NCBI RefSeq assembly: GCF_002847445.1
Contig: NZ_CP025430.1
Coordinates: 3,654,501 to 3,718,500, forward strand
Direction: 5' to 3'
Origin: Paracoccus zhejiangensis
Lineage (GTDB): Bacteria; Pseudomonadota; Alphaproteobacteria; Rhodobacterales; Rhodobacteraceae
DNA length: 64,000 bases
How positions within the stretch are numbered: position 1 is the stretch's first letter; every line of letters begins with the position of its first letter. The notes under the pieces are model-generated. The model saw nothing but the letters and a program-made list of their open reading frames with translations, had not been told where the DNA came from and searched no databases. Both the position numbers and the translations under genes were made by a program. Below are positions 1-64,000 of this stretch, piece by piece.

Positions 1-540
1 TCATGGGTCTGGGGCGGGGTGGCCGGGGCGCATGGCGTCGGCACCGCCTTTGTCTGCGCCTCGGCGGTGCTGGGTCTTGGTCTGCTGATCGGCTTTGTCT
101 TCAAGGCGCCGGAATTCGGCAATCTCGACCTCGACCCCGCCGACCGCTTCCGCGAGCCGCCCTTGGCGCTGGATCTGCGCGGACGCTCGGGGCCGATCAA
201 GATCATGGTCGACTATCAGATCGCGCTGAAGGATGTGCCGGAATTCCTGCGCCTGATGCGCCAGCGCCGCGTGATCCGCCGCCGTGACGGGGCGCGGGCC
301 TGGAGCCTGTTGCGCGATCTCGAACATCCCGAGATCTGGTCGGAAAGCTATCAGATCGCCACCTGGGACGACTATGTCCGCCACAACCTGCGCCGCACCA
401 AGACCGATAACGAGGTCACGCAGGCATTGCGCCAACTGCACCGGGGCGAGGCGGATCCACTGGTCCACCGGATGATCGAGCGCCACACCGTCAGCCCCAG
501 CGACGACGTGCCGCTGGTCGGCAAGATCGAGGTGCCCTGA
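1..540 (+). CDS. MFS exporter, C-terminal part (5' end outside window)
   Basis: The reading frame is open from base 1, so the gene begins upstream of the window. The fragment shows the last hydrophobic helix (roughly fragment residues 11-33) followed by a soluble tail of about 145 residues. A long soluble C-terminal domain after the last helix is typical of the EntS-like MFS_3 (DUF894) exporters, where the tail resembles an antibiotic-biosynthesis-monooxygenase fold. The substrate cannot be read from this part. The gene ends 15 bases before the convergent HxlR regulator. The family call rests on the tail only. Confidence 0.7.
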   Translation, partial: SWVWGGVAGAHGVGTAFVCASAVLGLGLLIGFVFKAPEFGNLDLDPADRFREPPLALDLRGRSGPIKIMVDYQIALKDVPEFLRLMRQRRVIRRRDGARAWSLLRDLEHPEIWSESYQIATWDDYVRHNLRRTKTDNEVTQALRQLHRGEADPLVHRMIERHTVSPSDDVPLVGKIEVP

Positions 541-554
541 GCGGGTGATGCGGC

Positions 555-932
555 TTAGTTCGGTCCCGGTCCGCCGTCCCGCGCCGCGATGATCTCGGGC
601 AGGCTGGTCTCGATCCAGTCGGCCAGCCCCCTGACCCGTTCTGCTGCCTGCAGACCCAGCGGCGTCAGTCGGTAATCGACATGGGGCGGCACCACCGAAT
701 AGGCGGTGCGCTGCACCAGCCCGTCGGCCTCGAGCCATTGCAGCGTCTGCGCCAGCATCCGCTCGCTGACCCCGCCGATCATCCGGCGCAATTCGCCAAA
801 GCGCCGGGTCTCGCTTTCCAGCGCCATCAGCACCAGCACGCCCCAGCGGCTGGTCACATGTTTCAGCACGTCGCGGGAGGGGCAGTCGGCGGACATCAGA
901 TCGCCGCGTTGCAGTTTTTCCGACAGGGACAT
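555..932 (-). CDS. HxlR-family transcriptional regulator
   Basis: A 125-residue winged-helix regulator of the HxlR type. It has the early cysteine in SADCPSRDVL (C17), the motif SRWGVLVLMAL, and the typical helix region RFGELRRMIGGVSERMLAQTL followed by LEADGLVQR and a wing. HxlR proteins often sense quinones or electrophiles through the N-terminal cysteine. It is divergent from a quinone-reductase-like gene, as in the known ytfH/ytfG arrangement, so it probably controls that gene and itself. An internal ATG at 896 is a possible alternative start. Neither start has a strong Shine-Dalgarno sequence. Confidence 0.88.
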   Translation of the reverse strand: MSLSEKLQRGDLMSADCPSRDVLKHVTSRWGVLVLMALESETRRFGELRRMIGGVSERMLAQTLQWLEADGLVQRTAYSVVPPHVDYRLTPLGLQAAERVRGLADWIETSLPEIIAARDGGPGPN

Positions 933-940
933 TTTTTCAT

Positions 941-975
941 ACTTACAGAAATGTGCGTTCTTACTTTTCGTAAGT
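941..975. promoter_or_regulatory. Inverted-repeat operator between HxlR gene and target
   Basis: Between the divergent genes lie ACTTAC (941-946), CTTAC (960-964) and GTAAGT (970-975). CTTAC-TTTTC-GTAAG forms a perfect 5-base inverted repeat, and the outer ACTTAC can pair with GTAAGT. ACTTAC/GTAAGT half-sites are typical of HxlR regulators next to quinone oxidoreductase genes. The position close to both starts suits repression of both promoters. Binding is inferred, not shown. Confidence 0.6.
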
Positions 976-1019
976 GGCAACTCCAGATCGGATTTACCAG
1001 AACCGAAAAGGAGACAGAC

Positions 1020-1868
1020 ATGACCATTGCCGTGACAGGCGCGACCGGCCAATTGGGCCGGCTGGTGATTGAGGCGCTGAAGACCAAAGTGCCTGCATCC
1101 GAGATCGTTGCGCTCGCGCGCAGCCCGGAAAAGGCCGCCGACTTGGGGGTGTCGGCGCGCGCAGCCGATTACACCGCGCCCGAGGCGCTGGAGCAGGCGC
1201 TGCAAGGGGTCGAAACGCTGCTCTTGATCTCGTCGAACGAGATCGGCCAGCGGGCGGTGCAGCACGCCAATGTCATCGCCGCTGCGAAGGCGGCGGGGGT
1301 GGGGCGCATCGTCTATACCAGCCTGTTGCATGCCGACCGCTCGCCCCTGAGCCTTGCGGGCGAGCATCGCGAGACCGAGGCGGCGCTGAAATCCTCGGGC
1401 CTTGCCCACAGCATCCTGCGCAATGGCTGGTACGCCGAGAACCATCTGGGTTCGATCCCGGCGGCGCTGGCCGGCGGCGCGTTTCTGGGCAGCGCGGGCG
1501 AGGGGCGCATTTCCGCCGCCACCCGCGAGGATTTCGCCGAGGCGGCCGCGGTGGTGCTGACCGGCGAGGGGCATGAGGGCAAGACCTATGAGCTTGCCGG
1601 GGATGAGGGCTTCACGCTGGCCGATCTGGCTGCCGAACTGTCGCGCCAGACCGGGCGGGATATCCCTTATCGCAACCTGCCCGAGGCGGAATATGCAGCG
1701 ATCCTGCAGGGTGCCGGTTTGCCCGCGCCGCTGGCCGAAGCCATTGCCGGTTGGGACGGCGATGCGGCGCAGGGCGCGCTGCAGGAGGACGGCCGCGCGC
1801 TGTCGCGACTGATCGGCCGGCCAACGACGCCGCTGCGCGAGGCGGTGGCGGCGGCACTGGCGGGGTAG
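1020..1868 (+). CDS. NAD(P)H:quinone oxidoreductase-like NmrA/SDR protein (QorB/YtfG type)
   Basis: A 282-residue atypical short-chain dehydrogenase with the N-terminal nucleotide-binding motif GATGQLG (residues 7-13) and no classical YxxxK catalytic pair in the usual place, as in the NmrA/QorB group. QorB/YtfG proteins reduce quinones with NADPH. The start is ATG at 1020 behind AAAAGGAGACAGAC. The longer open frame upstream overlaps the regulator and lacks support. The divergent HxlR regulator and the shared operator suggest induction by quinone or electrophile stress. Confidence 0.85.
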   Translation: MTIAVTGATGQLGRLVIEALKTKVPASEIVALARSPEKAADLGVSARAADYTAPEALEQALQGVETLLLISSNEIGQRAVQHANVIAAAKAAGVGRIVYTSLLHADRSPLSLAGEHRETEAALKSSGLAHSILRNGWYAENHLGSIPAALAGGAFLGSAGEGRISAATREDFAEAAAVVLTGEGHEGKTYELAGDEGFTLADLAAELSRQTGRDIPYRNLPEAEYAAILQGAGLPAPLAEAIAGWDGDAAQGALQEDGRALSRLIGRPTTPLREAVAAALAG

Positions 1869-1877
1869 GGCGCGGCC

Positions 1878-3451
<1,574 letters not shown>

Positions 3452-3455
<4 letters not shown>

Positions 3456-4264
3456 CGCATCACCCTCAGCCTTGGGTCCAGCGCATCGCGCAGCCCGTCG
3501 CCCAGCAGGTTCAGGCCCAGCACGGTCAGAAGGATGCAGAGGCCGGGAATGACCGCCACATGCGGCGCGATCGTGACCATCGTTTGCGCCTCGGCCAGCA
3601 TCCGGCCCCAGCTTGGCGTCGGCGGCTGCGCACCTAGGCCGACATAGGACAGGCCGGCCTCGGCCAGAATGCCAAGCGAGAACTGGATGGTGCCCTGAAC
3701 GATCAAGAGATTGGCGATATTCGGCAGCACATGTTCAAGGCTGATCCGGCCGCGCGACTTGCCGGCGACTTCCGCCGCGCGGATATAATCGAGCGTCCAG
3801 AGCGGCAGCGCGCCGCCGCGTGTGACCCGGGCGAAAACCGGGATGTTGAAGATGCCGATGGCGATGATGGCATTCACCGCCGAGGGACCGAAGACGGCGG
3901 TGATCAGGATGGCGATGACAAGGCTGGGGAAGGCGAAGATCAGGTCATTGCCGCGCATGATGATCTCGTCCAGCCAACCGCCCCGGCTGGCGGCAGCCAG
4001 CAGGCCAAGCGGCACGCCGAAGCCCATGCCGATGCCCACCGCGACCAGTGCGACCGCGATCGAGGTGCGCGCGCCGACCATGACCATTGACAGGATGTCG
4101 CGACCGAAATGGTCTGTGCCCAGCCAATGCGCCATGCTTGGCACCTGCAGCTTGTTTGCGATGGCCATGGTGGTCACGTCATAGGGTGTCCAGACCAGCG
4201 ACAGCAGCGCCGCCAGCAGCGCCAGCCCGGACAGCAGCCCGCCAAGGATCAGCCCCCATCTCAT
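3452..4264 (-). CDS. Peptide ABC importer, permease subunit (DppC type)
   Basis: A 270-residue inner-membrane permease of the binding-protein-dependent family. It has an N-terminal helix, the DppC-typical [14 protein letters not shown] segment, then the permease core. The ATPase-contacting loop region is [19 protein letters not shown]. It ends with the usual [12 protein letters not shown] tail. The ATG at 4264 overlaps the stop of the DppB-like gene as ATGA. It pairs with that gene to form the channel. Confidence 0.93.
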
Positions 4265-5202
4265 CGCTTGCGCAGCCTCGGATCGACGGCGGCATAGGCC
4301 AGATCGACGAGGAAGGTCACGGCGATGACAGCGAAGACCAGGACCAGCACCGCCGATTGCACCACGATCAGGTCGCGCTGGGTGATGGCCTGAAAGATCA
4401 TCCGGCCGAGCCCCGGCAGGTAGAAGACATTCTCGATGATGATCGCGCCGGCCAGCAGGAAGGAGAACTGCATCCCCATGATGGTCAGCACCGGGATCAG
4501 CGCGTTCCTGAGCGCATGGCGGCGCAGGGTCTGGCCCCGGGTCAGGCCCTTGGCGCGGGCGGTGCGGATGTAATCCTGCTCCTGCGTCTCGATCAGCGCC
4601 GAGCGCAGCACGCGCGCGAGGATGGCGGCTTGTGGCAGGGCCAGCGCGATAGCCGGCAGCAGCAGCGACCTCAGCGCCGCCAGCGGATCGCCCCAGCCCG
4701 GGAACCCGCCCGCCGGCAGCCATTGCAGTTTTACCGCGAAGAGAAGAACCAGCAGCATCGCGAACCAGAAATTCGGCAGCGCGATGCCGATCTGCGTGGC
4801 CCCCATCACCGTCGCATCCCCGGTCCGGCCCCGCCGCGCGGCGGCATAGAGGCCGACGGGAAAGGCGATCAGGGTCGACAGCGCCAGCGCCATCAGCGCC
4901 AGCGGCAGCGACACCTGCATCCGGTCAGCGATCATCCCGGCAATCGGGGTCTTGTAGGTGAAGCTCTGGCCGAAATCGCCCTGCAGGATGCCGGCGATCC
5001 AGTGGGCATAGCGCAGCGGCAGCGGCTGATCGAGGCCCATCTGCTGGCGCAGCGCGGCGACGGTTTCGGGCTGCGCCCCGGTTCCCAGCATGAAGCTGGC
5101 CGGATCGCCCGGCACCAGCTCGACCACCGAAAAGATCAGCGCCGAGGCAACCGCGAGGCTGACCCCCAGCACGATCAGACGGCGGATGACATAGCGCAAC
5201 AT
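4261..5202 (-). CDS. Peptide ABC importer, permease subunit (DppB type)
   Basis: A 313-residue permease. The N-terminus MLRYVIRRLIVL and the segment VELVPGDPA are hallmarks of DppB/OppB proteins, and the EAA-like loop is DYIRTARAKGLTRGQTLRRHALRNA. It ends with the family tail [11 protein letters not shown]. It is the first gene of a three-gene operon (DppB, DppC, fused ATPase). No periplasmic binding protein is encoded next to it on either side, which is unusual for a complete importer, so the binding protein must be elsewhere or shared. Confidence 0.93.
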   Translation of the reverse strand: MLRYVIRRLIVLGVSLAVASALIFSVVELVPGDPASFMLGTGAQPETVAALRQQMGLDQPLPLRYAHWIAGILQGDFGQSFTYKTPIAGMIADRMQVSLPLALMALALSTLIAFPVGLYAAARRGRTGDATVMGATQIGIALPNFWFAMLLVLLFAVKLQWLPAGGFPGWGDPLAALRSLLLPAIALALPQAAILARVLRSALIETQEQDYIRTARAKGLTRGQTLRRHALRNALIPVLTIMGMQFSFLLAGAIIIENVFYLPGLGRMIFQAITQRDLIVVQSAVLVLVFAVIAVTFLVDLAYAAVDPRLRKR

Positions 5203-5273
5203 GGGGCGACGCTAGACCGGCAGACATCGGCTCTGCAAGCGGCGGCTGTTCTGGTCAGCGCGGAAGGACATAT

Positions 5274-5361
5274 CCCCGATCCGCGACACGTCTTGTCGGG
5301 GATCGGGGCAGTATGGGGTAATGTCCGTCGAACGCCCTGTCTGGCTTGGGCAGGCAGGGCG
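5274..5361 (-). terminator. Two stem-loops after nadE
   Basis: The 270-base gap between nadE and the ABC operon has no gene. It holds a long stem-loop at 5274-5308 (outer arms CCCCGATC/GATCGGGG, inner arms CGACA/TGTCG) and a second at 5333-5361 (CGCCCTG/CAGGGCG). Neither has a clear T tract, so a factor-independent terminator is not certain. They lie 3' of nadE and 5' of the ABC operon on the minus strand. Confidence 0.4.
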
Positions 5362-5472
5362 CCCGCTTCGGTCACGGTGATCGGCGTTTCGCCTGTTCCG
5401 TGGACTCAACCTAACGGGGCAAAGGTTAATAATTCCCTAACGCGATCGCATTTTCGCCGCTTTTCTGCGGGT

Positions 5473-7131
5473 TCAGCTGTCGTCGCGCCAGCGATTGACC
5501 AGCGGATAGCGTCGGTCGAGCCAGAAGGCCTTGGTCGAGATGCGCGGACCGGGGGCGGCCTGATAGCGTTTCCACTCGCTGCCATAGAGCAGCCTCTCGA
5601 CCTGCTTCACCACCTCGGGGTCAAAGCCCTGCGCCACCAGGTCCTTGCGGGCCAGATCCTTCTCGACCAGCCCTTCGAGGATCGCGTCCAGCACCTCATA
5701 GGGCGGCAGGCTGTCCTGATCCTTCTGGTTCGGACGCAGCTCGGCCGAGGGCGGCTTGCTGATGATCTGCGGCGGGATCACCTCGCCCGCAGGACCCATC
5801 ATCCAGTCGCGGTGATTGGCATTGCGCCAGCGGCAGGTCTCGAACACCCGGGTCTTGTAGAGATCCTTGATCGGGTTATAGCCGCCGGCCATGTCGCCAT
5901 AGATGGTGGCATAGCCGACGCCGACCTCGGACTTGTTGCCCGTGGTCAGCAGCATCTCGCCGAACTTGTTCGAGATCGCCATCAGCATCAACCCGCGCAG
6001 GCGCGACTGGATGTTTTCCTCGGTGGTGTCGGGCTTGGTGCCTTCCATCAGATGCGCCAGCGCGTCCTCGACCGCATCCCGGGCCCCGTCGATCTTCACC
6101 GTGTCCAGCCGCACCCCCAAACGGGTGGCGCAATCGGCGGCATCGTCCAGCGAGGCCTGCGAGGTGTATTCCGAGGGCAGCATGACGCAGCGCACATTCT
6201 CGGGGCCGATGGCATCGGCGGCGATGGTGGCGACCAGCGCGGAATCGATGCCGCCCGAGAGGCCCAGCAGCACCTTCCTGAAGCCCGACTTGCGCGCATA
6301 TTCGCGCAGGCCCAGCATCATGGCGTTGTAATCCTGTTCCCACTCGTCGGGCTGGGTCTCCATCACACCCGGCTCGGCCTGCCAGCCATCGGGGCCACGG
6401 GTGAAGTCCACATGCACCACGCGCTCCTGGAACGGGGCCAGCTGCACCACCTTCTTCGCGCCCGGGTTCAGGACGAAGCTTGCGCCGTCATACAGCTGGT
6501 CGTCCTGCCCGCCGACAAGATTCAGATAGACCAGCGGCAAGCCGGTTTCGACACAGCGGCCGACCATGTGACCCATGCGCAGGTCCAACTTGTTGCGGTG
6601 ATAGGGCGAGCCGTTCGGGACCAGCAGGATCTCGGCCCCGGTCTCGGCCAGCGTCTCGGCCACGTCGGGATACCAGCTGTCCTCGCAGATGGGCGAGCCG
6701 ATGCGGATCGGGCCGATGCGATAGGGACCGCTGACCGGGCCGGAATCGAACAGGCGCAGTTCGTCGAACAGTTGTTTGTAAGGCAGGTGATGCTTCAGCA
6801 CCCGCGCGACCAGCTTGCCGTGCTGATAGACGTAATAGGCGTTGTAGCGGTTGCCGCCCTCGACATAGGGGCCGCCGATGCCGATCGCGGGTCCGTCGAC
6901 CAGTTCCTCGCCAAGCGCCTTGACCGCCGCCATCGCGTCCTCGACGAAGGCGGGCTTCAGCACCAGGTCCTGTGTCTGGTAGCCGGTGATGAACATCTCG
7001 GGCAGCGCCAGCATGTCGGCGCCGGCGGCCTTGGCCTCGGCCCAGGCCTCGCGCGCCTTCGCGGCATTGCCGGCCAGATCGCCGACGGTGGCGTTCAACT
7101 GGCCAAGGGTCAGGCGGAATTTATCGGTCAT
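5473..7131 (-). CDS. nadE: NAD+ synthetase, glutamine-hydrolysing
   Basis: A 552-residue two-domain enzyme that makes NAD+ from deamido-NAD+, ATP and glutamine, the last step of NAD synthesis. The N-terminal nitrilase-type glutaminase has the catalytic glutamate in LPEMF, lysine in RVLKHHLP and cysteine in SPICEDSW (C149). The C-terminal synthetase carries the PP-loop SGGIDS (292-297) and TTGNKSE. ATG at 7131 follows GAGGCGACC. Length and domain order are normal for the bacterial long form. It stands alone on this strand. Confidence 0.96.
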   Translation of the reverse strand: MTDKFRLTLGQLNATVGDLAGNAAKAREAWAEAKAAGADMLALPEMFITGYQTQDLVLKPAFVEDAMAAVKALGEELVDGPAIGIGGPYVEGGNRYNAYYVYQHGKLVARVLKHHLPYKQLFDELRLFDSGPVSGPYRIGPIRIGSPICEDSWYPDVAETLAETGAEILLVPNGSPYHRNKLDLRMGHMVGRCVETGLPLVYLNLVGGQDDQLYDGASFVLNPGAKKVVQLAPFQERVVHVDFTRGPDGWQAEPGVMETQPDEWEQDYNAMMLGLREYARKSGFRKVLLGLSGGIDSALVATIAADAIGPENVRCVMLPSEYTSQASLDDAADCATRLGVRLDTVKIDGARDAVEDALAHLMEGTKPDTTEENIQSRLRGLMLMAISNKFGEMLLTTGNKSEVGVGYATIYGDMAGGYNPIKDLYKTRVFETCRWRNANHRDWMMGPAGEVIPPQIISKPPSAELRPNQKDQDSLPPYEVLDAILEGLVEKDLARKDLVAQGFDPEVVKQVERLLYGSEWKRYQAAPGPRISTKAFWLDRRYPLVNRWRDDS

Positions 7132-7269
7132 GGTCGCCTCATTTGCCTCTCGGCCCCGTGATAGGGGAAGGCCGCGCAAAGGGAAAGTCGGGCTTTGCGC
7201 GCGCGCGCCGGCTGCGCTACACCATGGGCCGATCATCGAGAACCTTGGCCAGAACGGAAGGCGGGCGGA

Positions 7270-8811
7270 ATGAAGGCAGGCATGGGCGGGCTGGCGCTTC
7301 TGATCGCCATTGCCGGGACAGGGATGGGTGCGGGGGGCAATGCGGCCTTCGCGCAGGACATCGTGACCCGGCAATACGAGGATGGCGCCATCTACGAGGG
7401 CACCTTCCGCAATGGCCGCCAGCACGGGCGCGGCATCTATACCCTGCCAAGCGGCTATCGCTACGAGGGCGACTGGGTCGATGGCGAGATCAAGGGGCAG
7501 GGTCTGGCGAAATATCCCAATGGCTCGGTCTACGAGGGGCGCTTTGCCGGCGGGCTGCCCGATGGCAAGGGCAAGATCACCTATGCCGATGGCTCGACCT
7601 ACGAGGGCGACTGGCTGGCGGGCGACATCACCGGCGCGGGCGTCGCCACCTATGCCAATGGCAGCAGCTATACCGGGCAATTCGTCAAGGGGCTGCATCA
7701 GGGCAAGGGCGTGATGAGCCAGCCCAACGGCTTCAAGTATGACGGCGACTGGGCCAGCGGCGTGAAGGAGGGGCAGGGCAAGATCACCTATCCCGATGGC
7801 TCGATCTACGAGGGCGGGATGCTGGCCGGGCAACGTGCTGGCCGGGGCAAGCTGACCATGCAGGACGGCACCGTCTATGACGGCATCTGGGCCGCCGGGC
7901 AGATGGCAGGCACCGGCCGGCTGACGCAGGACGGCACCGGCTATGCCTATGAGGGCCAGATGGCCGATGGCAAGCGCGAGGGGCAGGGGATCGAGACCTA
8001 TGCCAATGGCGATGTCTATGACGGCCAGTTCAAGGCCGACCAGCGCCACGGCACCGGCACCTTCACCGGCAAGGGCGGCTATGTCTATACCGGCGCCTGG
8101 GTCGAGGGCCGGATGGAGGGGCAGGGCACACTGACCTATGCCGATGGCTCGGTCTACCAGGGCCAGATGAAGAACGACCTGCCCGATGGCAGCGGCAGGA
8201 TCACCTATGCCGATGGCTCGACCTATGAAGGGGCCTGGCTCAACGGGCTGATCACCGGCGAGGGCAAGGCCAGCTATGCCAATGGCATGGTCTACGAGGG
8301 CAGCTTCCGCGATGCGCGCTATCAGGGGCAGGGGCGGATCACCTATCCCAACGGCTATGTCTATAACGGGGCCTGGGCCGACGGGAAACGCGAGGGCGCG
8401 GGACAGGCGACCTATCCAGATGGCACGGTCTATACCGGCGATTTCGTCGGCGGGCTGCGCGAGGGCAAGGGCAAGCTGACCTCGCCCGACGGCTTCACCT
8501 ACGAGGGCGGCTGGCGCGAGGGCCAGATCGACGGCGAGGGCGTGGCGACCTATGCCAATGGCGACAGCTATACCGGCCATTTCGAGGCCGGGAAGCGTCA
8601 GGGCGAGGGCGTTTTGCGCTATGCCTCGGGCGAGGTCGCGGCGGGCGAATGGGAAGATGACCGGCTGACCCGTGAGGCTGTCCCCGAGGGCGAGGGTCAG
8701 TCTACCGAGGGCAGCGACGCGGAAGGCGCGCCCGAAGCGCCCGCTACTGCACCGGCCACGCCTGAGGACGAGGCAACCGATGCGCAGGTCGGCGAGGCGG
8801 CGGGCAACTGA
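7270..8811 (+). CDS. Secreted MORN-repeat protein
   Basis: A 513-residue protein with a signal peptide (about residues 1-28, ending AAFA before QD). About 18-19 tandem MORN repeats of 23 residues follow, with the recurring pattern YEGxW..G...GxGxxxYxNGxx. A short acidic tail rich in E, A, P and T ends it. MORN arrays form extended beta-sheet scaffolds and bind proteins or lipids. In bacteria their roles are mostly unassigned. The start at 7270 is chosen because it gives a clean signal peptide. No partner gene is evident: nadE is divergent and a histidine kinase follows. Confidence 0.9.
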   Translation: MKAGMGGLALLIAIAGTGMGAGGNAAFAQDIVTRQYEDGAIYEGTFRNGRQHGRGIYTLPSGYRYEGDWVDGEIKGQGLAKYPNGSVYEGRFAGGLPDGKGKITYADGSTYEGDWLAGDITGAGVATYANGSSYTGQFVKGLHQGKGVMSQPNGFKYDGDWASGVKEGQGKITYPDGSIYEGGMLAGQRAGRGKLTMQDGTVYDGIWAAGQMAGTGRLTQDGTGYAYEGQMADGKREGQGIETYANGDVYDGQFKADQRHGTGTFTGKGGYVYTGAWVEGRMEGQGTLTYADGSVYQGQMKNDLPDGSGRITYADGSTYEGAWLNGLITGEGKASYANGMVYEGSFRDARYQGQGRITYPNGYVYNGAWADGKREGAGQATYPDGTVYTGDFVGGLREGKGKLTSPDGFTYEGGWREGQIDGEGVATYANGDSYTGHFEAGKRQGEGVLRYASGEVAAGEWEDDRLTREAVPEGEGQSTEGSDAEGAPEAPATAPATPEDEATDAQVGEAAGN

Positions 8812-8947
8812 CCGCAGCCTGTGGGCGGTCCGACAAGTTACGTTGCGTCGCCCGGCGCTGCGACCGAATGCCGCAATAATCGGTGGACGGGCGCACGAAT
8901 GTCTTTATGACAGAACCTCGCGCATCTGATCTGGCGACTCCCCCAAC

Positions 8948-10105
8948 GTGATACATCCCTTTCCCGATACCGAGACCGATGCCCATCGACGGGATCTTGC
9001 CAGCCCTGACCGGCTGGCTGCGGTGACGGCCACCGGGCTGATCGACAGCCTGCCGGAAGAGGCCTTCGATCGGGTGGTTCGGCTGGCGACCAAGGTAACC
9101 GGTGTGCCGGTGGGGCTGTTCACGCTTGTCGATGACCGGCATCAGGCCTTCAAGGCGCGCGAGGGTCTGGTGGGCGAGAATGCCGCCGTCACCGAGACGC
9201 CGCTGTCCAGTTCGTTCTGCCAATATGTCGTGACCTCGGATCAGCCGCTGGCGGTCAGTGATGCCCGCACCCATCCGCTGCTGTCGCAGAACGGCGCGGT
9301 GGCGGGGCTGGGGGTTATCGCCTATCTGGGCGTGCCGATCCATGCACCGGGCGGGCAGGTGATCGGTTCGCTCTGTGCCATCAATGACGTGCCGCAGGAC
9401 TGGACCGAGGATCAGGCTGCGGCGCTGCGCGATCTGGCGGCGGTGGTCGAGACCGAACTGGCCCTGCGTCACAGCATGGCCGAACGGGCAATGATCCTGA
9501 CCGAGCTGAACCATCGGGTGAAGAACCTCTTCGCCATGGTCGGCGGCATGGTCCGGCTGGCCCGGCGCGAGCATCAGGATGTCGAGGCGCTGGCCGCTGA
9601 CCTCGAGGCGCGGGTGAACGCGCTGGCGCGTGCGCACCAGCTGATCGTGCCGACCTCGGCGCTGGACCCCGGTGCGGATGCCGGCGTGCCGCTGGACGAG
9701 TTGCTGGCCTCGCTTCTCGCGCCCTATGACCAAGAGAGCGATGCGCACCGGATCGAAGCGATCGGCCCGGACGTGCCGCTTGGTCCCAAGGCCACCACCC
9801 ATCTGGCACTGGCACTGCACGAACTGGCGACGAATTCGGTGAAGTACGGGGCGCTTTGCCTACCCGGCGGGCAGCTTCGTCTTGGCTGGGTCCTTGGCGC
9901 GGATCATCTGCAACTCGACTGGGTCGAGCAGGGCGTCGCCCCGGCCCAGCCTGGCACCGAGGGGCCGGCGAACGGCTCGGGTTTTGGTTCGCAGCTGCTG
10001 GAAATGACCATCGAGGGTCAGTTGCAGGGGCAGTTCGAGACCAGCCGCAGCGAGGCCGGCCTCAGTCACCGGATCAGCATTCCCCTGCCGCAACTGGCGC
10101 GCTGA
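8948..10105 (+). CDS. GAF-domain sensor histidine kinase, HWE/HisKA_2 type
   Basis: A 385-residue soluble kinase. An N-terminal GAF domain (about 20-175) contains FTLVDDRHQAFKAREGL and SFCQYVV, like GAF domains of cytosolic phytochrome-related sensors. The kinase core has the phosphoacceptor motif ELNHRVKNLFAMV (H189) and the N box LHELATNSVKYGAL (N296), the HWE/HisKA_2 signature common in alphaproteobacterial general-stress pathways. No transmembrane segment or receiver domain is present and no response regulator is adjacent. The start is GTG at 8948 with a poor ribosome site, so the exact start is uncertain. Confidence 0.88.
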   Translation: MIHPFPDTETDAHRRDLASPDRLAAVTATGLIDSLPEEAFDRVVRLATKVTGVPVGLFTLVDDRHQAFKAREGLVGENAAVTETPLSSSFCQYVVTSDQPLAVSDARTHPLLSQNGAVAGLGVIAYLGVPIHAPGGQVIGSLCAINDVPQDWTEDQAAALRDLAAVVETELALRHSMAERAMILTELNHRVKNLFAMVGGMVRLARREHQDVEALAADLEARVNALARAHQLIVPTSALDPGADAGVPLDELLASLLAPYDQESDAHRIEAIGPDVPLGPKATTHLALALHELATNSVKYGALCLPGGQLRLGWVLGADHLQLDWVEQGVAPAQPGTEGPANGSGFGSQLLEMTIEGQLQGQFETSRSEAGLSHRISIPLPQLAR

Positions 10106-10117
10106 GCCGCGACCGGC

Positions 10118-11281
10118 TCAGGCGTCGTTCTCGGGCCTGAGCTGCTGCTGCGCCGGGGTGTCGTCATTGCCGAAGAGTCCGCGCAACCCTCGCGCCACCA
10201 GGTTGCCGACCTTGGGGCGGGGCTGGTGGATGAAGGGCAACGGGCGGCAGACCTCCATCGCGGCAATACCGACCCGGGCGGTCAGCGCACCATTGACCAC
10301 GCCCTCGCCAAAGCGGCGGCTGACCTTGGCCAGAACCCCGCCGCCGGCCATGGTATGGATCAGGTCATCGCCCGCCGCCACCGCGCCGGTCGCGACCAGA
10401 TGGGTCATCACCGTCCGCGCCAGCCGCCAGCCGCCGACCGCCCCGGCCCGGCCGCCATAGATTTCCGCCATCCGCCGGATCATCCGCAGATTGGCCGCCA
10501 GCGCCGCCAGCACATCCGCGAGCGCCAGTGGGATGAGCGCGGTGGCAGCGGCGACGGTGCGGGCGGCGGCCTCGATCTCGCGCCGGGCCTGTTGGTCCAG
10601 CGGCGCGAGCAGGTTGGTCTCGGCCATGCCGAGCAGGGTCGCGGCATCGAAGGCATCGCCCTCGCGGTCCTTCAGGTTCTGCCGCGCCCAGTCCAGTTCC
10701 GGGCGCTTGCCATAAAGCGATTGCAACTGACCGGTGACCTGCCGCGCCGCCGCCAGATCGCCATTGGCCAGCGCCGTTCCCGCCGCGCGGTGGATCTGGT
10801 CGATCCGCGCGAACCGTGCCCAGGCCCGGTATTCGCGGAAGGCCATCAGCAGTGCGGCAAAGGTGAACAGCGCGAACAGCGCCACCCCGATCCAGCCCAG
10901 CAGCGGATAGGCGTTCATCAGCCGGTTGATGAAGTTCAGCGCCGCGATGGACAGAAGGAAGGTGAACAGCGCCACCCCACTGTTGATGAAGAAGCGGGTC
11001 AGTGGCGAAGGGCCGCTGCCCACCAGTCGCGTCACCATCTCCATCGTCCGGGGACGCGGCAGCGCACCGATGCCATCATCGATCGGCGCGGCATCGGCCG
11101 GGTTCGGCGTGCTGTCTCGGCTCTCGGTCCGGGCCTCGATGCGCGGGGCGGCAGGGCGGGCCTGCGGCGCGGGTTCCGGCTCGTCGCCGGCAAAGGGGCG
11201 GGGGTCCGGGCGCGGGGCGCGCGACGGCTCGCCCAGTTCGATCAGCACCGGGCCGCGTTTCTTGGGTGTTTCGTCGCTCAT
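10118..11281 (-). CDS. YcjF-family membrane protein (DUF697)
   Basis: A 387-residue protein with a proline-rich soluble N-terminus (about 90 residues), two transmembrane helices (about 97-118 and 127-148) and a DUF697-type C-terminal region with AVGGWRLARTVMTHLVATGAVAAGDDL. It matches the YcjF/TIGR01620 family, always encoded with YcjX. Its ATG overlaps the ycjX stop by four bases (ATGA). The biochemical role of the pair is not established; in enterobacteria they belong to stress-induced gene sets. Confidence 0.88.
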   Translation of the reverse strand: MSDETPKKRGPVLIELGEPSRAPRPDPRPFAGDEPEPAPQARPAAPRIEARTESRDSTPNPADAAPIDDGIGALPRPRTMEMVTRLVGSGPSPLTRFFINSGVALFTFLLSIAALNFINRLMNAYPLLGWIGVALFALFTFAALLMAFREYRAWARFARIDQIHRAAGTALANGDLAAARQVTGQLQSLYGKRPELDWARQNLKDREGDAFDAATLLGMAETNLLAPLDQQARREIEAAARTVAAATALIPLALADVLAALAANLRMIRRMAEIYGGRAGAVGGWRLARTVMTHLVATGAVAAGDDLIHTMAGGGVLAKVSRRFGEGVVNGALTARVGIAAMEVCRPLPFIHQPRPKVGNLVARGLRGLFGNDDTPAQQQLRPENDA

Positions 11282-12648
11282 ATCCGGTCCCCGATCAGGA
11301 ATTCAGCGGCGCGGTCCAGCCTTATATGCGGCGGGCCGTCGCCTTGCCGCGCGGTCTGGGCGGCGGGGGCAAAGTTCATGATGGCATAATCCGCATCCAG
11401 CCAGTGCTCGGCCCCCTCGCGGGCGGGATGCAAGAGCACCGCCGGATCGGCCGGCAATTCGCCGGGATAGAAGGCCGCCTGCCGCCCGTCCATCAGCGTG
11501 CCGCGCACGGCGGGCAGATCCTCGTCGCCCTGCCGGATCACGTCCTCGGTGGTGGTGCGCAGCGCGGCGATCGACATGGCCTCGGTCCGCGCGCCCGAGA
11601 AATCGGCGCGGTCGCGGGCCTCGCGCAGCATGGCGGTCAGGATATTGGTCAGGCGCGGATGCTGCACATGGTTCAGGTGATCGGCCTTGGTCGCCGCGAA
11701 CAGGATGCGCTCGACCCGCCGCGTGCCCAGAAGCTGCGACAGCCAGCCGGCGCGGCCGGGGCGGAAGGCGGTCAGGATATCGGCCATCGCCCGGCGCATG
11801 TCCTCGACCGCCTGCGGCCCCTGATGGATCGCGCCCAGAACATCGACCAGCACCACCTGCCGGTCGATCCGGGCGAAATGATCGCGGAAGAAGGGCTTCA
11901 CCACCCGCGACTTGTAGGCATCGAAGCGGCGACGGAATTCGCGGTAAAGCGGGCTGCCCGACAGGATCGCCGGCAGCGGCGCAAAGGTCAGCGCCGGCGA
12001 GCCGGCCATTTCGCCCGGCAGAAGGAAGCGGCCCGGCGTGCAATCGGAAAACCCGGCCTCGCGCGCCTCGCGCAGATGCGCGGTATAGACCTCGGCCAGC
12101 CGCTGCGCGGTGGGTTCGTCAAAGCGCGCCTCGGGGTCGATCGCCGCCAGCGCGGCTTCATAGGCCTCGGTTCCGGGGCGGCCCTGCATCCGGTCCAGCG
12201 TCTCGGCCGACCATTCGGCAAAATCACGCTCCATCAGCCGCAGGTCCAGCAGCCATTCGCCGGGGTAATCGACGATATCGAGATGGATGGTCTGCATCCC
12301 CTTCAGCCCGGCAAACAAGCCCTGCGGCTGAACCCTCAGCGACAGGCGCAGCTGGCTGACATGGCGCGTGCCCTCGGGCCAGTGCGGGTCGGGGCCGGTA
12401 AGCGCGGCAAGGTGGCGTTCATAGTCGAAACGCGGCACGGTATCGTCGGGCTGGGGCTGCAACCATGCGGATTTGATACTGCCATCGGCGGCTGCGCGCA
12501 GGGCGTGCATCCGCCCGCGATCCATCAGATTGGCAACGAGGCTGGTGATGAACACGGTCTTGCCGGCGCGGCTGAGCCCGGTGACGCCAAGCCGGATCAC
12601 CGGGTCCGACAGACCCAAGCCCTGCATCAGATCGCTGCCGATACCCAT
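11278..12648 (-). CDS. YcjX-family P-loop NTPase (DUF463)
   Basis: A 456-residue predicted GTPase with the P-loop GLSRAGKT at 24-31, the conserved DYPGEWLLDL segment and VLVDVLGAIH, all typical of YcjX/DUF463. The start ATG at 12648 follows GGGGGCGTGA. It forms a two-gene operon with the downstream YcjF-like gene. It is expected to be cytoplasmic, possibly held at the membrane by YcjF. The family is widespread in proteobacteria, but its function is unknown. Confidence 0.92.
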   Translation of the reverse strand: MGIGSDLMQGLGLSDPVIRLGVTGLSRAGKTVFITSLVANLMDRGRMHALRAAADGSIKSAWLQPQPDDTVPRFDYERHLAALTGPDPHWPEGTRHVSQLRLSLRVQPQGLFAGLKGMQTIHLDIVDYPGEWLLDLRLMERDFAEWSAETLDRMQGRPGTEAYEAALAAIDPEARFDEPTAQRLAEVYTAHLREAREAGFSDCTPGRFLLPGEMAGSPALTFAPLPAILSGSPLYREFRRRFDAYKSRVVKPFFRDHFARIDRQVVLVDVLGAIHQGPQAVEDMRRAMADILTAFRPGRAGWLSQLLGTRRVERILFAATKADHLNHVQHPRLTNILTAMLREARDRADFSGARTEAMSIAALRTTTEDVIRQGDEDLPAVRGTLMDGRQAAFYPGELPADPAVLLHPAREGAEHWLDADYAIMNFAPAAQTARQGDGPPHIRLDRAAEFLIGDRI

Positions 12649-12732
12649 TCACGCCCCCAAAACCCATTGCCGTCAAACCAAAGCGGCTCGCGCAAGATAG
12701 GTTCCCATCCCGGCGATTGGTAGGGGGCGGGG

Positions 12733-13215
12733 TCAGAGGCCGTCGCAGAGCGGCGTCGTCGCCTTCAGTCGCCCAAGCGCGGCACCGGAGCCGGCGAGGG
12801 TGAATTGGGTGAGTTTGGTGGAGCCGAGCAGGATCTCGACCGAACTGCCACCACGCAAGGCAGAGGTCAGGGCCGCCGCTTCGGCCGTCGGCCAAGGCTT
12901 AATGTCGGCGGTAAGGGATTGCCCGCAACCACTCTGGCTGCATTGTGTCGGCATCAGATGCGGGCGACCTCCATCGACGCTGAAGCCAAACATAGCGACT
13001 TGGCCCTGCAGGGTCTGCACCCCCGGATTGGGCGACATCCCCAATGAAACGGAGCCCCCATTGCCGCAGCCGACATCAAGGCGAAAGCCGGCGGCGTTCT
13101 CGACATAGGCACTGCCCAGATCGTCAGAGGCTTCGGGCGCGCGATACACCCAGTCAGCGGCGGCGGGCAGCGCCATGGCGGCGAGGGATAGTGCAAAAAG
13201 GCATAATTTCAGCAT
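12733..13215 (-). CDS. Small secreted protein of unknown function
   Basis: A 160-residue protein with a clear signal peptide (about residues 1-20, ending PAAA before DW). The mature part has four cysteines (LDVGCGNG, TQCSQSGC, TPLCDGL), which could form two disulphides in the periplasm. The central part repeats a GxVxMFGFSVDGG pattern suggestive of a beta-sandwich. ATG at 13215 follows GGGAG. I do not recognise the family. It is convergent with neither neighbour's function, so context gives no clue. Confidence 0.75.
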   Translation of the reverse strand: MLKLCLFALSLAAMALPAAADWVYRAPEASDDLGSAYVENAAGFRLDVGCGNGGSVSLGMSPNPGVQTLQGQVAMFGFSVDGGRPHLMPTQCSQSGCGQSLTADIKPWPTAEAAALTSALRGGSSVEILLGSTKLTQFTLAGSGAALGRLKATTPLCDGL

Positions 13216-13323
13216 GACTAACTCCCTGATAAAACATGTGAATATGGGGAGAATATTAGCAGAATTGGCGATTCGGAAAAACCCGGCTTCCGCGTGCCGA
13301 GCCTCTTTGCGATAAGCACCGGC

Positions 13324-15789
13324 ATGAGTGAGGCACTCCCCATCGACGATGCCCTGCCGCCGCTGCGCGCGGCGCTGGCGGCGCATGGCCGGGCGGTGCT
13401 GGTGGCGCCGCCGGGTGCCGGCAAGACGACGCGTGTGCCGCTGGCGCTGATGGATCAGGTGCAGGGCAAGATCATCATGCTGGAACCGCGCCGGCTGGCG
13501 GCGCGGGCAGCGGCAGAACGCATGACCTCGACCCTGGGCGAGCCGGTGGGACAGCGCGTCGGCTATCGCATCCGCGGCGAGGCGGTGGCAGGCAACCGCA
13601 TCGAGGTGGTGACCGAGGGCATCCTGACGCGGATGATCCAGTCCGATCCGGGTCTCGACGGCATCGGCTGCGTCATCTTCGACGAGTTCCACGAGCGCAG
13701 CCTGAATGCCGATCTGGGCCTGGCGCTGGTCTGGGAGGCGCGCGGGGCGTTGCGCCCCGATCTGCAATTGCTGGTCATGTCGGCGACGCTGGAGGCCGAG
13801 CCGGTGGCGGCGCTGTTGGAAGATGCTCCGGTGGTACGCTCCGAAGGCCGGGCCTTCCCGGTCGAGACCCGCTGGCTGGACCGCCCGCTACCCGCTGGGG
13901 CGCGCTTCATCGATGCGGCGGCGCGTCTGATTGCCGATGCCGAGGCCGAGACGCGCGAGACGGGTGGCACGGTTCTGGCCTTCCTGCCGGGGGAGGGCGA
14001 GATCCGCCGGGTCTCGAGCCTGCTAGGCGGCACCGGCTGCGAGGTGCTGCCGCTTTACGGCGCGCTTGATGCCAAGGCGCAGCGGGCGGCGCTGTCGGTG
14101 CCGGGGGCGCAGCGGCGTATCGTGCTGGCGACCTCGATTGCCGAGACCTCGCTGACCATTCCCGAGGTGCGGGTGGTGGTCGATGCCGGCCGGGCGCGGC
14201 GGGCGCGCTTTGACCCGGGCAGCGGCATGTCGCGGCTGGTGACCGAGCGGGTGAGCCGGGCCGAGGCCGACCAGCGGCGCGGCCGCGCGGGCCGGGTGGC
14301 ACCGGGGGTCTGTTACCGGATGTGGGCGCGGGCCGAGGAGGGCGGCCTGCCCGCCTTCGCCCCGCCCGAGATCGCCGTGGCCGATCTGGCCGGGCTGGCG
14401 CTGGAACTCGCGGCCTGGGGCGCGGAACCGGGCGATCTGGCCTTCCTGACCCCGCCGCCCGAGGGCGCGCTGGCCGAGGCGCGGGCGCTGCTGGCGGGGC
14501 TCGGGGCGCTGGATGCCGCAGGTCGGATCACCGATCACGGCAAGGCGCTGGCGCGCCTGCCACTGCATCCGCGTCTGGCGCATATGCTGATGGTCGCTGG
14601 CCCGGAGGCGGCGGACTTGGCGGCGCTGATCGGCGATCGTGACCCTCTGCGCGGCGCGCCCTCGGACCTGTCGCTGCGGTTGACCGCGATCCGCGATCCC
14701 AAGGCGCGGCTGGCGCACGAAGCCTCGCTGCCGGCGCTGCACCGGATCCGGGACGAGGCGAAGCGGTTGCGGCGGCTCGTCCCGTCCCGAGACGGACGGG
14801 GGGCCAGCCCCCCGCACCCCCGGGGATATTTGGGTGAAGAAGAACGGGGAAAGCTGTCGCCGGGGGCGATGGCGGCTTTGGCCTATCCCGACCGGATCGG
14901 CCTCCGGCGCAAGGGCGACGAGCCGCGTTTCGTGCTGTCGGGTGGCAAGGGCGCGGTTCTGGATGCAGGCGATCCATTGGCCGGGCAGAGGCTGATCGTG
15001 GCGGTCGATCTTGACGGTTATGCCCGCGAGGCGCGGGTGCGGCTGGCCGCGCCGATGCGCGAGGATGAGCTGCGCGACCTTTGCGGCGAGCGGATCGAGG
15101 CGGTGGAGCTTTGCGACTGGTCGCGGCGCGAGGGCCGGGTGCGCACCCGCCGGCAGGAACGGCTGGGGGCGCTGGTCCTGTCGGATCAGGTCTGGCCGGA
15201 TGCGCCCGAAGAGGCGGTGGCGCGGGCGGCGCTGGAGGGGCTGCGGCTCGACGGGTTGAGCTGGAAGCCGGCGGCGGCACGTCTCAGGGCGCGGATCGCG
15301 CTGGTGCCAGACATGCCCGCCGTGGATGACGCCAGCCTGCTGGCCGAGGGTGACTGGCTTCTGCCCTGGCTCGGCAAGGCGCGGACCTTGGCCGATCTCA
15401 GGGCGCTGGACCTGACCCGGCCCTTGCTGGCGCTGATCGGTTGGGACGGCCAGCAGCGTCTGGACCGCGAGGCACCGCCGCATTTCACCACCCCGCTGGG
15501 GCGCAAGGTCCCGATCGACTACGACCACGAGACTCCCTCGATCGAACTGCGGCTGCAGGAACTGTTCGGCGTCACCCGCCACCCGAACGTTGGCGGGCGG
15601 CCGCTGCGGATCTCGCTGCTGTCACCCGGCGGCAAGCCGGTGCAGGTGACGATGGACCTGCCGGGCTTCTGGGCCTCGTCCTATGCCGATGTCCGGAAGG
15701 ACATGCGCGGGCGCTATCCGCGCCACCCCTGGCCCGAAGACCCGACCGAGGCCGACCCGACCACGCGGGCCAAGCCGCGCGGCACCTGA
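13324..15789 (+). CDS. hrpB: ATP-dependent helicase HrpB (DExH-box)
   Basis: An 821-residue superfamily 2 helicase with Walker A APPGAGKT (28-35), DEFH box at 120-123, SAT motif (VMSATLE) and motif VI (ADQRRGRAGRV). It has the helicase-associated and HrpB C-terminal domains. The length suits HrpB. ATG at 13324 is preferred over a GTG ten codons upstream. Residues about 486-509 (PSRDGRGASPP.. to ..EEERGK) are encoded by an intergenic-type repeat (14798-14844) inserted in frame in a linker. Its cellular role is poorly defined. Confidence 0.95.
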   Translation: MSEALPIDDALPPLRAALAAHGRAVLVAPPGAGKTTRVPLALMDQVQGKIIMLEPRRLAARAAAERMTSTLGEPVGQRVGYRIRGEAVAGNRIEVVTEGILTRMIQSDPGLDGIGCVIFDEFHERSLNADLGLALVWEARGALRPDLQLLVMSATLEAEPVAALLEDAPVVRSEGRAFPVETRWLDRPLPAGARFIDAAARLIADAEAETRETGGTVLAFLPGEGEIRRVSSLLGGTGCEVLPLYGALDAKAQRAALSVPGAQRRIVLATSIAETSLTIPEVRVVVDAGRARRARFDPGSGMSRLVTERVSRAEADQRRGRAGRVAPGVCYRMWARAEEGGLPAFAPPEIAVADLAGLALELAAWGAEPGDLAFLTPPPEGALAEARALLAGLGALDAAGRITDHGKALARLPLHPRLAHMLMVAGPEAADLAALIGDRDPLRGAPSDLSLRLTAIRDPKARLAHEASLPALHRIRDEAKRLRRLVPSRDGRGASPPHPRGYLGEEERGKLSPGAMAALAYPDRIGLRRKGDEPRFVLSGGKGAVLDAGDPLAGQRLIVAVDLDGYAREARVRLAAPMREDELRDLCGERIEAVELCDWSRREGRVRTRRQERLGALVLSDQVWPDAPEEAVARAALEGLRLDGLSWKPAAARLRARIALVPDMPAVDDASLLAEGDWLLPWLGKARTLADLRALDLTRPLLALIGWDGQQRLDREAPPHFTTPLGRKVPIDYDHETPSIELRLQELFGVTRHPNVGGRPLRISLLSPGGKPVQVTMDLPGFWASSYADVRKDMRGRYPRHPWPEDPTEADPTTRAKPRGT
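14798..14844 (+). repeat. Rhodobacterales-type G/C stem-loop repeat, copy A, inside hrpB
   Basis: GGGGGG-CCAG-CCCCCC forms a perfect stem, followed by GCACCCCCGGGGATATTTGGG and an AAGAAGAA end. The same order (G-run, loop, C-run, ACCCCC, GGATA, TTGGGCCAAGATGAA) occurs at 53696-53743 and 63395-63446. This copy lies wholly inside the hrpB reading frame and is translated without a stop or frameshift. Its 3' end is more diverged (GTGAAGAAGAA) than the other two copies, which fits selection to keep the frame open. Confidence 0.75.
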
Positions 15790-15891
15790 CCTTGCGTCAC
15801 GCCCCTGAAATCTCTTGCGTTAATCTTTGTTAATGATCCAATCCCGCCAGCCACACTCCGCGAAAAGGAGGGGCATCAAAGGGAGGATGAG

Positions 15892-16182
15892 ATGGAACAG
15901 ATATTGGGGCAGCTGATCGGCGGCATTGCCGGCGGCGCCGGGGGTGGCAAGATCGTCAAGGGCTCGGACATGGGCGGTCTCGGCAACATGATTGCCGGGG
16001 CGCTTGGCGGGCTGGGCGGTGGCCAGATCCTCGGCGGGCTGCTGAATGCGGGCGCGGCGGATGCTGCGGCGGCGGGCGGCATGGATATCGGGGCGCTGGC
16101 CTCGAACCTCGTTGGCGGCGGCGTCACCGGGATGATCCTGCAGATCGTCGTCGGGATGGTGCTGAAGAAGATGCGCGGCTGA
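15892..16182 (+). CDS. Glycine-rich small hydrophobic protein, unknown function
   Basis: A 96-residue protein with about a third glycine, in stretches such as LIGGIAGGAGGGK and ALGGLGGGQILGGLL. A hydrophobic C-terminal segment (GMILQIVVGMVL) and a basic end KKMRG follow. There is no signal peptide or cleavage site I can see. ATG at 15892 follows GGGAGGATGAG, a good ribosome site. The composition recalls glycine-zipper membrane proteins and class II microcins, but no immunity or export gene lies beside it. Function unknown. Confidence 0.7.
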   Translation: MEQILGQLIGGIAGGAGGGKIVKGSDMGGLGNMIAGALGGLGGGQILGGLLNAGAADAAAAGGMDIGALASNLVGGGVTGMILQIVVGMVLKKMRG

Positions 16183-16196
16183 ACCGCCCTGTGAAC

Positions 16197-16223
16197 TGGC
16201 CCCGTCCGGACCCGGGCGGGGCC
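16197..16223. terminator. Stem-loop between convergent genes
   Basis: GGCCCCG (16198-16204) and CGGGGCC (16217-16223) form a stem with a 12-base loop, exactly between the glycine-rich gene and the convergent dinB. The T tract is weak on both sides. It probably serves as a shared transcription end. Confidence 0.45.
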
Positions 16224-16225
16224 GT

Positions 16226-17341
16226 TCAGTCGAAGAGGTCAAGCTGGGTCATGTCGGCCTCGGGATCGGGATGATCGAAGCCCGAAAGGGTGATCCCCAA
16301 CAGCCGCGCACCACGGGGATCGGGCAGCACCGTCACCGCCAGCTCGCAGGCGATGGCCAGCATCTCGGCCTCGGTGGTGACCGGCCGGGGCAGGCTGCGG
16401 GCGCGGGTGATCTGCTGGAAATCGGCGAACTTCACCTTCAGCGTCACCGTTCGGCCATGGAGTTCACGCTGGTCAAGATGCCGCCACACCTTGCCGGCCA
16501 GCGGCGCCAGCGCCTCGGTGATCTCATGAAGCGTCATCAGGTCGGTGAAATAGGTGTTCTCGGCCCCCACGGATTTGCGGATGCGGTCGGGCCGGACCTG
16601 CCGATGGTCGATGCCGCGCGAGATGTTCCAGTAATATTGCCCGGACTTGCCAAAGCGCTTCTGCAGGAAATCCAGCGGCTGCGCCCGCAGGTCGGCGCCG
16701 GTGGCAATGCCCATGGCCTGCATCTTCTTCGCCGTGGCCGGGCCGACGCCGTGGAACTTGCCGACCGGTAGCGACAGGACGAAATCCGGCCCCTTCTCGG
16801 GCGGGATGACGCAAAGCCCGTCCGGCTTGTTCTGGTCCGAGGCGAGCTTCGCCAGAAACTTGTTATAGCTGACCCCGGCGCTGGCCGTCAGCCGGGTGGT
16901 CTCGCGGATGCGGGCGCGGATCTCGCGGGCGACCTCGGTGGCGGTCTGGCCGGGCCAGAGATGATCGGTCACGTCCAGATAGGCCTCGTCCAGCGACAGC
17001 GGCTCGACCAGCGGGGTGTAATCCTTGAAGATGTCGCGGATCTGGGCGCTGACCGCCTGGTAGACATCGAAACGGTGCTTGACAAAGATCAGGTCGGGAC
17101 AGAGCCGCTTGGCCGTGACCGAGGGCATGGCCGAGCGCACGCCATAGACCCGCGCCTCGTAACTCGCCGCCGCCACCACGCCGCGCAGGGACGAGCCGCC
17201 GACGGCGACGGGCTTGCCGCGCAATTCGGGATGGTCACGCTGCTCGACCGAGGCAAAGAAGGCATCCATGTCGATATGGATGATCTTGCGCGTGACCGGA
17301 ATGGGTGGCGCGCCGGGGGGGCGTTCCGCCCCGGGGCTCAT
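16226..17341 (-). CDS. dinB: DNA polymerase IV (Y-family, translesion)
   Basis: A 371-residue Y-family polymerase. The catalytic aspartate is in HIDMDAFFASVE (D24, D26) and the catalytic pair in SLDEAYLD (D118, E119). Thumb and little-finger regions follow. It ends with MTQLDLFD, which fits a sliding-clamp-binding tail (QxxLxLF). The ATG at 17341 overlaps the ygfZ stop by four bases. It is the last gene of a three-gene minus-strand group with an ABC exporter and YgfZ. No LexA box is visible because the gene has no upstream gap. Confidence 0.95.
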   Translation of the reverse strand: MSPGAERPPGAPPIPVTRKIIHIDMDAFFASVEQRDHPELRGKPVAVGGSSLRGVVAAASYEARVYGVRSAMPSVTAKRLCPDLIFVKHRFDVYQAVSAQIRDIFKDYTPLVEPLSLDEAYLDVTDHLWPGQTATEVAREIRARIRETTRLTASAGVSYNKFLAKLASDQNKPDGLCVIPPEKGPDFVLSLPVGKFHGVGPATAKKMQAMGIATGADLRAQPLDFLQKRFGKSGQYYWNISRGIDHRQVRPDRIRKSVGAENTYFTDLMTLHEITEALAPLAGKVWRHLDQRELHGRTVTLKVKFADFQQITRARSLPRPVTTEAEMLAIACELAVTVLPDPRGARLLGITLSGFDHPDPEADMTQLDLFD

Positions 17342-18072
17342 TCGGGAAAGACCCGTGCCTCGCCGGCCTGCATCCCCTCGCCCAAGCGGTCGAAGCGGAC
17401 ATGGGCGATTCCCCGCCCGCCGGATTGGGTAAAGAGGGTGCCGACCTCTTTCCCGTCAGCGGTCAGGATCGGCGTGCCGATCGGCGCCTCACCCTTGATG
17501 CGCAGCGTCCGCAAGCCTTTCCGCAGCTCGGTCTTGTGCTTCATCCGCGCCGTCACCTCCTGCCCGACATAGCAGCCCTTGCGGAAATCGACGCCGTGAA
17601 GGCGCTCGAACCCGGCTTCCAGCGGGTAGGTATCGTTGGGGATCAGCTCGGCCAGCGTCTCGGGGATGGTGTGCTCGACGCGGATGGCGTCCCAGTTGCT
17701 GCCGTCATCGCCGGTCCCGCCATAAAGCCGCCAGCCAAGCGCCGGGTGGCGCGGGTCGATGATGGCGCCATCCGGCGCGGGGCCGGTGCCACGGGCGACG
17801 GTCAGCTCGGTCGGCTTCAGCCCGACCTTGGCGCGGAGCCGGTACATGGTCAGGCGGCGCATGAGATCCTCGGCCAGTCGCGCATCCACGTCGAGAAGCA
17901 GGCTGTCGCCATCGGGAATGGTCAGGAAATCGGCCAGGTACTTTCCCTGCGGCGTCAAGAGCGCCGACCAGGCCGCGCCGTGCGAAATGTCATTGGTGAC
18001 GAGGTTCTGCAGGAACGGAACCCGGTCCTCGCCGGTGACGCGGAAGATGCGGCGATCAGTGTTGAGGGACAT
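17338..18072 (-). CDS. ygfZ: Folate-binding YgfZ/GcvT-like protein (Fe-S cluster maintenance)
   Basis: A 244-residue protein of the GcvT fold. It has the YgfZ signature KGCYVGQEV (165-173), whose cysteine is conserved in YgfZ proteins that support assembly or repair of iron-sulphur enzymes with folate. ATG at 18072 is preceded by GGAAGAG. It sits 3 bases after the ABC exporter gene and overlaps dinB by four bases, so all three are likely co-transcribed. The length is a little short for the family. Confidence 0.9.
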   Translation of the reverse strand: MSLNTDRRIFRVTGEDRVPFLQNLVTNDISHGAAWSALLTPQGKYLADFLTIPDGDSLLLDVDARLAEDLMRRLTMYRLRAKVGLKPTELTVARGTGPAPDGAIIDPRHPALGWRLYGGTGDDGSNWDAIRVEHTIPETLAELIPNDTYPLEAGFERLHGVDFRKGCYVGQEVTARMKHKTELRKGLRTLRIKGEAPIGTPILTADGKEVGTLFTQSGGRGIAHVRFDRLGEGMQAGEARVFPE

Positions 18073-18075
18073 GGT

Positions 18076-19818
18076 TCACTCTTCCCCGAATTGAAGGCGG
18101 ACAAGGCGGGCATAGGTGCCGCCCCTGTCCATCAACTGGTCATGCGTGCCCTCTTCGACAACCCGTCCGGCCTCGAGCACCACGATCTTGTCGGCTTGGC
18201 GGATGGTCGAAAGGCGATGGGCGATGACCAGCGTGGTGCGGCCCTGGGACAGCGTATCCAGCGCCTCCTGCACCATGCGCTCGCTGGCGGTGTCGAGCGC
18301 GCTGGTCGCCTCGTCCAGAAGCAGGATCGGGGCATCGCGCAGCACGGCGCGGGCGATGGCGACGCGCTGCCGCTGCCCGCCGGAAAGGTTCGAGCCGCGC
18401 GGACCGGCGGGGCTGTCGAGCCCGGCAGGCAGGCCCTCGGTGAACTCGGCCACATGGGCGGCGGTGACGGCGCGCGACAGGTCCTCGGCATCGGCGCCGG
18501 GGCGGCCCATGATGATGTTGTCGCGCAGGGTCTCGTCGAACAGAGCCGATTCCTGCGCCACGGTCGAGAACTGGTCGCGCAGCGTTTCCAGCGTGAAGTC
18601 GCGCACCGGCACGCCGCCGAGGGTGATCTGGCCGCGGTCCGGGTCGATCATCCGGGTGATCAGGTTGAAGACCGTGGACTTGCCCGCGCCCGAGGGGCCG
18701 ACCAGCGCGGTGGTCTGGCCGGCCTCGGCGGTGAAGCTGAGGCCCTGCAGCACCGGATGACCGTCAAAGCCCAGCCAGACATCCTCGATCTTGATGGTGG
18801 TGTCGGTCGGCGGCTCGCTGCGCGGGCCAGAGAACACCGTCGGGCGGGTGTCGAGGATCTGGTAGATCCGTTCGAGGCTGGCTGCGGCGGTCTGCCAGCT
18901 ACCGGCCAGCAGGCCCAGGCGGCGCAGCGGCTGGAAGGCCAGCGACATGGCGGTGAAGAAGGACATGAAATCGCCCACCGTCCGCTCGCCCCGCGTGACC
19001 TCGGCCCCGCCAAGGGCCAGCACGCCGACGAAGCCGAGCCCGGTCACGATGTCGATCAGTGCGGGGATCGTGGCGCCGATGGTGGCGACCTTGACCTGCG
19101 CCTCCTTGATGCGCTCGACGATCTGGCCATAGCGGGTGGTCTGCGCCTCTTCCATCCGGTTCAGCCGCACGGCGCGGATGCCATGCAGCACCTCGTCCAG
19201 CCGCGTGGCGCGGGCGCTGGCCTGTTCGCGAGTCTGGCGCATCTTGCGGCGGATATAGCGCTGCACCAGCAGCATCGGCAGGATCAGCACAGGCGCCCCG
19301 ATCAGCGCGGCCAGCGTCCACCACGGGTCGATGATGATGGCCACCGAGAACAGCGAGACCAGCGCCACCACATCGCGCCCCGCCCCGGTGATCAGCGTGG
19401 ACCAGATGCCCTGCACGGCGCTGGTGTCGCCCTGCACGCGCTCGATCAGCGCGCCCGGCGGGTTGACCTGGAAGAAGCGCGAGTCGAGCGTCAGGATATG
19501 GCGCAGCATGTCGGTCTGCATCGCGGTTGCGACCGACAGCGAGACCCGCGTCAGGATTGTGCGGTTGAAGATCAGGGTGATGGCGCGGATCAGGAACAGG
19601 CTGAAGATGACGCCGCCCACCCACCAGATCGCGCCGGTATCGCCGCCGACGAAGACCCGGTCAAAGAGCGGCTTCAGCATCCAGGAGAGCACCGCGAGGG
19701 TCGAGCCCTCGATGGTCATCAGGATGAAGGCCAGCGTCATCGACGGCCAGTGCGGGCGCAGGTAGTCCTTCCACATCCGGGCGAACAGGCCGGGCGTTCT
19801 CTTGGGTCTCGTGCTCAT
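18076..19818 (-). CDS. ABC exporter, fused permease/ATPase (MsbA-like)
   Basis: A 580-residue half-transporter. An N-terminal six-helix ABC transmembrane domain (about 20-310) is followed by an ATPase with Walker A GPSGAGKST (374-382), signature [14 protein letters not shown], Walker B ILLLDEATSALD and HRLST. The family flips lipids or exports drugs or peptides. Similarity to MsbA suggests lipid A or phospholipid transport, but the substrate is not proven. As a half-transporter it would act as a homodimer. It heads the operon with ygfZ and dinB. Confidence 0.9.
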   Translation of the reverse strand: MSTRPKRTPGLFARMWKDYLRPHWPSMTLAFILMTIEGSTLAVLSWMLKPLFDRVFVGGDTGAIWWVGGVIFSLFLIRAITLIFNRTILTRVSLSVATAMQTDMLRHILTLDSRFFQVNPPGALIERVQGDTSAVQGIWSTLITGAGRDVVALVSLFSVAIIIDPWWTLAALIGAPVLILPMLLVQRYIRRKMRQTREQASARATRLDEVLHGIRAVRLNRMEEAQTTRYGQIVERIKEAQVKVATIGATIPALIDIVTGLGFVGVLALGGAEVTRGERTVGDFMSFFTAMSLAFQPLRRLGLLAGSWQTAAASLERIYQILDTRPTVFSGPRSEPPTDTTIKIEDVWLGFDGHPVLQGLSFTAEAGQTTALVGPSGAGKSTVFNLITRMIDPDRGQITLGGVPVRDFTLETLRDQFSTVAQESALFDETLRDNIIMGRPGADAEDLSRAVTAAHVAEFTEGLPAGLDSPAGPRGSNLSGGQRQRVAIARAVLRDAPILLLDEATSALDTASERMVQEALDTLSQGRTTLVIAHRLSTIRQADKIVVLEAGRVVEEGTHDQLMDRGGTYARLVRLQFGEE

Positions 19819-19955
19819 GCCTGTGGGTCCGGGTCTTGCATTCCCCCTGTTAGCCCAGCAGGGCGCGGGGCGGCAAGGCGCGCCGCAGCCGAGGGGCGTT
19901 GACGATGGCCGATGCGCGGCTTAGCGATTGGCGCGGAACATAAAACAGGTCCCCC

Positions 19956-21128
19956 ATGCGCCTTGCCACCGGACATCCCGTCATCGCCATTCCCGGCCCC
20001 TCGCCGACGCCCGACCGGGTGCTCAGGGCGATGCACCGCGCCTCGCCCGACATCTATGGCGAGGGGATGCAGGCCGCGATCGAAAGCGTGGTGGCGCGGC
20101 TGAAGCAGGTCGCCGGGACCAAGGCCCATCTCGCCTGCTATATCGGCAATGGCCATGCCGGGTGGGAGGCGGTGACCGCGAACCTGTTCAAGCGCGGCGA
20201 CCGGGTGCTGGTGATCCAGTCCGGGCATTTTGGCCGTAGCTGGGCCGAGGTGATGGCGCGGCAGGGCGTGGCGGTCGAGGCGATGGATTTCGGCCTCGCC
20301 CCGCCCGATCCGGCACGGCTGGCCGAGCGGCTGGCGGCGGCTGATGCAGAGGGGATCGTCGCCGTCTGTGTCTGCCAGACCGACACGGCCAGCTCGGCGC
20401 GGGCGGATATTCAGGCGCTGAAAGCGGCGATGGGCGATCACCCGGCACTGCTGGTCGTGGACGCCATCGCCTCGCTGGGTTGCGCGCCGATGAAGATGGA
20501 CGACTGGGGCGTCGATGTGCTGATCGCCGCGAGCCAGAAGGGCCTGATGTGCCCGCCGGGTCTGGCCTTCGCGTGGTTCTCGGACCGGGTGGCCGGGCGC
20601 GGTCCGACCGATCTGACCACGCCCTATTGGGACTGGCATCCCCGCGCCGCTGCCGAAGCCGCCTGGCAATACTGGGGCGGTACACCGCCGGTGCAGCTTG
20701 TCTACGCGTTGGACGAGGCGCTGCGGATGCTGCTGGAGGATGAGGGGCTGGAGGCGGCCTGGGCGCGGCATCAGCGTCTGGCCGAAGCTTGCTGGGCAGC
20801 TTTCGATGCCTGGGGCGCGGGCCATCCGGAGATCAGGCTGGTGGTTGCCGAACCCGCCCTCCGGGCGCAATCGGTGACGGCGGCGACGGTGCCGCAGGCC
20901 GATGCGCTCAGGGCATGGCTGAGCGACAATCTGGGCGTGACGCTTGGTGTGGGCCTCGGGGCCGAGGATCCGGCGACCGGGCTGCGCGTGGCCCATATGG
21001 GCTATTGCAACGCCGCCATGCTGCTCGGCACGCTGGCGGCGATGGAGGCGGGGATGATCGCTCTGGACATTCCGCATGGCACCGGCGCGGTCGAGGCGGC
21101 GGCGCGGGTGATCGCCGGGCTTGGCTAA
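19956..21128 (+). CDS. Class V aminotransferase (alanine/serine-glyoxylate type)
   Basis: A 390-residue PLP enzyme. It has the N-terminal IPGPSPTPDRVLRAM substrate region of alanine-glyoxylate-type aminotransferases, the aspartate in LLVVDAIASLG, and the PLP lysine in AASQKGLMCPPG (K195). This group covers serine-glyoxylate, alanine-glyoxylate and pyridoxamine-pyruvate aminotransferases. The sequence does not let me choose among them. It is divergent from the ABC exporter. The ribosome site is weak. Confidence 0.88.
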   Translation: MRLATGHPVIAIPGPSPTPDRVLRAMHRASPDIYGEGMQAAIESVVARLKQVAGTKAHLACYIGNGHAGWEAVTANLFKRGDRVLVIQSGHFGRSWAEVMARQGVAVEAMDFGLAPPDPARLAERLAAADAEGIVAVCVCQTDTASSARADIQALKAAMGDHPALLVVDAIASLGCAPMKMDDWGVDVLIAASQKGLMCPPGLAFAWFSDRVAGRGPTDLTTPYWDWHPRAAAEAAWQYWGGTPPVQLVYALDEALRMLLEDEGLEAAWARHQRLAEACWAAFDAWGAGHPEIRLVVAEPALRAQSVTAATVPQADALRAWLSDNLGVTLGVGLGAEDPATGLRVAHMGYCNAAMLLGTLAAMEAGMIALDIPHGTGAVEAAARVIAGLG

Positions 21129-21143
21129 ACGCGGCGGAAATAC

Positions 21144-21428
21144 CTAGACCGATGCCTGGCCGCGATCATCCAGCCATTGCCGCATCAGCGCCAGGTCCTG
21201 TTCCTGCGCGGCGATGACCTCGCGGGCGAGGGCAAGGATTTCAGGGTCGCGGCCCTGTTCCAGCACGGTCCGCGCCATGGCCAGCGTGTCCTGATGATGC
21301 GGGATCAGGCTGCGGACGAAATCAATATCGGCATTGCCGGTCGGGCCGGCCTCCTGCGCATAGGCGCCAAAGGCCAGCGCGAAGAGAATGGGGCTGAGGG
21401 CGGCGACGGCGGCGGTCTTGCGGGTCAT
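21144..21428 (-). CDS. Small secreted DUF305-like protein
   Basis: A 94-residue protein with a signal peptide (about residues 1-24, ending GAYA before QE). Its mature part has NADIDFVRSLIPHHQDTLAMARTVL. The paired histidines in IPHHQ, an M at the next turn and a four-helix pattern are typical of DUF305, a ferritin-like periplasmic fold linked in places to copper or metal handling. The start at 21428 is chosen for the signal peptide and the GAGGCC site. Only about half of a full DUF305 domain is present. Confidence 0.8.
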   Translation of the reverse strand: MTRKTAAVAALSPILFALAFGAYAQEAGPTGNADIDFVRSLIPHHQDTLAMARTVLEQGRDPEILALAREVIAAQEQDLALMRQWLDDRGQASV

Positions 21429-21510
21429 GATTGGCCTCGTTCGTTGTGCTCGTGGCGCAACTGAGCCTGTGACGGCGCGGCAAGGCAAAACAAACCCCGC
21501 TCACCGGGGA

Positions 21511-22077
21511 TCACATGGATGGCATCCGGGCCAGCGTGACGATGCTGTCGCCATAGCGGCGCTGGTCGATCTGGCCGAGCGGGGCGGGGATGACGGGGGC
21601 GCGCGATTCCTCCCACACGATCATTGCGCCGGGCGCGATCCAGCCGCCGCTGAGGGCCGAGGCAATGGCGCGCTCGCCCAGCCCCTGCCCATAGGGTGGA
21701 TCGAGGAAAATCAGGTCATAGGCGGCACCACGGTTTTCGCCCAATGCGGTCGCATCGCGCCGCCAGAGGTCGGTGACGCCCATGGCGCGGGCCTTTTCGA
21801 CATTGCTGCGGATCAGGGCCCGGGCCTTCACCCCGTCATCGACAAAGGCCACCCGTGTCGCACCGCGCGACAGCGCCTCGAGCCCCAGCGCGCCGGTGCC
21901 GGCGAAGAGGTCCAAGACCCGCGCGCCGGGGACCGGGTTGCCATGGGTGCCGTTGATCAGGAGGTTGAAGATCGCCTCGCGCACCCGGTCGGTGGTCGGG
22001 CGCAGATGGGCGGCGGCATCGCCATCGCCGACATCGGCAAGCTTCAGCCCGCGCAGGTTGCCGCCGACGATCCTCAT
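21511..22077 (-). CDS. rsmD: 16S rRNA (guanine966-N2)-methyltransferase RsmD
   Basis: A 188-residue SAM-dependent methyltransferase. It starts MRIVGGNLRG, has RPTTDRVREAIFN, the SAM site VLDLFAGTGALGLEALSRGA and the catalytic DPPYG (126-130). These are standard RsmD features. It methylates G966 of 16S rRNA in the 30S subunit. Its ATG overlaps the upstream ferredoxin reductase gene by four bases, so the two are co-translated despite unrelated jobs. Confidence 0.95.
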   Translation of the reverse strand: MRIVGGNLRGLKLADVGDGDAAAHLRPTTDRVREAIFNLLINGTHGNPVPGARVLDLFAGTGALGLEALSRGATRVAFVDDGVKARALIRSNVEKARAMGVTDLWRRDATALGENRGAAYDLIFLDPPYGQGLGERAIASALSGGWIAPGAMIVWEESRAPVIPAPLGQIDQRRYGDSIVTLARMPSM

Positions 22078-23276
22078 TTCAGCAGGGCCTTGAGGTCGGT
22101 GGCGGCGGCAAGGGTGTCGGGCTCAACCGAGCGGCCGGCATCGATCAGCCGCTTGCCGACCATGTAGGCGCGGGCATCGTTCAGCGCGTCGACGGCGATC
22201 AACTGGCCCTCGCGGAAATACCAGGTGCTGCCGCCATGGTCGCCCTCGCCGGGGCGGCTGACCGTGCGGTCATAGCCGGCATTCAGCCCGGCGATCTGCA
22301 GCTTGGCGTCGAACTGGTCAGACCAGAACCACGGTTTCGCGGCATAGGGCGTTTGGGCGCCCAGCAGGTTGTCGGCCACCGCCTCGGCCATGTCGATGGC
22401 ATTGCCGACGCTTTCCAGCCGGATGCGCTGGCCGTGCTGGGGGAAGCTGGCGCAATCGCCCGCCGCCCAGATGGCGGGATCGGAGGTCCGGCCGAAGGCG
22501 TCGGTGGCGATGCCGTTGTCGAGCGTCAGCCCGGCAGAGGCGGCCAGCGCGGTATCGGGATCGATGCCGATGCCCATGATGACCAGATCGGCCGGCAGGT
22601 GGCGGCCATCGGCCAGTTCGACGCCATCGGCGCGATCCTTTCCGGTGATCCGGGCGAGCGCTGTGGCTTCCAGGATCTCGGTGCCATGGGCGCGGTGCAG
22701 GGCGCGGATCATGTCGGCGGTCTCGGGTGCGGCGACCCGGCCAAGAATGCGCGGCGCAGCCTCAACTAGCGTCACCTCGAGACCCAGCTTGCGGGCGACC
22801 GCAGCGGCCTCGAGCCCGATATAGCCGCCACCGATGACGATCAGCTTGCGTCCGGCCTGCATCAAGGGCGCGATGGCGGCGATATCGGCGAGGTCGCGGA
22901 TGGTGAAGGTGCCGGGCAGATGGCCGCCCATGGACGCCGGCAGGCGGCGCGGCGTTGCGCCAAGCGTCAGTGCCAGCGCGTCATAGCCGTGGCTGCCCTT
23001 GTCGGTGGTGACGATGCGGGCGGCGGGATCGATGGCTAGGGCACGCTCACCCAGATGCAGGTCGATGTTGTTCTCGGCCCACCAGTCGGCCCCGCGCAGC
23101 ATCAGCCGGTCCAGCCCCATCTCGCCCAGGAGATAGGCCTTGGACAGCGGCGGGCGTTGATAGGGGGCGACCGGCTCGGCGCCGATCACGCTCAGTGGAC
23201 CGTCATGGCCCTTGGCGCGCAGCCGCGCGGCCAGCGAGGCTGCCGCCTGACCGGCGCCGATGATGAGAATGCGCAT
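22074..23276 (-). CDS. FAD-dependent ferredoxin reductase
   Basis: A 400-residue flavoprotein. It has the FAD-binding GAGQAAASLA near the N-terminus, a second Rossmann motif IGGGYIGLEAAAVARKLG for NAD(P)H, and the late FAD motif WAAGDCASF. The C-terminal reductase domain has WFWSDQFDAKLQIAGL. This is the pattern of rhodocoxin/putidaredoxin reductases that pass electrons from NADH to ferredoxins for P450s or oxygenases. No such partner is adjacent. ATG at 23276 is chosen at the MRILIIGAGQ start. Confidence 0.9.
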   Translation of the reverse strand: MRILIIGAGQAAASLAARLRAKGHDGPLSVIGAEPVAPYQRPPLSKAYLLGEMGLDRLMLRGADWWAENNIDLHLGERALAIDPAARIVTTDKGSHGYDALALTLGATPRRLPASMGGHLPGTFTIRDLADIAAIAPLMQAGRKLIVIGGGYIGLEAAAVARKLGLEVTLVEAAPRILGRVAAPETADMIRALHRAHGTEILEATALARITGKDRADGVELADGRHLPADLVIMGIGIDPDTALAASAGLTLDNGIATDAFGRTSDPAIWAAGDCASFPQHGQRIRLESVGNAIDMAEAVADNLLGAQTPYAAKPWFWSDQFDAKLQIAGLNAGYDRTVSRPGEGDHGGSTWYFREGQLIAVDALNDARAYMVGKRLIDAGRSVEPDTLAAATDLKALLK

Positions 23277-23352
23277 GGAGGCCCCTGCTGGTCTGTGTTC
23301 GGCCTGCACCCTATATTCGCCGCGAATCTGTTGCAATTGATGGAGAGAGCGC

Positions 23353-23841
23353 ATGACGATCAAGGTTGGTGACACGCTGCCCGAGGGCAATCTGATGCGG
23401 CTGAACGAGAGTGGCCGGCCCGAGCCGGTGGACATGGCCGAGCTGGCCTCGGGCCGCGTGGCGATCTTTGGTCTGCCCGGTGCCTATACCGGCACCTGCA
23501 CCACCGCGCATATGCCCAGCTTCATCCGCACCGCCGACCAGTTCCGCGCCAAGGGCGTGGACCGGATCATCTGCCTGACCGTGAACGATGCCTTCGTGGC
23601 CACCGCCTGGGGCAAGGAAACCGGCGCCGAAGCCGCCGGGATCGAGGTTCTGGCCGATGCCGATGGCAGCGTCACCCGCGCCATGGGTCTGGATTTCGAC
23701 GCCCCGCCGGCCGGCCTTTTCGGTCGCTGCAAGCGCTGCGCCATGCTGACCTCGGACGGGTCGGTCCAGGTGATCCAGATCGAGGACTCGCCCGGCGTCT
23801 GCACCGTCACGGCGGGCGAGGCGCTGCTGGAGCACGCGTGA
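23353..23841 (+). CDS. Peroxiredoxin, Prx5 type
   Basis: A 162-residue thiol peroxidase. The active site PGAYTGTC (42-49) keeps the P..T..C pattern with peroxidatic C49, although the usual PGAFTPTC has a glycine in place of the second proline. Further cysteines occur in GRCKRCAML and PGVCTV, one of which could be resolving. Prx5 proteins reduce hydroperoxides with glutaredoxin or thioredoxin. GGAGAG precedes the ATG. The stop overlaps the GTG of the next gene. Confidence 0.92.
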   Translation: MTIKVGDTLPEGNLMRLNESGRPEPVDMAELASGRVAIFGLPGAYTGTCTTAHMPSFIRTADQFRAKGVDRIICLTVNDAFVATAWGKETGAEAAGIEVLADADGSVTRAMGLDFDAPPAGLFGRCKRCAMLTSDGSVQVIQIEDSPGVCTVTAGEALLEHA

Positions 23842-24434
23842 GCCGCTTCTCGGATGACGAGACCCTGCGCTTTTATGCGCAGTCGTCCTCCGACTATGCG
23901 AACGAGGGGGCCGGCCGGATCTGGGCCGGCCTTTCCGATTTCATCGCCCTGCTGCCCGAGGGGGCCGAGGTACTGGAACTGGGTTGCGGTGCCGGGCGCG
24001 AAGCGGCGGCCTTGCTGGCCGCGGGGTTCCGGGTCGACGCGACCGATGGCTCGGCCGAGATGGTGGCCGAGGCGCGGGCGCGGACCGGGATGACTGTGCG
24101 CCAGATGCGCTTCGATGAACTGGCGGTCGTGGCGCGCTATGATGCCGTTCTGGCCAATGCCAGCCTGTTGCATGTCCCGTTTGCAGGCCTGCCCGAAATC
24201 CTCGTCCGGGTACGCCGGGCCCTGCGTCCGGGCGGTGTTCTGGTCGCAACCTTCAAGACCGGCGGCGCGGCAGGCCGGGATGCTGCCGGGCGCTATTTCA
24301 ACCGACCCACGCGCGAGGCGCTGGAGACCGCCTTCCGCAGCGCCGGCTTTGACGATCTGTCCATCGATCAGAGGCATGGCGGCGGTTATCGCGGCGAGCC
24401 GACAGAGTGGTTGACGGTGGTCGCGCGGCCCTAG
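23838..24434 (+). CDS. Class I SAM-dependent methyltransferase
   Basis: A 198-residue Rossmann methyltransferase. SAM motif I is VLELGCGAGREAAALLAAGF, the acidic residue is in VDATDGSAEM, and the post-motif region is RRALRPGGVLVATFK. The start is GTG at 23838 overlapping the peroxiredoxin stop as GTGA, so it is coupled to it. The substrate is unknown. The last codon overlaps the convergent LysR gene by a few bases. Confidence 0.85.
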   Translation: MSRFSDDETLRFYAQSSSDYANEGAGRIWAGLSDFIALLPEGAEVLELGCGAGREAAALLAAGFRVDATDGSAEMVAEARARTGMTVRQMRFDELAVVARYDAVLANASLLHVPFAGLPEILVRVRRALRPGGVLVATFKTGGAAGRDAAGRYFNRPTREALETAFRSAGFDDLSIDQRHGGGYRGEPTEWLTVVARP

Positions 24435-25360
24435 CTCGGGGATCCGCCCGCCTGGCGCTCAAGCCGGCGGCAGGTGTCGATGATCAACTGTCGCAGCCAG
24501 TGATGGGCGCGGTCATTGCGAAAGCGCGGATGCCAGCCAAGGCTGATGGCCGGCGGGTCTTGCGCGAAGGGAAGGGGAGATGAGACCAGCCCCGTGCCGT
24601 CGAAACGGAGGATGATCTCCGGCAGCACAGCGACAAAATCCGTCGCCCGAACCAGCGCCGGCGCGAGCACATAGCTGGAGATCGAGGCGCTGATCCGGCG
24701 CTTGCGGCCCATCGCAGTCAGGATCTGGTCGATCGGACCCTGAAAGCTGCCCTCGACCGGGGTGACATTCAGCTGCGACAGGTCGCAGAACTGATCAAGC
24801 GTGATGGCACCCGTCAGGCGCGGATGGCCCTGTCGCCAGATCACGCAATTGGGCGCAGTCAGCAGGCGGGTGGTCTGGAAGCCTTGCGGCATCCGCGTGG
24901 CCGCCGTGATAACCAGATCGAGCTTCCCGGTCTCGGCAGCCGTCACCATGTCGTCATGATCGAGCGAGCCTGTGGTGATGCGGATGCCCGGCGCCTCGGC
25001 GCAGATCGTGTTCAGCACCGAGGGAAGGATCACCGCCAGCGACACGTCGGTGGCAGCGATGTGGAAATGCCGGTTGCCGGTGGCGGGGTCGAAATCGGTC
25101 TCGGCAAAGATCAGGTCAGACATGTCCGCGAGCAGCGCGTGCAGCGGCGCCTGCAGCGCCTGCGCGCGCGGCGTCGCGACCATGCCATGGGCATTGCCGA
25201 CCAGAATTTCATCCCCCATCAGGTCGCGCAGCCGCGCGAGTTGCGCCGAGAGGGCTGGCTGGCTGATGCCAAGACGGCGGGCGGCGGCGGTCACGCTTCG
25301 CTCGGTCAGCAGCGCGTCGAGCGAGACCAGCAGGCCGAGATCGCTTCGGCGTAAATCCAT
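24431..25360 (-). CDS. LysR-family transcriptional regulator
   Basis: A 309-residue LysR protein. The N-terminal helix-turn-helix is SVTAAARRLGISQPALSAQLARLRDLMGDEILVG, and the effector-binding domain follows. The sequence after the HTH (TPRAQALQAPLHALLADM) is like the NodD/PnbR-type branch. An upstream in-frame ATG (25378) is also possible; neither start has a good ribosome site. It is divergent from the small secreted protein at 25461, its most likely target. Confidence 0.9.
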   Translation of the reverse strand: MDLRRSDLGLLVSLDALLTERSVTAAARRLGISQPALSAQLARLRDLMGDEILVGNAHGMVATPRAQALQAPLHALLADMSDLIFAETDFDPATGNRHFHIAATDVSLAVILPSVLNTICAEAPGIRITTGSLDHDDMVTAAETGKLDLVITAATRMPQGFQTTRLLTAPNCVIWRQGHPRLTGAITLDQFCDLSQLNVTPVEGSFQGPIDQILTAMGRKRRISASISSYVLAPALVRATDFVAVLPEIILRFDGTGLVSSPLPFAQDPPAISLGWHPRFRNDRAHHWLRQLIIDTCRRLERQAGGSPS

Positions 25361-25460
25361 GTGGGTTATGCCAATCATATCGTGGATCGATTTTTATTAT
25401 TCTGTCGCAGGCCCCATTTGTCCAGTCATCGAAACACCGCATCTCAATGGGAGATCCGAC

Positions 25461-25817
25461 ATGACCCTGAAACTTGCCGCCGCCGCCCTGCTGGCAACCC
25501 TCGCCCCCGCCGCCGTTCTGGCCGAAAGCGTCACCCTGACCGCGCCGCAGAACGGCGTGACCCTGCAAGGCGAGAGCGTCGACATGAGCCTCTATTTCAC
25601 CGATGGCGAGGCCGGCGCCTACGAGCTGGTCGCCACCTATGTCAGCGACGCCGCCCCCGACCAGCCGCAGCGGCTGGTGATGGCACTGAGCGATGGTGAT
25701 GATGTCAGCTTTTCGCTGCCCGGCCACGAGGAAACGCTGTACAATTTCGAGCGCGTGGGCAGCATCGTGACCGTCACTGGCGAGCCGGCGACTTTCTCGG
25801 CGGCGAATAACAGCTGA
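25461..25817 (+). CDS. Small periplasmic protein of unknown function
   Basis: A 118-residue protein with a signal peptide (about 1-21, ending AVLA before ES). The short mature domain has alternating polar and hydrophobic residues, as in a beta-sandwich: SVTLTAPQNGV, DMSLYFTDGEAGAYELVATYV, SIVTVTGEPATFSA. It has no cysteine. GGGAGA precedes the ATG. It is divergent from a LysR regulator and followed by a strong terminator, so it is a single-gene transcript. I cannot assign a family. Confidence 0.75.
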   Translation: MTLKLAAAALLATLAPAAVLAESVTLTAPQNGVTLQGESVDMSLYFTDGEAGAYELVATYVSDAAPDQPQRLVMALSDGDDVSFSLPGHEETLYNFERVGSIVTVTGEPATFSAANNS

Positions 25818-25842
25818 TCCGATCCACCATTCCGACAGCAGT

Positions 25843-25878
25843 AGGCCCGCCAATCGTATGGCGGGCCTTTGGTTTTTT
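25843..25878. terminator. Rho-independent terminator (bidirectional shape)
   Basis: AGGCCCGCC (25843-25851) and GGCGGGCCT (25860-25868) form a perfect 9-base stem with an 8-base loop, followed by TTTGGTTTTTT. It ends the small periplasmic protein gene and faces the convergent nitronate monooxygenase. Confidence 0.88.
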
Positions 25879-25893
25879 GGAAGGGCGTTGAGC

Positions 25894-26862
25894 TTACATC
25901 GAGGAGAGTTCGGCCTTGGCGGCGGCATATTCGCCCGCCAGACGGTCGACCAGCTGCCCCGCCGGCTGGATCTCGCGCACCGCGCCGATGCCCTGACCCG
26001 AGCCCCAGATCGTGCTCCACGCCTTGGGCTTCGACGAACCTTGGCCGAAATCCATGCTGCTCGCATCGGCATGGGCCAGCGCCTCGGGGTCGAGGCCGGC
26101 ATTTCGGATCGAGGGCGCGAGGTAATTGCCCGACACCCCGGTGAAAAGCGAGGAGGTGACGATATCCATCGCGTCCGATTCGACGATCATGTCCTTGTAT
26201 TCGGCGGGCGCGTTGGCTTCCTCTGTGGCGATGAAGGGGCTGCCGATATAGGCCAGATCGGCCCCCATGGCGCGGGCCGCCAGAATGGCGCGACCGGTGG
26301 CGATGGCGCCCGACAGCAGCAGCGGTCCATTGAACCAGTCGCGAATCTCCTGGATCAGCGCGAAGGGTGATTGCGGGCCGGCATGGCCACCGGCACCCGC
26401 GGCCACGGCGATCAGCCCGTCGGCGCCCTTCTCGATGGCCTTCTTGGCAAAGACATTGTTGATGATGTCATGCAGCGCGATGGCGCCGCAGTCATGGGCG
26501 GCGGCGTTCACCTCGGTCCGGGCGCCAAGCGAGGTGATCCAGATCGGTACCCGGTGGCGGTGGCAGATCTCGATATCGCGTTCCAGCCGGGCATTGCTGC
26601 GATGGACGATCTGGTTGACGGCAAAGGGTGCGGCCGGGCGGTCGGGATTGGCCTGGTTGTGGCGATCCAACTCCTCGGTGATGCGCGTGAGCCAGGCTTC
26701 CAGCTGGATCGGATCGCCGTCCTTTTCGCGGGCATTGAGCGCCGGAAAGCTGCCGACGATGCCGGCCTTGCATTGGGCGATCACCAGGTCCGGGCCAGAA
26801 ACGATGAACATGGGCGAGGCGACGACGGGAATGCGCAGGTTCTGCAGGATCGGCGGCAGCAT
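25894..26862 (-). CDS. Nitronate monooxygenase (2-nitropropane dioxygenase family)
   Basis: A 322-residue FMN TIM-barrel enzyme. It starts LRIPVVASPMFIVSGPDLV, has AHDCGAIALHDIINN in the place of the flavin/substrate region and the glycine-rich phosphate site GLIAVAAGAGGHAG, then LLLSGAIATGRAILAARAMGADLAYIGS. Members oxidise nitronates such as propionate-3-nitronate; some are enoyl reductases. ATG at 26862 is fixed by a perfect AAGGAGGA site seven bases upstream. The upstream extension to 26955 lacks support. Confidence 0.9.
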   Translation of the reverse strand: MLPPILQNLRIPVVASPMFIVSGPDLVIAQCKAGIVGSFPALNAREKDGDPIQLEAWLTRITEELDRHNQANPDRPAAPFAVNQIVHRSNARLERDIEICHRHRVPIWITSLGARTEVNAAAHDCGAIALHDIINNVFAKKAIEKGADGLIAVAAGAGGHAGPQSPFALIQEIRDWFNGPLLLSGAIATGRAILAARAMGADLAYIGSPFIATEEANAPAEYKDMIVESDAMDIVTSSLFTGVSGNYLAPSIRNAGLDPEALAHADASSMDFGQGSSKPKAWSTIWGSGQGIGAVREIQPAGQLVDRLAGEYAAAKAELSSM

Positions 26863-26962
26863 GGAGTCCTCCTTGACGTTCGCGTCAATATGCGGAGGAC
26901 GCCCTGTTTCGGCAAGCGTGACGCGAGGGCAATGCCTGCCCCGCCGCCACGTCACTTAGTGC

Positions 26963-27217
26963 TCAACACTTACCCTTGAAACTCCACACATCCTTCTTGC
27001 GGCTCAGTTTGAACGTCGCCGGTTCCGCCCCGCCGCAGACCGAGGTTGCGGCCTCCTGCTTCAGCTCGGCGCCGGTCCATTCCGGTCCGGCCTTGCCGCT
27101 AAACTTGCCGCCGCCGTCATTTTCAAGCTGCAATTCGTTCGAGGCGGGGGCATCGCCGGTACAGGCGGCCAGCGTGGCGAGGAGGGTGAGGCAGGGCAGG
27201 GCGGCAAAGAGGCGCAT
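26963..27217 (-). CDS. Small lipoprotein
   Basis: An 84-residue protein with a lipoprotein signal: MRLFAALPCLTLLATLAAC, with LAAC as lipobox and C19 as lipidated residue. The 65-residue mature part has two cysteines (TSVCGG and the C-terminal KGKC) and a basic end KLSRKKDVWSFKGKC. Small periplasmic lipoproteins of this look occur next to inhibitor-like or metal-related genes, but I do not recognise this one. It lies downstream of the DUF692 gene on the same strand, 90 bases away, and may or may not share its transcript. Confidence 0.7.
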   Translation of the reverse strand: MRLFAALPCLTLLATLAACTGDAPASNELQLENDGGGKFSGKAGPEWTGAELKQEAATSVCGGAEPATFKLSRKKDVWSFKGKC

Positions 27218-27307
27218 CGGGGGAGCTTTCGGGCTGGTGAAACAGCGCGGGTGTCGCCGCAGGGTGCCGTCCTGTCAATGGCTTGCGTGTGCTTGTTCAG
27301 AGTGACG

Positions 27308-28750
27308 TTACAGCGCCGCCGCGTCGGAAGTGAAGTCGGCCAGAGTGAAGCCATCGGGCAAGAGTTCAACCTCCCATTCCGGGCCGTCAGGCAGGTTCGC
27401 GGGCAGGCGCGCGACCGCCAGCGCCTCGAACAATGTCGTCGGGTCACCGGGAAAGCGGACGAGTTGTGCCTTGCCCTGCCGCACGATCCTGAGGAAGGCC
27501 AGATCATAGCCGAGAAGCGCCAGCAGCCACGGATCATCCTCGCCCTCGCCGATCAGGTAATCGGCAAAGCTCTCGGCCTCGAGCGGGGTGAAAAGGCGCG
27601 GATCGCGGGCGGTGTGGAAGCGGCCCAGCAGCGTCTCTGTGCTGTTGCCGTCTCGCAAGAGCAGATAGCGCAGCGTGCGCGGCATGGCACGGACCAGAAT
27701 CGAGCCGCGAAAGCTGCGGGCGAGCTTGGCGTAAAGCCGCAGCGCCTTGGCATCATCGGGCCAGGGATGCTGCTCGGGATCGGCCTGCCAGACGGCGCGG
27801 GTCGCGCCGTCTTCCCAGTCAGCGGAAGCGGGGCCGGGGGTGGCTGGCCGGGGAACAAGCGCGGCGGGCGGCGCGTCCGAGCGGCTGATGCCGGCGCGGT
27901 CCCAGATCTCGCGCAACTCGTTCACCGTATCGTCCAGCTCCTCGGGCGCCATGCGCTCGAGGAAGGTATCGTAGATCTCGAAATTCAGCGCGCCGAGATT
28001 GGGCAGGCTTTGCACCACCTCGCGCGAGAAGGCAGCGAGGTCGACCGGCATCTCGCCGGAATGACTGTCCAGCCAGTAGCCGTCCATCTCCTGCCCGCCG
28101 GCCAGGTGAATTTCCCAGACCCGGTCCAGCGGGATCTGCGCCAGAAAATCCTGCATCCGGATGCGGCCGTTCCGCTCGTTGCAGTAGAGGTTGTGCAGGT
28201 CCAAGAGGATGCCGCAGCCGGTTTCCTCGCAGATGCGCGCGACGAATTCACCATCGGGCATCTCGAACGCCTTGCGGGCGAAATAGGCGACGCCGGTTTC
28301 GATGGCGACGGGGCGGCCCACACCTCCGGCAAAGGCGCGGATGTTCCGGGCGGCGATCTGGACGCCCTCATCGGTCTGCAGCGGCGGCAGCAGGAAGCCC
28401 GCCGCCTTGTGCGGGGTGCCGGCGATCGACAGGTGCTCGCTGACCCAGGGGCTGTCCAGTCGCTCGGCGACGCGGCGCAGCAGAGACAGTTGCGCCGGAT
28501 GTGGGCGGCGGGTGCCACCGATCGGCATGCCGACCGAATGGACCAGCTTTTTCTGCGGCAGTTCGGCAAGCATGTCGAAGGCCGGGGTGAATTCGTAGAA
28601 GGGCCCGTCGAACGGGTCATCGGCCAGCCAAAGCGTCTGCGGCTCGATCTCCAGCACATCCAGTGCGGTGGGACGGCGCTGCAGGAAGGGCTTCAGCGCC
28701 GTCGAGAAGATCATGCCGATTCCGAGCTTGGGGGCCTGGAATGCAGCCAT
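27308..28750 (-). CDS. DUF692/MNIO-type protein fused to a C-terminal partner-like domain
   Basis: A 480-residue protein. Residues 1-290 match the DUF692 TIM-barrel family, multinuclear non-heme iron oxidases that modify peptides (MbnB, TglH, BufB). Likely ligands are H71 in HSVG, E105-H106 in SEHL, E151 in IETG, D184 in LLDLHN, H215 in EIHLAG, D228 and H230 in LDSH, and E258 in FEIYD. It is diverged: HLAGG replaces the usual HLAGH and DLHN replaces DVNN. Residues about 311-480 resemble the separate partner proteins (MbnC, TglI, DUF2063). ATG at 28750 follows the upstream stop after one base; TTG at 28759 is the alternative. Confidence 0.8.
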   Translation of the reverse strand: MAAFQAPKLGIGMIFSTALKPFLQRRPTALDVLEIEPQTLWLADDPFDGPFYEFTPAFDMLAELPQKKLVHSVGMPIGGTRRPHPAQLSLLRRVAERLDSPWVSEHLSIAGTPHKAAGFLLPPLQTDEGVQIAARNIRAFAGGVGRPVAIETGVAYFARKAFEMPDGEFVARICEETGCGILLDLHNLYCNERNGRIRMQDFLAQIPLDRVWEIHLAGGQEMDGYWLDSHSGEMPVDLAAFSREVVQSLPNLGALNFEIYDTFLERMAPEELDDTVNELREIWDRAGISRSDAPPAALVPRPATPGPASADWEDGATRAVWQADPEQHPWPDDAKALRLYAKLARSFRGSILVRAMPRTLRYLLLRDGNSTETLLGRFHTARDPRLFTPLEAESFADYLIGEGEDDPWLLALLGYDLAFLRIVRQGKAQLVRFPGDPTTLFEALAVARLPANLPDGPEWEVELLPDGFTLADFTSDAAAL

Positions 28751-28751
28751 G

Positions 28752-29174
28752 TCAGCCAATGGTCATCACCTGTTCGCGAAGGTTCATCCGGGCGTCGAGC
28801 ACCAGCGAACGTTCGAGGTTGAAGCGCCAGTCGCAGCCGGTGGCACAGGCGACATGGCCGGTCAGTTCGGCCAGCTTGTCGATGGCGGCAAAGACCGTGT
28901 CGATATTGCCGGCCGCATCGGGGTTGAGGCCGATATCCAGGGTCTTGCCCGACGCCAGTCCGCGCCGTCCCGGCAGGGACACCGGATGCTCGCTCACATC
29001 CTTTTCAAAGATGAAGTCGCGCTGCAGTTCGAACATGATGTCGTGACCCGAGCAGCAGGCCTGGCAGCCCAGATGGCCCAGCACGCTGCCGACCGCCTTT
29101 TTCAGCCGGTCGATATCCGAGGCGACGCTGGCCGGCAGCGAGACCCGGACGGGGTTGGTGGAGATGTCCTTCAT
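28752..29174 (-). CDS. Cysteine-cluster protein upstream of DUF692 gene; candidate peptide substrate
   Basis: A 140-residue soluble protein without signal peptide. It has two cysteine clusters: GCQACCSGHD (C37, C40, C41, H44) and VACATGCDW (C110, C114). The two halves look related in order: a helix, a cysteine cluster, then a basic or acidic strand (MFELQRDF, WRFNLERS). It ends one base before the DUF692 start, so the two are translationally coupled. It could be the substrate of that enzyme, an iron or copper carrier for it, or an unrelated metal protein. I know no named family for it. Confidence 0.65.
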   Translation of the reverse strand: MKDISTNPVRVSLPASVASDIDRLKKAVGSVLGHLGCQACCSGHDIMFELQRDFIFEKDVSEHPVSLPGRRGLASGKTLDIGLNPDAAGNIDTVFAAIDKLAELTGHVACATGCDWRFNLERSLVLDARMNLREQVMTIG

Positions 29175-29196
29175 AATCGATCCCTACTCCAGAGAT

Positions 29197-29208
29197 ATTC
29201 GCGCGAAT
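29197..29208. promoter_or_regulatory. Perfect palindrome upstream of the DUF692 operon
   Basis: ATTCGCGCGAAT is a perfect 12-base palindrome, 23 bases upstream of the start of the cysteine-cluster gene. A further CTGCGCGAATT half follows at once (29209-29219). Its place between a ribosome site and an AT-rich promoter stretch fits an operator. The regulator is unknown and not encoded nearby. Confidence 0.45.
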
Positions 29209-29218
29209 CTGCGCGAAT

Positions 29219-29300
29219 TAATAAATAACATAATTATTTTTAAATTGAGATTTATTTTAAATATGCGAAATTATTTAAATTGAAGCTCATATATTAAAAT
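29219..29300. other. AT-rich island in the DUF692 operon upstream region
   Basis: By my count about 10 of 82 bases are G or C, against roughly two thirds in the rest of the window. It contains two direct repeats, TAATTATTTTTAAATTGA (29231-29248) and AAATTATTTAAATTGA (29268-29283). It is non-coding and sits between the mutarotase end and the cysteine-cluster gene. It may be a strong promoter with UP elements, a nucleoid-protein site, or a scar of transferred DNA. Confidence 0.7.
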
Positions 29301-29377
29301 CAGCGTTGTTTCGGCTTTAGCCGTGTGAGTGGAGGTCGCTGACGAAGCCATCGGTTCCGCGCTGGATCCGCGATCCG

Positions 29378-29707
29378 CTAGTCATGATGAAACACCTCGT
29401 CCATCATCGCCCACCACTCGCCGTCCGTGCGGCTTGCCAGCGGCTCCTGGCAGGGATCGGTCAGGCGCCACCAGTCCTGCGTTACCGGATCGGCGGCGAT
29501 GGCGGCCATGTCGGCGGCGAAATCGGTGCCGTGGTATTCCCATGTGCCAAAGAGGATATTCTCGGGCTCGCGCAGGAAGATGGTGTAGTTGCGGATGTTC
29601 GATGCCGAGATCCGCGCAAGGACGGCGGGCCAGGCCGCCGCGTGGAGCGCCTTGTACTCGGCCACCTTCCCGGGCTTCAGCCCGATCATCATGCCCATGC
29701 GTTGCAT
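29378..29707 (-). CDS. L-fucose/L-rhamnose mutarotase (COG3254, RhaM-like)
   Basis: A 109-residue ferredoxin-like sugar mutarotase. It has MGLKPG-like start (MMIGLKPGKVAEYKALHAAAWPAV), SNIRNYTIFLRE and WWRLTDPCQEPL, the hallmark of the RhaM/DUF718 family. It interconverts pyranose anomers so that the dehydrogenase sees the right one. It is the last gene of the fucose-type operon, 53 bases after the SDR. The longer frame up to 29809 overlaps that gene and has no good start. Sugar specificity comes from context only. Confidence 0.88.
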   Translation of the reverse strand: MQRMGMMIGLKPGKVAEYKALHAAAWPAVLARISASNIRNYTIFLREPENILFGTWEYHGTDFAADMAAIAADPVTQDWWRLTDPCQEPLASRTDGEWWAMMDEVFHHD

Positions 29708-29759
29708 CAGGATACCTTGCCCTCTTACCTCAACTTCGCGCCGGTGATCCGAACGGGTC

Positions 29760-31554
<1,795 letters not shown>

Positions 31555-31615
31555 CTTGGTTTCCTCCGGGTTGGGATGGGTATCGGGGTCTGGAACGTTG
31601 TCCGTTCTCTCTGTG

Positions 31616-32611
31616 TCATCCGGCACGACGCCGGCGCAGCATGTCTGCGTAAACGGCGAAGATGATGATCGCGCCGGTCACGACGGTCTGCCATTCCTGC
31701 GCCACGGACATGATGCGCAGGCCGTTCAGCAGCACGCCCATGATGAGCGCGCCGATAATGGTGCCAAGGATCGAGCCGCGCCCGCCCGCCAGCGAGGTGC
31801 CGCCGATCACCACGGCGGCGATGGCGTCCAGCTCGTAGCCCTGACCGAGCGCAGGCTGCGCCGAGTTGAGGCGCGAGGCGATCAGCAACCCGGCAATGCC
31901 GCAAATGCCGCCAGCCAGCGCATAGATCGCCACCTTCCAGCCATCGGCATTCACCCCCGACAGCCGCACCGCCTCTTCGTTCGAGCCAAGCGCAAAGCAA
32001 TAGCGGCCAAGCGTGGTGCGGTTCAGCATCCACGAGATCGCCAGCGCCAGAAGGAACAGGATCAGCACGCCATTCGGCACCGGCACCGCCGGAAAGATCG
32101 ACCCGATCAGCGAGCCGGTCGAGATCAGCGGGAAGGACGGGGTGTCGTTGAAATAGATCGGCTTTGTCCCCGAGATGACCAGCGACAGGCCCTTGAGGAT
32201 CAGCATCATCCCCAGCGTGGCGATGAAGGGCGGGATCTTCATCCGCGCGACCAGGGAGCCCGAGATGAAGCCGCAGGCCGTTCCCGCCGCGATGGCTGCG
32301 ATGACACCAAGCGGCAGCGGCAGGCCCCAGAAGGTCAAGACCACCCCGGCGATGACGGCGGTGAAGGTCATCAGCGTACCGACCGACAGGTCGATCCCGC
32401 CGGTAATGATGACCAGCGTGGCGGCGATGGCCAGGACCCCGTTCACGCTCGTTGCCTGCAGGATGGCGAGGATATTGGCGGTCTGCAGGAAGTTCGGCGA
32501 GGCCAGCGAGAAGAAGACCAGAAGCGCGATCAGGCTGGCGAAGGCCAGAAGCTTCTGCTGCGCGCCCGAGGCGATGGCCCGGGGCTTGGCGGCGATGGGG
32601 GTTGCGGTCAT
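31616..32611 (-). CDS. Sugar ABC importer, permease (RbsC type)
   Basis: A 331-residue hydrophobic permease with about ten helices. It has the RbsC-family segments [32 protein letters not shown] and [15 protein letters not shown], then [27 protein letters not shown]. Its ATG overlaps the ATPase stop by four bases. A cytoplasmic RRRR tail ends it. It is part of the fucose-type operon. Confidence 0.93.
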
Positions 32612-34128
32612 GCGGATGCTCCTTCTGCGGCGTGGTCGCGCTGGGTGGCCAGGCGCATGATCTCGTGCTGGCTGGTGGTTGGGCCGCCGGGCAGGATGCC
32701 GGTCAGCCGCCCCTCGCACATGACGGCGATGCGATGGGACAGGCGCAGCACCTCTGGCAGTTCCGAGGAGATCACGATGATCGCCTTGCCGGCCTCGGCG
32801 AGGCTCTGCAGAAGCCGATAGATCTCGGCCTTGGCGCCGACATCGATGCCGCGCGTGGGCTCGTCAAAGATCAGGATATCGCAGTCGCGCAACAGCCACT
32901 TGGCGATGACCACCTTTTGCTGGTTCCCGCCCGAGAGAAGCCGCACCTCCTGCTGGTCCGAAGGGGTGCGGATGGCGAGGCTGGCGATATAGCTGGTGGC
33001 GACCTTGGCCAGCCCGGCCTCGTTCACCCTGAGGAAGCGGTCCGAGAAACGGTCAAGCGAGGTCAGCGCGATATTGCCGCGCACATCGATGCCAAGGGCC
33101 AGCCCGAACTGCTTGCGGTCCTCGGACAGGTAGCCGATGCCCGCGCCCACCGCGTCGCGCGGGCTGCGGATCGGACGGGCGCTGCCATGAACCAGAATTT
33201 CGCCACCCTCGCGTGGATCGGCGCCAAAGATCACCCGCGCCACCTCGGTCCGGCCTGCTCCCATCAGCCCGGCAAAACCCAGGATCTCGCCACGCCGCAG
33301 GGTGAAGCTGACATCGCGCACCATCCGCCCGGCGCTCAGGCCCCGCACCTCCAGCGCCACGGGCGCATCGCCGAGATCGGGGATGGCGATGCTGGTCTGT
33401 TCCAGCTCGCGCCCGACCATCATCGAGATGATCGTCTCGATCGGCGTATCCTCGGCGGTGACGGTGCCGACATAGGCGCCATCGCGCATGATCGTCACCC
33501 GGTCCGAGATGCGGCGGATCTCGATCATCTTGTGGCTGATATAGACAATCGCCACGCCCTCGGATTTCAGCCGGCGGATGATGGCGAACAACTCCTCCGT
33601 CTCGGTCTCGTTCAGGGCCGCCGTCGGCTCGTCCATGATGAGGATGCGCGAACGGAAGGACAGCGCCTTGGCGATCTCGACCATCTGCTGCTTGGCAATG
33701 GTCAGCCGGCGCACCTCGGCGGTGGGGTCCAGCGGCACCTTCATCGCGGCAAAGATCGCCTCGGCGTCGCGGTTCAGCCGCTCCTCGTCCAGCACGCCCC
33801 AGCGGCTGCGGGGTTCGCGGCCGATGAAGATGTTCTGCGCCACCGTCAGGTCCGGCATCAGCGCCAGTTCCTGATGGATGATGCCGATCCCCAGATCCTG
33901 CGCCGCGCGGGGACCGATGATGCGGACCTCGCTGCCGTTTACCTGCACGCTGCCGCTATCGGCGCTGTAGATCCCCGCAAGAATCTTCATCAGCGTGGAC
34001 TTGCCGGCCCCGTTTTCGCCCATCAGCGCATGAACCTCGCCGGCCCTCAGGTCGAACTGCGCATTGCGCAGGGCATGGACGCCGGGAAAGTGTTTCTCGA
34101 TGGCGCTCATGCGGATGACTTCGCTCAT
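32608..34128 (-). CDS. Sugar ABC importer, double ATP-binding subunit (RbsA type)
   Basis: A 506-residue fused ATPase. The first half has [14 protein letters not shown] and [15 protein letters not shown]; the second has [16 protein letters not shown] as degenerate P-loop and [15 protein letters not shown]. This asymmetry is normal for RbsA/MglA subunits. ATG at 34128 overlaps the zinc dehydrogenase stop by four bases. It energises the RbsC-like permease. Confidence 0.94.
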
Positions 34129-35129
34129 CCTGCTGCCTCCATGGTGACGATGGCCTTGATCAGCCGGCCACGGTCGGCGGCGAGTTCCGGCAGGCGCCGG
34201 GGCAGATCCGCCAGTGCGATCTGTTCCGACATGAGCGCATCCGCCTGAATGGCGCCTGAACGCAACGCCTCCATCACCAGTTCAAAATCCTCGGCGGTCG
34301 CATTGCGCGAACCGATCAGCCGCATCTCGCGCTTGTGGAACTCGGGGTCCGAGAAGCCGATGCGGTCCTGCACGATGGAGATCAGGACATAACTCCCACC
34401 ATGAGCCACATGGGCAAAGCCAGCCTCGATCGCGCCTGCATGGCCGGTGGCGTCGAAGACCACGTCGAAGCCATCAGAGGCTGCCGGGTCGATGCTGCCG
34501 CGCAGCTGGTGAAACCCCAGCCCTTCCGCCTGCGCCAGTCGCGCGGGCGTGGTGTCCAGCAGATGCACCTCCGCCCCCCTCAGCCGCGCGAACAGCGCCG
34601 CGCCAAGCCCGATGGGTCCGGCGCCGGTGACCAGCACCCGGTCGCCCGCCGCAACCTCGCCCCGGCGCACGGCATGGGCACCGATGGCCAGAAACTCGAC
34701 CATCGCCGCTGCGTGCAATGGCAGGTCGCCCGCCGGGTAGAGGTTCCCCGCTGGCACCGCGATCCTTGCGCAAAGACCGCCATCCCGATGCACGCCCAGC
34801 ACCTCGATCCGGGCGCAGCAATTCGGCTTGCCACGCTGGCAGGCCCGACAATCCCCGCAGGCGAGATAGGGGTTGATGACCACCGCATCGCCCGCGGCCC
34901 AGCCCGCCGCATCGGCTGCGACGCGGCCGGACAGTTCGTGGCCGATCACGCGCGGATAATTCAGGTAGGGATGCTTGCCCGCGAAGATGTGGAAATCGGT
35001 GCCGCACAGCCCCACGGCGGCGATGTCGACCAGCACCCAGCCTTCGGGGGCGGTTTCCGGCAGATCGACCTCGGTCAGGGCGAACTGGCCCGGGGTGACG
35101 CAGGTGCCGCACAGCATCGTCCTTGCCAT
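34125..35129 (-). CDS. Zinc-dependent alcohol/polyol dehydrogenase
   Basis: A 334-residue medium-chain dehydrogenase. The catalytic zinc ligands are in GLCGTDFH and GHE (IGHELSG). Four structural cysteines lie in [15 protein letters not shown], and the NAD site is [23 protein letters not shown] at 35129 follows GGGAGGCGCTTGGA. It is the first gene of the fucose-type operon. In that setting it could oxidise 2-keto-3-deoxy-L-fuconate or a related hydroxy acid, but that is inference. Confidence 0.9.
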
Positions 35130-35158
35130 TCCAAGCGCCTCCCGTCGCTTTCGGGCTT

Positions 35159-35200
35159 TTATGATAAAGAACACTAGACGAAGGAATTCGGCGCTGTAAA
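35159..35200 (-). promoter_or_regulatory. Promoter and operator of the fucose-type operon
   Basis: On the minus strand: TTTACA (35195-35200), a 16-base spacer, then TCTAGT (35173-35178), directly followed by GTTCTTTATCATAA (35159-35172). The promoter of the fuconolactonase gene has the same layout with GTTTTTTATCATTA. The shared 14-base motif just downstream of both -10 boxes fits a repressor site controlling both transcripts. Confidence 0.65.
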
Positions 35201-35229
35201 CTGTTTTTAATCGATCAGTACAAATGTAC
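35200..35229 (+). promoter_or_regulatory. Candidate autoregulatory region of the GntR regulator
   Basis: Just upstream of the regulator lie ACTGTTTTTAATC (35200-35212), 11 of 13 bases like the operator AGTGTTTTTTATC, and the inverted repeat GTAC-AAAT-GTAC (35218-35229), nine bases from the start codon. Either could be the regulator's own site. Confidence 0.45.
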
Positions 35230-35237
35230 AGGACAGC

Positions 35238-36140
35238 ATGGCCCGGACCGACAGCCGATTTCGTGCGGCATACAATCAGGCCTTGGATCATCTAGGCGGT
35301 CTGACGCCCGGCGATGCCCTGCCGTCCGAGATGAAACTGGCCGAAACGTTGAAGGTCAGCCGGACGGTCGTGCGTTCGGTGCTGAAGCGGCTGGCGGAAA
35401 GCGGCATCATCGGGCTTGATGGGCGGCACAAGCCGCTGCTCAGGGCGACGCGCAAGAAGGACCGTCTGGCCGAGCGCGAGGAGTATATCTCGCTGCGCGA
35501 ATTGGAGCGCCGCTTTCTGGAATGGGTCCTGCGCTTTGACGTACCGGCCGGCACGCCCTTGAACGTGGCGCGACTGGCCAAGCGCTTCTCGGTGCCGCCA
35601 CATCTTCTGCAGGAATTCCTCGCGGGTCTCGGTCAGTTCGGACTGGTCGAGCGGCGCTCGCGCGGCGGCTGGCGGCTTCTGGGCTTCACCGCCGATTATG
35701 CCGTGGAGCTGTCGGACTTCCGGCTGCTGCTGGAAGTGAACGCGGCGCGCTGTGTAACCCAACTGCCCGACGGCGATCCGGTCTGGGCCGAACTGGACCG
35801 GCTCGACCGCGCTCATCTGGACCTGCTCGACCGGATCGACAGCGATTTCCACGCATTTTCTCGGCTGGACGAGGACTTCCATGCGGTGGTGAACGGTGTT
35901 GTCAGGAACCGCTTCATCACCGATTTCCAGAAGGTCATCTCGCTGATCTTCCACTACCATTACCAATGGGACAAGCAGCTGGAGCGCGACCGGAACAAGG
36001 CGGCCATCGGCGAGCACCGGCGGATCATCGCGGCGATGCGGTCCCGCGATCCGATTGCGGCGCAGGCCGCGATGCAGGCGCACCTGGCGACCTCGAAGGA
36101 AACGCTGATCGCCTCGCTGCGGGTGAACCAGCTGGCGTGA
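35238..36140 (+). CDS. GntR/FCD-type regulator with an additional winged-helix domain
   Basis: A 300-residue regulator. Residues 9-64 are a GntR helix-turn-helix (PSEMKLAETLKVSRTVVRSVLKRLAESGII). Residues about 88-149 look like a second winged helix (PLNVARLAKRFSVPPHLLQEFLAGLGQFGLVERR). An FCD effector domain follows with metal-ligand-like residues in DEDFHAVVNGVV and EHRRIIAAM. Ordinary FadR-type proteins have only one DNA-binding domain and are near 230 residues. It is divergent from the fucose-type operon and upstream of the lactonase, so it most likely represses both in response to a pathway intermediate. Confidence 0.85.
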   Translation: MARTDSRFRAAYNQALDHLGGLTPGDALPSEMKLAETLKVSRTVVRSVLKRLAESGIIGLDGRHKPLLRATRKKDRLAEREEYISLRELERRFLEWVLRFDVPAGTPLNVARLAKRFSVPPHLLQEFLAGLGQFGLVERRSRGGWRLLGFTADYAVELSDFRLLLEVNAARCVTQLPDGDPVWAELDRLDRAHLDLLDRIDSDFHAFSRLDEDFHAVVNGVVRNRFITDFQKVISLIFHYHYQWDKQLERDRNKAAIGEHRRIIAAMRSRDPIAAQAAMQAHLATSKETLIASLRVNQLA

Positions 36141-36152
36141 CCGCCAGACCGA

Positions 36153-36194
36153 TTGACAGGGCATTTGCCGTCTCGATAGTGTTTTTTATCATTA
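36153..36194 (+). promoter_or_regulatory. Promoter and operator of the fuconolactonase gene
   Basis: TTGACA (36153-36158), a 16-base spacer and GATAGT (36175-36180) form a good sigma-70 promoter. The motif GTTTTTTATCATTA (36181-36194) follows directly and, with the preceding ATA, makes an imperfect palindrome ATAGTG-N8-CATTAT. It matches the operon promoter at 35159-35200. Confidence 0.65.
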
Positions 36195-36227
36195 TGGACG
36201 AACGGTCCGGAACGGAGGGGGCTTCGC

Positions 36228-37058
36228 ATGATCGATGCACATCAGCATTTCTGGCAATTGGGTCGCGGTGATTATGCCTGGCCCAACGCGGATGTGGAGC
36301 CGATCTTCCGTGATTTCGGCCCGTCGGACCTTGCGCCGCTGATCGAGGCGGCAGGGATCGACCAGACCGTTCTGGTTCAGGCGACACCAACGGTGGCCGA
36401 GACGGAGTTCCTGCTGCAGATCGCCGCCCGCACGCCGTTCGTCGCCGGTGTCGTGGGCTGGGTGGAACTGACCGCGCCGGATGCGGTTGCGACCATCGAA
36501 CGGCTGCAGGCTGACCCGGCGCTGAAGGGATTGCGGCCCATGCTGCAGGGCATTGAGGACACGGACTGGATCCTGCAGCCCGCAGCAGAGCCCGCCTTGC
36601 GCCACATGGCGGCGACCGGCCTCTGCTTTGATGCGCTGGTCCAGCCGCGCCATCTGGAGGCGATCGCGCGCCTCGCTTCCCATCATCCCGATCTGCGCAT
36701 CGTCATCGATCACATGGCGAAGCCGAGGATTGGGGGCGAGCAAGCGCCCGAGGCCGTCTGGCTCAGCGGCATGGATGCGCTGGCGGCCCTGCCGAATGTC
36801 TGGTGCAAGTTGTCGGGCATGGTCACCGAGATCGGACCGGACTGGACCATGGCTGACCTGACTGCCCATGCGGCGCATGTGCTGGACCGCTTCGGTGCGG
36901 GCCGGGTCATGTGGGGCAGCGACTGGCCGGTGGTGAACCTCGCGGGCAACTATGCGGGCTGGCATCAGGCCGCGATGGACCTGACCGCCGGGCTGTCATC
37001 CGAAGACAGGGAACAGGTGTTCGAAGGCACAGCGCGGGCGTTCTATGGCCTGACCTGA
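36228..37058 (+). CDS. L-fuconolactonase-like amidohydrolase (COG3618)
   Basis: A 276-residue TIM-barrel metal hydrolase. It begins MIDAHQHFWQLGRGDYAWP with the HxH-type pair, has VLVQATPTVAETEFLL, the histidine in IVIDHMAKP, and ends with VMWGSDWPV, where the aspartate is catalytic. This is the sugar-lactone hydrolase group that includes L-fucono- and L-rhamnono-lactonases. It opens the lactone made by the SDR. GGAGGGGG precedes the ATG. The next enzyme, L-fuconate dehydratase, is not in the window. Confidence 0.88.
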   Translation: MIDAHQHFWQLGRGDYAWPNADVEPIFRDFGPSDLAPLIEAAGIDQTVLVQATPTVAETEFLLQIAARTPFVAGVVGWVELTAPDAVATIERLQADPALKGLRPMLQGIEDTDWILQPAAEPALRHMAATGLCFDALVQPRHLEAIARLASHHPDLRIVIDHMAKPRIGGEQAPEAVWLSGMDALAALPNVWCKLSGMVTEIGPDWTMADLTAHAAHVLDRFGAGRVMWGSDWPVVNLAGNYAGWHQAAMDLTAGLSSEDREQVFEGTARAFYGLT

Positions 37059-37076
37059 TCCAAGTTGGCTCCAATG

Positions 37077-37106
37077 AAAAAGGCCCCGGACTCTCCGGGG
37101 CCTTTT
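37077..37106. terminator. Bidirectional Rho-independent terminator
   Basis: AAAAA-GGCCCCGG-ACTCT-CCGGGGCC-TTTT is a perfect 8-base stem with A and T tracts on both sides. It ends the fuconolactonase transcript on the plus strand and clpB on the minus strand. Confidence 0.93.
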
Positions 37107-37122
37107 CACTTCTCTCTTCAGT

Positions 37123-39759
<2,637 letters not shown>

Positions 39760-39836
39760 CGGCAGTAGTCTCCTTCTGATTAGCCCCCGCTGTCGGACCA
39801 CCCATCAAGGCATGGTCAGGTGCGGGTCTTCACTGA

Positions 39837-39867
39837 CCATTTGGTCACGCCCCGACACCCTTTCAAG
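39837..39867 (-). promoter_or_regulatory. Heat-shock (RpoH/sigma-32-like) promoter of clpB
   Basis: On the minus strand CTTGAAA (39861-39867) matches the sigma-32 -35 exactly. After 16 bases comes CCAAATGG (39837-39844), a weak match to the CCCCATNT -10. It is about 80 bases upstream of clpB, where a heat-shock promoter is expected. Confidence 0.5.
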
Positions 39868-39921
39868 ACAGAAAAAATCATGGCATAAGCCCAAAGTTTT
39901 CACAATCTGCAGGAGGTCGAG

Positions 39922-40629
39922 ATGGACGACAGGCTGATCGTGGCGCTGGACGTGCCGAATGCGATTGCGGGGTTGGAACTGGCAGGGAAGCTGGGCGATT
40001 CCGTCAGTTTCTACAAGATCGGTTTGGGGATGCTGACCGGGGGTGGGCTGGCGCTGGCCAACGAGCTGAAGGAGGAGCATGGCAAGCGCATCTTCCTGGA
40101 CATGAAGCTCTATGACATCGGCGCGACGGTCGAGGCGGCGGTGCGCGGGCTGGCGCAGTTCGATCTGGATTTCCTGACCGTCCATGGCGATCCGCACGTG
40201 GTCCGCGCGGCCAAGGAGGGCGCGGCGGGCAGCAATACGAGAATTCTGGGCGTGACCATCCTGACTTCGCTCAATCGCGCCGATCTGGATGCCGGGCTGA
40301 TCCTGCCGGGTGACATTCACGAGATCACCGTGGAACGGGCCGCGCGCGCCTTTGACGCGGGCGCGGACGGGATCATCTGTTCACCGCGCGAGGCGGCGGC
40401 AATCCGGGCCCTGCCCAATGCGGGGCTGATCGTGACCCCCGGCGTGCGGCCCGCGGGGGCTGATCTGGGCGATCAGAAGCGGGTCGAAACCCCGGCCAGC
40501 GCCATCGCTGCGGGGGTCGATCACATCGTCGTCGGTCGCCCGATCTGGAAAGCCCCGAACCCGCGCGCGGCGGCCGAGGCGATCCTGGCCGAGATGGCCT
40601 CGCCGCAGGCCGTCCATCCGAACGGCTGA
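39922..40629 (+). CDS. pyrF: Orotidine 5'-phosphate decarboxylase
   Basis: A 235-residue enzyme that converts OMP to UMP, the last step of pyrimidine synthesis. It starts LIVALDVPNA, has the catalytic DMKLYDI (D60, K62, D65) and the phosphate-binding end VTPGVRP...DHIVVGRPI. AGGAGG precedes the ATG. It is divergent from clpB. Length and motifs are normal. Confidence 0.97.
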   Translation: MDDRLIVALDVPNAIAGLELAGKLGDSVSFYKIGLGMLTGGGLALANELKEEHGKRIFLDMKLYDIGATVEAAVRGLAQFDLDFLTVHGDPHVVRAAKEGAAGSNTRILGVTILTSLNRADLDAGLILPGDIHEITVERAARAFDAGADGIICSPREAAAIRALPNAGLIVTPGVRPAGADLGDQKRVETPASAIAAGVDHIVVGRPIWKAPNPRAAAEAILAEMASPQAVHPNG

Positions 40630-40705
40630 CGCCCTTCGGGCAATCCGCAGTTGACCGCCACGGCCACCGCCTGCCACCTTCCCGACACCATGCGGAGGGC
40701 GGGCG

Positions 40706-41425
40706 ATGGATCAGGATCTGTCAGGCATCAGGCAGCGGGCCGAGAATGATCTGGTCCTGTCCTTCCTCGCCGTGCGCCGGGCCATCGGCCTGTTGGGGCT
40801 GTTCCTGCCATTGGCGCTGATCGCATATGGCATCCTCAGCGGCGAGGGCATCCGGGGCAGCCTCTCGTCCTATTACTACTCGCCCATGCGCGAGATCTTC
40901 GTCGGCACGCTCTGCGCGCAGGCGGTGTTTCTGTGGAGTTACGAGGGCTATCGCCCCGTCGAGGCTAACTGGCTGACCGACCGCAATCTGTCGCGGGCTG
41001 CGGCCCTTGGTGCGGCCGGGATCGCGCTTTGGCCGACCATACCCGAGCCGGGCGCGCCGGAGGTGGTCTGCACGTTGACCCAGTGCGTCTTCGGCCTGCA
41101 ATTCACCCGCGTGGTGCATTTCGCTGCGGCCCTGCTGTTCTTCGGGGCAATGGCCGTCACCTTCGTCTGCCTCTTCACCCGCGGTGACGACGGCGAACCG
41201 CTGAAGCGCGGCGCGAATCGCATCTATCGCGCCTGCGGCTGGATCATCATCGCCGCCTTGCTGCTGATCGGGCTGGTGCAGTTCACGCCGCTCGGGTCTG
41301 ATCTTGAATCATGGAACCCGGTCTTCTGGCTCGAAGTGCTGGCCAGTGCCGCCATTGCCACAAGCTGGTCGGTCAAGGGTCGCAGGCTGCAAACCGTGGT
41401 GCGAGCGATCGCCGGGGTCAGGTGA
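40706..41425 (+). CDS. Uncharacterised six-helix membrane protein
   Basis: A 239-residue protein with about six transmembrane helices. A loop after the first helix reads GSLSSYYYSPMREIFVG. This SSYYxxxMRxxFVG motif recurs in uncharacterised bacterial membrane proteins, where tyrosines and the arginine are conserved. GGAGGGCGGGCG precedes the ATG. It follows pyrF at 76 bases but has its own ribosome site and no functional link that I can see. Confidence 0.75.
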   Translation: MDQDLSGIRQRAENDLVLSFLAVRRAIGLLGLFLPLALIAYGILSGEGIRGSLSSYYYSPMREIFVGTLCAQAVFLWSYEGYRPVEANWLTDRNLSRAAALGAAGIALWPTIPEPGAPEVVCTLTQCVFGLQFTRVVHFAAALLFFGAMAVTFVCLFTRGDDGEPLKRGANRIYRACGWIIIAALLLIGLVQFTPLGSDLESWNPVFWLEVLASAAIATSWSVKGRRLQTVVRAIAGVR

Positions 41426-41848
41426 TCAGCCGAGGTGGAGCGCCGATCTGATCCAGCCGCGGAAGGCCGGAACCGAAAGCGGATGGGCCAGATAGTCGGC
41501 AATCGGCATCATCCGCCATTCCTGCCCCTCGTCGCCAAAGCGGATCGCGGCGATCTCGGCCTCGGTGATGGTGCCAACCAACAGCCAGGAGGACAGGCCG
41601 GGGCGCGACATCGAGGGAAAGGCCCGCGCTGTCAGCCGCTCGGGCGGTAGCGTCAGGCCGTATTCCTCGAAAAGTTCGCGTAGCCCGCATTCCATCGGCG
41701 TCTCGTTAGCCTCGCGACCGCCGCCGGGCAGGTCCCAGTGACCGGGAAAGGGGATGCTGTCGATCTCGTCGCGCAGATGGGTCAGCATGTCGCCGTCACG
41801 GGTCAGCAGAAGCTTCGTCGCGGCGAAGTCGTCCTCAGCTTCAGTCAT
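41426..41848 (-). CDS. NUDIX hydrolase
   Basis: A 140-residue NUDIX protein. The Nudix box is GGGREANETPMECGLRELFEEYGL, matching GX5EX7REUXEEXGU. It hydrolyses a nucleoside diphosphate linked to another group; the exact substrate is unknown. Its start overlaps the upstream NfeD-like gene by 8 bases, so it belongs to the SPFH-NfeD operon. Confidence 0.9.
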   Translation of the reverse strand: MTEAEDDFAATKLLLTRDGDMLTHLRDEIDSIPFPGHWDLPGGGREANETPMECGLRELFEEYGLTLPPERLTARAFPSMSRPGLSSWLLVGTITEAEIAAIRFGDEGQEWRMMPIADYLAHPLSVPAFRGWIRSALHLG

Positions 41849-42116
41849 TGTCGTTGATGTCGCGGTCCCAGACCCGGACCTGATCCTTGCGCACCCCGGC
41901 GAGGCGGCGCAGCAGATACCAGATCAGCCCCGAGAGGATCGCGGTCACGACCAGCGCCATCGGCAGACCGCCGGACCAGAGACCGATCAGCAACACCAGC
42001 CCCATGAGCGCGACGGCGATGGCGACGCCCAGAAACGCCCATGCCGGCACCAGCAGTTCCAGCAGCGCCAGAACCAGCGCCGCAATCAGCCAGAGCCAGC
42101 CGTTCTCCCAGTTCAT
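41841..42116 (-). CDS. NfeD-like membrane protein
   Basis: A 91-residue protein with two to three helices (WLWLIAALVLALLELLVPAWAFLGVAIAVALMG split by short polar turns). A short soluble tail KDQVRVWDRD follows, which is less than a full NfeD OB-fold. NfeD proteins pair with stomatin/SPFH proteins, as here: its ATG overlaps the SPFH gene stop by four bases. The pair is thought to organise membrane protein quality control. Confidence 0.87.
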   Translation of the reverse strand: MNWENGWLWLIAALVLALLELLVPAWAFLGVAIAVALMGLVLLIGLWSGGLPMALVVTAILSGLIWYLLRRLAGVRKDQVRVWDRDINDND

Positions 42117-43003
42117 TTGCGCGCCCCTGTCAGCAGGCGGAAGGCATCCGTGAAGCTGTCGAGCGCGGCGGCGGGCAGGATCACCGTCTGCTTGCCGCTG
42201 CCTTGCCCCACGGTGGTCAGCGCCTCGACTTGCTTCATCGCCACCTGGTATTGCGCAGCTTCTAGCCCGCCCTTGGCGATGGCCTCGGCGATAGCGGTGG
42301 TGGCAAAGGCCTCGGCCTCGGCCAGGATTCGCTTGGCCTTGGCCTGCTGTTCGGCGGCATAGAGGTCGCCGTCCGCGGCCAGTTCGGTGGCGCGGCGGCG
42401 CCCCTCGGCCTCGGTCACCTGCGCGCGCCGGGCGCGCTCAGCGTTCAGCTGTTGCAGCATGGCGGCGCGGGTGGCCTCGTCCAAGTTCACGTCGAGGATC
42501 TCGGCCCGGGTGACCTCGATGCCCCAGTCATCGACGATATTGGCCAGCGATTCGCGGATGCGTTCGATCAGATGGGCGCGGTTCGACTGGACCTGATCCA
42601 GCTCCATCGTGCCGATTTCCGAGCGCACGATGCCGGCGACCGTGGTCGAGATGGCGGCGTCCACGTCGCGGATGCGGTAGACGGTCTTTTCCGGCTCGAT
42701 GATGCGATAGAATACCGAGGTTTCGACCTGCACCAGCACGTTGTCGGCGGTGATCGCGTCCTGCCGCGTGGTCGGCAATTGCCGCTCGAGGATCGAGATC
42801 TTGTGCGCCACCCGGTCCAGATAGGGGACGATGAAGTTGATCCCCGGCCCCAGAACCGCACGCAGCCGGCCAAAGCGCTCGACCACGTATTTCTCGGATT
42901 GCGGCACGATGCGAACGGCCTTGCTGACGGTAACGAAGATGACGATCGCCAGAACGATCAGCGCGATGTTCTGGGTCAAAAGGCCGATGAGCTGTTCTTC
43001 CAT
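42113..43003 (-). CDS. SPFH-domain stomatin-like protein (QmcA type)
   Basis: A 296-residue membrane-anchored protein. An N-terminal helix (LIGLLTQNIALIVLAIVIFV) is followed by the SPFH domain (VRIVPQSEKYVVERFGR, DNVLVQVETSVFYRI) and a long coiled coil rich in A, E and R. It ends in a hydrophobic region. ATG at 43003 is preferred; a TTG one codon earlier is less likely. It is the first gene of the SPFH-NfeD-NUDIX set. Confidence 0.92.
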   Translation of the reverse strand: MEEQLIGLLTQNIALIVLAIVIFVTVSKAVRIVPQSEKYVVERFGRLRAVLGPGINFIVPYLDRVAHKISILERQLPTTRQDAITADNVLVQVETSVFYRIIEPEKTVYRIRDVDAAISTTVAGIVRSEIGTMELDQVQSNRAHLIERIRESLANIVDDWGIEVTRAEILDVNLDEATRAAMLQQLNAERARRAQVTEAEGRRRATELAADGDLYAAEQQAKAKRILAEAEAFATTAIAEAIAKGGLEAAQYQVAMKQVEALTTVGQGSGKQTVILPAAALDSFTDAFRLLTGARK

Positions 43004-43039
43004 CAAGATATCCTGTGACTGGTAAAGTTACGGCCGCGA

Positions 43040-43906
43040 TTACTCGGCGGCATAGGGACGGCGCGCGGCACCGCCGGCATCGAGCGATGACAGGGTGCGG
43101 ATCACCCGCGCGATGCGGGCGGCGAAATCGTCGAAATCGGGGCGCTTGGTGATCGTCGCCTCGTCCATGTAAAGCCGGCGGTCTATCTCCAGCTGCACCA
43201 CATGGATATTGCGCGCCGGCTGGCCATAGGTGGCGGCGATATAGGCGCCCGAGAAGGGCGAGTTGCGCCGCACCCGCCAGCCTTCGGCCTCGCAGGCGCT
43301 GGCGATGGCATCGGTGACGCGGGCCGAGGCCGAGGCGCCGTGGCGGTTGCCCAGCACGATATCGGGGCGCGGCGCGGTCAGGTGGTTCAGCGCGTCATGC
43401 GGCATGGAATGCATGTCGATCAGCACCGCCTTCCCGAAGCGCGTCCGCGCCTCATCGATCAGCGCCCGCAGCGCGGCGTGATAGGGGCGCCAATAGGCGT
43501 TCAGCCTGCGTTCGGCTTCGGACTGGCTGATTGGTGCATGATGGATGGCGCGGCCCTGCGAGACGACGCGGGGAATCACCCCCAGCCCGGCCATGGTGCG
43601 CTGGTTCAGCGGCGCGCGCGGGGTACCGCGGACCACCAGCGGGTCGATCTCTTCGACGCCGCGGTTGAGATCGACCATGGCGCGCGGATAACCGGCGCTG
43701 AGCGTGACCGCCCCCATCTCGGGCGCGCAGGCGATGATCTGGTCAACAAAGGCATCCTCGGAGGAGCGCAGCAGGTTCAGCGGTAGCCGGCTCGATTCGA
43801 GGAACCAGTCGGGATAGATGCGCCCCGAATGCGGCGACCCGAAGATCACCCCGCTCTGCCAATGCCGCGGGCGGGTCACCGTGAAGGCCGTGCCGGTTTC
43901 GCTCAT
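43040..43906 (-). CDS. N-formylglutamate amidohydrolase
   Basis: A 288-residue hydrolase of the FGase family. It has SPHSGRIYP near the N-terminus and IDMHSMPHDAL with metal-binding histidines, then LGNRHGASA. The enzyme splits N-formyl-L-glutamate in the five-step histidine breakdown route (HutG-like); some homologues have other peptides as substrate. No hut genes are adjacent. It is divergent from tRNA-Val. Confidence 0.9.
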   Translation of the reverse strand: MSETGTAFTVTRPRHWQSGVIFGSPHSGRIYPDWFLESSRLPLNLLRSSEDAFVDQIIACAPEMGAVTLSAGYPRAMVDLNRGVEEIDPLVVRGTPRAPLNQRTMAGLGVIPRVVSQGRAIHHAPISQSEAERRLNAYWRPYHAALRALIDEARTRFGKAVLIDMHSMPHDALNHLTAPRPDIVLGNRHGASASARVTDAIASACEAEGWRVRRNSPFSGAYIAATYGQPARNIHVVQLEIDRRLYMDEATITKRPDFDDFAARIARVIRTLSSLDAGGAARRPYAAE

Positions 43907-43977
43907 CCGGTTCAGATCCGTTTCTTTGCCTGCCCTTCTTCTCTATATAGAGGTTTGGAAATCCGCGCCAATACCAC

Positions 43978-44006
43978 TTGAAACCCCCGGATCACCCCTA
44001 TATAGG
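43978..44006 (+). promoter_or_regulatory. Promoter of tRNA-Val/rpmJ transcript
   Basis: TTGAAA (43978-43983), a 17-base spacer and TATAGG (44001-44006) lie about 65 bases upstream of the tRNA. The -10 lies in the palindrome CCTATATAGG. A second palindrome, CTCTATATAGAG (43941-43952), is placed to give a -10 for the divergent N-formylglutamate amidohydrolase gene. Confidence 0.5.
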
Positions 44007-44069
44007 CATCCGGACCGACGCGATTTCGGCTGGATCACCCAAGCGGGGCTGGCAGAATCACCAAGGTAG

Positions 44070-44144
44070 GGGCGGTTAGCTCAGCGGTAGAGCACTACGT
44101 TGACATCGTAGTGGCCACTGGTTCGATCCCAGTACCGCCCACCA
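44070..44144 (+). tRNA. tRNA-Val (anticodon GAC)
   Basis: GGGCGGT pairs with ACCGCCC as the acceptor stem. The D arm is GCTCAGCGGTAGAGC. The anticodon stem CTACG/CGTAG carries the loop TTGACAT, giving anticodon GAC for valine. The T arm is CTGGTTCGATCCCAG with the invariant TTCGA. CCA is encoded at 44142-44144. Structure is complete. Confidence 0.97.
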
Positions 44145-44218
44145 TATTCGCGCCCCCGGAGGACCGGGGGCATTTGTTTTAACGGCGCCGTCGCGGCGCC
44201 CTCAGCAGGAGAAGACCG

Positions 44219-44344
44219 ATGAAGGTTGTCAACTCGCTCCGGTCGCTGAAGAACCGGCACCGCGACTGCCAAGTCGTGCGTCGCAAAGGCCGGATCTACG
44301 TGATCAACAAGACGAACCGCCGTTTCAAGGCCCGCCAGGGCTGA
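44219..44344 (+). CDS. rpmJ: 50S ribosomal protein L36
   Basis: A 41-residue ribosomal protein ([17 protein letters not shown].. to ..NRRFKARQG). It is the zinc-ligand-poor form: only C17 is left of the classical four-ligand pattern, as usual in alphaproteobacteria. CAGGAGAAG precedes the ATG. It lies 75 bases after tRNA-Val and is followed by its own terminator, so it forms a short transcript, perhaps with the tRNA. Confidence 0.95.
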
Positions 44345-44372
44345 GCCGCGGATCGCGCCAGACGACGAATGG

Positions 44373-44397
44373 ACCCGCCCTTGCCGGCGGGTTTTTT
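44373..44397 (+). terminator. Rho-independent terminator of rpmJ
   Basis: ACCCGCC (44373-44379) and GGCGGGT form a stem around CTTGCC, followed by TTTTTT. It is a strong classical terminator right after rpmJ. Confidence 0.92.
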
Positions 44398-44420
44398 CAT
44401 GACTGGCGCTGACCTTTGCC

Positions 44421-44942
44421 ATGACCCAGCCTGACGTCGTGATCCGCCGCCATCGGACCGGACCCGTTCGGTCTTTCGCGGCCTATTCGCCCTGCGAGGC
44501 CTATCGCTATGTCCTGTCGCGGCGATGGGCGGCGGGGCCGGCACTGCTTTACGTCATGTTGAACCCCTCGACCGCGACCGAGTTTGCCAATGACCCGACC
44601 ATCGAGCGCTGCGAGCGCCGGGCGAGGGCACTGGGATATGCGGGGCTGGGCGTGGTCAACCTGTTCGCCTATCGCGCCAAGCGTCCGGAAGACCTGATGC
44701 GTGCCGAGGACCCGGTCGGCCCGCTGAACGAAGCGGCGATCCGCTTGGCCCTCCGCCGCGCCGACGGGGTGCTCTGCGCCTGGGGTTCCCATGGCAGTCA
44801 TCGCGGACAGGACGCAAGGCTGCTGTCGCTGCTGCGGCAATCGGGCCGTCCGTTGCTGCATCTGGGGCTGACCAAGAGCGGCGCGCCCCGTCATCCGCTT
44901 TACGTCGCCTATGCGCGCTCACCCGAGGCTTGGACCGGTTAA
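44421..44942 (+). CDS. DUF1643 domain protein
   Basis: A 173-residue protein with the DUF1643 pattern: YVMLNPSTATEFANDPTIERCERRARALGYAGLGVVNLFAYRA-type core (in parts: LNPSTA, DPTI, NLFAYRA) and the later VLCAWGSHG. It is soluble and of unknown function. In other bacteria the family is met both as a housekeeping gene and in mobile elements. Here it starts 24 bases after the rpmJ terminator. Confidence 0.88.
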   Translation: MTQPDVVIRRHRTGPVRSFAAYSPCEAYRYVLSRRWAAGPALLYVMLNPSTATEFANDPTIERCERRARALGYAGLGVVNLFAYRAKRPEDLMRAEDPVGPLNEAAIRLALRRADGVLCAWGSHGSHRGQDARLLSLLRQSGRPLLHLGLTKSGAPRHPLYVAYARSPEAWTG

Positions 44943-45005
44943 CCCATTCTTAAGGAACGACTTAGCCGGTATCCGATTCCTTGGTAGGGTGGAGGTGCGG
45001 CCCGG

Positions 45006-45941
45006 ATGCCGCGCCTTGTTCTGGGTATCATCATGTTAATGATTGCCGGGTTGATCGGCCTGATGCTGGTCGGTGTGGCCGTGGATCTCGGCATCGCGGC
45101 CAATGGGTCGCCGTCTGACGAGGACGAAGGCGATGATCCGCAGGCTGCGCTGCCGGCCGGTCCGGGCGAGGGGGAGGAAGCTCTCGAGTTTGCCCCCGAC
45201 GGACTGCAGATCGGCACCGAGTTCTTCGACGCGATGATGGGCGATGGAGCCGATGATCTGCTCGAGGGGCGCGAGGGCGCCGATGATCTTCGCGGTGGCC
45301 AGGGCGATGACACGCTGCGTGGCGGCGATGGCGATGACTGGATCCAGGGCGAATCGGATTTCGGCCCCGGCGGAGACGATCGGCTGGAGGGCGGGACCGG
45401 CGATGACCTTCTGGCCGGGCAGGGCGGTGATGACACCATCCAGGGCGGCGCCGGCGCCGACAGCATTCAGGGCGGCGACGGCGATGACCTGCTGGAAGGT
45501 GGCGAAGGCCGTGACTGGGTCGACGGCGGTGCCGGCAATGACCGTCTGGTGTCCGGACCGGGTGAGGACGATCTGACCGGCGGGGCCGGTGACGACCTGC
45601 TAATCGGCAATGACGGGGTTGAGACCAGTTGGCTGCACGGTGGGTCCGGCAATGACACATTGGCCGCCGGCGCAGGTGATTTCGCCGAGGGGCAGGAGGG
45701 CGATGATGTCTATATCGTCCATCCGGGCGATGGTCCGCTGCCGGTGATCGCCGGTCTTGACGGCAGGGCCGACCGGCTCGAGCTGCAACTACCCGACGAG
45801 ATGGAGCGGGCAGTGGTTGATCTAGCCGATGCGCATGATGGCGGGTTGTTGCTGCGGGTGAATGGCACCGCAGTGGCCAGGCTTGTAGGTGCGGTACATG
45901 TCGATGGCCTGCAGGTTCAGGTTCATCAGCGCGAGGTTTGA
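45006..45941 (+). CDS. Membrane-anchored RTX-type calcium-binding protein
   Basis: A 311-residue protein. Residues 1-32 are a single hydrophobic helix (LVLGIIMLMIAGLIGLMLVG) that could anchor it or act as an uncleaved signal. An acidic linker follows. About ten GGxGxDxLx repeats (residues about 78-225) form a calcium beta-roll, with units such as GGQGDDTLRGGDGDDW. A C-terminal globular part ends it. RTX proteins are usually sent out by type I systems without an N-terminal helix, so this layout is atypical. No type I transporter genes are nearby. Confidence 0.85.
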   Translation: MPRLVLGIIMLMIAGLIGLMLVGVAVDLGIAANGSPSDEDEGDDPQAALPAGPGEGEEALEFAPDGLQIGTEFFDAMMGDGADDLLEGREGADDLRGGQGDDTLRGGDGDDWIQGESDFGPGGDDRLEGGTGDDLLAGQGGDDTIQGGAGADSIQGGDGDDLLEGGEGRDWVDGGAGNDRLVSGPGEDDLTGGAGDDLLIGNDGVETSWLHGGSGNDTLAAGAGDFAEGQEGDDVYIVHPGDGPLPVIAGLDGRADRLELQLPDEMERAVVDLADAHDGGLLLRVNGTAVARLVGAVHVDGLQVQVHQREV

Positions 45942-46222
45942 TTGGCTGCCAGCAGTTTGCGCAGTGAAGCATATAGCGCCGGATCCGAAGCGTGGCATTG
46001 TTGCGCCGGATGGCGTCGGGCTTGACGCTCTGCGTATGGACCGGTCTACCGTTCGGCCTTCTGCAGCGTGATCGGCGGTACGGCCGAAAACACTTTCCTT
46101 TCCACCGGTTTTTGCCTATCCACCGCCAGTCCGCTGGGTGATTCTGGCGGCACACTCCATGGGCCTTGCTGGACGACATCCCGGCCTGCGCCATAACCCT
46201 TTGATCCGAAAAGGAGACCCCG

Positions 46223-46492
46223 ATGTCGATCACGGTTGAAGAGAAGAACAAGGTCATCAGCGAATTCGCCACCAAAGCCGGCGATACCGGTTCGCCCGAA
46301 GTTCAGGTTGCGATCCTGACCTCGCGCATTTCCACGCTGACCGAGCATTTCAAGACCCACAAGAAAGACAACCACAGCCGCCGTGGCCTGCTGATGATGG
46401 TCGCGCAGCGCCGCAAGCTGCTGGACTATCTGAAGGGCAAGGACGAGGCCCGTTACCAGGACCTGATCAAGCGCCTCGGCATCCGCCGCTAA
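46223..46492 (+). CDS. rpsO: 30S ribosomal protein S15
   Basis: An 89-residue ribosomal protein ([16 protein letters not shown].., ..[15 protein letters not shown].., ..[20 protein letters not shown]..) of normal length. It binds the central domain of 16S rRNA. AAAAGGAGACCCC precedes the ATG. The 281 bases upstream hold no gene that I can support. In other bacteria the rpsO leader is autoregulated; I could not recognise a known fold here. A terminator follows directly, so pnp is not next to it. Confidence 0.97.
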
Positions 46493-46514
46493 GCGCCCGG
46501 TCTTTCCGGTTTCG

Positions 46515-46544
46515 AACGCCCGTGCCGAAAGGTGCGGGCGTTTT
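46515..46544 (+). terminator. Rho-independent terminator of rpsO
   Basis: AACGCCCG (46515-46522) and CGGGCGTT (46535-46542) form an 8-base stem with TTTT beyond. It ends rpsO. Confidence 0.9.
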
Positions 46545-46556
46545 GCTTTGGCGGTG

Positions 46557-47495
46557 TCAGGCGAACAGCCGGCGGGTCAGCCGCCCGTCGATCAGCGCCA
46601 GACCGGCGGCAATCATCAACACGCCCAGAAAGTGCGCCGCCCCCAATGATTCGTTCAAGAATAACCAACCGAGCAGGATGGCCGAAACCGGGACGAGGAA
46701 GGTGACCAGCGACAGGTTGGTGGCGCCGGCGCGGGCAAGAATGCGGAAATAGAGCACATAGGCCAGCCCGGTGCAGATCACCCCCAGAAGGATCACCGAC
46801 AGCCAGACCGTGCCCGGGACCTCGGCGCCCGGCAGCCCGTCCACGGCCAGCATCACCGGCAGCAGGATCAGGGTCGAGCCGCTGACCATGCCGGCGCTGG
46901 TGGTGATGGGATCGACGCCCATGCGGCGGAAGCGGCGGCCATAGGTGCCGGCAAAGGCATAGGAGATCGCGGCGCCGAGGATGGCCAGCTGCGGCAGCAC
47001 GGCATGGCCAAGCCCGGCCAGCGTGTCGAGTCCGATCATCACCGCAACTCCGCCAAGACCGAGGACCACGCCCATCAACTTGGCCGGGGTCGCAGCCTCG
47101 TCGCTGAGAAAGGCCGAGGTGACGATGACGGTCCAGAGCGGCGTGGTTGCGTTGAGGATCGAGGCCAGACCCGAGGGGATTGCCGTCTGGCCCCAGACGA
47201 TCAGCCCGAAGGGCACCACGTTGTTCAGAAAGCCCATGACCAGAAACGCGCCCCAGATGGCCGGGTCACGCGGCAGGCGCGCGCCGCTCAAGGCCACGAC
47301 CAGCCACAGCACCACGGCCGCCACGCCGACGCGCAGGGTGACAATGGTGAGGACCGGCAGCCCGGTGACGGCAATGGCGATCAGGAAGAACGAGGCGCCC
47401 CAGATCAGCGACAACAGCAGAAGCTGGGCCCATTCAGCCTTGCCCATCTGCACGTCGATGGTGGCCGCCGGGGCGGCGATACGCGGGCGGTTCAT
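46557..47495 (-). CDS. DMT-superfamily transporter (EamA)
   Basis: A 312-residue membrane protein with ten helices in two EamA repeats. It has SLIWGASFFLIAIAVTGLP at the start and PVSAILLGWLFLNESL in the second repeat, the usual EamA glutamate site. Members export amino acids or other small metabolites. The ATG at 47495 follows the peroxidase-related gene by 10 bases, so they share a transcript. M17 is another start. Confidence 0.9.
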   Translation of the reverse strand: MNRPRIAAPAATIDVQMGKAEWAQLLLLSLIWGASFFLIAIAVTGLPVLTIVTLRVGVAAVVLWLVVALSGARLPRDPAIWGAFLVMGFLNNVVPFGLIVWGQTAIPSGLASILNATTPLWTVIVTSAFLSDEAATPAKLMGVVLGLGGVAVMIGLDTLAGLGHAVLPQLAILGAAISYAFAGTYGRRFRRMGVDPITTSAGMVSGSTLILLPVMLAVDGLPGAEVPGTVWLSVILLGVICTGLAYVLYFRILARAGATNLSLVTFLVPVSAILLGWLFLNESLGAAHFLGVLMIAAGLALIDGRLTRRLFA

Positions 47496-47505
47496 CTGGG
47501 TCGGC

Positions 47506-48084
47506 TCACGACCGGCCCAGCATGTAGAATTCGTCGTTGGGGCGAATGTCGCCGGCGTTCACCAGCCGGTTCGACATGCCGAAGAACGCGGCGATGGCGG
47601 CGATGTCCCAGATCTCGTCCGGGGTGAAGCCAGCCGCCTCCAGCGCCTGATGATCGGCATCGGTGATGGACTGGGCGTCCAGCGTGACCTTTTCGGCATA
47701 GGCCAGCATGGCGCGCTGCCGGTCGGTCAGATCGGCCTTGCGCCAGTTCACCGCCACCTGGTCGGCGATATGCACGTTCTTGGCCCGGATGCGCAGGATG
47801 GCGCCATGCGCAACCACGCAATACTGGCATCGGTTCAGCCCGCTGGTGGCGACCACGATCAGCTCGCGCTCGGCCTTCGACAGGCCTTCGTCGCTGTCCA
47901 TCAGCGCGTCGTGATAGGCGAAGAAGGCGCGGAACTCGGCCGGGCGATGGGCCAGCGCAAGGAAGATGTTCGGGATGAAGCCCGATTTCTCGGAGACCTT
48001 GGCGATGGCCTCGCGCAGGTCCTCGGGCAGGCTTTGCAGATCGGGAATGGCGAAGCGGCTGATGGGATGGGTGTCTTGGGTCAT
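47506..48084 (-). CDS. Peroxidase-related enzyme (AhpD/carboxymuconolactone decarboxylase fold)
   Basis: A 192-residue all-helical protein. It has SGLNRCQYCVVAHG, where the CxxC pair and histidine are the redox centre of AhpD-like proteins. The pattern fits the uncharacterised peroxidase-related enzyme family (TIGR01926). ATG at 48084 follows AAGGAGG. It is the first gene of a two-gene operon with the EamA transporter. Confidence 0.9.
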   Translation of the reverse strand: MTQDTHPISRFAIPDLQSLPEDLREAIAKVSEKSGFIPNIFLALAHRPAEFRAFFAYHDALMDSDEGLSKAERELIVVATSGLNRCQYCVVAHGAILRIRAKNVHIADQVAVNWRKADLTDRQRAMLAYAEKVTLDAQSITDADHQALEAAGFTPDEIWDIAAIAAFFGMSNRLVNAGDIRPNDEFYMLGRS

Positions 48085-48553
48085 GGGGGCCTCCTTCGCG
48101 GGCAGATTGCGCCAGTTCATTCCCGGATGGAAGACGGGGCTGACGGCGACACTGCCAGAGGACGGGGTGCCGCGGGCGCGAGGAACGGGCGTCTCATTCG
48201 GCCAGGCTACTCGCCCTGACCTGCCGGCCAGATTCAGCCTGCCGCAGCGTCACCCGCGAGGGCGCGATCAGCAGAAACTGGCATGAATGGAAATGTGCTG
48301 TCATAATAGACCTATGACAATTTGAGCGTACAGGAATTGACTGGAATTTCCCTGACGAACACGACCGGGACGAGGGAAAGGTTTCACGAGGCTGGCCGCG
48401 CGCGAAGGTGTGGTCAGTGCCGGGAACCCACCCGGAATTACTTGTTAAAACTAAACATATCACTGACCAACCCTCGGCGCTTGCAACGGCCATAACCTCG
48501 GGAAGGGGCCAATTGAGCTGAACGAGTAGTCAGCCGATAGCAGAACAGAACAG
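48085..48553. other. 469-base intergenic region with a 7-base inverted repeat
   Basis: No gene is supported here. TGTCATA (48299-48305) and TATGACA (48313-48319) make a perfect inverted repeat with a 7-base spacer. A short stem CCGGG-AACCCA-CCCGG follows at about 48420-48435, then an AT-rich stretch ACTTGTTAAAACTAAACATA. The region must hold the promoter of the LytTR gene and of the divergent peroxidase-related gene. Confidence 0.6.
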
Positions 48554-49417
48554 ATGAGCCAAAACGACAGTCTTAAACTTCACGTTGTGCTCGTGAACGG
48601 TGGGATTGTGCACTTCACGTCACGTGAATTGCGCAAATTGATCTACAGCCGCCGGGTGCTGATTCTGCTGGCCGGTTTTTTGCTGGCCATCGGAACCAGC
48701 GATCCGACGCTGTTTCCCAGCCTGCCGGAATACCAGTCGCGGCTGTTCTACTGGACGGTTTCGGTCGCGCTCTACCTGCTGCTGCTTCCCTTCTGGGTCG
48801 ATGCGCTGATCCGCTTCTGGCCCAAGATCTCGACGGGTCCGTTGCCGATGATCGGGGCAACCGTCCCGCTGGTGATCGCGCTGACCGCCTTTGCCTCGGC
48901 CATGCCGGTGATCTTTGGCGACCTGGTGCCGGCGCGGGGTCATTCGATCAACTGGATCACCATCATCAAGAACTGCTTCATCGCCCAGGTAATCGAGACG
49001 ATCGCGCTGGTCTGGCTGCTGCCGATCCAGCGGCTCGAGGCTGAAAAGAGCCGGGCCAGCGACCCTGTGGACGCCAATGCTGCGAAGCCTGCAGCGCCGG
49101 CGATCCGCTATGTCGTGCTGAACGGTCGGTCGCTGCCGGTGCCGCTGATCCGCAGCGTGCGCAGCGCCGAGCATTACCTTGTGGTGACGACCAAGACCGG
49201 CACGGCCGAGTTCCGAGCCCGGATGAAGGATTTTCTGGAACAGCTCGAGGATGGCGACGGTATCCAGACGCACCGATCCTACTGGGTGTCGCGCGCCGAG
49301 GCCGTGGAGATGTCCGGATCGAACGTCAAGACCGCCTCGGGCGAGATCATTCCCGTCTCGCGCGGCAAGCTGCAGGACGTGCGCGACTGGTTCCGGCGGC
49401 AGGGAAAGCCGCATTAG
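48554..49417 (+). CDS. Membrane-bound LytTR-domain transcriptional regulator
   Basis: A 287-residue protein. Four transmembrane helices (about 36-165) are followed by a linker rich in A and P and a LytTR DNA-binding domain (about 185-283) with RSVRSAEHYLVVTT, FLEQLEDGDGIQTHRSYWVSRAEAV. This HRSYWV motif is the standard LytTR core. Such membrane LytTR regulators carry their own sensor region and need no kinase. Target genes are unknown. The ribosome site is weak. Confidence 0.9.
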   Translation: MSQNDSLKLHVVLVNGGIVHFTSRELRKLIYSRRVLILLAGFLLAIGTSDPTLFPSLPEYQSRLFYWTVSVALYLLLLPFWVDALIRFWPKISTGPLPMIGATVPLVIALTAFASAMPVIFGDLVPARGHSINWITIIKNCFIAQVIETIALVWLLPIQRLEAEKSRASDPVDANAAKPAAPAIRYVVLNGRSLPVPLIRSVRSAEHYLVVTTKTGTAEFRARMKDFLEQLEDGDGIQTHRSYWVSRAEAVEMSGSNVKTASGEIIPVSRGKLQDVRDWFRRQGKPH

Positions 49418-49432
49418 CTGATGATGTTGCTG

Positions 49433-50281
49433 CTATTTCGCCTTCAGGGCTGACAGCACCGCCTGCACCTTGGCGGTGCGGTGCAGGTCGACATGGGTGA
49501 CCAGCCAGAATTGCGCGTCCCATTCCGACAGCGACAGCACCTCGACCAGCCCGGTGGCGCGCATCGGGCTGACCCAGCCCAGGCCCAGCCCGGCCCGGAT
49601 CGCCGTCAGCCGCGCCTCGAAATCATTGCTGACCAGGACCACGTTCTCGGGCGGAATCTGGTCGGCCAGCCAGCGCATCGCGGGCGAGCGCCGGGCCTCG
49701 GGGCCGGGCAGGATGAAGCGATGGGCGCTGACATCCTCGATCATGCCCACCTCTTCGACATAGGCGGGAGAGCCGTAAAGCGCGGCATGGAGCTGCATCA
49801 GGGGCTGGGCGATGTAATCGGGCTCGGTCGGGCGCGCACCGGCGCGAATGGCGATGTGGGCCTCGCCCGTGTCGAGGCGATACAGCCGGATATCGGTCAT
49901 GTAGCGCAGCCTTAGGCCGGGGTTTGCGCGCATCAACTCGATCAGCCTCGGCATGATCATCTCGGTCAGGTCCGGCAGGGCAGTGACGACGATCTCGCCC
50001 TCGATCCTGTCGCCCGAGCCGGCGATCCGGGCCGCCATCTGGGCAAAGCGGGCATCGGCGGCGCTGGCCTCGTCCATCAGGGTCTGGCCGGCCTCGGTCA
50101 GGGAATAGCCGCGCGGATGGCGCTGGAACAGCCTTGCCCCAAGGCGATCCTCCAGCGCGTCGATGTGGCGGATGACCGTCGCATGATGGACGCCAAGTGC
50201 GGAGGCCGCCCCGCTGACCGTGCCCGCCCGCGCGACGGCCAGTGCCGTGCGAATCCCGTCCCAATCTTCCATTTTGTGCAT
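49433..50281 (-). CDS. LysR-family transcriptional regulator
   Basis: A 282-residue LysR protein. The helix-turn-helix GTVSGAASALGVHHATVIRHIDALEDRLGARLF-type segment (short form: GAASALGVHHATVIRHI) and the effector-binding domain are clear. It is divergent from the azoreductase gene azoR, a common arrangement for quinone or azo-compound sensing. ATG at 50281 or 50272; neither has a strong ribosome site. Confidence 0.9.
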   Translation of the reverse strand: MHKMEDWDGIRTALAVARAGTVSGAASALGVHHATVIRHIDALEDRLGARLFQRHPRGYSLTEAGQTLMDEASAADARFAQMAARIAGSGDRIEGEIVVTALPDLTEMIMPRLIELMRANPGLRLRYMTDIRLYRLDTGEAHIAIRAGARPTEPDYIAQPLMQLHAALYGSPAYVEEVGMIEDVSAHRFILPGPEARRSPAMRWLADQIPPENVVLVSNDFEARLTAIRAGLGLGWVSPMRATGLVEVLSLSEWDAQFWLVTHVDLHRTAKVQAVLSALKAK

Positions 50282-50294
50282 CCGTGAACAGAAC

Positions 50295-50321
50295 CTGCGC
50301 GATTATTGCGGATATGCGCAG
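50295..50321. promoter_or_regulatory. Candidate LysR binding site between lysR and azoR
   Basis: CTGCGC (50295-50300) and GCGCAG (50316-50321) are inverted repeats with 15 bases between, in the 100-base gap between the divergent genes. This spacing fits a LysR-type site. Confidence 0.5.
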
Positions 50322-50381
50322 AGCTGCAAGGCCCTATATCGGCGCTAACACATCGTCACCAGAATTCGGGAAGAGATCCAC

Positions 50382-50969
50382 ATGAACATCCTGCACCTCG
50401 ACAGCGCCATCACCGGCGACGCCTCGGTTTCGCGCAAGCTGACCGCCGACATCGTCGCCAAGCTGAAGGCCAGCCACCCGAATGCCAGCGTCACCTATCG
50501 TGACCTCGCCAAGGGCGTGCCGGCCATCGACGGCACCTGGGTCGAGGCCACGCGCGGCACTGCCGGCGACGCCTCGAGCGCCCATGCCACCGTCGTTGCC
50601 ACCTCGGACGCCTATCTGAAGGAAGTGCAAGACGCCGACGTGCTGGTCATCGGGATGCCGATCTACAACTTCGCCATCGGCGCGCCGCTGAAAAGCTGGA
50701 TCGACCAGATCGCCCGGACCGGCATCAGCTTCCGCTATACCGAGGCCGGCCCCGAGGGTCTGCTGACCGGCAAGCGCGCCATCGTGGCCTACAGCGCCTC
50801 GGGCACGCCGATCGGCTCGGAACTGGACCATGCCTCGGCCTATATCCGCTTCATCCTCGGCTTCTTCGGCATCACCGATGTCGAATTCGTCGCCGCCGAC
50901 CGGCTGGTTTTCGACCGCGATGCCTCGCTGGCCCGCGCCAGCGCCGATCTGGAAAAACTGGCCGCCTGA
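50382..50969 (+). CDS. azoR: FMN-dependent NADH-azoreductase
   Basis: A 195-residue flavodoxin-like enzyme. It has MNILHLDSAITGDASVSRKL for the FMN phosphate, then MPIYNFAIGAPLKSWIDQI (MYNF-like motif) and GFFGITDVEFVAAD. AzoR reduces azo dyes and quinones with NADH and protects against thiol stress. A terminator follows. The divergent LysR gene is its likely activator. Confidence 0.93.
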   Translation: MNILHLDSAITGDASVSRKLTADIVAKLKASHPNASVTYRDLAKGVPAIDGTWVEATRGTAGDASSAHATVVATSDAYLKEVQDADVLVIGMPIYNFAIGAPLKSWIDQIARTGISFRYTEAGPEGLLTGKRAIVAYSASGTPIGSELDHASAYIRFILGFFGITDVEFVAADRLVFDRDASLARASADLEKLAA

Positions 50970-50988
50970 TCCCTCCGTGCCAGCCAAG

Positions 50989-51019
50989 AACGGCCCTCGT
51001 TGACTCGGGGGCCGTTTTT
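50989..51019 (+). terminator. Rho-independent terminator of azoR
   Basis: AACGGCCCTCG and CGGGGGCCGTT make a stem (with one mismatch region) around TTGACT and end in TTTTT. It lies 20 bases after azoR. Confidence 0.88.
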
Positions 51020-51039
51020 CCATATCAGAACCTCAATTC

Positions 51040-51111
51040 CCGGAAGGCCATCCTTCCGGTCCCCGTCCGATACGGGGATCGCCCCCCGTCAGCGCGTCGC
51101 GCCCACGGGGG
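51040..51111 (+). other. Three consecutive stem-loops upstream of ffh
   Basis: CCGGAAGG-CCAT-CCTTCCGG (51040-51059) is a perfect 8-base stem. TCCCCGT-CCGAT-ACGGGGA (51060-51078) is a perfect 7-base stem that starts on the next base. CCCCCGT...ACGGGGG (51083-51111) is a 7-base stem with an inner GCGC/GCGC pair. TTTTT follows at about 51120. This may be an attenuator or a structured leader of ffh, or a small RNA. Confidence 0.6.
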
Positions 51112-51169
51112 CATTACTGTTTTTCTTGGTCCGTCCGGGCCGGGGTAGTTGGACCGCAGGAGGCCCGCG

Positions 51170-52666
51170 ATGTTCGAGAACCTGTCAGACCGCTTGGGCG
51201 GCGTCTTCGACCGGCTGACCAAGCAGGGCGCGCTGACCGAGGATGACGTCACCGCCGCCATGCGCGAGGTGCGCACCGCGCTTCTGGAGGCTGACGTTTC
51301 GCTGCCGGTGGCACGGAACTTCGTCAAGACGGTGACCGGCAAGGCCACGGGCGCGGCGGTGACGAAATCGATCACCCCGGGCCAGCAGGTGGTAAAGATC
51401 GTCCATGACGAGCTGATCAAGGTGCTGCAGGGCGAGGGCGAGCCCGAGGCTCTGCGCATCGACAACCCGCCCGCGCCGATCCTGATGGTCGGTCTGCAGG
51501 GCTCGGGCAAGACCACCACTACGGCGAAGCTGGCGAAACGCCTGAAGGACCGCGAGAAGAAGCGGGTGCTGATGGCCTCGCTCGACACCAACCGCCCGGC
51601 CGCGATGGAGCAGCTGGCGATCCTCGGCCAGCAGATCGGCGTCGACACGCTGCCGATCATCAAGGGCGAAAGCGCCGTCCAGATCGCCAAGCGTGCCAAG
51701 CAGCAGGCGACGCTGGGCGGCTATGACGTCTATATGCTGGACACCGCCGGTCGTCTGCATATCGACGAAGTGCTGATGGACGAGGTGCAGGCGGTCCGCG
51801 ACGTGGCGAACCCGCGCGAGACCCTGCTGGTCGTCGATGGTCTGACCGGTCAGGACGCGGTGAACGTGGCGACCGAGTTCGACGGCAAGGTCGGCATCTC
51901 GGGTGTGGTGCTGACGCGGATGGATGGCGACGGGCGCGGCGGTGCGGCGCTGTCGATGCGGGCCGTGACCGGCAAGCCGATCCGGTTCGTCGGTCTGGGC
52001 GAAAAGATGGACGCGCTGGAAGGTTTCGACGCGCAGCGTATCGCCGGCCGTATCCTGGGCATGGGCGATATTGTTGCGCTGGTCGAGAAGGCGCAGGAAG
52101 TGCTGGAGGTCGAGCAGGCCGAACGCATGATGAAGCGCTTCCAGAAGGGCCTGTTCAACATGAACGACCTCAGGAACCAGCTTGAGCAGATGCAGAAGAT
52201 GGGCGGGATGCAGTCCATCATGTCGATGATGCCGGGCATGGGCAAGATGGCCAAGCAAGCCGAAGAGGCCGGCATGGATGACAGCGCCATCCGCCGCCAG
52301 ATCGCGCTGATCAACTCGATGACCAAGAAGGAACGGGCCAATCCCGACCTGCTGCAGGCCAGCCGCAAGAAGCGCATCGCCGCCGGCGCCGGCCTGGACG
52401 TGGCGGAACTGAACCGGCTTCTGAAGATGCAGCGCCAGATGGGCGACACGATGAAGAAGCTCGGCAAGATGGGCAAGGGGGGCATGCTGAAACAGGCCAT
52501 GCGCGCGATGCAAGGGAAGGGCGGCGGTCTGCCCGACATGGCGAATGTCGATCCGGCGAAAATGGCCGAGGCGACCAAGATGCTGCAGGACCCCAAGGGG
52601 CTGGGCGGTCAACTGGGCGGTGCAGGGCTGCCGGCGGGTCTGTCGGGGCTGTTCGGGAAGAAGTAA
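51170..52666 (+). CDS. ffh: Signal recognition particle protein Ffh
   Basis: A 498-residue SRP GTPase. The N domain is followed by the G domain with GLQGSGKTTTTAKLAKRL, DTNRPAA, DTAGRL and TRMDGDGRGG, then a methionine-rich M domain (about 330-460) with MxxM clusters that bind 4.5S RNA and signal peptides. ATG at 51170 follows AGGAGG. It targets membrane proteins during translation. It heads the ffh-rpsP-trmD-rplS cluster. Confidence 0.97.
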   Translation: MFENLSDRLGGVFDRLTKQGALTEDDVTAAMREVRTALLEADVSLPVARNFVKTVTGKATGAAVTKSITPGQQVVKIVHDELIKVLQGEGEPEALRIDNPPAPILMVGLQGSGKTTTTAKLAKRLKDREKKRVLMASLDTNRPAAMEQLAILGQQIGVDTLPIIKGESAVQIAKRAKQQATLGGYDVYMLDTAGRLHIDEVLMDEVQAVRDVANPRETLLVVDGLTGQDAVNVATEFDGKVGISGVVLTRMDGDGRGGAALSMRAVTGKPIRFVGLGEKMDALEGFDAQRIAGRILGMGDIVALVEKAQEVLEVEQAERMMKRFQKGLFNMNDLRNQLEQMQKMGGMQSIMSMMPGMGKMAKQAEEAGMDDSAIRRQIALINSMTKKERANPDLLQASRKKRIAAGAGLDVAELNRLLKMQRQMGDTMKKLGKMGKGGMLKQAMRAMQGKGGGLPDMANVDPAKMAEATKMLQDPKGLGGQLGGAGLPAGLSGLFGKK

Positions 52667-53190
52667 TGACCACCCTCTCCGTCGATATTCCGGTGATCGA
52701 AACCGAACGCCTGATCCTGCGCGAACCGCGCCTGTCGGATCTGGATGCGATGATCGCATTCGGCGTCTCGGACAGGACGCAATATGTCGGCGGCAAATTC
52801 GAACCCTGGCAAAGCTGGGGCGCGCTCAACGCCAGCATCGGCCATTGGATCACCCGTGGTTTCGGCTGGTGGATGCTGGAAGACAAGGCCAGCGGCCAGA
52901 CGGCTGGCCGTGTGGGCGTGGGTTACCACCTCGACTGGCCCGAGCCGGAACTGGGCTGGCATATCTATGAAGGTTTCGAGAGCAAGGGCCTTGCCCATGA
53001 GGCCGCGCTGGCCGCCCGAAACCATGCGCAGGGCCAGATGGGCCTTGGTCCGCTGATCTCGCTGATCGATCACGGCAATATCCGGTCGCAGCGCCTTGCC
53101 GAGCGCCTTGGCGCGGTGATCGAAACTCCGGACTTCCGGATCCGTGGCGCAAGCTGCGCGATCTACCGCCACCCGGCAGGTGTCGTATGA
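52666..53190 (+). CDS. GNAT-family N-acetyltransferase (RimJ-like)
   Basis: A 174-residue acetyltransferase. It has the N-terminal IETERLILREPRLSDLDAM pattern and acetyl-CoA motif region SKGLAHEAALAARNHA. The ATG overlaps the ffh stop by one base (TAATG). The substrate is unknown. Presence of two related GNAT genes between ffh and rpsP is a lineage trait. Confidence 0.88.
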   Translation: MTTLSVDIPVIETERLILREPRLSDLDAMIAFGVSDRTQYVGGKFEPWQSWGALNASIGHWITRGFGWWMLEDKASGQTAGRVGVGYHLDWPEPELGWHIYEGFESKGLAHEAALAARNHAQGQMGLGPLISLIDHGNIRSQRLAERLGAVIETPDFRIRGASCAIYRHPAGVV

Positions 53191-53687
53191 GTGCCCCGAC
53201 CCTGACCACCGGCCGGCTGACCCTGCGCCCGCATGACATGACGGACTTCCCGGCCTATTCCGCAGTCATGCAATCGGATCGCGCCATCCATATGGGTGGC
53301 CCATATGATCTGGCTCATGCCTGGATGTGGTTCGCCTCGGACGTTGCGCAATGGCCGCTCAAGGGCTGCGGCGCGCTGGCAGTCACCGAAACCGCGACCG
53401 GCCGGCTGGTCGGGCAGGTGATCCTGAACGACCTGCCGCATTACCCCGAACGTGAAATCGGCTGGCTGGCCTTTGATGAAGGGCAGGGCTACCTGACCGA
53501 GGCCGCCGCGCGCCTGCGGGACTATGCCTTTGACGATCTGGGCTGGCCCACGCTGGTCAGCTATATCGATGCGGATAACAGCCGCTCGATCGCGCTGGCA
53601 CGCCGCCTTGGCGCCCAGCTTGATGCCGCCGCCGCCCGCCCCGGCCCGGAAGACCTCGTTTTCCGCCATGCGAGGACTGTCGCATGA
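53187..53687 (+). CDS. GNAT-family N-acetyltransferase
   Basis: A 166-residue acetyltransferase related to the gene before it: TTGRLTLRPHDMTDFPAY, DEGQGYLTEAAARLRDYAFD and ADNSRSIALARRLGA. It overlaps that gene by four bases and probably arose by duplication. The last codons are near the repeat copy B. Substrate unknown. Confidence 0.88.
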   Translation: MSAPTLTTGRLTLRPHDMTDFPAYSAVMQSDRAIHMGGPYDLAHAWMWFASDVAQWPLKGCGALAVTETATGRLVGQVILNDLPHYPEREIGWLAFDEGQGYLTEAAARLRDYAFDDLGWPTLVSYIDADNSRSIALARRLGAQLDAAAARPGPEDLVFRHARTVA

Positions 53688-53695
53688 GGGCCGCA

Positions 53696-53743
53696 TTCAT
53701 CTTGGCACAAATATCCTCGGGGGTCCGGGGGCAGACAGCCCCC
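53696..53743 (-). repeat. Rhodobacterales-type G/C stem-loop repeat, copy B
   Basis: On the minus strand: GGGGGCTGTCTGCCCCCGGA, then CCCCCGAGGATATTTGTGCC, then AAGATGAA. It shares CCCCCGGACCCCC, the GGATA core and GCCAAGATGAA with copy C and lies in the gap between the GNAT gene and the chorismate mutase gene. Confidence 0.8.
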
Positions 53744-53784
53744 GACTTCACCCTGATCGCCACGCCAGCCATCGGAGCCAGCGC

Positions 53785-54081
53785 ATGACTGACGCAACCA
53801 CCCGCGCCGCGAGCCTGCTGAAAGAGCATCGCGCCAGCATCGACCGGCTGGACGCGATCATCGTCTATACGCTGGCCGAGCGCTTCAAGCATACCCAATC
53901 CGTCGGCCGCCTGAAGGCCGAACATGATCTTCCGCCGTCCGATCCTGCCCGCGAGGCTGTCCAGATCGAGCGGCTGGAACGCCTCGCGCGCGAGGCCGAC
54001 CTGGACCCGGAATTCGCGCGCAAATTCCTCAATTTCGTGATCGCGGAAGTCATCCGCCACCACGAAACCTTCCAATCCTAG
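53785..54081 (+). CDS. Chorismate mutase (AroQ type)
   Basis: A 98-residue all-helical protein of the AroQ class. It has SIDRLDAIIVYTLAERFKHTQSVGRLKAEHDLPPSD-type order (core: RASIDRLDAII, LPPSDPAREAVQI, and the C-terminal helix NFVIAEVIRHHE). It converts chorismate to prephenate for phenylalanine and tyrosine. ATG at 53785 gives the normal length; longer upstream frame runs through the repeat and the GNAT gene and is not real. Confidence 0.9.
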   Translation: MTDATTRAASLLKEHRASIDRLDAIIVYTLAERFKHTQSVGRLKAEHDLPPSDPAREAVQIERLERLAREADLDPEFARKFLNFVIAEVIRHHETFQS

Positions 54082-54129
54082 GGTGGGGCTATCCCCCACC
54101 GCACCACGCCATTCTAAAGGAGAATCCCA

Positions 54130-54492
54130 ATGGCAATGAAGATCCGTCTGGCCCGTGGCGGCAGCAAAAAGCGCCCGCATTACGCCATCGTCGCCACCGA
54201 TTCGCGCATGCCGCGCGATGGCCGCTTCCTCGAGAAGCTGGGCACCTATAACCCGCTGCTGCCGAAAGACAGCGAAGACCGCATCAAGATGGACATCGAG
54301 CGCGTGCAGCACTGGCTGGGCCAGGGCGCGCAGCCGACCGACCGCGTGGCCCGCTTCCTGGAAGCTGCCGGCGTTACCGCCAAGACCGAGCGCAAGAACC
54401 TGAAGAAGGGCGAGCCCGGCAAGGCTGCCAAGGAGCGCGCCGAGAAGAAAGCCGCGCGCGCTGCTGCTCCGGCCGAAGAAAGCGCCGAGTAA
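54130..54492 (+). CDS. rpsP: 30S ribosomal protein S16
   Basis: A 120-residue protein. The S16 core ([32 protein letters not shown]) fills the first 80 residues. A lysine- and alanine-rich tail follows ([20 protein letters not shown]), typical of alphaproteobacterial S16. AAAGGAGAATCCC precedes the ATG. It is the first of the classic rpsP-rimM-trmD-rplS order. Confidence 0.97.
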
Positions 54493-54495
54493 GCC

Positions 54496-55020
54496 ATGGC
54501 CTCGGCGGGCCGCATCTGTGTCGGCGCGATCGCGGGCGCCTTTGGCGTCCGTGGCGAGGTGCGGCTGAAAAGCTTCACCTCGGAACCGCGCGACATTGCA
54601 AGTTACGGCCCTCTGAGCAGTGAAGACGGCAAACGGTCCTTCACCATCAGCCTGACCCGGCCCGTTACCGGCGGGTTCGGGGCAAGGCTGACCGGCGTCG
54701 ACACGCGCGAGGCGGCCGAGGCGCTGAAGGGCGTCACGCTCTGGGCGCCGCGCGAGGTGTTGCCGAGCCTTCCCGACGATGAGTTCTACCACACCGACCT
54801 GATCGGGCTCGAGGTGGTGGATACCGGCGGGCAGGCGCTTGGCCGGGTTCGCGCCATCTATGACCATGGCGCGGGTGATATTCTGGAAGTGGTGGGCCGC
54901 GAGATCCTGCTGCTGCCCTTCACCCGTGCGGTGGTGCCGACGGTCGACCTGACCGCCGGCCGCATCGTCGCCGACCCCCCGGGCGAGGATAATGATCCAG
55001 CCGAAGGAGAGGGCGCATGA
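54496..55020 (+). CDS. rimM: 16S rRNA processing protein RimM
   Basis: A 174-residue two-domain protein (RimM N-domain plus PRC-barrel). It has [21 protein letters not shown] and [25 protein letters not shown] motifs. It helps 30S maturation by binding S19. The ATG is 3 bases after rpsP and the stop overlaps the next gene by four bases. Confidence 0.95.
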
Positions 55021-55358
55021 GCCGCGATCCGCTGACCCTGGCTCTGGCGCTTGGCATGTTGGCTGGGCCGCTGCTCCAAGGGTTGACCGGCCAGTCAGAT
55101 CCGCTGGCCTATATCTTCGCCATCCTCATCTCGGTCGCGCTGCTGCGCCCGCCGGTGCAAAGCTCGGGCCGCGAGGTCGGGGTGTTCGTGGTGGGTTTCC
55201 TTGTCATCGGGGGCCTGTCGCTGGGGCTCTGGTGGCTGGGCGGGCGTCTGGGGTCGCTGGCCGGGTTGCCCAACTGGCTGCCGGTGGGCGTCACGGTGGT
55301 CTTCGTTCTGGCCGCCATGGCGCGCCGGCACCTGATGCCGCCGGGGCCGGGCGCGTGA
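55017..55358 (+). CDS. Small membrane protein between rimM and trmD
   Basis: A 113-residue protein with three predicted helices ([52 protein letters not shown] and a last [13 protein letters not shown]). It overlaps rimM by four bases and the trmD GTG by four. This insertion in the rimM-trmD order is found in related Rhodobacterales. Function unknown. Confidence 0.8.
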
Positions 55359-56209
55359 GCGACACGCCGTCGAAATCTCACGGAAGACTGACCATCCGTC
55401 CCAGCCTGAAGCCGCGTGAACTGATCACCGAGCCGCAGGTGAAAGGGGCGTGGACGGTGAACATCGTCACGCTGTTTCCCGAAGCCTTTCCCGGCACGCT
55501 TGGCCTGTCGCTGACCGGCAAGGCGCTGGCCGAGGGGCTGTGGAACCTGCGCACCATCCCGCTGCGCGAGCATGGTATCGGCAAGCATCGCAATGTCGAT
55601 GACACGCCGGCAGGGGGCGGGGCCGGGATGGTGATCCGTCCCGACGTGATGGCCTCGGCACTGGATCAGGCCGATCCGCGGCTGCCGGTGCTCTATCTCT
55701 CGCCGCGCGGACGGCCCTTCACCCAAGCCCGCGCCCGTGCGCTGGCGGAGGGTCCGGGCGCCACCCTGATCTGCGGTCGCTTCGAGGGCGTGGACCAGCG
55801 GGTGCTCGAGGCGCGCGGCATCGAAGAGGTCAGCATCGGAGACTATGTCCTGACCGGTGGAGAGCTTGCAGCACAGGTCTTGATCGACGCGACGGTTCGC
55901 CTTATACCGCGCGTGCTGGGGAATCAGGCGTCACTGACCGAGGAATCCTTTTCCGAAGGTTTGCTTGAGCACCCGCAATATACTCGCCCCGCCGAGTGGG
56001 AAGGCCGCAGGATCCCCGATGTCGTCATGTCGGGAAATCACGCGGCCATTGCTGCTTGGAGGCGCGAACAGGCCGAAAGCCTGACCAAGGAACGCCGCCC
56101 CGACCTGTGGCGGGCATTTGCGGAGACGCAAGTGGACCCGACAAAGGACCGACAGCTCTCGGGCGCATCAGACCAATCGCGGGGCTACCGCGAGCATGAA
56201 AAGGACTAA
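55355..56209 (+). CDS. trmD: tRNA (guanine37-N1)-methyltransferase TrmD
   Basis: A 284-residue SPOUT methyltransferase. It has [16 protein letters not shown], the knot sequences [15 protein letters not shown] and [14 protein letters not shown], and [12 protein letters not shown]. It makes m1G37 and prevents frameshifts. The start is GTG at 55355 overlapping the membrane protein stop. About 27 extra N-terminal residues ([20 protein letters not shown]...) precede the core, a trait of this lineage. Confidence 0.96.
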
Positions 56210-56213
56210 TGCG

Positions 56214-56603
56214 ATGAACCTGATCGCCCAACTGGAAGCCGAGCAGATCGCCGAGCTTGGCAAGACCATTCCGGACTTCAAGGCCGGCGACACCATCCGT
56301 GTCGGCTACAAAGTGACCGAAGGCACCCGCACCCGGGTGCAGAACTATGAAGGCGTCTGCATCAGCCGCAAGGGTGGCAGCGGCATCGCCGCCAGCTTCA
56401 CCGTGCGCAAGATCAGCTTTGGCGAGGGCGTCGAGCGCGTCTTCCCGCTGTACTCGACCAACATCGACTCGATCGAAGTGGTCCGCCGCGGTCGTGTGCG
56501 TCGCGCCAAGCTGTACTACCTGCGCGACCGTCGCGGCAAGTCGGCCCGTATCGCCGAGAAAACCAACTACAAGCCCAAGTCGGGCGCTGACGCGAAAGCC
56601 TGA
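56214..56603 (+). CDS. rplS: 50S ribosomal protein L19
   Basis: A 129-residue ribosomal protein ([20 protein letters not shown].., [22 protein letters not shown].., [18 protein letters not shown]). ATG at 56214 has AAGGACTAATGCG upstream and is five bases after the trmD stop; ATG at 56196 inside trmD is less likely. It sits at the 30S-50S interface. Confidence 0.97.
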
Positions 56604-56614
56604 GGAGACCTCTG

Positions 56615-56836
56615 ATGCGGAAAGACATTCATCCCGATTACCACATGATCGAGGTCAAGATGACGGACGGCACCACCTTTTCGGTGCGGTCGACCTGGGG
56701 CAAGGAAGGCGACACCATGTCGCTGGACATCGACCCGACCTCGCACCCCGCCTGGACCGGCGGCTCGGCCAAGCTGATGGATACCGGCGGCCGCGTGTCG
56801 AAGTTCAAGAACAAATACGCCGGCCTCGGCTTCTGA
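56615..56836 (+). CDS. rpmE: 50S ribosomal protein L31
   Basis: A 73-residue ribosomal protein starting [20 protein letters not shown] and ending [10 protein letters not shown]. No cysteines of the zinc form are present, so it is the C-minus type common in alphaproteobacteria. TGAGGAG precedes the ATG. A strong terminator follows, which marks the end of the ffh-rpmE gene cluster. Confidence 0.96.
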
Positions 56837-56861
56837 GAAGCCCGACCTGTGTGATTACGCG

Positions 56862-56885
56862 AACGCCGCCCCTTGGGGCGGCGTT
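56862..56885 (+). terminator. Rho-independent terminator of rpmE
   Basis: AACGCCGCCCC-TT-GGGGCGGCGTT is a perfect 11-base stem with a two-base loop. The T tract is short (TT then CTTCG). Confidence 0.88.
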
Positions 56886-56915
56886 CTTCGTAGGGCAGGG
56901 ATGACGGCTGAAGGA

Positions 56916-57185
56916 TCAGAGGGAGGTCGTCAGCGATGCCCACCACCCTTTCGGGGCAGCCCCTCCGATCGGGTGTCCGGTGATCTCGCGCTCGCCCGCC
57001 TCGATGGTAACGCGGCCGTCGCGGAAGCGGCGCAGCACCGGCCCCTGCGCCGATCGCTGGCCGCTGAGCTCGATGGTGGCAAAGCCCAGATCGCGGCTCC
57101 TTGCCGCCGGCGGGGGTGACTGGAACAGCTCGGGCAGAAGCGGGGTCACATGGGCGGTGAAGCCCTGGGAGATGATCGCGTTCAT
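56916..57185 (-). CDS. Small protein of unknown function (second of a pair)
   Basis: An 89-residue protein. It has a mixed polar/hydrophobic middle (DLGFATIELSGQRSAQGPVL, GRVTIEAGEREITGHP) that looks like a small beta-fold. No signal, cysteine or known motif is visible. The ATG overlaps the upstream 80-residue gene by four bases, so the two are translated together. I know no family. Confidence 0.65.
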   Translation of the reverse strand: MNAIISQGFTAHVTPLLPELFQSPPPAARSRDLGFATIELSGQRSAQGPVLRRFRDGRVTIEAGEREITGHPIGGAAPKGWWASLTTSL

Positions 57186-57424
57186 TGCGGCTGTCCTTCC
57201 AGGGGCGTGGCGCGGGTGGTCCAGTGCATCGTGTCGCGGTTGCGCAGCAACTCGGCGCTGGCGGCGGCCGGGTCCCGGGTCATGACCGTCACCGGGATGC
57301 CGGCGATGCAGTGGTGCCGGCCCGAGTCACGGTCGATCAGGTCGACCGCGAAGACCGGAGGCAGCGGGCGCATGGCCTGGTAGGCGGCACCGGCAAAGGC
57401 GGTCAGGTGGTTCAGCATCGTCAT
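57182..57424 (-). CDS. Small protein of unknown function (first of a pair)
   Basis: An 80-residue protein with VFAVDLIDRDSGRHHCIAG and IPVTVMTRDPAAASAELLRN. The single cysteine beside two histidines (RHHC) is the only notable feature. GGAG stands eight bases before the ATG. It follows an Rrf2 regulator on the same strand with a 120-base gap that contains two palindromes, so Rrf2 may control the pair. Confidence 0.7.
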   Translation of the reverse strand: MTMLNHLTAFAGAAYQAMRPLPPVFAVDLIDRDSGRHHCIAGIPVTVMTRDPAAASAELLRNRDTMHWTTRATPLEGQPQ

Positions 57425-57445
57425 GGCGGATACTCCGTCGTTGCT

Positions 57446-57485
57446 CTGTCAGCTTGCGCTGACAGGTTTATTACGACTGATCGTA
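57446..57485. promoter_or_regulatory. Two palindromes upstream of the small gene pair
   Basis: CTGTCAGC-TTGC-GCTGACAG (57446-57465) is a perfect 8-base inverted repeat 22 bases before the ATG. TACGA-CTGA-TCGTA (57472-57485, first base 57472) is a second. One may be the Rrf2 site; the first could also be an RNA hairpin in the leader. Confidence 0.55.
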
Positions 57486-57544
57486 TCGTGTTTATCAAGA
57501 AAAAACGACCTATGAAGTCGAGATTCTTGCAGGGCCTTGATTTC

Positions 57545-58012
57545 TCAACCTTCGGGCGAGGCTTCCGCCGGGTCGGTCAGCAGTTTGTGGCCCGGCTCAC
57601 CGACCAGATCGGCCAGGGTCAGCGATTCGACCAGCAGGAGATAGGACCAGAAAATGCCGCTGAACATGCGCCTGAGCTGGCAGGTCGCCTCGTCAACGCA
57701 ATCCTCGCAGCGTTGATAGGCGCTGCGCGACAGGCAGGGCAGGGGCGCGAGCGGCCCCTCGATCCGGCGCATCAGCGGCTCCAGCGGCACCTCGCCCGGA
57801 TCGCGGATCATCCGGTAGCCACCCTTGCGCCCGCGGATCGAGGCGATGATCCCGGCGTCACGGATCTGCAGCAGGATATGCTCGAGAAACCGTTTCGGCG
57901 CGCCAGAGCGCCGGGCGATTTCCTCGATCTGCAGGGCTCCGTTCGGGCCGGCGCGTTCTTCCGCCAGCACGATCAAGGCCTTGAGCGCATATTTCATCTT
58001 CTGGGTAATCAT
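57545..58012 (-). CDS. Rrf2-family regulator with cysteine cluster
   Basis: A 155-residue regulator. The winged helix (KYALKALIVLAE, EIARRSGAPKRFLEHILLQIRDAGIIASIRGRKGGYRM) is typical of Rrf2. Cysteines C93, C102, C105 and C111 (PCLSRS, RCEDC, ATCQL) could hold an iron-sulphur cluster, though spacing differs from IscR. It may sense iron, redox or cysteine. AGGAATGG precedes the ATG. It is divergent from mipZ. Confidence 0.9.
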   Translation of the reverse strand: MITQKMKYALKALIVLAEERAGPNGALQIEEIARRSGAPKRFLEHILLQIRDAGIIASIRGRKGGYRMIRDPGEVPLEPLMRRIEGPLAPLPCLSRSAYQRCEDCVDEATCQLRRMFSGIFWSYLLLVESLTLADLVGEPGHKLLTDPAEASPEG

Positions 58013-58157
58013 GTTCCATTCCTAGGCATCGCCGCGCCATCCGGCAAGGGTGATGCGGGATTTCGAGGTGGATTACCTGCCACGGTTCTGCCTTGGCCCG
58101 CTTCCCAACCCCGCGCGCTTCTCCTATGGTCCGATCCGTTCGCAGGCCGGAGGATTC

Positions 58158-58928
58158 GTGGCGCATATCATCGTTGTCGGGAACGAAAAGGGCGGCTCGG
58201 GCAAGTCCACCACCTCGATGCATGTGGCCACCGCGCTGGCGCGGATGGGACACCGGATCGCCGGGTTGGATCTGGACGTGCGCCAGCGCAGCTTTGGCCG
58301 CTACCTGGAAAACCGCATGGCCTTCATGGCGCGCGAGGGGATCGAGCTGCCGACGCCCGAACTGGCCTTCATGGCCGAGGGCGCCGATCCGCTGAGCCCG
58401 GTACTGGCCGAGCTGGACCCGCGCTGCGATTTCATCCTGCTGGACTGCCCCGGTTCGCATACCAAGCTGAGCCAGATGGCCCATGCGTTGGCCGATACGC
58501 TGATCACGCCGCTGAATGACAGTTTCATCGATTTCGACCTTCTGGCACATATGTCGCCCGATGGCGATGTGCTGGGGCCGTCGATCTATGCCGAGATGGT
58601 CTGGGCGGCGCGGCAGATGCGCGGGCAGGCCGGGGCCGGGCCGATCGACTGGCTGGTGCTGCGCAATCGCCTTGGCACGCAGGCCATGCACAACAAGCGC
58701 AAGGTCGGTGACGCGCTGACCAACCTGTCGCGGCGCATCGGTTTCCGGGTGGCGCCGGGCTTTTCCGAACGGGTCATCTTCCGCGAGCTTTTCCCGCGCG
58801 GGCTGACGCTTCTGGACCTCAAGGACATCGGCACCGAGGCGCTGAACATGTCCAATATCGCCGCCCGGCAAGAGCTGCGTGACCTGATCGCGGAACTGAA
58901 GCTGCCCAACGTCACGGTCACATTCTGA
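58158..58928 (+). CDS. mipZ: Division-site positioning ATPase MipZ
   Basis: A 256-residue ParA-type ATPase. It has the deviant Walker A KGGSGKSTTS (11-20), the MipZ-typical HVATALARMGHRIAGLDLDVRQRSFGRYLENR region (short: LDLDVRQRSFGRYLEN) and DFILLDCPGS. MipZ forms gradients from the chromosome origin and blocks FtsZ away from midcell. It is confined mainly to alphaproteobacteria. GTG at 58158 follows GGAGG and matches the usual AHIIVVGNEKGG start. Confidence 0.95.
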   Translation: MAHIIVVGNEKGGSGKSTTSMHVATALARMGHRIAGLDLDVRQRSFGRYLENRMAFMAREGIELPTPELAFMAEGADPLSPVLAELDPRCDFILLDCPGSHTKLSQMAHALADTLITPLNDSFIDFDLLAHMSPDGDVLGPSIYAEMVWAARQMRGQAGAGPIDWLVLRNRLGTQAMHNKRKVGDALTNLSRRIGFRVAPGFSERVIFRELFPRGLTLLDLKDIGTEALNMSNIAARQELRDLIAELKLPNVTVTF

Positions 58929-58995
58929 ACTGGTTTCCGCTGCGTCAGGCACGGCAAGGTGACCGATTCCCGGCGATCTGACCGCTCTGGGCCAT

Positions 58996-59019
58996 TGAGG
59001 GCAATTACGTTTGCCCTCA
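58996..59019 (+). terminator. Stem-loop terminator after mipZ
   Basis: TGAGGGCAA-TTACGT-TTGCCCTCA is a perfect 9-base stem, 68 bases after mipZ. The T tract is short (TTGTTCG). Confidence 0.6.
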
Positions 59020-59110
59020 TTGTTCGCGGGGCCGATCCGGCCTAAGTAAATGGTTCTTACATTTCGGCCCCGGGTGATCCGGGCTGTAGGATGATGGGGG
59101 CGAGTGCCGC

Positions 59111-60325
59111 GTGAAGACCTATCTGCTCATCGCCATGGCGGCCCTCGCGCTGTCCCGACCGGTCTGGGCCGAGGTCAGCGCCGCGACCACGACGACCGAA
59201 CCCTCTATTCCGTCCGTGACCGTTGCCACGGCCGCAATGACCGAGATGCAGGCGCGGGTGCTTCTATCGGGTACGCTGGTCGCGCGGCAGGAGGCGCTGA
59301 TCTTTCCGCAGGTTTCGGGTTTCGAGATCACCGAGTTGCTGGTCGAGGCCGGCGATACGGTCGAGACCGGGCAGGTGCTTGCGCGGCTGAGCCGTGACAC
59401 GCTGGCGGCGCAGCTGGCGCAGGCCGAGGCCGAATATCAGCGCGCCGAGGCCAGCGTCAGCCAGGCGCAAAGCGCCATTGCCAGCGCCGAGGCGACGCGC
59501 GTGCAGGCCGTGGCCACGCTGGACCGCGTACGGCGGCTGCGCAGCAGCGGCAGCGCCTCGCAGGCGGCGCTGGATGACGCGGTTGCCGCCGAGGCCGGGG
59601 CGCAGGCACAGGCGGCCTCGGCCGCCGACGGGCTGGCGGTCGCACGCGCCGCACTGGCGCAGGCCGAGGCAGCGCGGGGCATCGCCCGCCTTAACCTCGC
59701 GCGCACCGATATCACCGCGCCCACCGATGGGGTGATCGTCGAGCGGCAGGCCGAACTGGGGGCGATTGCCGGCTCGGGCGGCGATCCGTTGTTCCGGCTG
59801 ATAACCGGGGGCGAGATCGAGCTGTCGGCAGAAGTGATCGAGACGGCGCTGCATCAGCTGTCGGTTGGCGATCCGGCCGAGATCGAGGTGGCGGGCGTCG
59901 GACTGGTTCAGGGTCGGGTGCGCCTTTTGCCGGCGCGGGTCGATCCGGTGACCCGGCTTGGCAGCCTGCGCATTGCGCTGGACCCTGATCCCGGCCTGCG
60001 CACCGGGCTTTTCGCCAATGGCGCGGTGATCACCGCCCGGCGCGAAGCGGTGGCGGTGCCGGCACCGGCGGTCCTGGCCGACGACGAGGGCGAATGGGTG
60101 CTGCTGGTCCGTGACGGCACGGTCGAGCGGCGCGAGGTCAAGGCCGGGATCCTGTGGCAGGCGCAGCGCGAGATTGTCACTGGGCTTGAGGCCGGCGAGA
60201 CCGTCATTGCCCGCTCGGGTGCCTTCTTCCGCGATGGTGACCGGGTGAAGCCGGTGACGGCGAAGGGGGCGCAGCCTGCCGCGGCGGAGGCGGTCGAGGC
60301 GGAGGTGGGCGGAGAGAAGCCATGA
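59111..60325 (+). CDS. RND efflux periplasmic adaptor (membrane fusion protein)
   Basis: A 404-residue adaptor with a signal peptide (about 1-20, ending VWA before EV). The lipoyl halves (GTLVARQEALIFPQVSG, TDITAPTDGVIVERQAELG) flank a helical hairpin rich in A, Q and E (about 98-190). Beta-barrel and membrane-proximal domains follow. The start is GTG at 59111. The stop overlaps the RND pump gene by four bases. No TolC-type channel is adjacent. Confidence 0.92.
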   Translation: MKTYLLIAMAALALSRPVWAEVSAATTTTEPSIPSVTVATAAMTEMQARVLLSGTLVARQEALIFPQVSGFEITELLVEAGDTVETGQVLARLSRDTLAAQLAQAEAEYQRAEASVSQAQSAIASAEATRVQAVATLDRVRRLRSSGSASQAALDDAVAAEAGAQAQAASAADGLAVARAALAQAEAARGIARLNLARTDITAPTDGVIVERQAELGAIAGSGGDPLFRLITGGEIELSAEVIETALHQLSVGDPAEIEVAGVGLVQGRVRLLPARVDPVTRLGSLRIALDPDPGLRTGLFANGAVITARREAVAVPAPAVLADDEGEWVLLVRDGTVERREVKAGILWQAQREIVTGLEAGETVIARSGAFFRDGDRVKPVTAKGAQPAAAEAVEAEVGGEKP

Positions 60326-63300
60326 ACCTCTCGACCTGGTCGATCAAGCATCCGGTCCCGCCCATTGCCATCTTCCTGGTGCTGCTGATCGTCGGGCTGT
60401 TCAGCTTTCAGCGCCTGCCGGTCACGGCCATGCCGAATATCGACCTGCCCATCGTCAATGTCACCGTGGTCCAGCCGGGTGCCGCACCCTCGGAATTGAC
60501 GGCGCAGATCATCCAGCCGATCGAGGACAGCATCGCTGCCGTCACTGGCGTGCGCCACATCCATTCGACGGCCAGCGACAGCGCCGCCACCATCACTGTC
60601 GAATTCGAGCTGGAAATCGACAGCGACCGGGCGGTGAATGACATCAAGGACGCGGTGTCGAATGTCCGCAGCGACCTGCCCGAAAGCATCGTCGAGCCGA
60701 TCGTGCAGCGCGTCGATGTCGAAAGCTTTCCGATCCTGACCTATGCGGTCAGCGACCCGACCCAGACAATCGAGGAGCTGTCGCGCTTCGTCGATGACGT
60801 GATCGACCGTGAATTGTCGACCGTCGATGCTGTCGGCAAGACCGAGCGGATCGGCGGGGCCGAGCGCGAGATCAAGGTGGAACTGGACCCCGACCGACTG
60901 CTGGCGCAGGGGCTGACCGCGGCCGAGATCTCGAACCAGCTGGTCGCCAAGAACATCGACCTGGGCGGCGGGCGCGGCGATCTGGCGGGCAGCGAGTATT
61001 CCATCCGCACGCTTGGCGCGGCCAATACGGTCGAACTGCTGGCTGCTACCCCCATCGCCATCGCCAATGGCGCGACGATCCGGCTGGACCAGCTGGGCGA
61101 GGTGATCGACGGCGCCAGCGAGGAGCGCAGCTTTGCCCTGCTGAACGGCCAGCCGGTCGTGGCCTTCGGCGTCTATCGCGCCAGCGGTAAATCCGATCTG
61201 GTGGCGGGCGATGGTACCAAGGCCAAGCTGGCCGAGATCGCCGGCCGCTATCCCGATACCCGCATCACCCTGATCGACGATTCCACCACCTACACCTCGT
61301 CCAGCTATCACAGCGCGATGGAGACGCTGTATGAGGGCGCGGCGCTGGCGGTGATCGTGGTCTTCCTGTTCCTCAGGAACTGGCGCGCCACCCTGATCGC
61401 AGCCGTGGCGCTGCCTTTGTCGATCATCCCGACCTTCTTCGTCATGGACTGGCTGGGCTTCACCCTGAACGGGATCAGCCTCTTGGGGATCACGCTGGTC
61501 ACCGGCATTCTGGTTGATGATGCCATCGTCGAGATCGAGAACATCGTCCGGCATATCAACATGGGCATGCCGCCCTATGAGGCCAGCGAGGAAGCCGCGA
61601 CCGAGATCGGCATGACCGTCATCGCCATCAGCTTTTCCATCGTCGCGGTCTTTGCCCCGGTCAGCTTCATGGGCGGGATTCCGGGGCAGTATTTCAAGCA
61701 GTTCGGCCTGACCGTCGCGGTCTCGGTGCTGTTCTCGCTTCTGGTGGCGCGGATCATCACGCCGATGCTGGCGGCCTATTTCATCCGCGACCGCGCCCAT
61801 CCCGAGGTGCAGCGCGACGGGTTCATGATGCGCGGGCTGATGCGCATCCTGCGCTGGACCATGCGTCATCGCGGGCTGACCCTGCTGGCGGGGCTTGGGG
61901 TCTTTGCCGGCTCGATCTTCTCGGCGACGCTGCTGCCGACCGAGTTCATCCCGGCCTCGGATTACGGGCGCAGCCAGATCGAGCTGGAACTGCCGCCCGG
62001 ATCGACCATCGGCGAGACCGAGGATGCGGCACGGGCGATCAGCGCCATGGTCCGCGAGACGCCCGAGGTGCAATCGGTCTTCGTCAATGGCGGCGGCGCG
62101 GCGATCACCAAGTCACGGCTGATGATCAACTACGGCCCCAAGGATTCGCGCGAACGCAGCCAGTTCGTGCTGGAGGCCGAGTTGAAGGACCGGCTGGCCG
62201 ATGTGCCCGACCTGCGCATCAATTTCCAGAACGAGAACGGCCAGAACGACTTCACCATCAGCGTGCTGGGCGAAACCGAGGAAGGTGCGGCGCTTGCGGC
62301 CGAGCGTCTGGTCGAGAAGATGAAGACGCTGCCGAGCCTCGAGGGGGTCACCTCCTCGGCCAGCCTGCAGCGGCCCGAGATCCAGATCCTGCCGCGTGCC
62401 GATGTCGCGGCGCAACTGGGCGTCTCGGCCAGCGCGCTTGCGACAACGCTGCGCGTGGCGACGCTGGGGGATACGGAATCGAACCTCGCCAAGTTCAACA
62501 CAGGGCAGGAGCAGGTGCCGATCGTGGTGCGGCTGAACCGCGCAGCGCGCGAGGACTGGCAGCTGATCGAGAGCCTGCGCGTGCCCTCGGCCGTGGGGCA
62601 GATCCCGCTTGGCGTGGTGGCCGATGTGGTGTTGTCGCGGGGCGCGACCGAGATCGGCCGCTATGACCAGCAATACCGCACCACGGTCTCGGCCAACCTT
62701 GCCGATGGCGCACTTCTGGGTCCGGTGAGCGCCGAGGTGACGGCGCTGCAAAACGAGGTCGAGATGCCGCCGGGCACCTCGATTCAGGCGGCGGGCGATG
62801 CCGAAATCATGGCCGAGGTCTTTGGCGCCTTCGGGCTGGCGATGGGGTCGGGCATTCTGCTGGTCTATGTTGTGCTCGTGCTGCTGTTCCACAATTTCGT
62901 CACGCCCATTTCGATCCTCCTGTCACTGCCTCTGGCGATCGGTGGGGCGATCCTCGCACTCTACATCACCGGCAATTCGATCAGCATGGCGGTGGTCATC
63001 GGCTTCCTGATGCTGATGGGAATCGTGACCAAGAACGCGATCATGCTGGTCGAGTTCGCCCTGACCTCGATGGGCGAAGGGACGCCCAAGCGCGAGGCGA
63101 TCCTGGATGCCGTCCACAAGCGCGCCCGCCCGATCGTCATGACCACCATCGCCATGAGCGCAGGCATGGTGCCCTCGGCCTTGGCCGTGGGCGAGGGCGG
63201 AGAGTTCCGCGCACCGATGGCCATCGCCGTGATCGGCGGGCTCTTGTTGTCGACGGTCCTGTCGCTTCTCTTCGTGCCCTCGCTTTTCTCGGTCGTGCAC

Positions 63301-63378
63301 GGATCGCAGCACCGGGTCTTTGGCTGGATCGGACGCAAGATCGGGCTGAACCGGGCGCGGACGCTACCGGCGGAATAG
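60322..63378 (+). CDS. RND efflux pump, inner-membrane permease (AcrB/HAE-like)
   Basis: A 1018-residue, 12-helix RND transporter. It starts STWSIKHPVPPIAIFLVLLIVGLFS, has FPxxDLP-like PNIDLPIVNVTVVQPGA, the proton-relay GILVDDAIVEIEN in helix 4 and MLMGIVTKNAIMLVEFA in helix 10. Two large periplasmic loops give the pore domains. It exports hydrophobic compounds with the adaptor upstream. No regulator is adjacent. Confidence 0.95.
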   Translation: MNLSTWSIKHPVPPIAIFLVLLIVGLFSFQRLPVTAMPNIDLPIVNVTVVQPGAAPSELTAQIIQPIEDSIAAVTGVRHIHSTASDSAATITVEFELEIDSDRAVNDIKDAVSNVRSDLPESIVEPIVQRVDVESFPILTYAVSDPTQTIEELSRFVDDVIDRELSTVDAVGKTERIGGAEREIKVELDPDRLLAQGLTAAEISNQLVAKNIDLGGGRGDLAGSEYSIRTLGAANTVELLAATPIAIANGATIRLDQLGEVIDGASEERSFALLNGQPVVAFGVYRASGKSDLVAGDGTKAKLAEIAGRYPDTRITLIDDSTTYTSSSYHSAMETLYEGAALAVIVVFLFLRNWRATLIAAVALPLSIIPTFFVMDWLGFTLNGISLLGITLVTGILVDDAIVEIENIVRHINMGMPPYEASEEAATEIGMTVIAISFSIVAVFAPVSFMGGIPGQYFKQFGLTVAVSVLFSLLVARIITPMLAAYFIRDRAHPEVQRDGFMMRGLMRILRWTMRHRGLTLLAGLGVFAGSIFSATLLPTEFIPASDYGRSQIELELPPGSTIGETEDAARAISAMVRETPEVQSVFVNGGGAAITKSRLMINYGPKDSRERSQFVLEAELKDRLADVPDLRINFQNENGQNDFTISVLGETEEGAALAAERLVEKMKTLPSLEGVTSSASLQRPEIQILPRADVAAQLGVSASALATTLRVATLGDTESNLAKFNTGQEQVPIVVRLNRAAREDWQLIESLRVPSAVGQIPLGVVADVVLSRGATEIGRYDQQYRTTVSANLADGALLGPVSAEVTALQNEVEMPPGTSIQAAGDAEIMAEVFGAFGLAMGSGILLVYVVLVLLFHNFVTPISILLSLPLAIGGAILALYITGNSISMAVVIGFLMLMGIVTKNAIMLVEFALTSMGEGTPKREAILDAVHKRARPIVMTTIAMSAGMVPSALAVGEGGEFRAPMAIAVIGGLLLSTVLSLLFVPSLFSVVHGSQHRVFGWIGRKIGLNRARTLPAE

Positions 63379-63394
63379 GGCTGCCGTGAGACCC

Positions 63395-63446
63395 GGGGGA
63401 CGTCGCGTCCCCCGGACCCCCTGCGGGATACTTGGGCCAAGATGAA
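63395..63446 (+). repeat. Rhodobacterales-type G/C stem-loop repeat, copy C
   Basis: GGGGGACGTCGCGTCCCCC is a stem, followed by GGACCCCCTGCGGGATACTT and GGGCCAAGATGAA. It lies 17 bases after the RND pump gene. It shares CCCCCGGACCCCC and GCCAAGATGAA with copy B. Confidence 0.8.
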
Positions 63447-63775
63447 GGGGCCGTTCCTTCTTGACGTCTTCGGAGGTTCCCTTCGCACGACGAGCCGTCT
63501 TGAGCCTCGTTGGCAGCGACAAGGGTTGATCGGGCGCACCACCGAACCAAGAGATTGCGGGTGACCTCCGATCCTTGGTCGAGCAGAAGCCAGATGATGC
63601 GGCCCGCAGGTCGGTCGAAAAGACGAGATCCTTGCCGCCAGCATCGAACTCGGTACCGAGTCCCTCGGCGTCATGGACCCCAGATTGCCAAAACCGGCGC
63701 AAGATTGCGCCGGTTTGATAGTGTTCCAGAACGGATCTCCGCAGACTCGAGTGGTGCGAATGCGGATCTACCAGA
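63447..63775. other. Gene-free gap with an E2-gene terminator
   Basis: About 330 bases without a supported gene. AAACCGGCGCAA-GA-TTGCGCCGGTTT (63691-63716) is a perfect 12-base stem with a two-base loop; on the minus strand it is followed by TTGG and ends the E2 gene. The part 63450-63690 has lower G+C order and codon-like bias in no frame that I can identify; it could be a decayed gene. Confidence 0.55.
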
Positions 63776-64000
63776 TCAGGCCAGCATCCCCATCGGATTT
63801 TCCAGATGGTTGACGATGGCCTCCAGCAGTTGCGCGCCAAGCGCCCCGTCGATGACCCGGTGATCGACCGACAGCGTCATCGACATGACGTTGCGAATCA
63901 CCACCTCGCCATTCTCGACGACAGGGGTCTGGATGCCGGCACCGACGGCAAGGATCGCGCCATGCGGCGGGTTGATGACTGCGTCGAAATTCTCGATCCC
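63776..64000 (-). CDS. Pyruvate dehydrogenase E2 (dihydrolipoamide acetyltransferase), C-terminal end
   Basis: The frame is open from the right edge and ends at 63776. The 74 residues seen are the end of the catalytic domain: GIENFDAVINPPHGAILAVG, then TLSVDHRVIDGALGAQLLEA with the catalytic DHRxxDG motif, and the end NHLENPMGMLA. This end is typical of PdhC from alphaproteobacteria. The lipoyl and E3-binding domains are outside the window. Confidence 0.93.
   Translation of the reverse strand, partial: GIENFDAVINPPHGAILAVGAGIQTPVVENGEVVIRNVMSMTLSVDHRVIDGALGAQLLEAIVNHLENPMGMLA

Follow-up and report, generated by a model that had tools for sequence, protein, structure and literature searches.

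The window analysed here, a stretch of 64,000 nucleotides of the Paracoccus zhejiangensis genome, contains a pair of adjacent genes on the minus strand. The first one (28752..29174) encodes a cysteine protein of 140 amino acids, named CysP in this work, which from its ORF and homologues is a putative MNIO substrate of a two-unit, adjamnio-IV-like form. A single base separates its stop codon from the ATG (28750) of the second gene (27308..28750), whose product of 480 amino acids joins an MNIO barrel (residues 1-290; 27881..28750) to a partner-like C-terminal domain (residues 309-465; 27356..27826). The longest ORF of the enzyme (27308-28759, 483 amino acids) begins at an overlapping TTG at 28759. 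A previous sequence-only reading had reported a 140-residue protein with C37-C40-C41-H44 and C110-C114 that ends one base before the enzyme, and the ORFs were as it described. This fused enzyme was the single MNIO of the host genome (4.64 Mb, 5 contigs), in which no DUF2063 partner gene was found.

Upstream of CysP, the region between window positions 29175 and 29320 appeared AT-rich by eye. Four promoter-like matches were obtained over 27000-29450 vs. 0.4 expected, all of them inside 29233-29297. A perfect inverted repeat (ATTCGCGC-N6-GCGCGAAT; 29197..29218) was located 22 bp before the ATG of CysP and, read on the minus strand as ATTCGCGC-AGATTC-GCGCGAAT, had no other exact match anywhere in the 4.64 Mb genome. 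Both arms were altered jointly (ATTTGCGC/GCGCAAAT) in the uncultured Paracoccus that carries the nearest named CysP relative (L003, 96%). The repeat is possibly a private operator or a 5' hairpin; no motif common to the upstream regions of the CysP loci was seen by eye.

The barrel was recognised by PF05114 (MbnB_TglH_ChrH; E = 1.9e-40, 139 bits vs. a cut-off of 25), which covered this part of the protein only, and it extended to around residue 290 in the AlphaFold2 model of the enzyme (mean pLDDT 93.7, pTM 0.91), in agreement with the DUF692 barrel of residues 1-290 previously assigned. The nine iron ligands of TglH were present in the window enzyme (H71, H106, E151, D184, N187, H215, D228, H230, and E258) and were invariant in 75 of 75 sequences, the window included, whose identity to the window enzyme was 33-85% (alignment A3, composed of the window enzyme, 66 of 120 listed proteins from 1443 matches, and 8 loci). 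The divergence at ligand positions that had been deduced from HLAGG and DLHN was a misreading, since both are the residues of TglH itself. From these ligands, we infer that the barrel binds a multinuclear iron cluster. The position of the catalytic Asn73, which TglH needs, is occupied by Val73 in the window enzyme, and TglH-type chemistry (beta-carbon excision) was set aside because this Asn is missing. None of the NCBIfam equivalog cut-offs was reached (score/cut-off in bits: BufB 122/310, HvfB 86/360, ApyH 81/400, ChrH 55/600, and MbnB 25/325). In Paracoccus amoyensis (L004:8416-9872) the fused MNIO was split over two frames at about residue 192, by either a disruption or a sequencing error; this locus, together with L020 and L021, does not form part of alignment A2 (22 rows).

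The C-terminal domain consisted, in the same model, of a bundle of helices at residues 309-425 and a short beta-alpha-beta piece at residues 429-463. No profile, those of HvfC and DUF2063 included, matched this domain of the window protein. Among the 75 sequences, 20 of which were scanned singly (all HvfC and DUF2063 hits included), five were matched by HvfC (NCBIfam) at E <= 1, with values from 1.3e-5 to 0.0074 (residues 338-439 in L015, L016, L018, P0131, and P0142), and four by DUF2063 (Pfam), with values from 2.2e-4 to 0.12 and a unique one below 0.001 (residues 333-409 in L016, L018, P0142, and P0174). Both profiles were placed alike in the best relative, L018 (1.3e-5 for HvfC and 2.2e-4 for DUF2063). 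All these matches fell under the curated cut-offs (in L018, 21.9 vs. 27.2 bits for DUF2063 and 25.2 vs. 142 bits for HvfC), and unrelated families scored E values of 0.004-0.2 in the same scans, for instance PRK06761 (0.0044) in the same region of P0131. Aligned by hhalign with 12 proteins whose genes directly follow those of ordinary MNIOs at the family loci (targets chosen by position; 12 of 26 loci supplied one), the domain was collinear over 131 columns, with a probability of 6.1% and a P of 0.0061 vs. 0.13 and 0.25 for the controls, a likeness that is suggestive only.

According to the available text of PMC12452194 (Antoine et al. 2025), PME-type 2 partners are helical, distant relatives of DUF2063, and carry a full or truncated RRE piece. 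The order of elements in the AlphaFold2 model, helix-rich and then a short piece, was compatible with that description, with weak profile hits coming from relatives. In our judgement, the C-terminal domain is probably a partner of this kind, with a DUF2063-like helical part and a truncated RRE piece. The fusion of enzyme and partner claimed from the sequence alone was supported by weak hits in a few relatives, whose positions agreed; the window protein itself had none. The same text reports that precursors without signal peptide correlate with type 2 partners, and the combination of a CysP apparently without signal peptide with a type 2-like domain agrees with that correlation.

The five Cys of CysP are located in CQACCSGHD (residues 37-45; 29040..29066), in which CQACC is its CxxCC form, and in HVACATGCD (residues 107-115; 28830..28856). 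Comparison with Pfam, NCBIfam, PADLOC, and PHROGs gave nothing at E <= 1 that could be credited as a family hit, PHROGs displaying chance-level matches only (E 0.09-0.24) and PADLOC none. Of 100 candidates, 75 were homologues at E <= 1e-3 (44 of the 75 in alignment A1). An HMM of the repeated unit, built from 15 single-unit relatives of 71-92 amino acids, found two copies in 90 and one copy in 20 of the 110 distinct CysP sequences (115 with five repeats), second-unit matches going down to E 0.14. On the window CysP it found copies at 1.3e-21 (unit A, residues 9-53; 29016..29150) and at 7.9e-7 (unit B, a diverged copy, residues 79-126; 28797..28940), and the protein is therefore a duplicated unit. 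CysP is predicted to be folded, its AlphaFold2 model (pLDDT 77.6, a middling value) presenting twice the order beta-alpha-loop-beta, with the motifs in the loops. As had been noted before, nothing resembling a signal peptide was found in the window CysP by a simple hydropathy scan, which is a heuristic (first 35 residues low; best 12-residue value 0.83); values above 1.6 occurred in 3 of 115 sequences.

Conservation differed between the two types of unit. The consensus of single-unit proteins was LGCxACCSG[FH]D, and GCxxCCSG occurred one or more times in 108 of the 110 distinct proteins, the exceptions being P0080 and P0090, two single-unit proteins without CxxCC. First units mostly retained the motif whereas most second units had no CxxCC, and HxxCATGCD appeared in 68 of 90 second units. 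Residues are swapped between unit types, the first Cys being replaced by His and the His by Cys (C37/H44 vs. H107/C114). In C-x-[ST]-G the Cys (C40 and C110) was kept in 198 of 200 units, with the exceptions of P0061 (motif lost) and P0073 (truncated), and it would thus be the first choice as the site of modification. In a tree of units, the window's group had its N units apart from its C units, which agrees with one duplication there; the flavobacterial, Anaerolineales, and cyanobacterial units were not resolved. The first unit of the cyanobacterial protein of L024 (L024:7170-7658) had HxxCATGCN, a site type that the window's group has in the second one; the L024 unit lay on a separate branch of this poorly resolved tree, and its sequence may reflect a convergent origin of the second site type.

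CysP loci were retrieved from 84,980 species genomes by means of two conserved-motif patterns, blind to the enzyme; relatives without these patterns are missed by such a procedure, and several records are metagenome bins. The 260 pattern hits yielded 24 confirmed loci (L003-L026), on which the pairing counts rest, P proteins being compared as sequences only. By record title, hosts belonged to several phyla and included Rhodobacteraceae, another alphaproteobacterium, Pseudomonadales, Chromatiales, Lysobacterales, Flavobacteriaceae, Cyclobacteriaceae, Anaerolineales, Glutamicibacter, and Synechococcaceae. The next gene after CysP encoded an MNIO that also matched the window C-terminal domain at 24 of 24 loci (weakest match 6.9e-10, in L021). 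With the longest ORFs, the gap between both genes was from -14 to 9 bp in 22 of the 24 loci; the ORF finder gave 290 bp for L021 and 141 bp for L022, and the whole-genome match placed the enzyme start of L021 beside CysP. In the 22 genomes behind these loci (L006 and L012 left out), a whole-genome search placed CysP next to the sole fused MNIO in all 22, with one CysP locus each (a tandem pair in L023) and one fused MNIO each (two frames in L004); other MNIOs of these genomes scored at most 129.2 bits. By the sequence-only reading, homologues of the cysteine protein lying mostly away from a DUF692 gene would refute it; all loci found had the fused DUF692 enzyme as neighbour, and the check did not go against it. 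Seventy-five homologues together with so strict a linkage make the pair more than a chance association.

Within the host family, the same 4 of 394 genomes had both CysP and the fused MNIO (>680 bits), and 272 others presented ordinary MNIOs only (best 121 bits), with up to 10 CysP and 4 enzyme candidates scored per genome; this count is not independent from that of the 24 loci because the four positives are the window genome and the strains of L008, L010, and L011. Among 398 genomes drawn from the phylum, CysP was found in the host genome only. A tblastn search of 72,556 plasmid records with CysP gave no match, and 0 of 40 pattern hits in viral contigs were confirmed as relatives. The cassette formed by CysP and its MNIO is rare and scattered. 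When the genes within 8 kb or less were clustered, the most widely shared other family appeared in 4 of the 24 loci (L010-L013, all Rhodobacteraceae); one gene family was common to L011, L016, and L025, at 2-3.5 kb from the pair. No conserved protease or exporter was found beside the pair in the 24 loci over the same distance, and for this reason the pair is not a typical natural-product cluster.

The CysP family very likely corresponds to adjamnio-IV, with which it was compared by the description in Table 2 of PMC12452194: 10 sequences of 119-146 amino acids, with 5-6 Cys and CxxCC, without signal peptide, organised as 'Adjamnio-IV - MNIO' with no separate partner gene listed, and regarded there as a likely new type of precursor. 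The window CysP coincides in length, number of Cys, CxxCC, and lack of a signal peptide (by the hydropathy heuristic), and its gene is likewise directly before an MNIO and has no separate partner gene. The single-unit relatives, in contrast, lie outside the 119-146 range, and the available text on adjamnio-IV makes no mention of a fused partner, a duplication, or single-unit forms. In the literature searched, the term adjamnio was met only in that paper, and no natural MNIO-DUF2063 fusion was found in print, a provisional result as most subscription papers and all supplements fall outside that search. The suggestion of a new MNIO branch holds in part only, CysP fitting the adjamnio-IV row; the sequence-only reading was right in its main call, one of its supporting arguments was wrong, and the family was not wholly unreported.

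Known systems resemble the window pair in different respects. HvfB/HvfC and BufB/BufC (oxazolin, bufferins; 5-thiooxazole) also combine an MNIO with a DUF2063-type partner acting on Cys, and HvfC is the protein weakly matched by the C-terminal domain of a few relatives; in those systems the partner is separate, whereas the window system is a natural fusion and its precursor has no signal peptide. HvfA contains EGKCG repeats, according to the available text of PMC13419390 (a 2026 preprint), and CysP has none. TglI, the partner of TglH in the 3-thiaglutamate system of Pseudomonas syringae, is a separate protein too, unlike the fused partner-like domain of the window enzyme, and the parts of the literature available describe TglA as modified at an added C-terminal Cys, the Cys residues of CysP being internal. 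The same preprint treats MovX, with a fused RRE, and ChrH as exceptions to the separate partner; as in the window enzyme, a single chain carries the MNIO and a further domain that may replace the partner (PMC13419390, PMC12452194, in the text available). This domain is a C-terminal RRE/winged helix in MovX and a domain of unknown function in ChrH, and apparently a helical DUF2063-like part in the window enzyme.

Taken together, these results make it probable, on sequence grounds, that the pair is a minimal cytoplasmic two-gene cassette whose fused MNIO acts by oxidising a conserved Cys of CysP. The arguments for it are the strict pairing, the absence of a third gene, the invariant ligands, the C-terminal hits, the lack of a DUF2063 gene in the host genome, the near-constant Cys in C-x-[ST]-G, and the higher activity, relative to the co-expressed pair, of an artificial fusion of HvfB and HvfC built in the same order as the window enzyme (PMC13419390, in its accessible part). 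The barrel would hold the iron cluster, and the fused DUF2063/HvfC-like domain would do the job of the separate partner, that is, recognising and holding CysP and setting the active redox state of the cluster, by analogy with HvfC, which HvfB needs to reach its active mixed-valent di-iron state (PMC13419390, same part). Recognition would probably involve the conserved N-terminal strand of CysP (VRVSLPASVA). The target of oxidation with O2 would be the loop Cys of C-x-[ST]-G (C40 here), which belongs to the CxxCCSG[HF]D unit, and an oxidised group, for example a heterocycle, would be formed from this Cys. The modified CysP, a small protein that would be folded and bind metal, would remain inside the cell, perhaps for metal or redox handling in the cytoplasm. 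Since CxxCC was mostly replaced by HxxCATGCD in the second units of the two-unit CysPs of the window's group, these units may contribute further ligands for a metal and not be targets of modification. Against this cassette count the partner-domain hits, which lie below the cut-offs, come from few relatives, and are equalled by chance families, together with the change of Asn73 to Val, the lack of CxxCC in P0080 and P0090, and the absence of a conserved protease or exporter. MNIO enzymes normally take a flexible peptide, and a CysP predicted to be folded is awkward in this respect.

That folding, the likeness of the C/H sites to metal binding, the swap of the first Cys and the His between unit types, and the missing protease would all suit a CysP that is never modified and serves as a small metal chaperone, an iron or redox donor, or an extra MNIO subunit, while the MNIO acts on another peptide or small molecule. 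We regard this as unlikely; any other gene is common to 4 of the 24 loci at most, so that a third-party substrate would have to be encoded elsewhere. Moreover, known MNIO precursors mostly contain Cys and have their genes directly ahead of the MNIO gene, as CysP does, and MNIOs mostly oxidise Cys of such a precursor with the help of a partner protein (PMC12452194, in the text available). A decaying relic of a bufferin-like system, descended from a secreted copper buffer and installing no modification in this lineage now, could account for the loss of CxxCC in most second units and for the split enzyme of P. amoyensis, and is very improbable in view of the nine ligands invariant in 75 sequences at 33-85% identity to the window, the motif mostly kept in first units and intact in single-unit forms of other groups, and the closeness of the two genes, which lie from -14 to 9 bp apart at 22 of the 24 loci. 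That the genes are unrelated and linked by chance or for regulation alone, which would be compatible with position alone tying them, is hardly credible: the pair was found at 24 of 24 loci and in 22 of 22 genomes, and its hosts belong to several phyla and differ in the flanking genes.

If the fused MNIO does act on CysP with a built-in partner, the pair would offer an unusually simple in vitro test, with one enzyme and one small substrate at a fixed 1:1 stoichiometry, and a fusion like the one engineered for HvfB and HvfC with the aim of high activity (PMC13419390, in its accessible part) seems to occur naturally here. The very different host bacteria and the lack of a conserved exporter suggest that MNIO chemistry also works inside the cell, beyond secreted copper buffers. 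More tentatively, as a possibility that we doubt more than we favour, a single-chain enzyme with an absorbed partner could build a permanent Cys-derived cofactor or metal site in a folded cytoplasmic two-site protein, not a released natural product, in which the CxxCCSG[HF]D unit would be modified and the HxxCATGCD unit, derived from the former, would stay unmodified and supply ligands.

The forms of CysP provide a natural series for asking which cysteine gets modified: single-unit genes occurred in L014, L019, L021, and L025, tandem genes in L023, and fused doubles in the remaining loci. At L023:7989-8563, two adjacent single-unit CysP genes precede one fused MNIO, an arrangement that is possibly intermediate between the single-unit and the fused two-unit forms.
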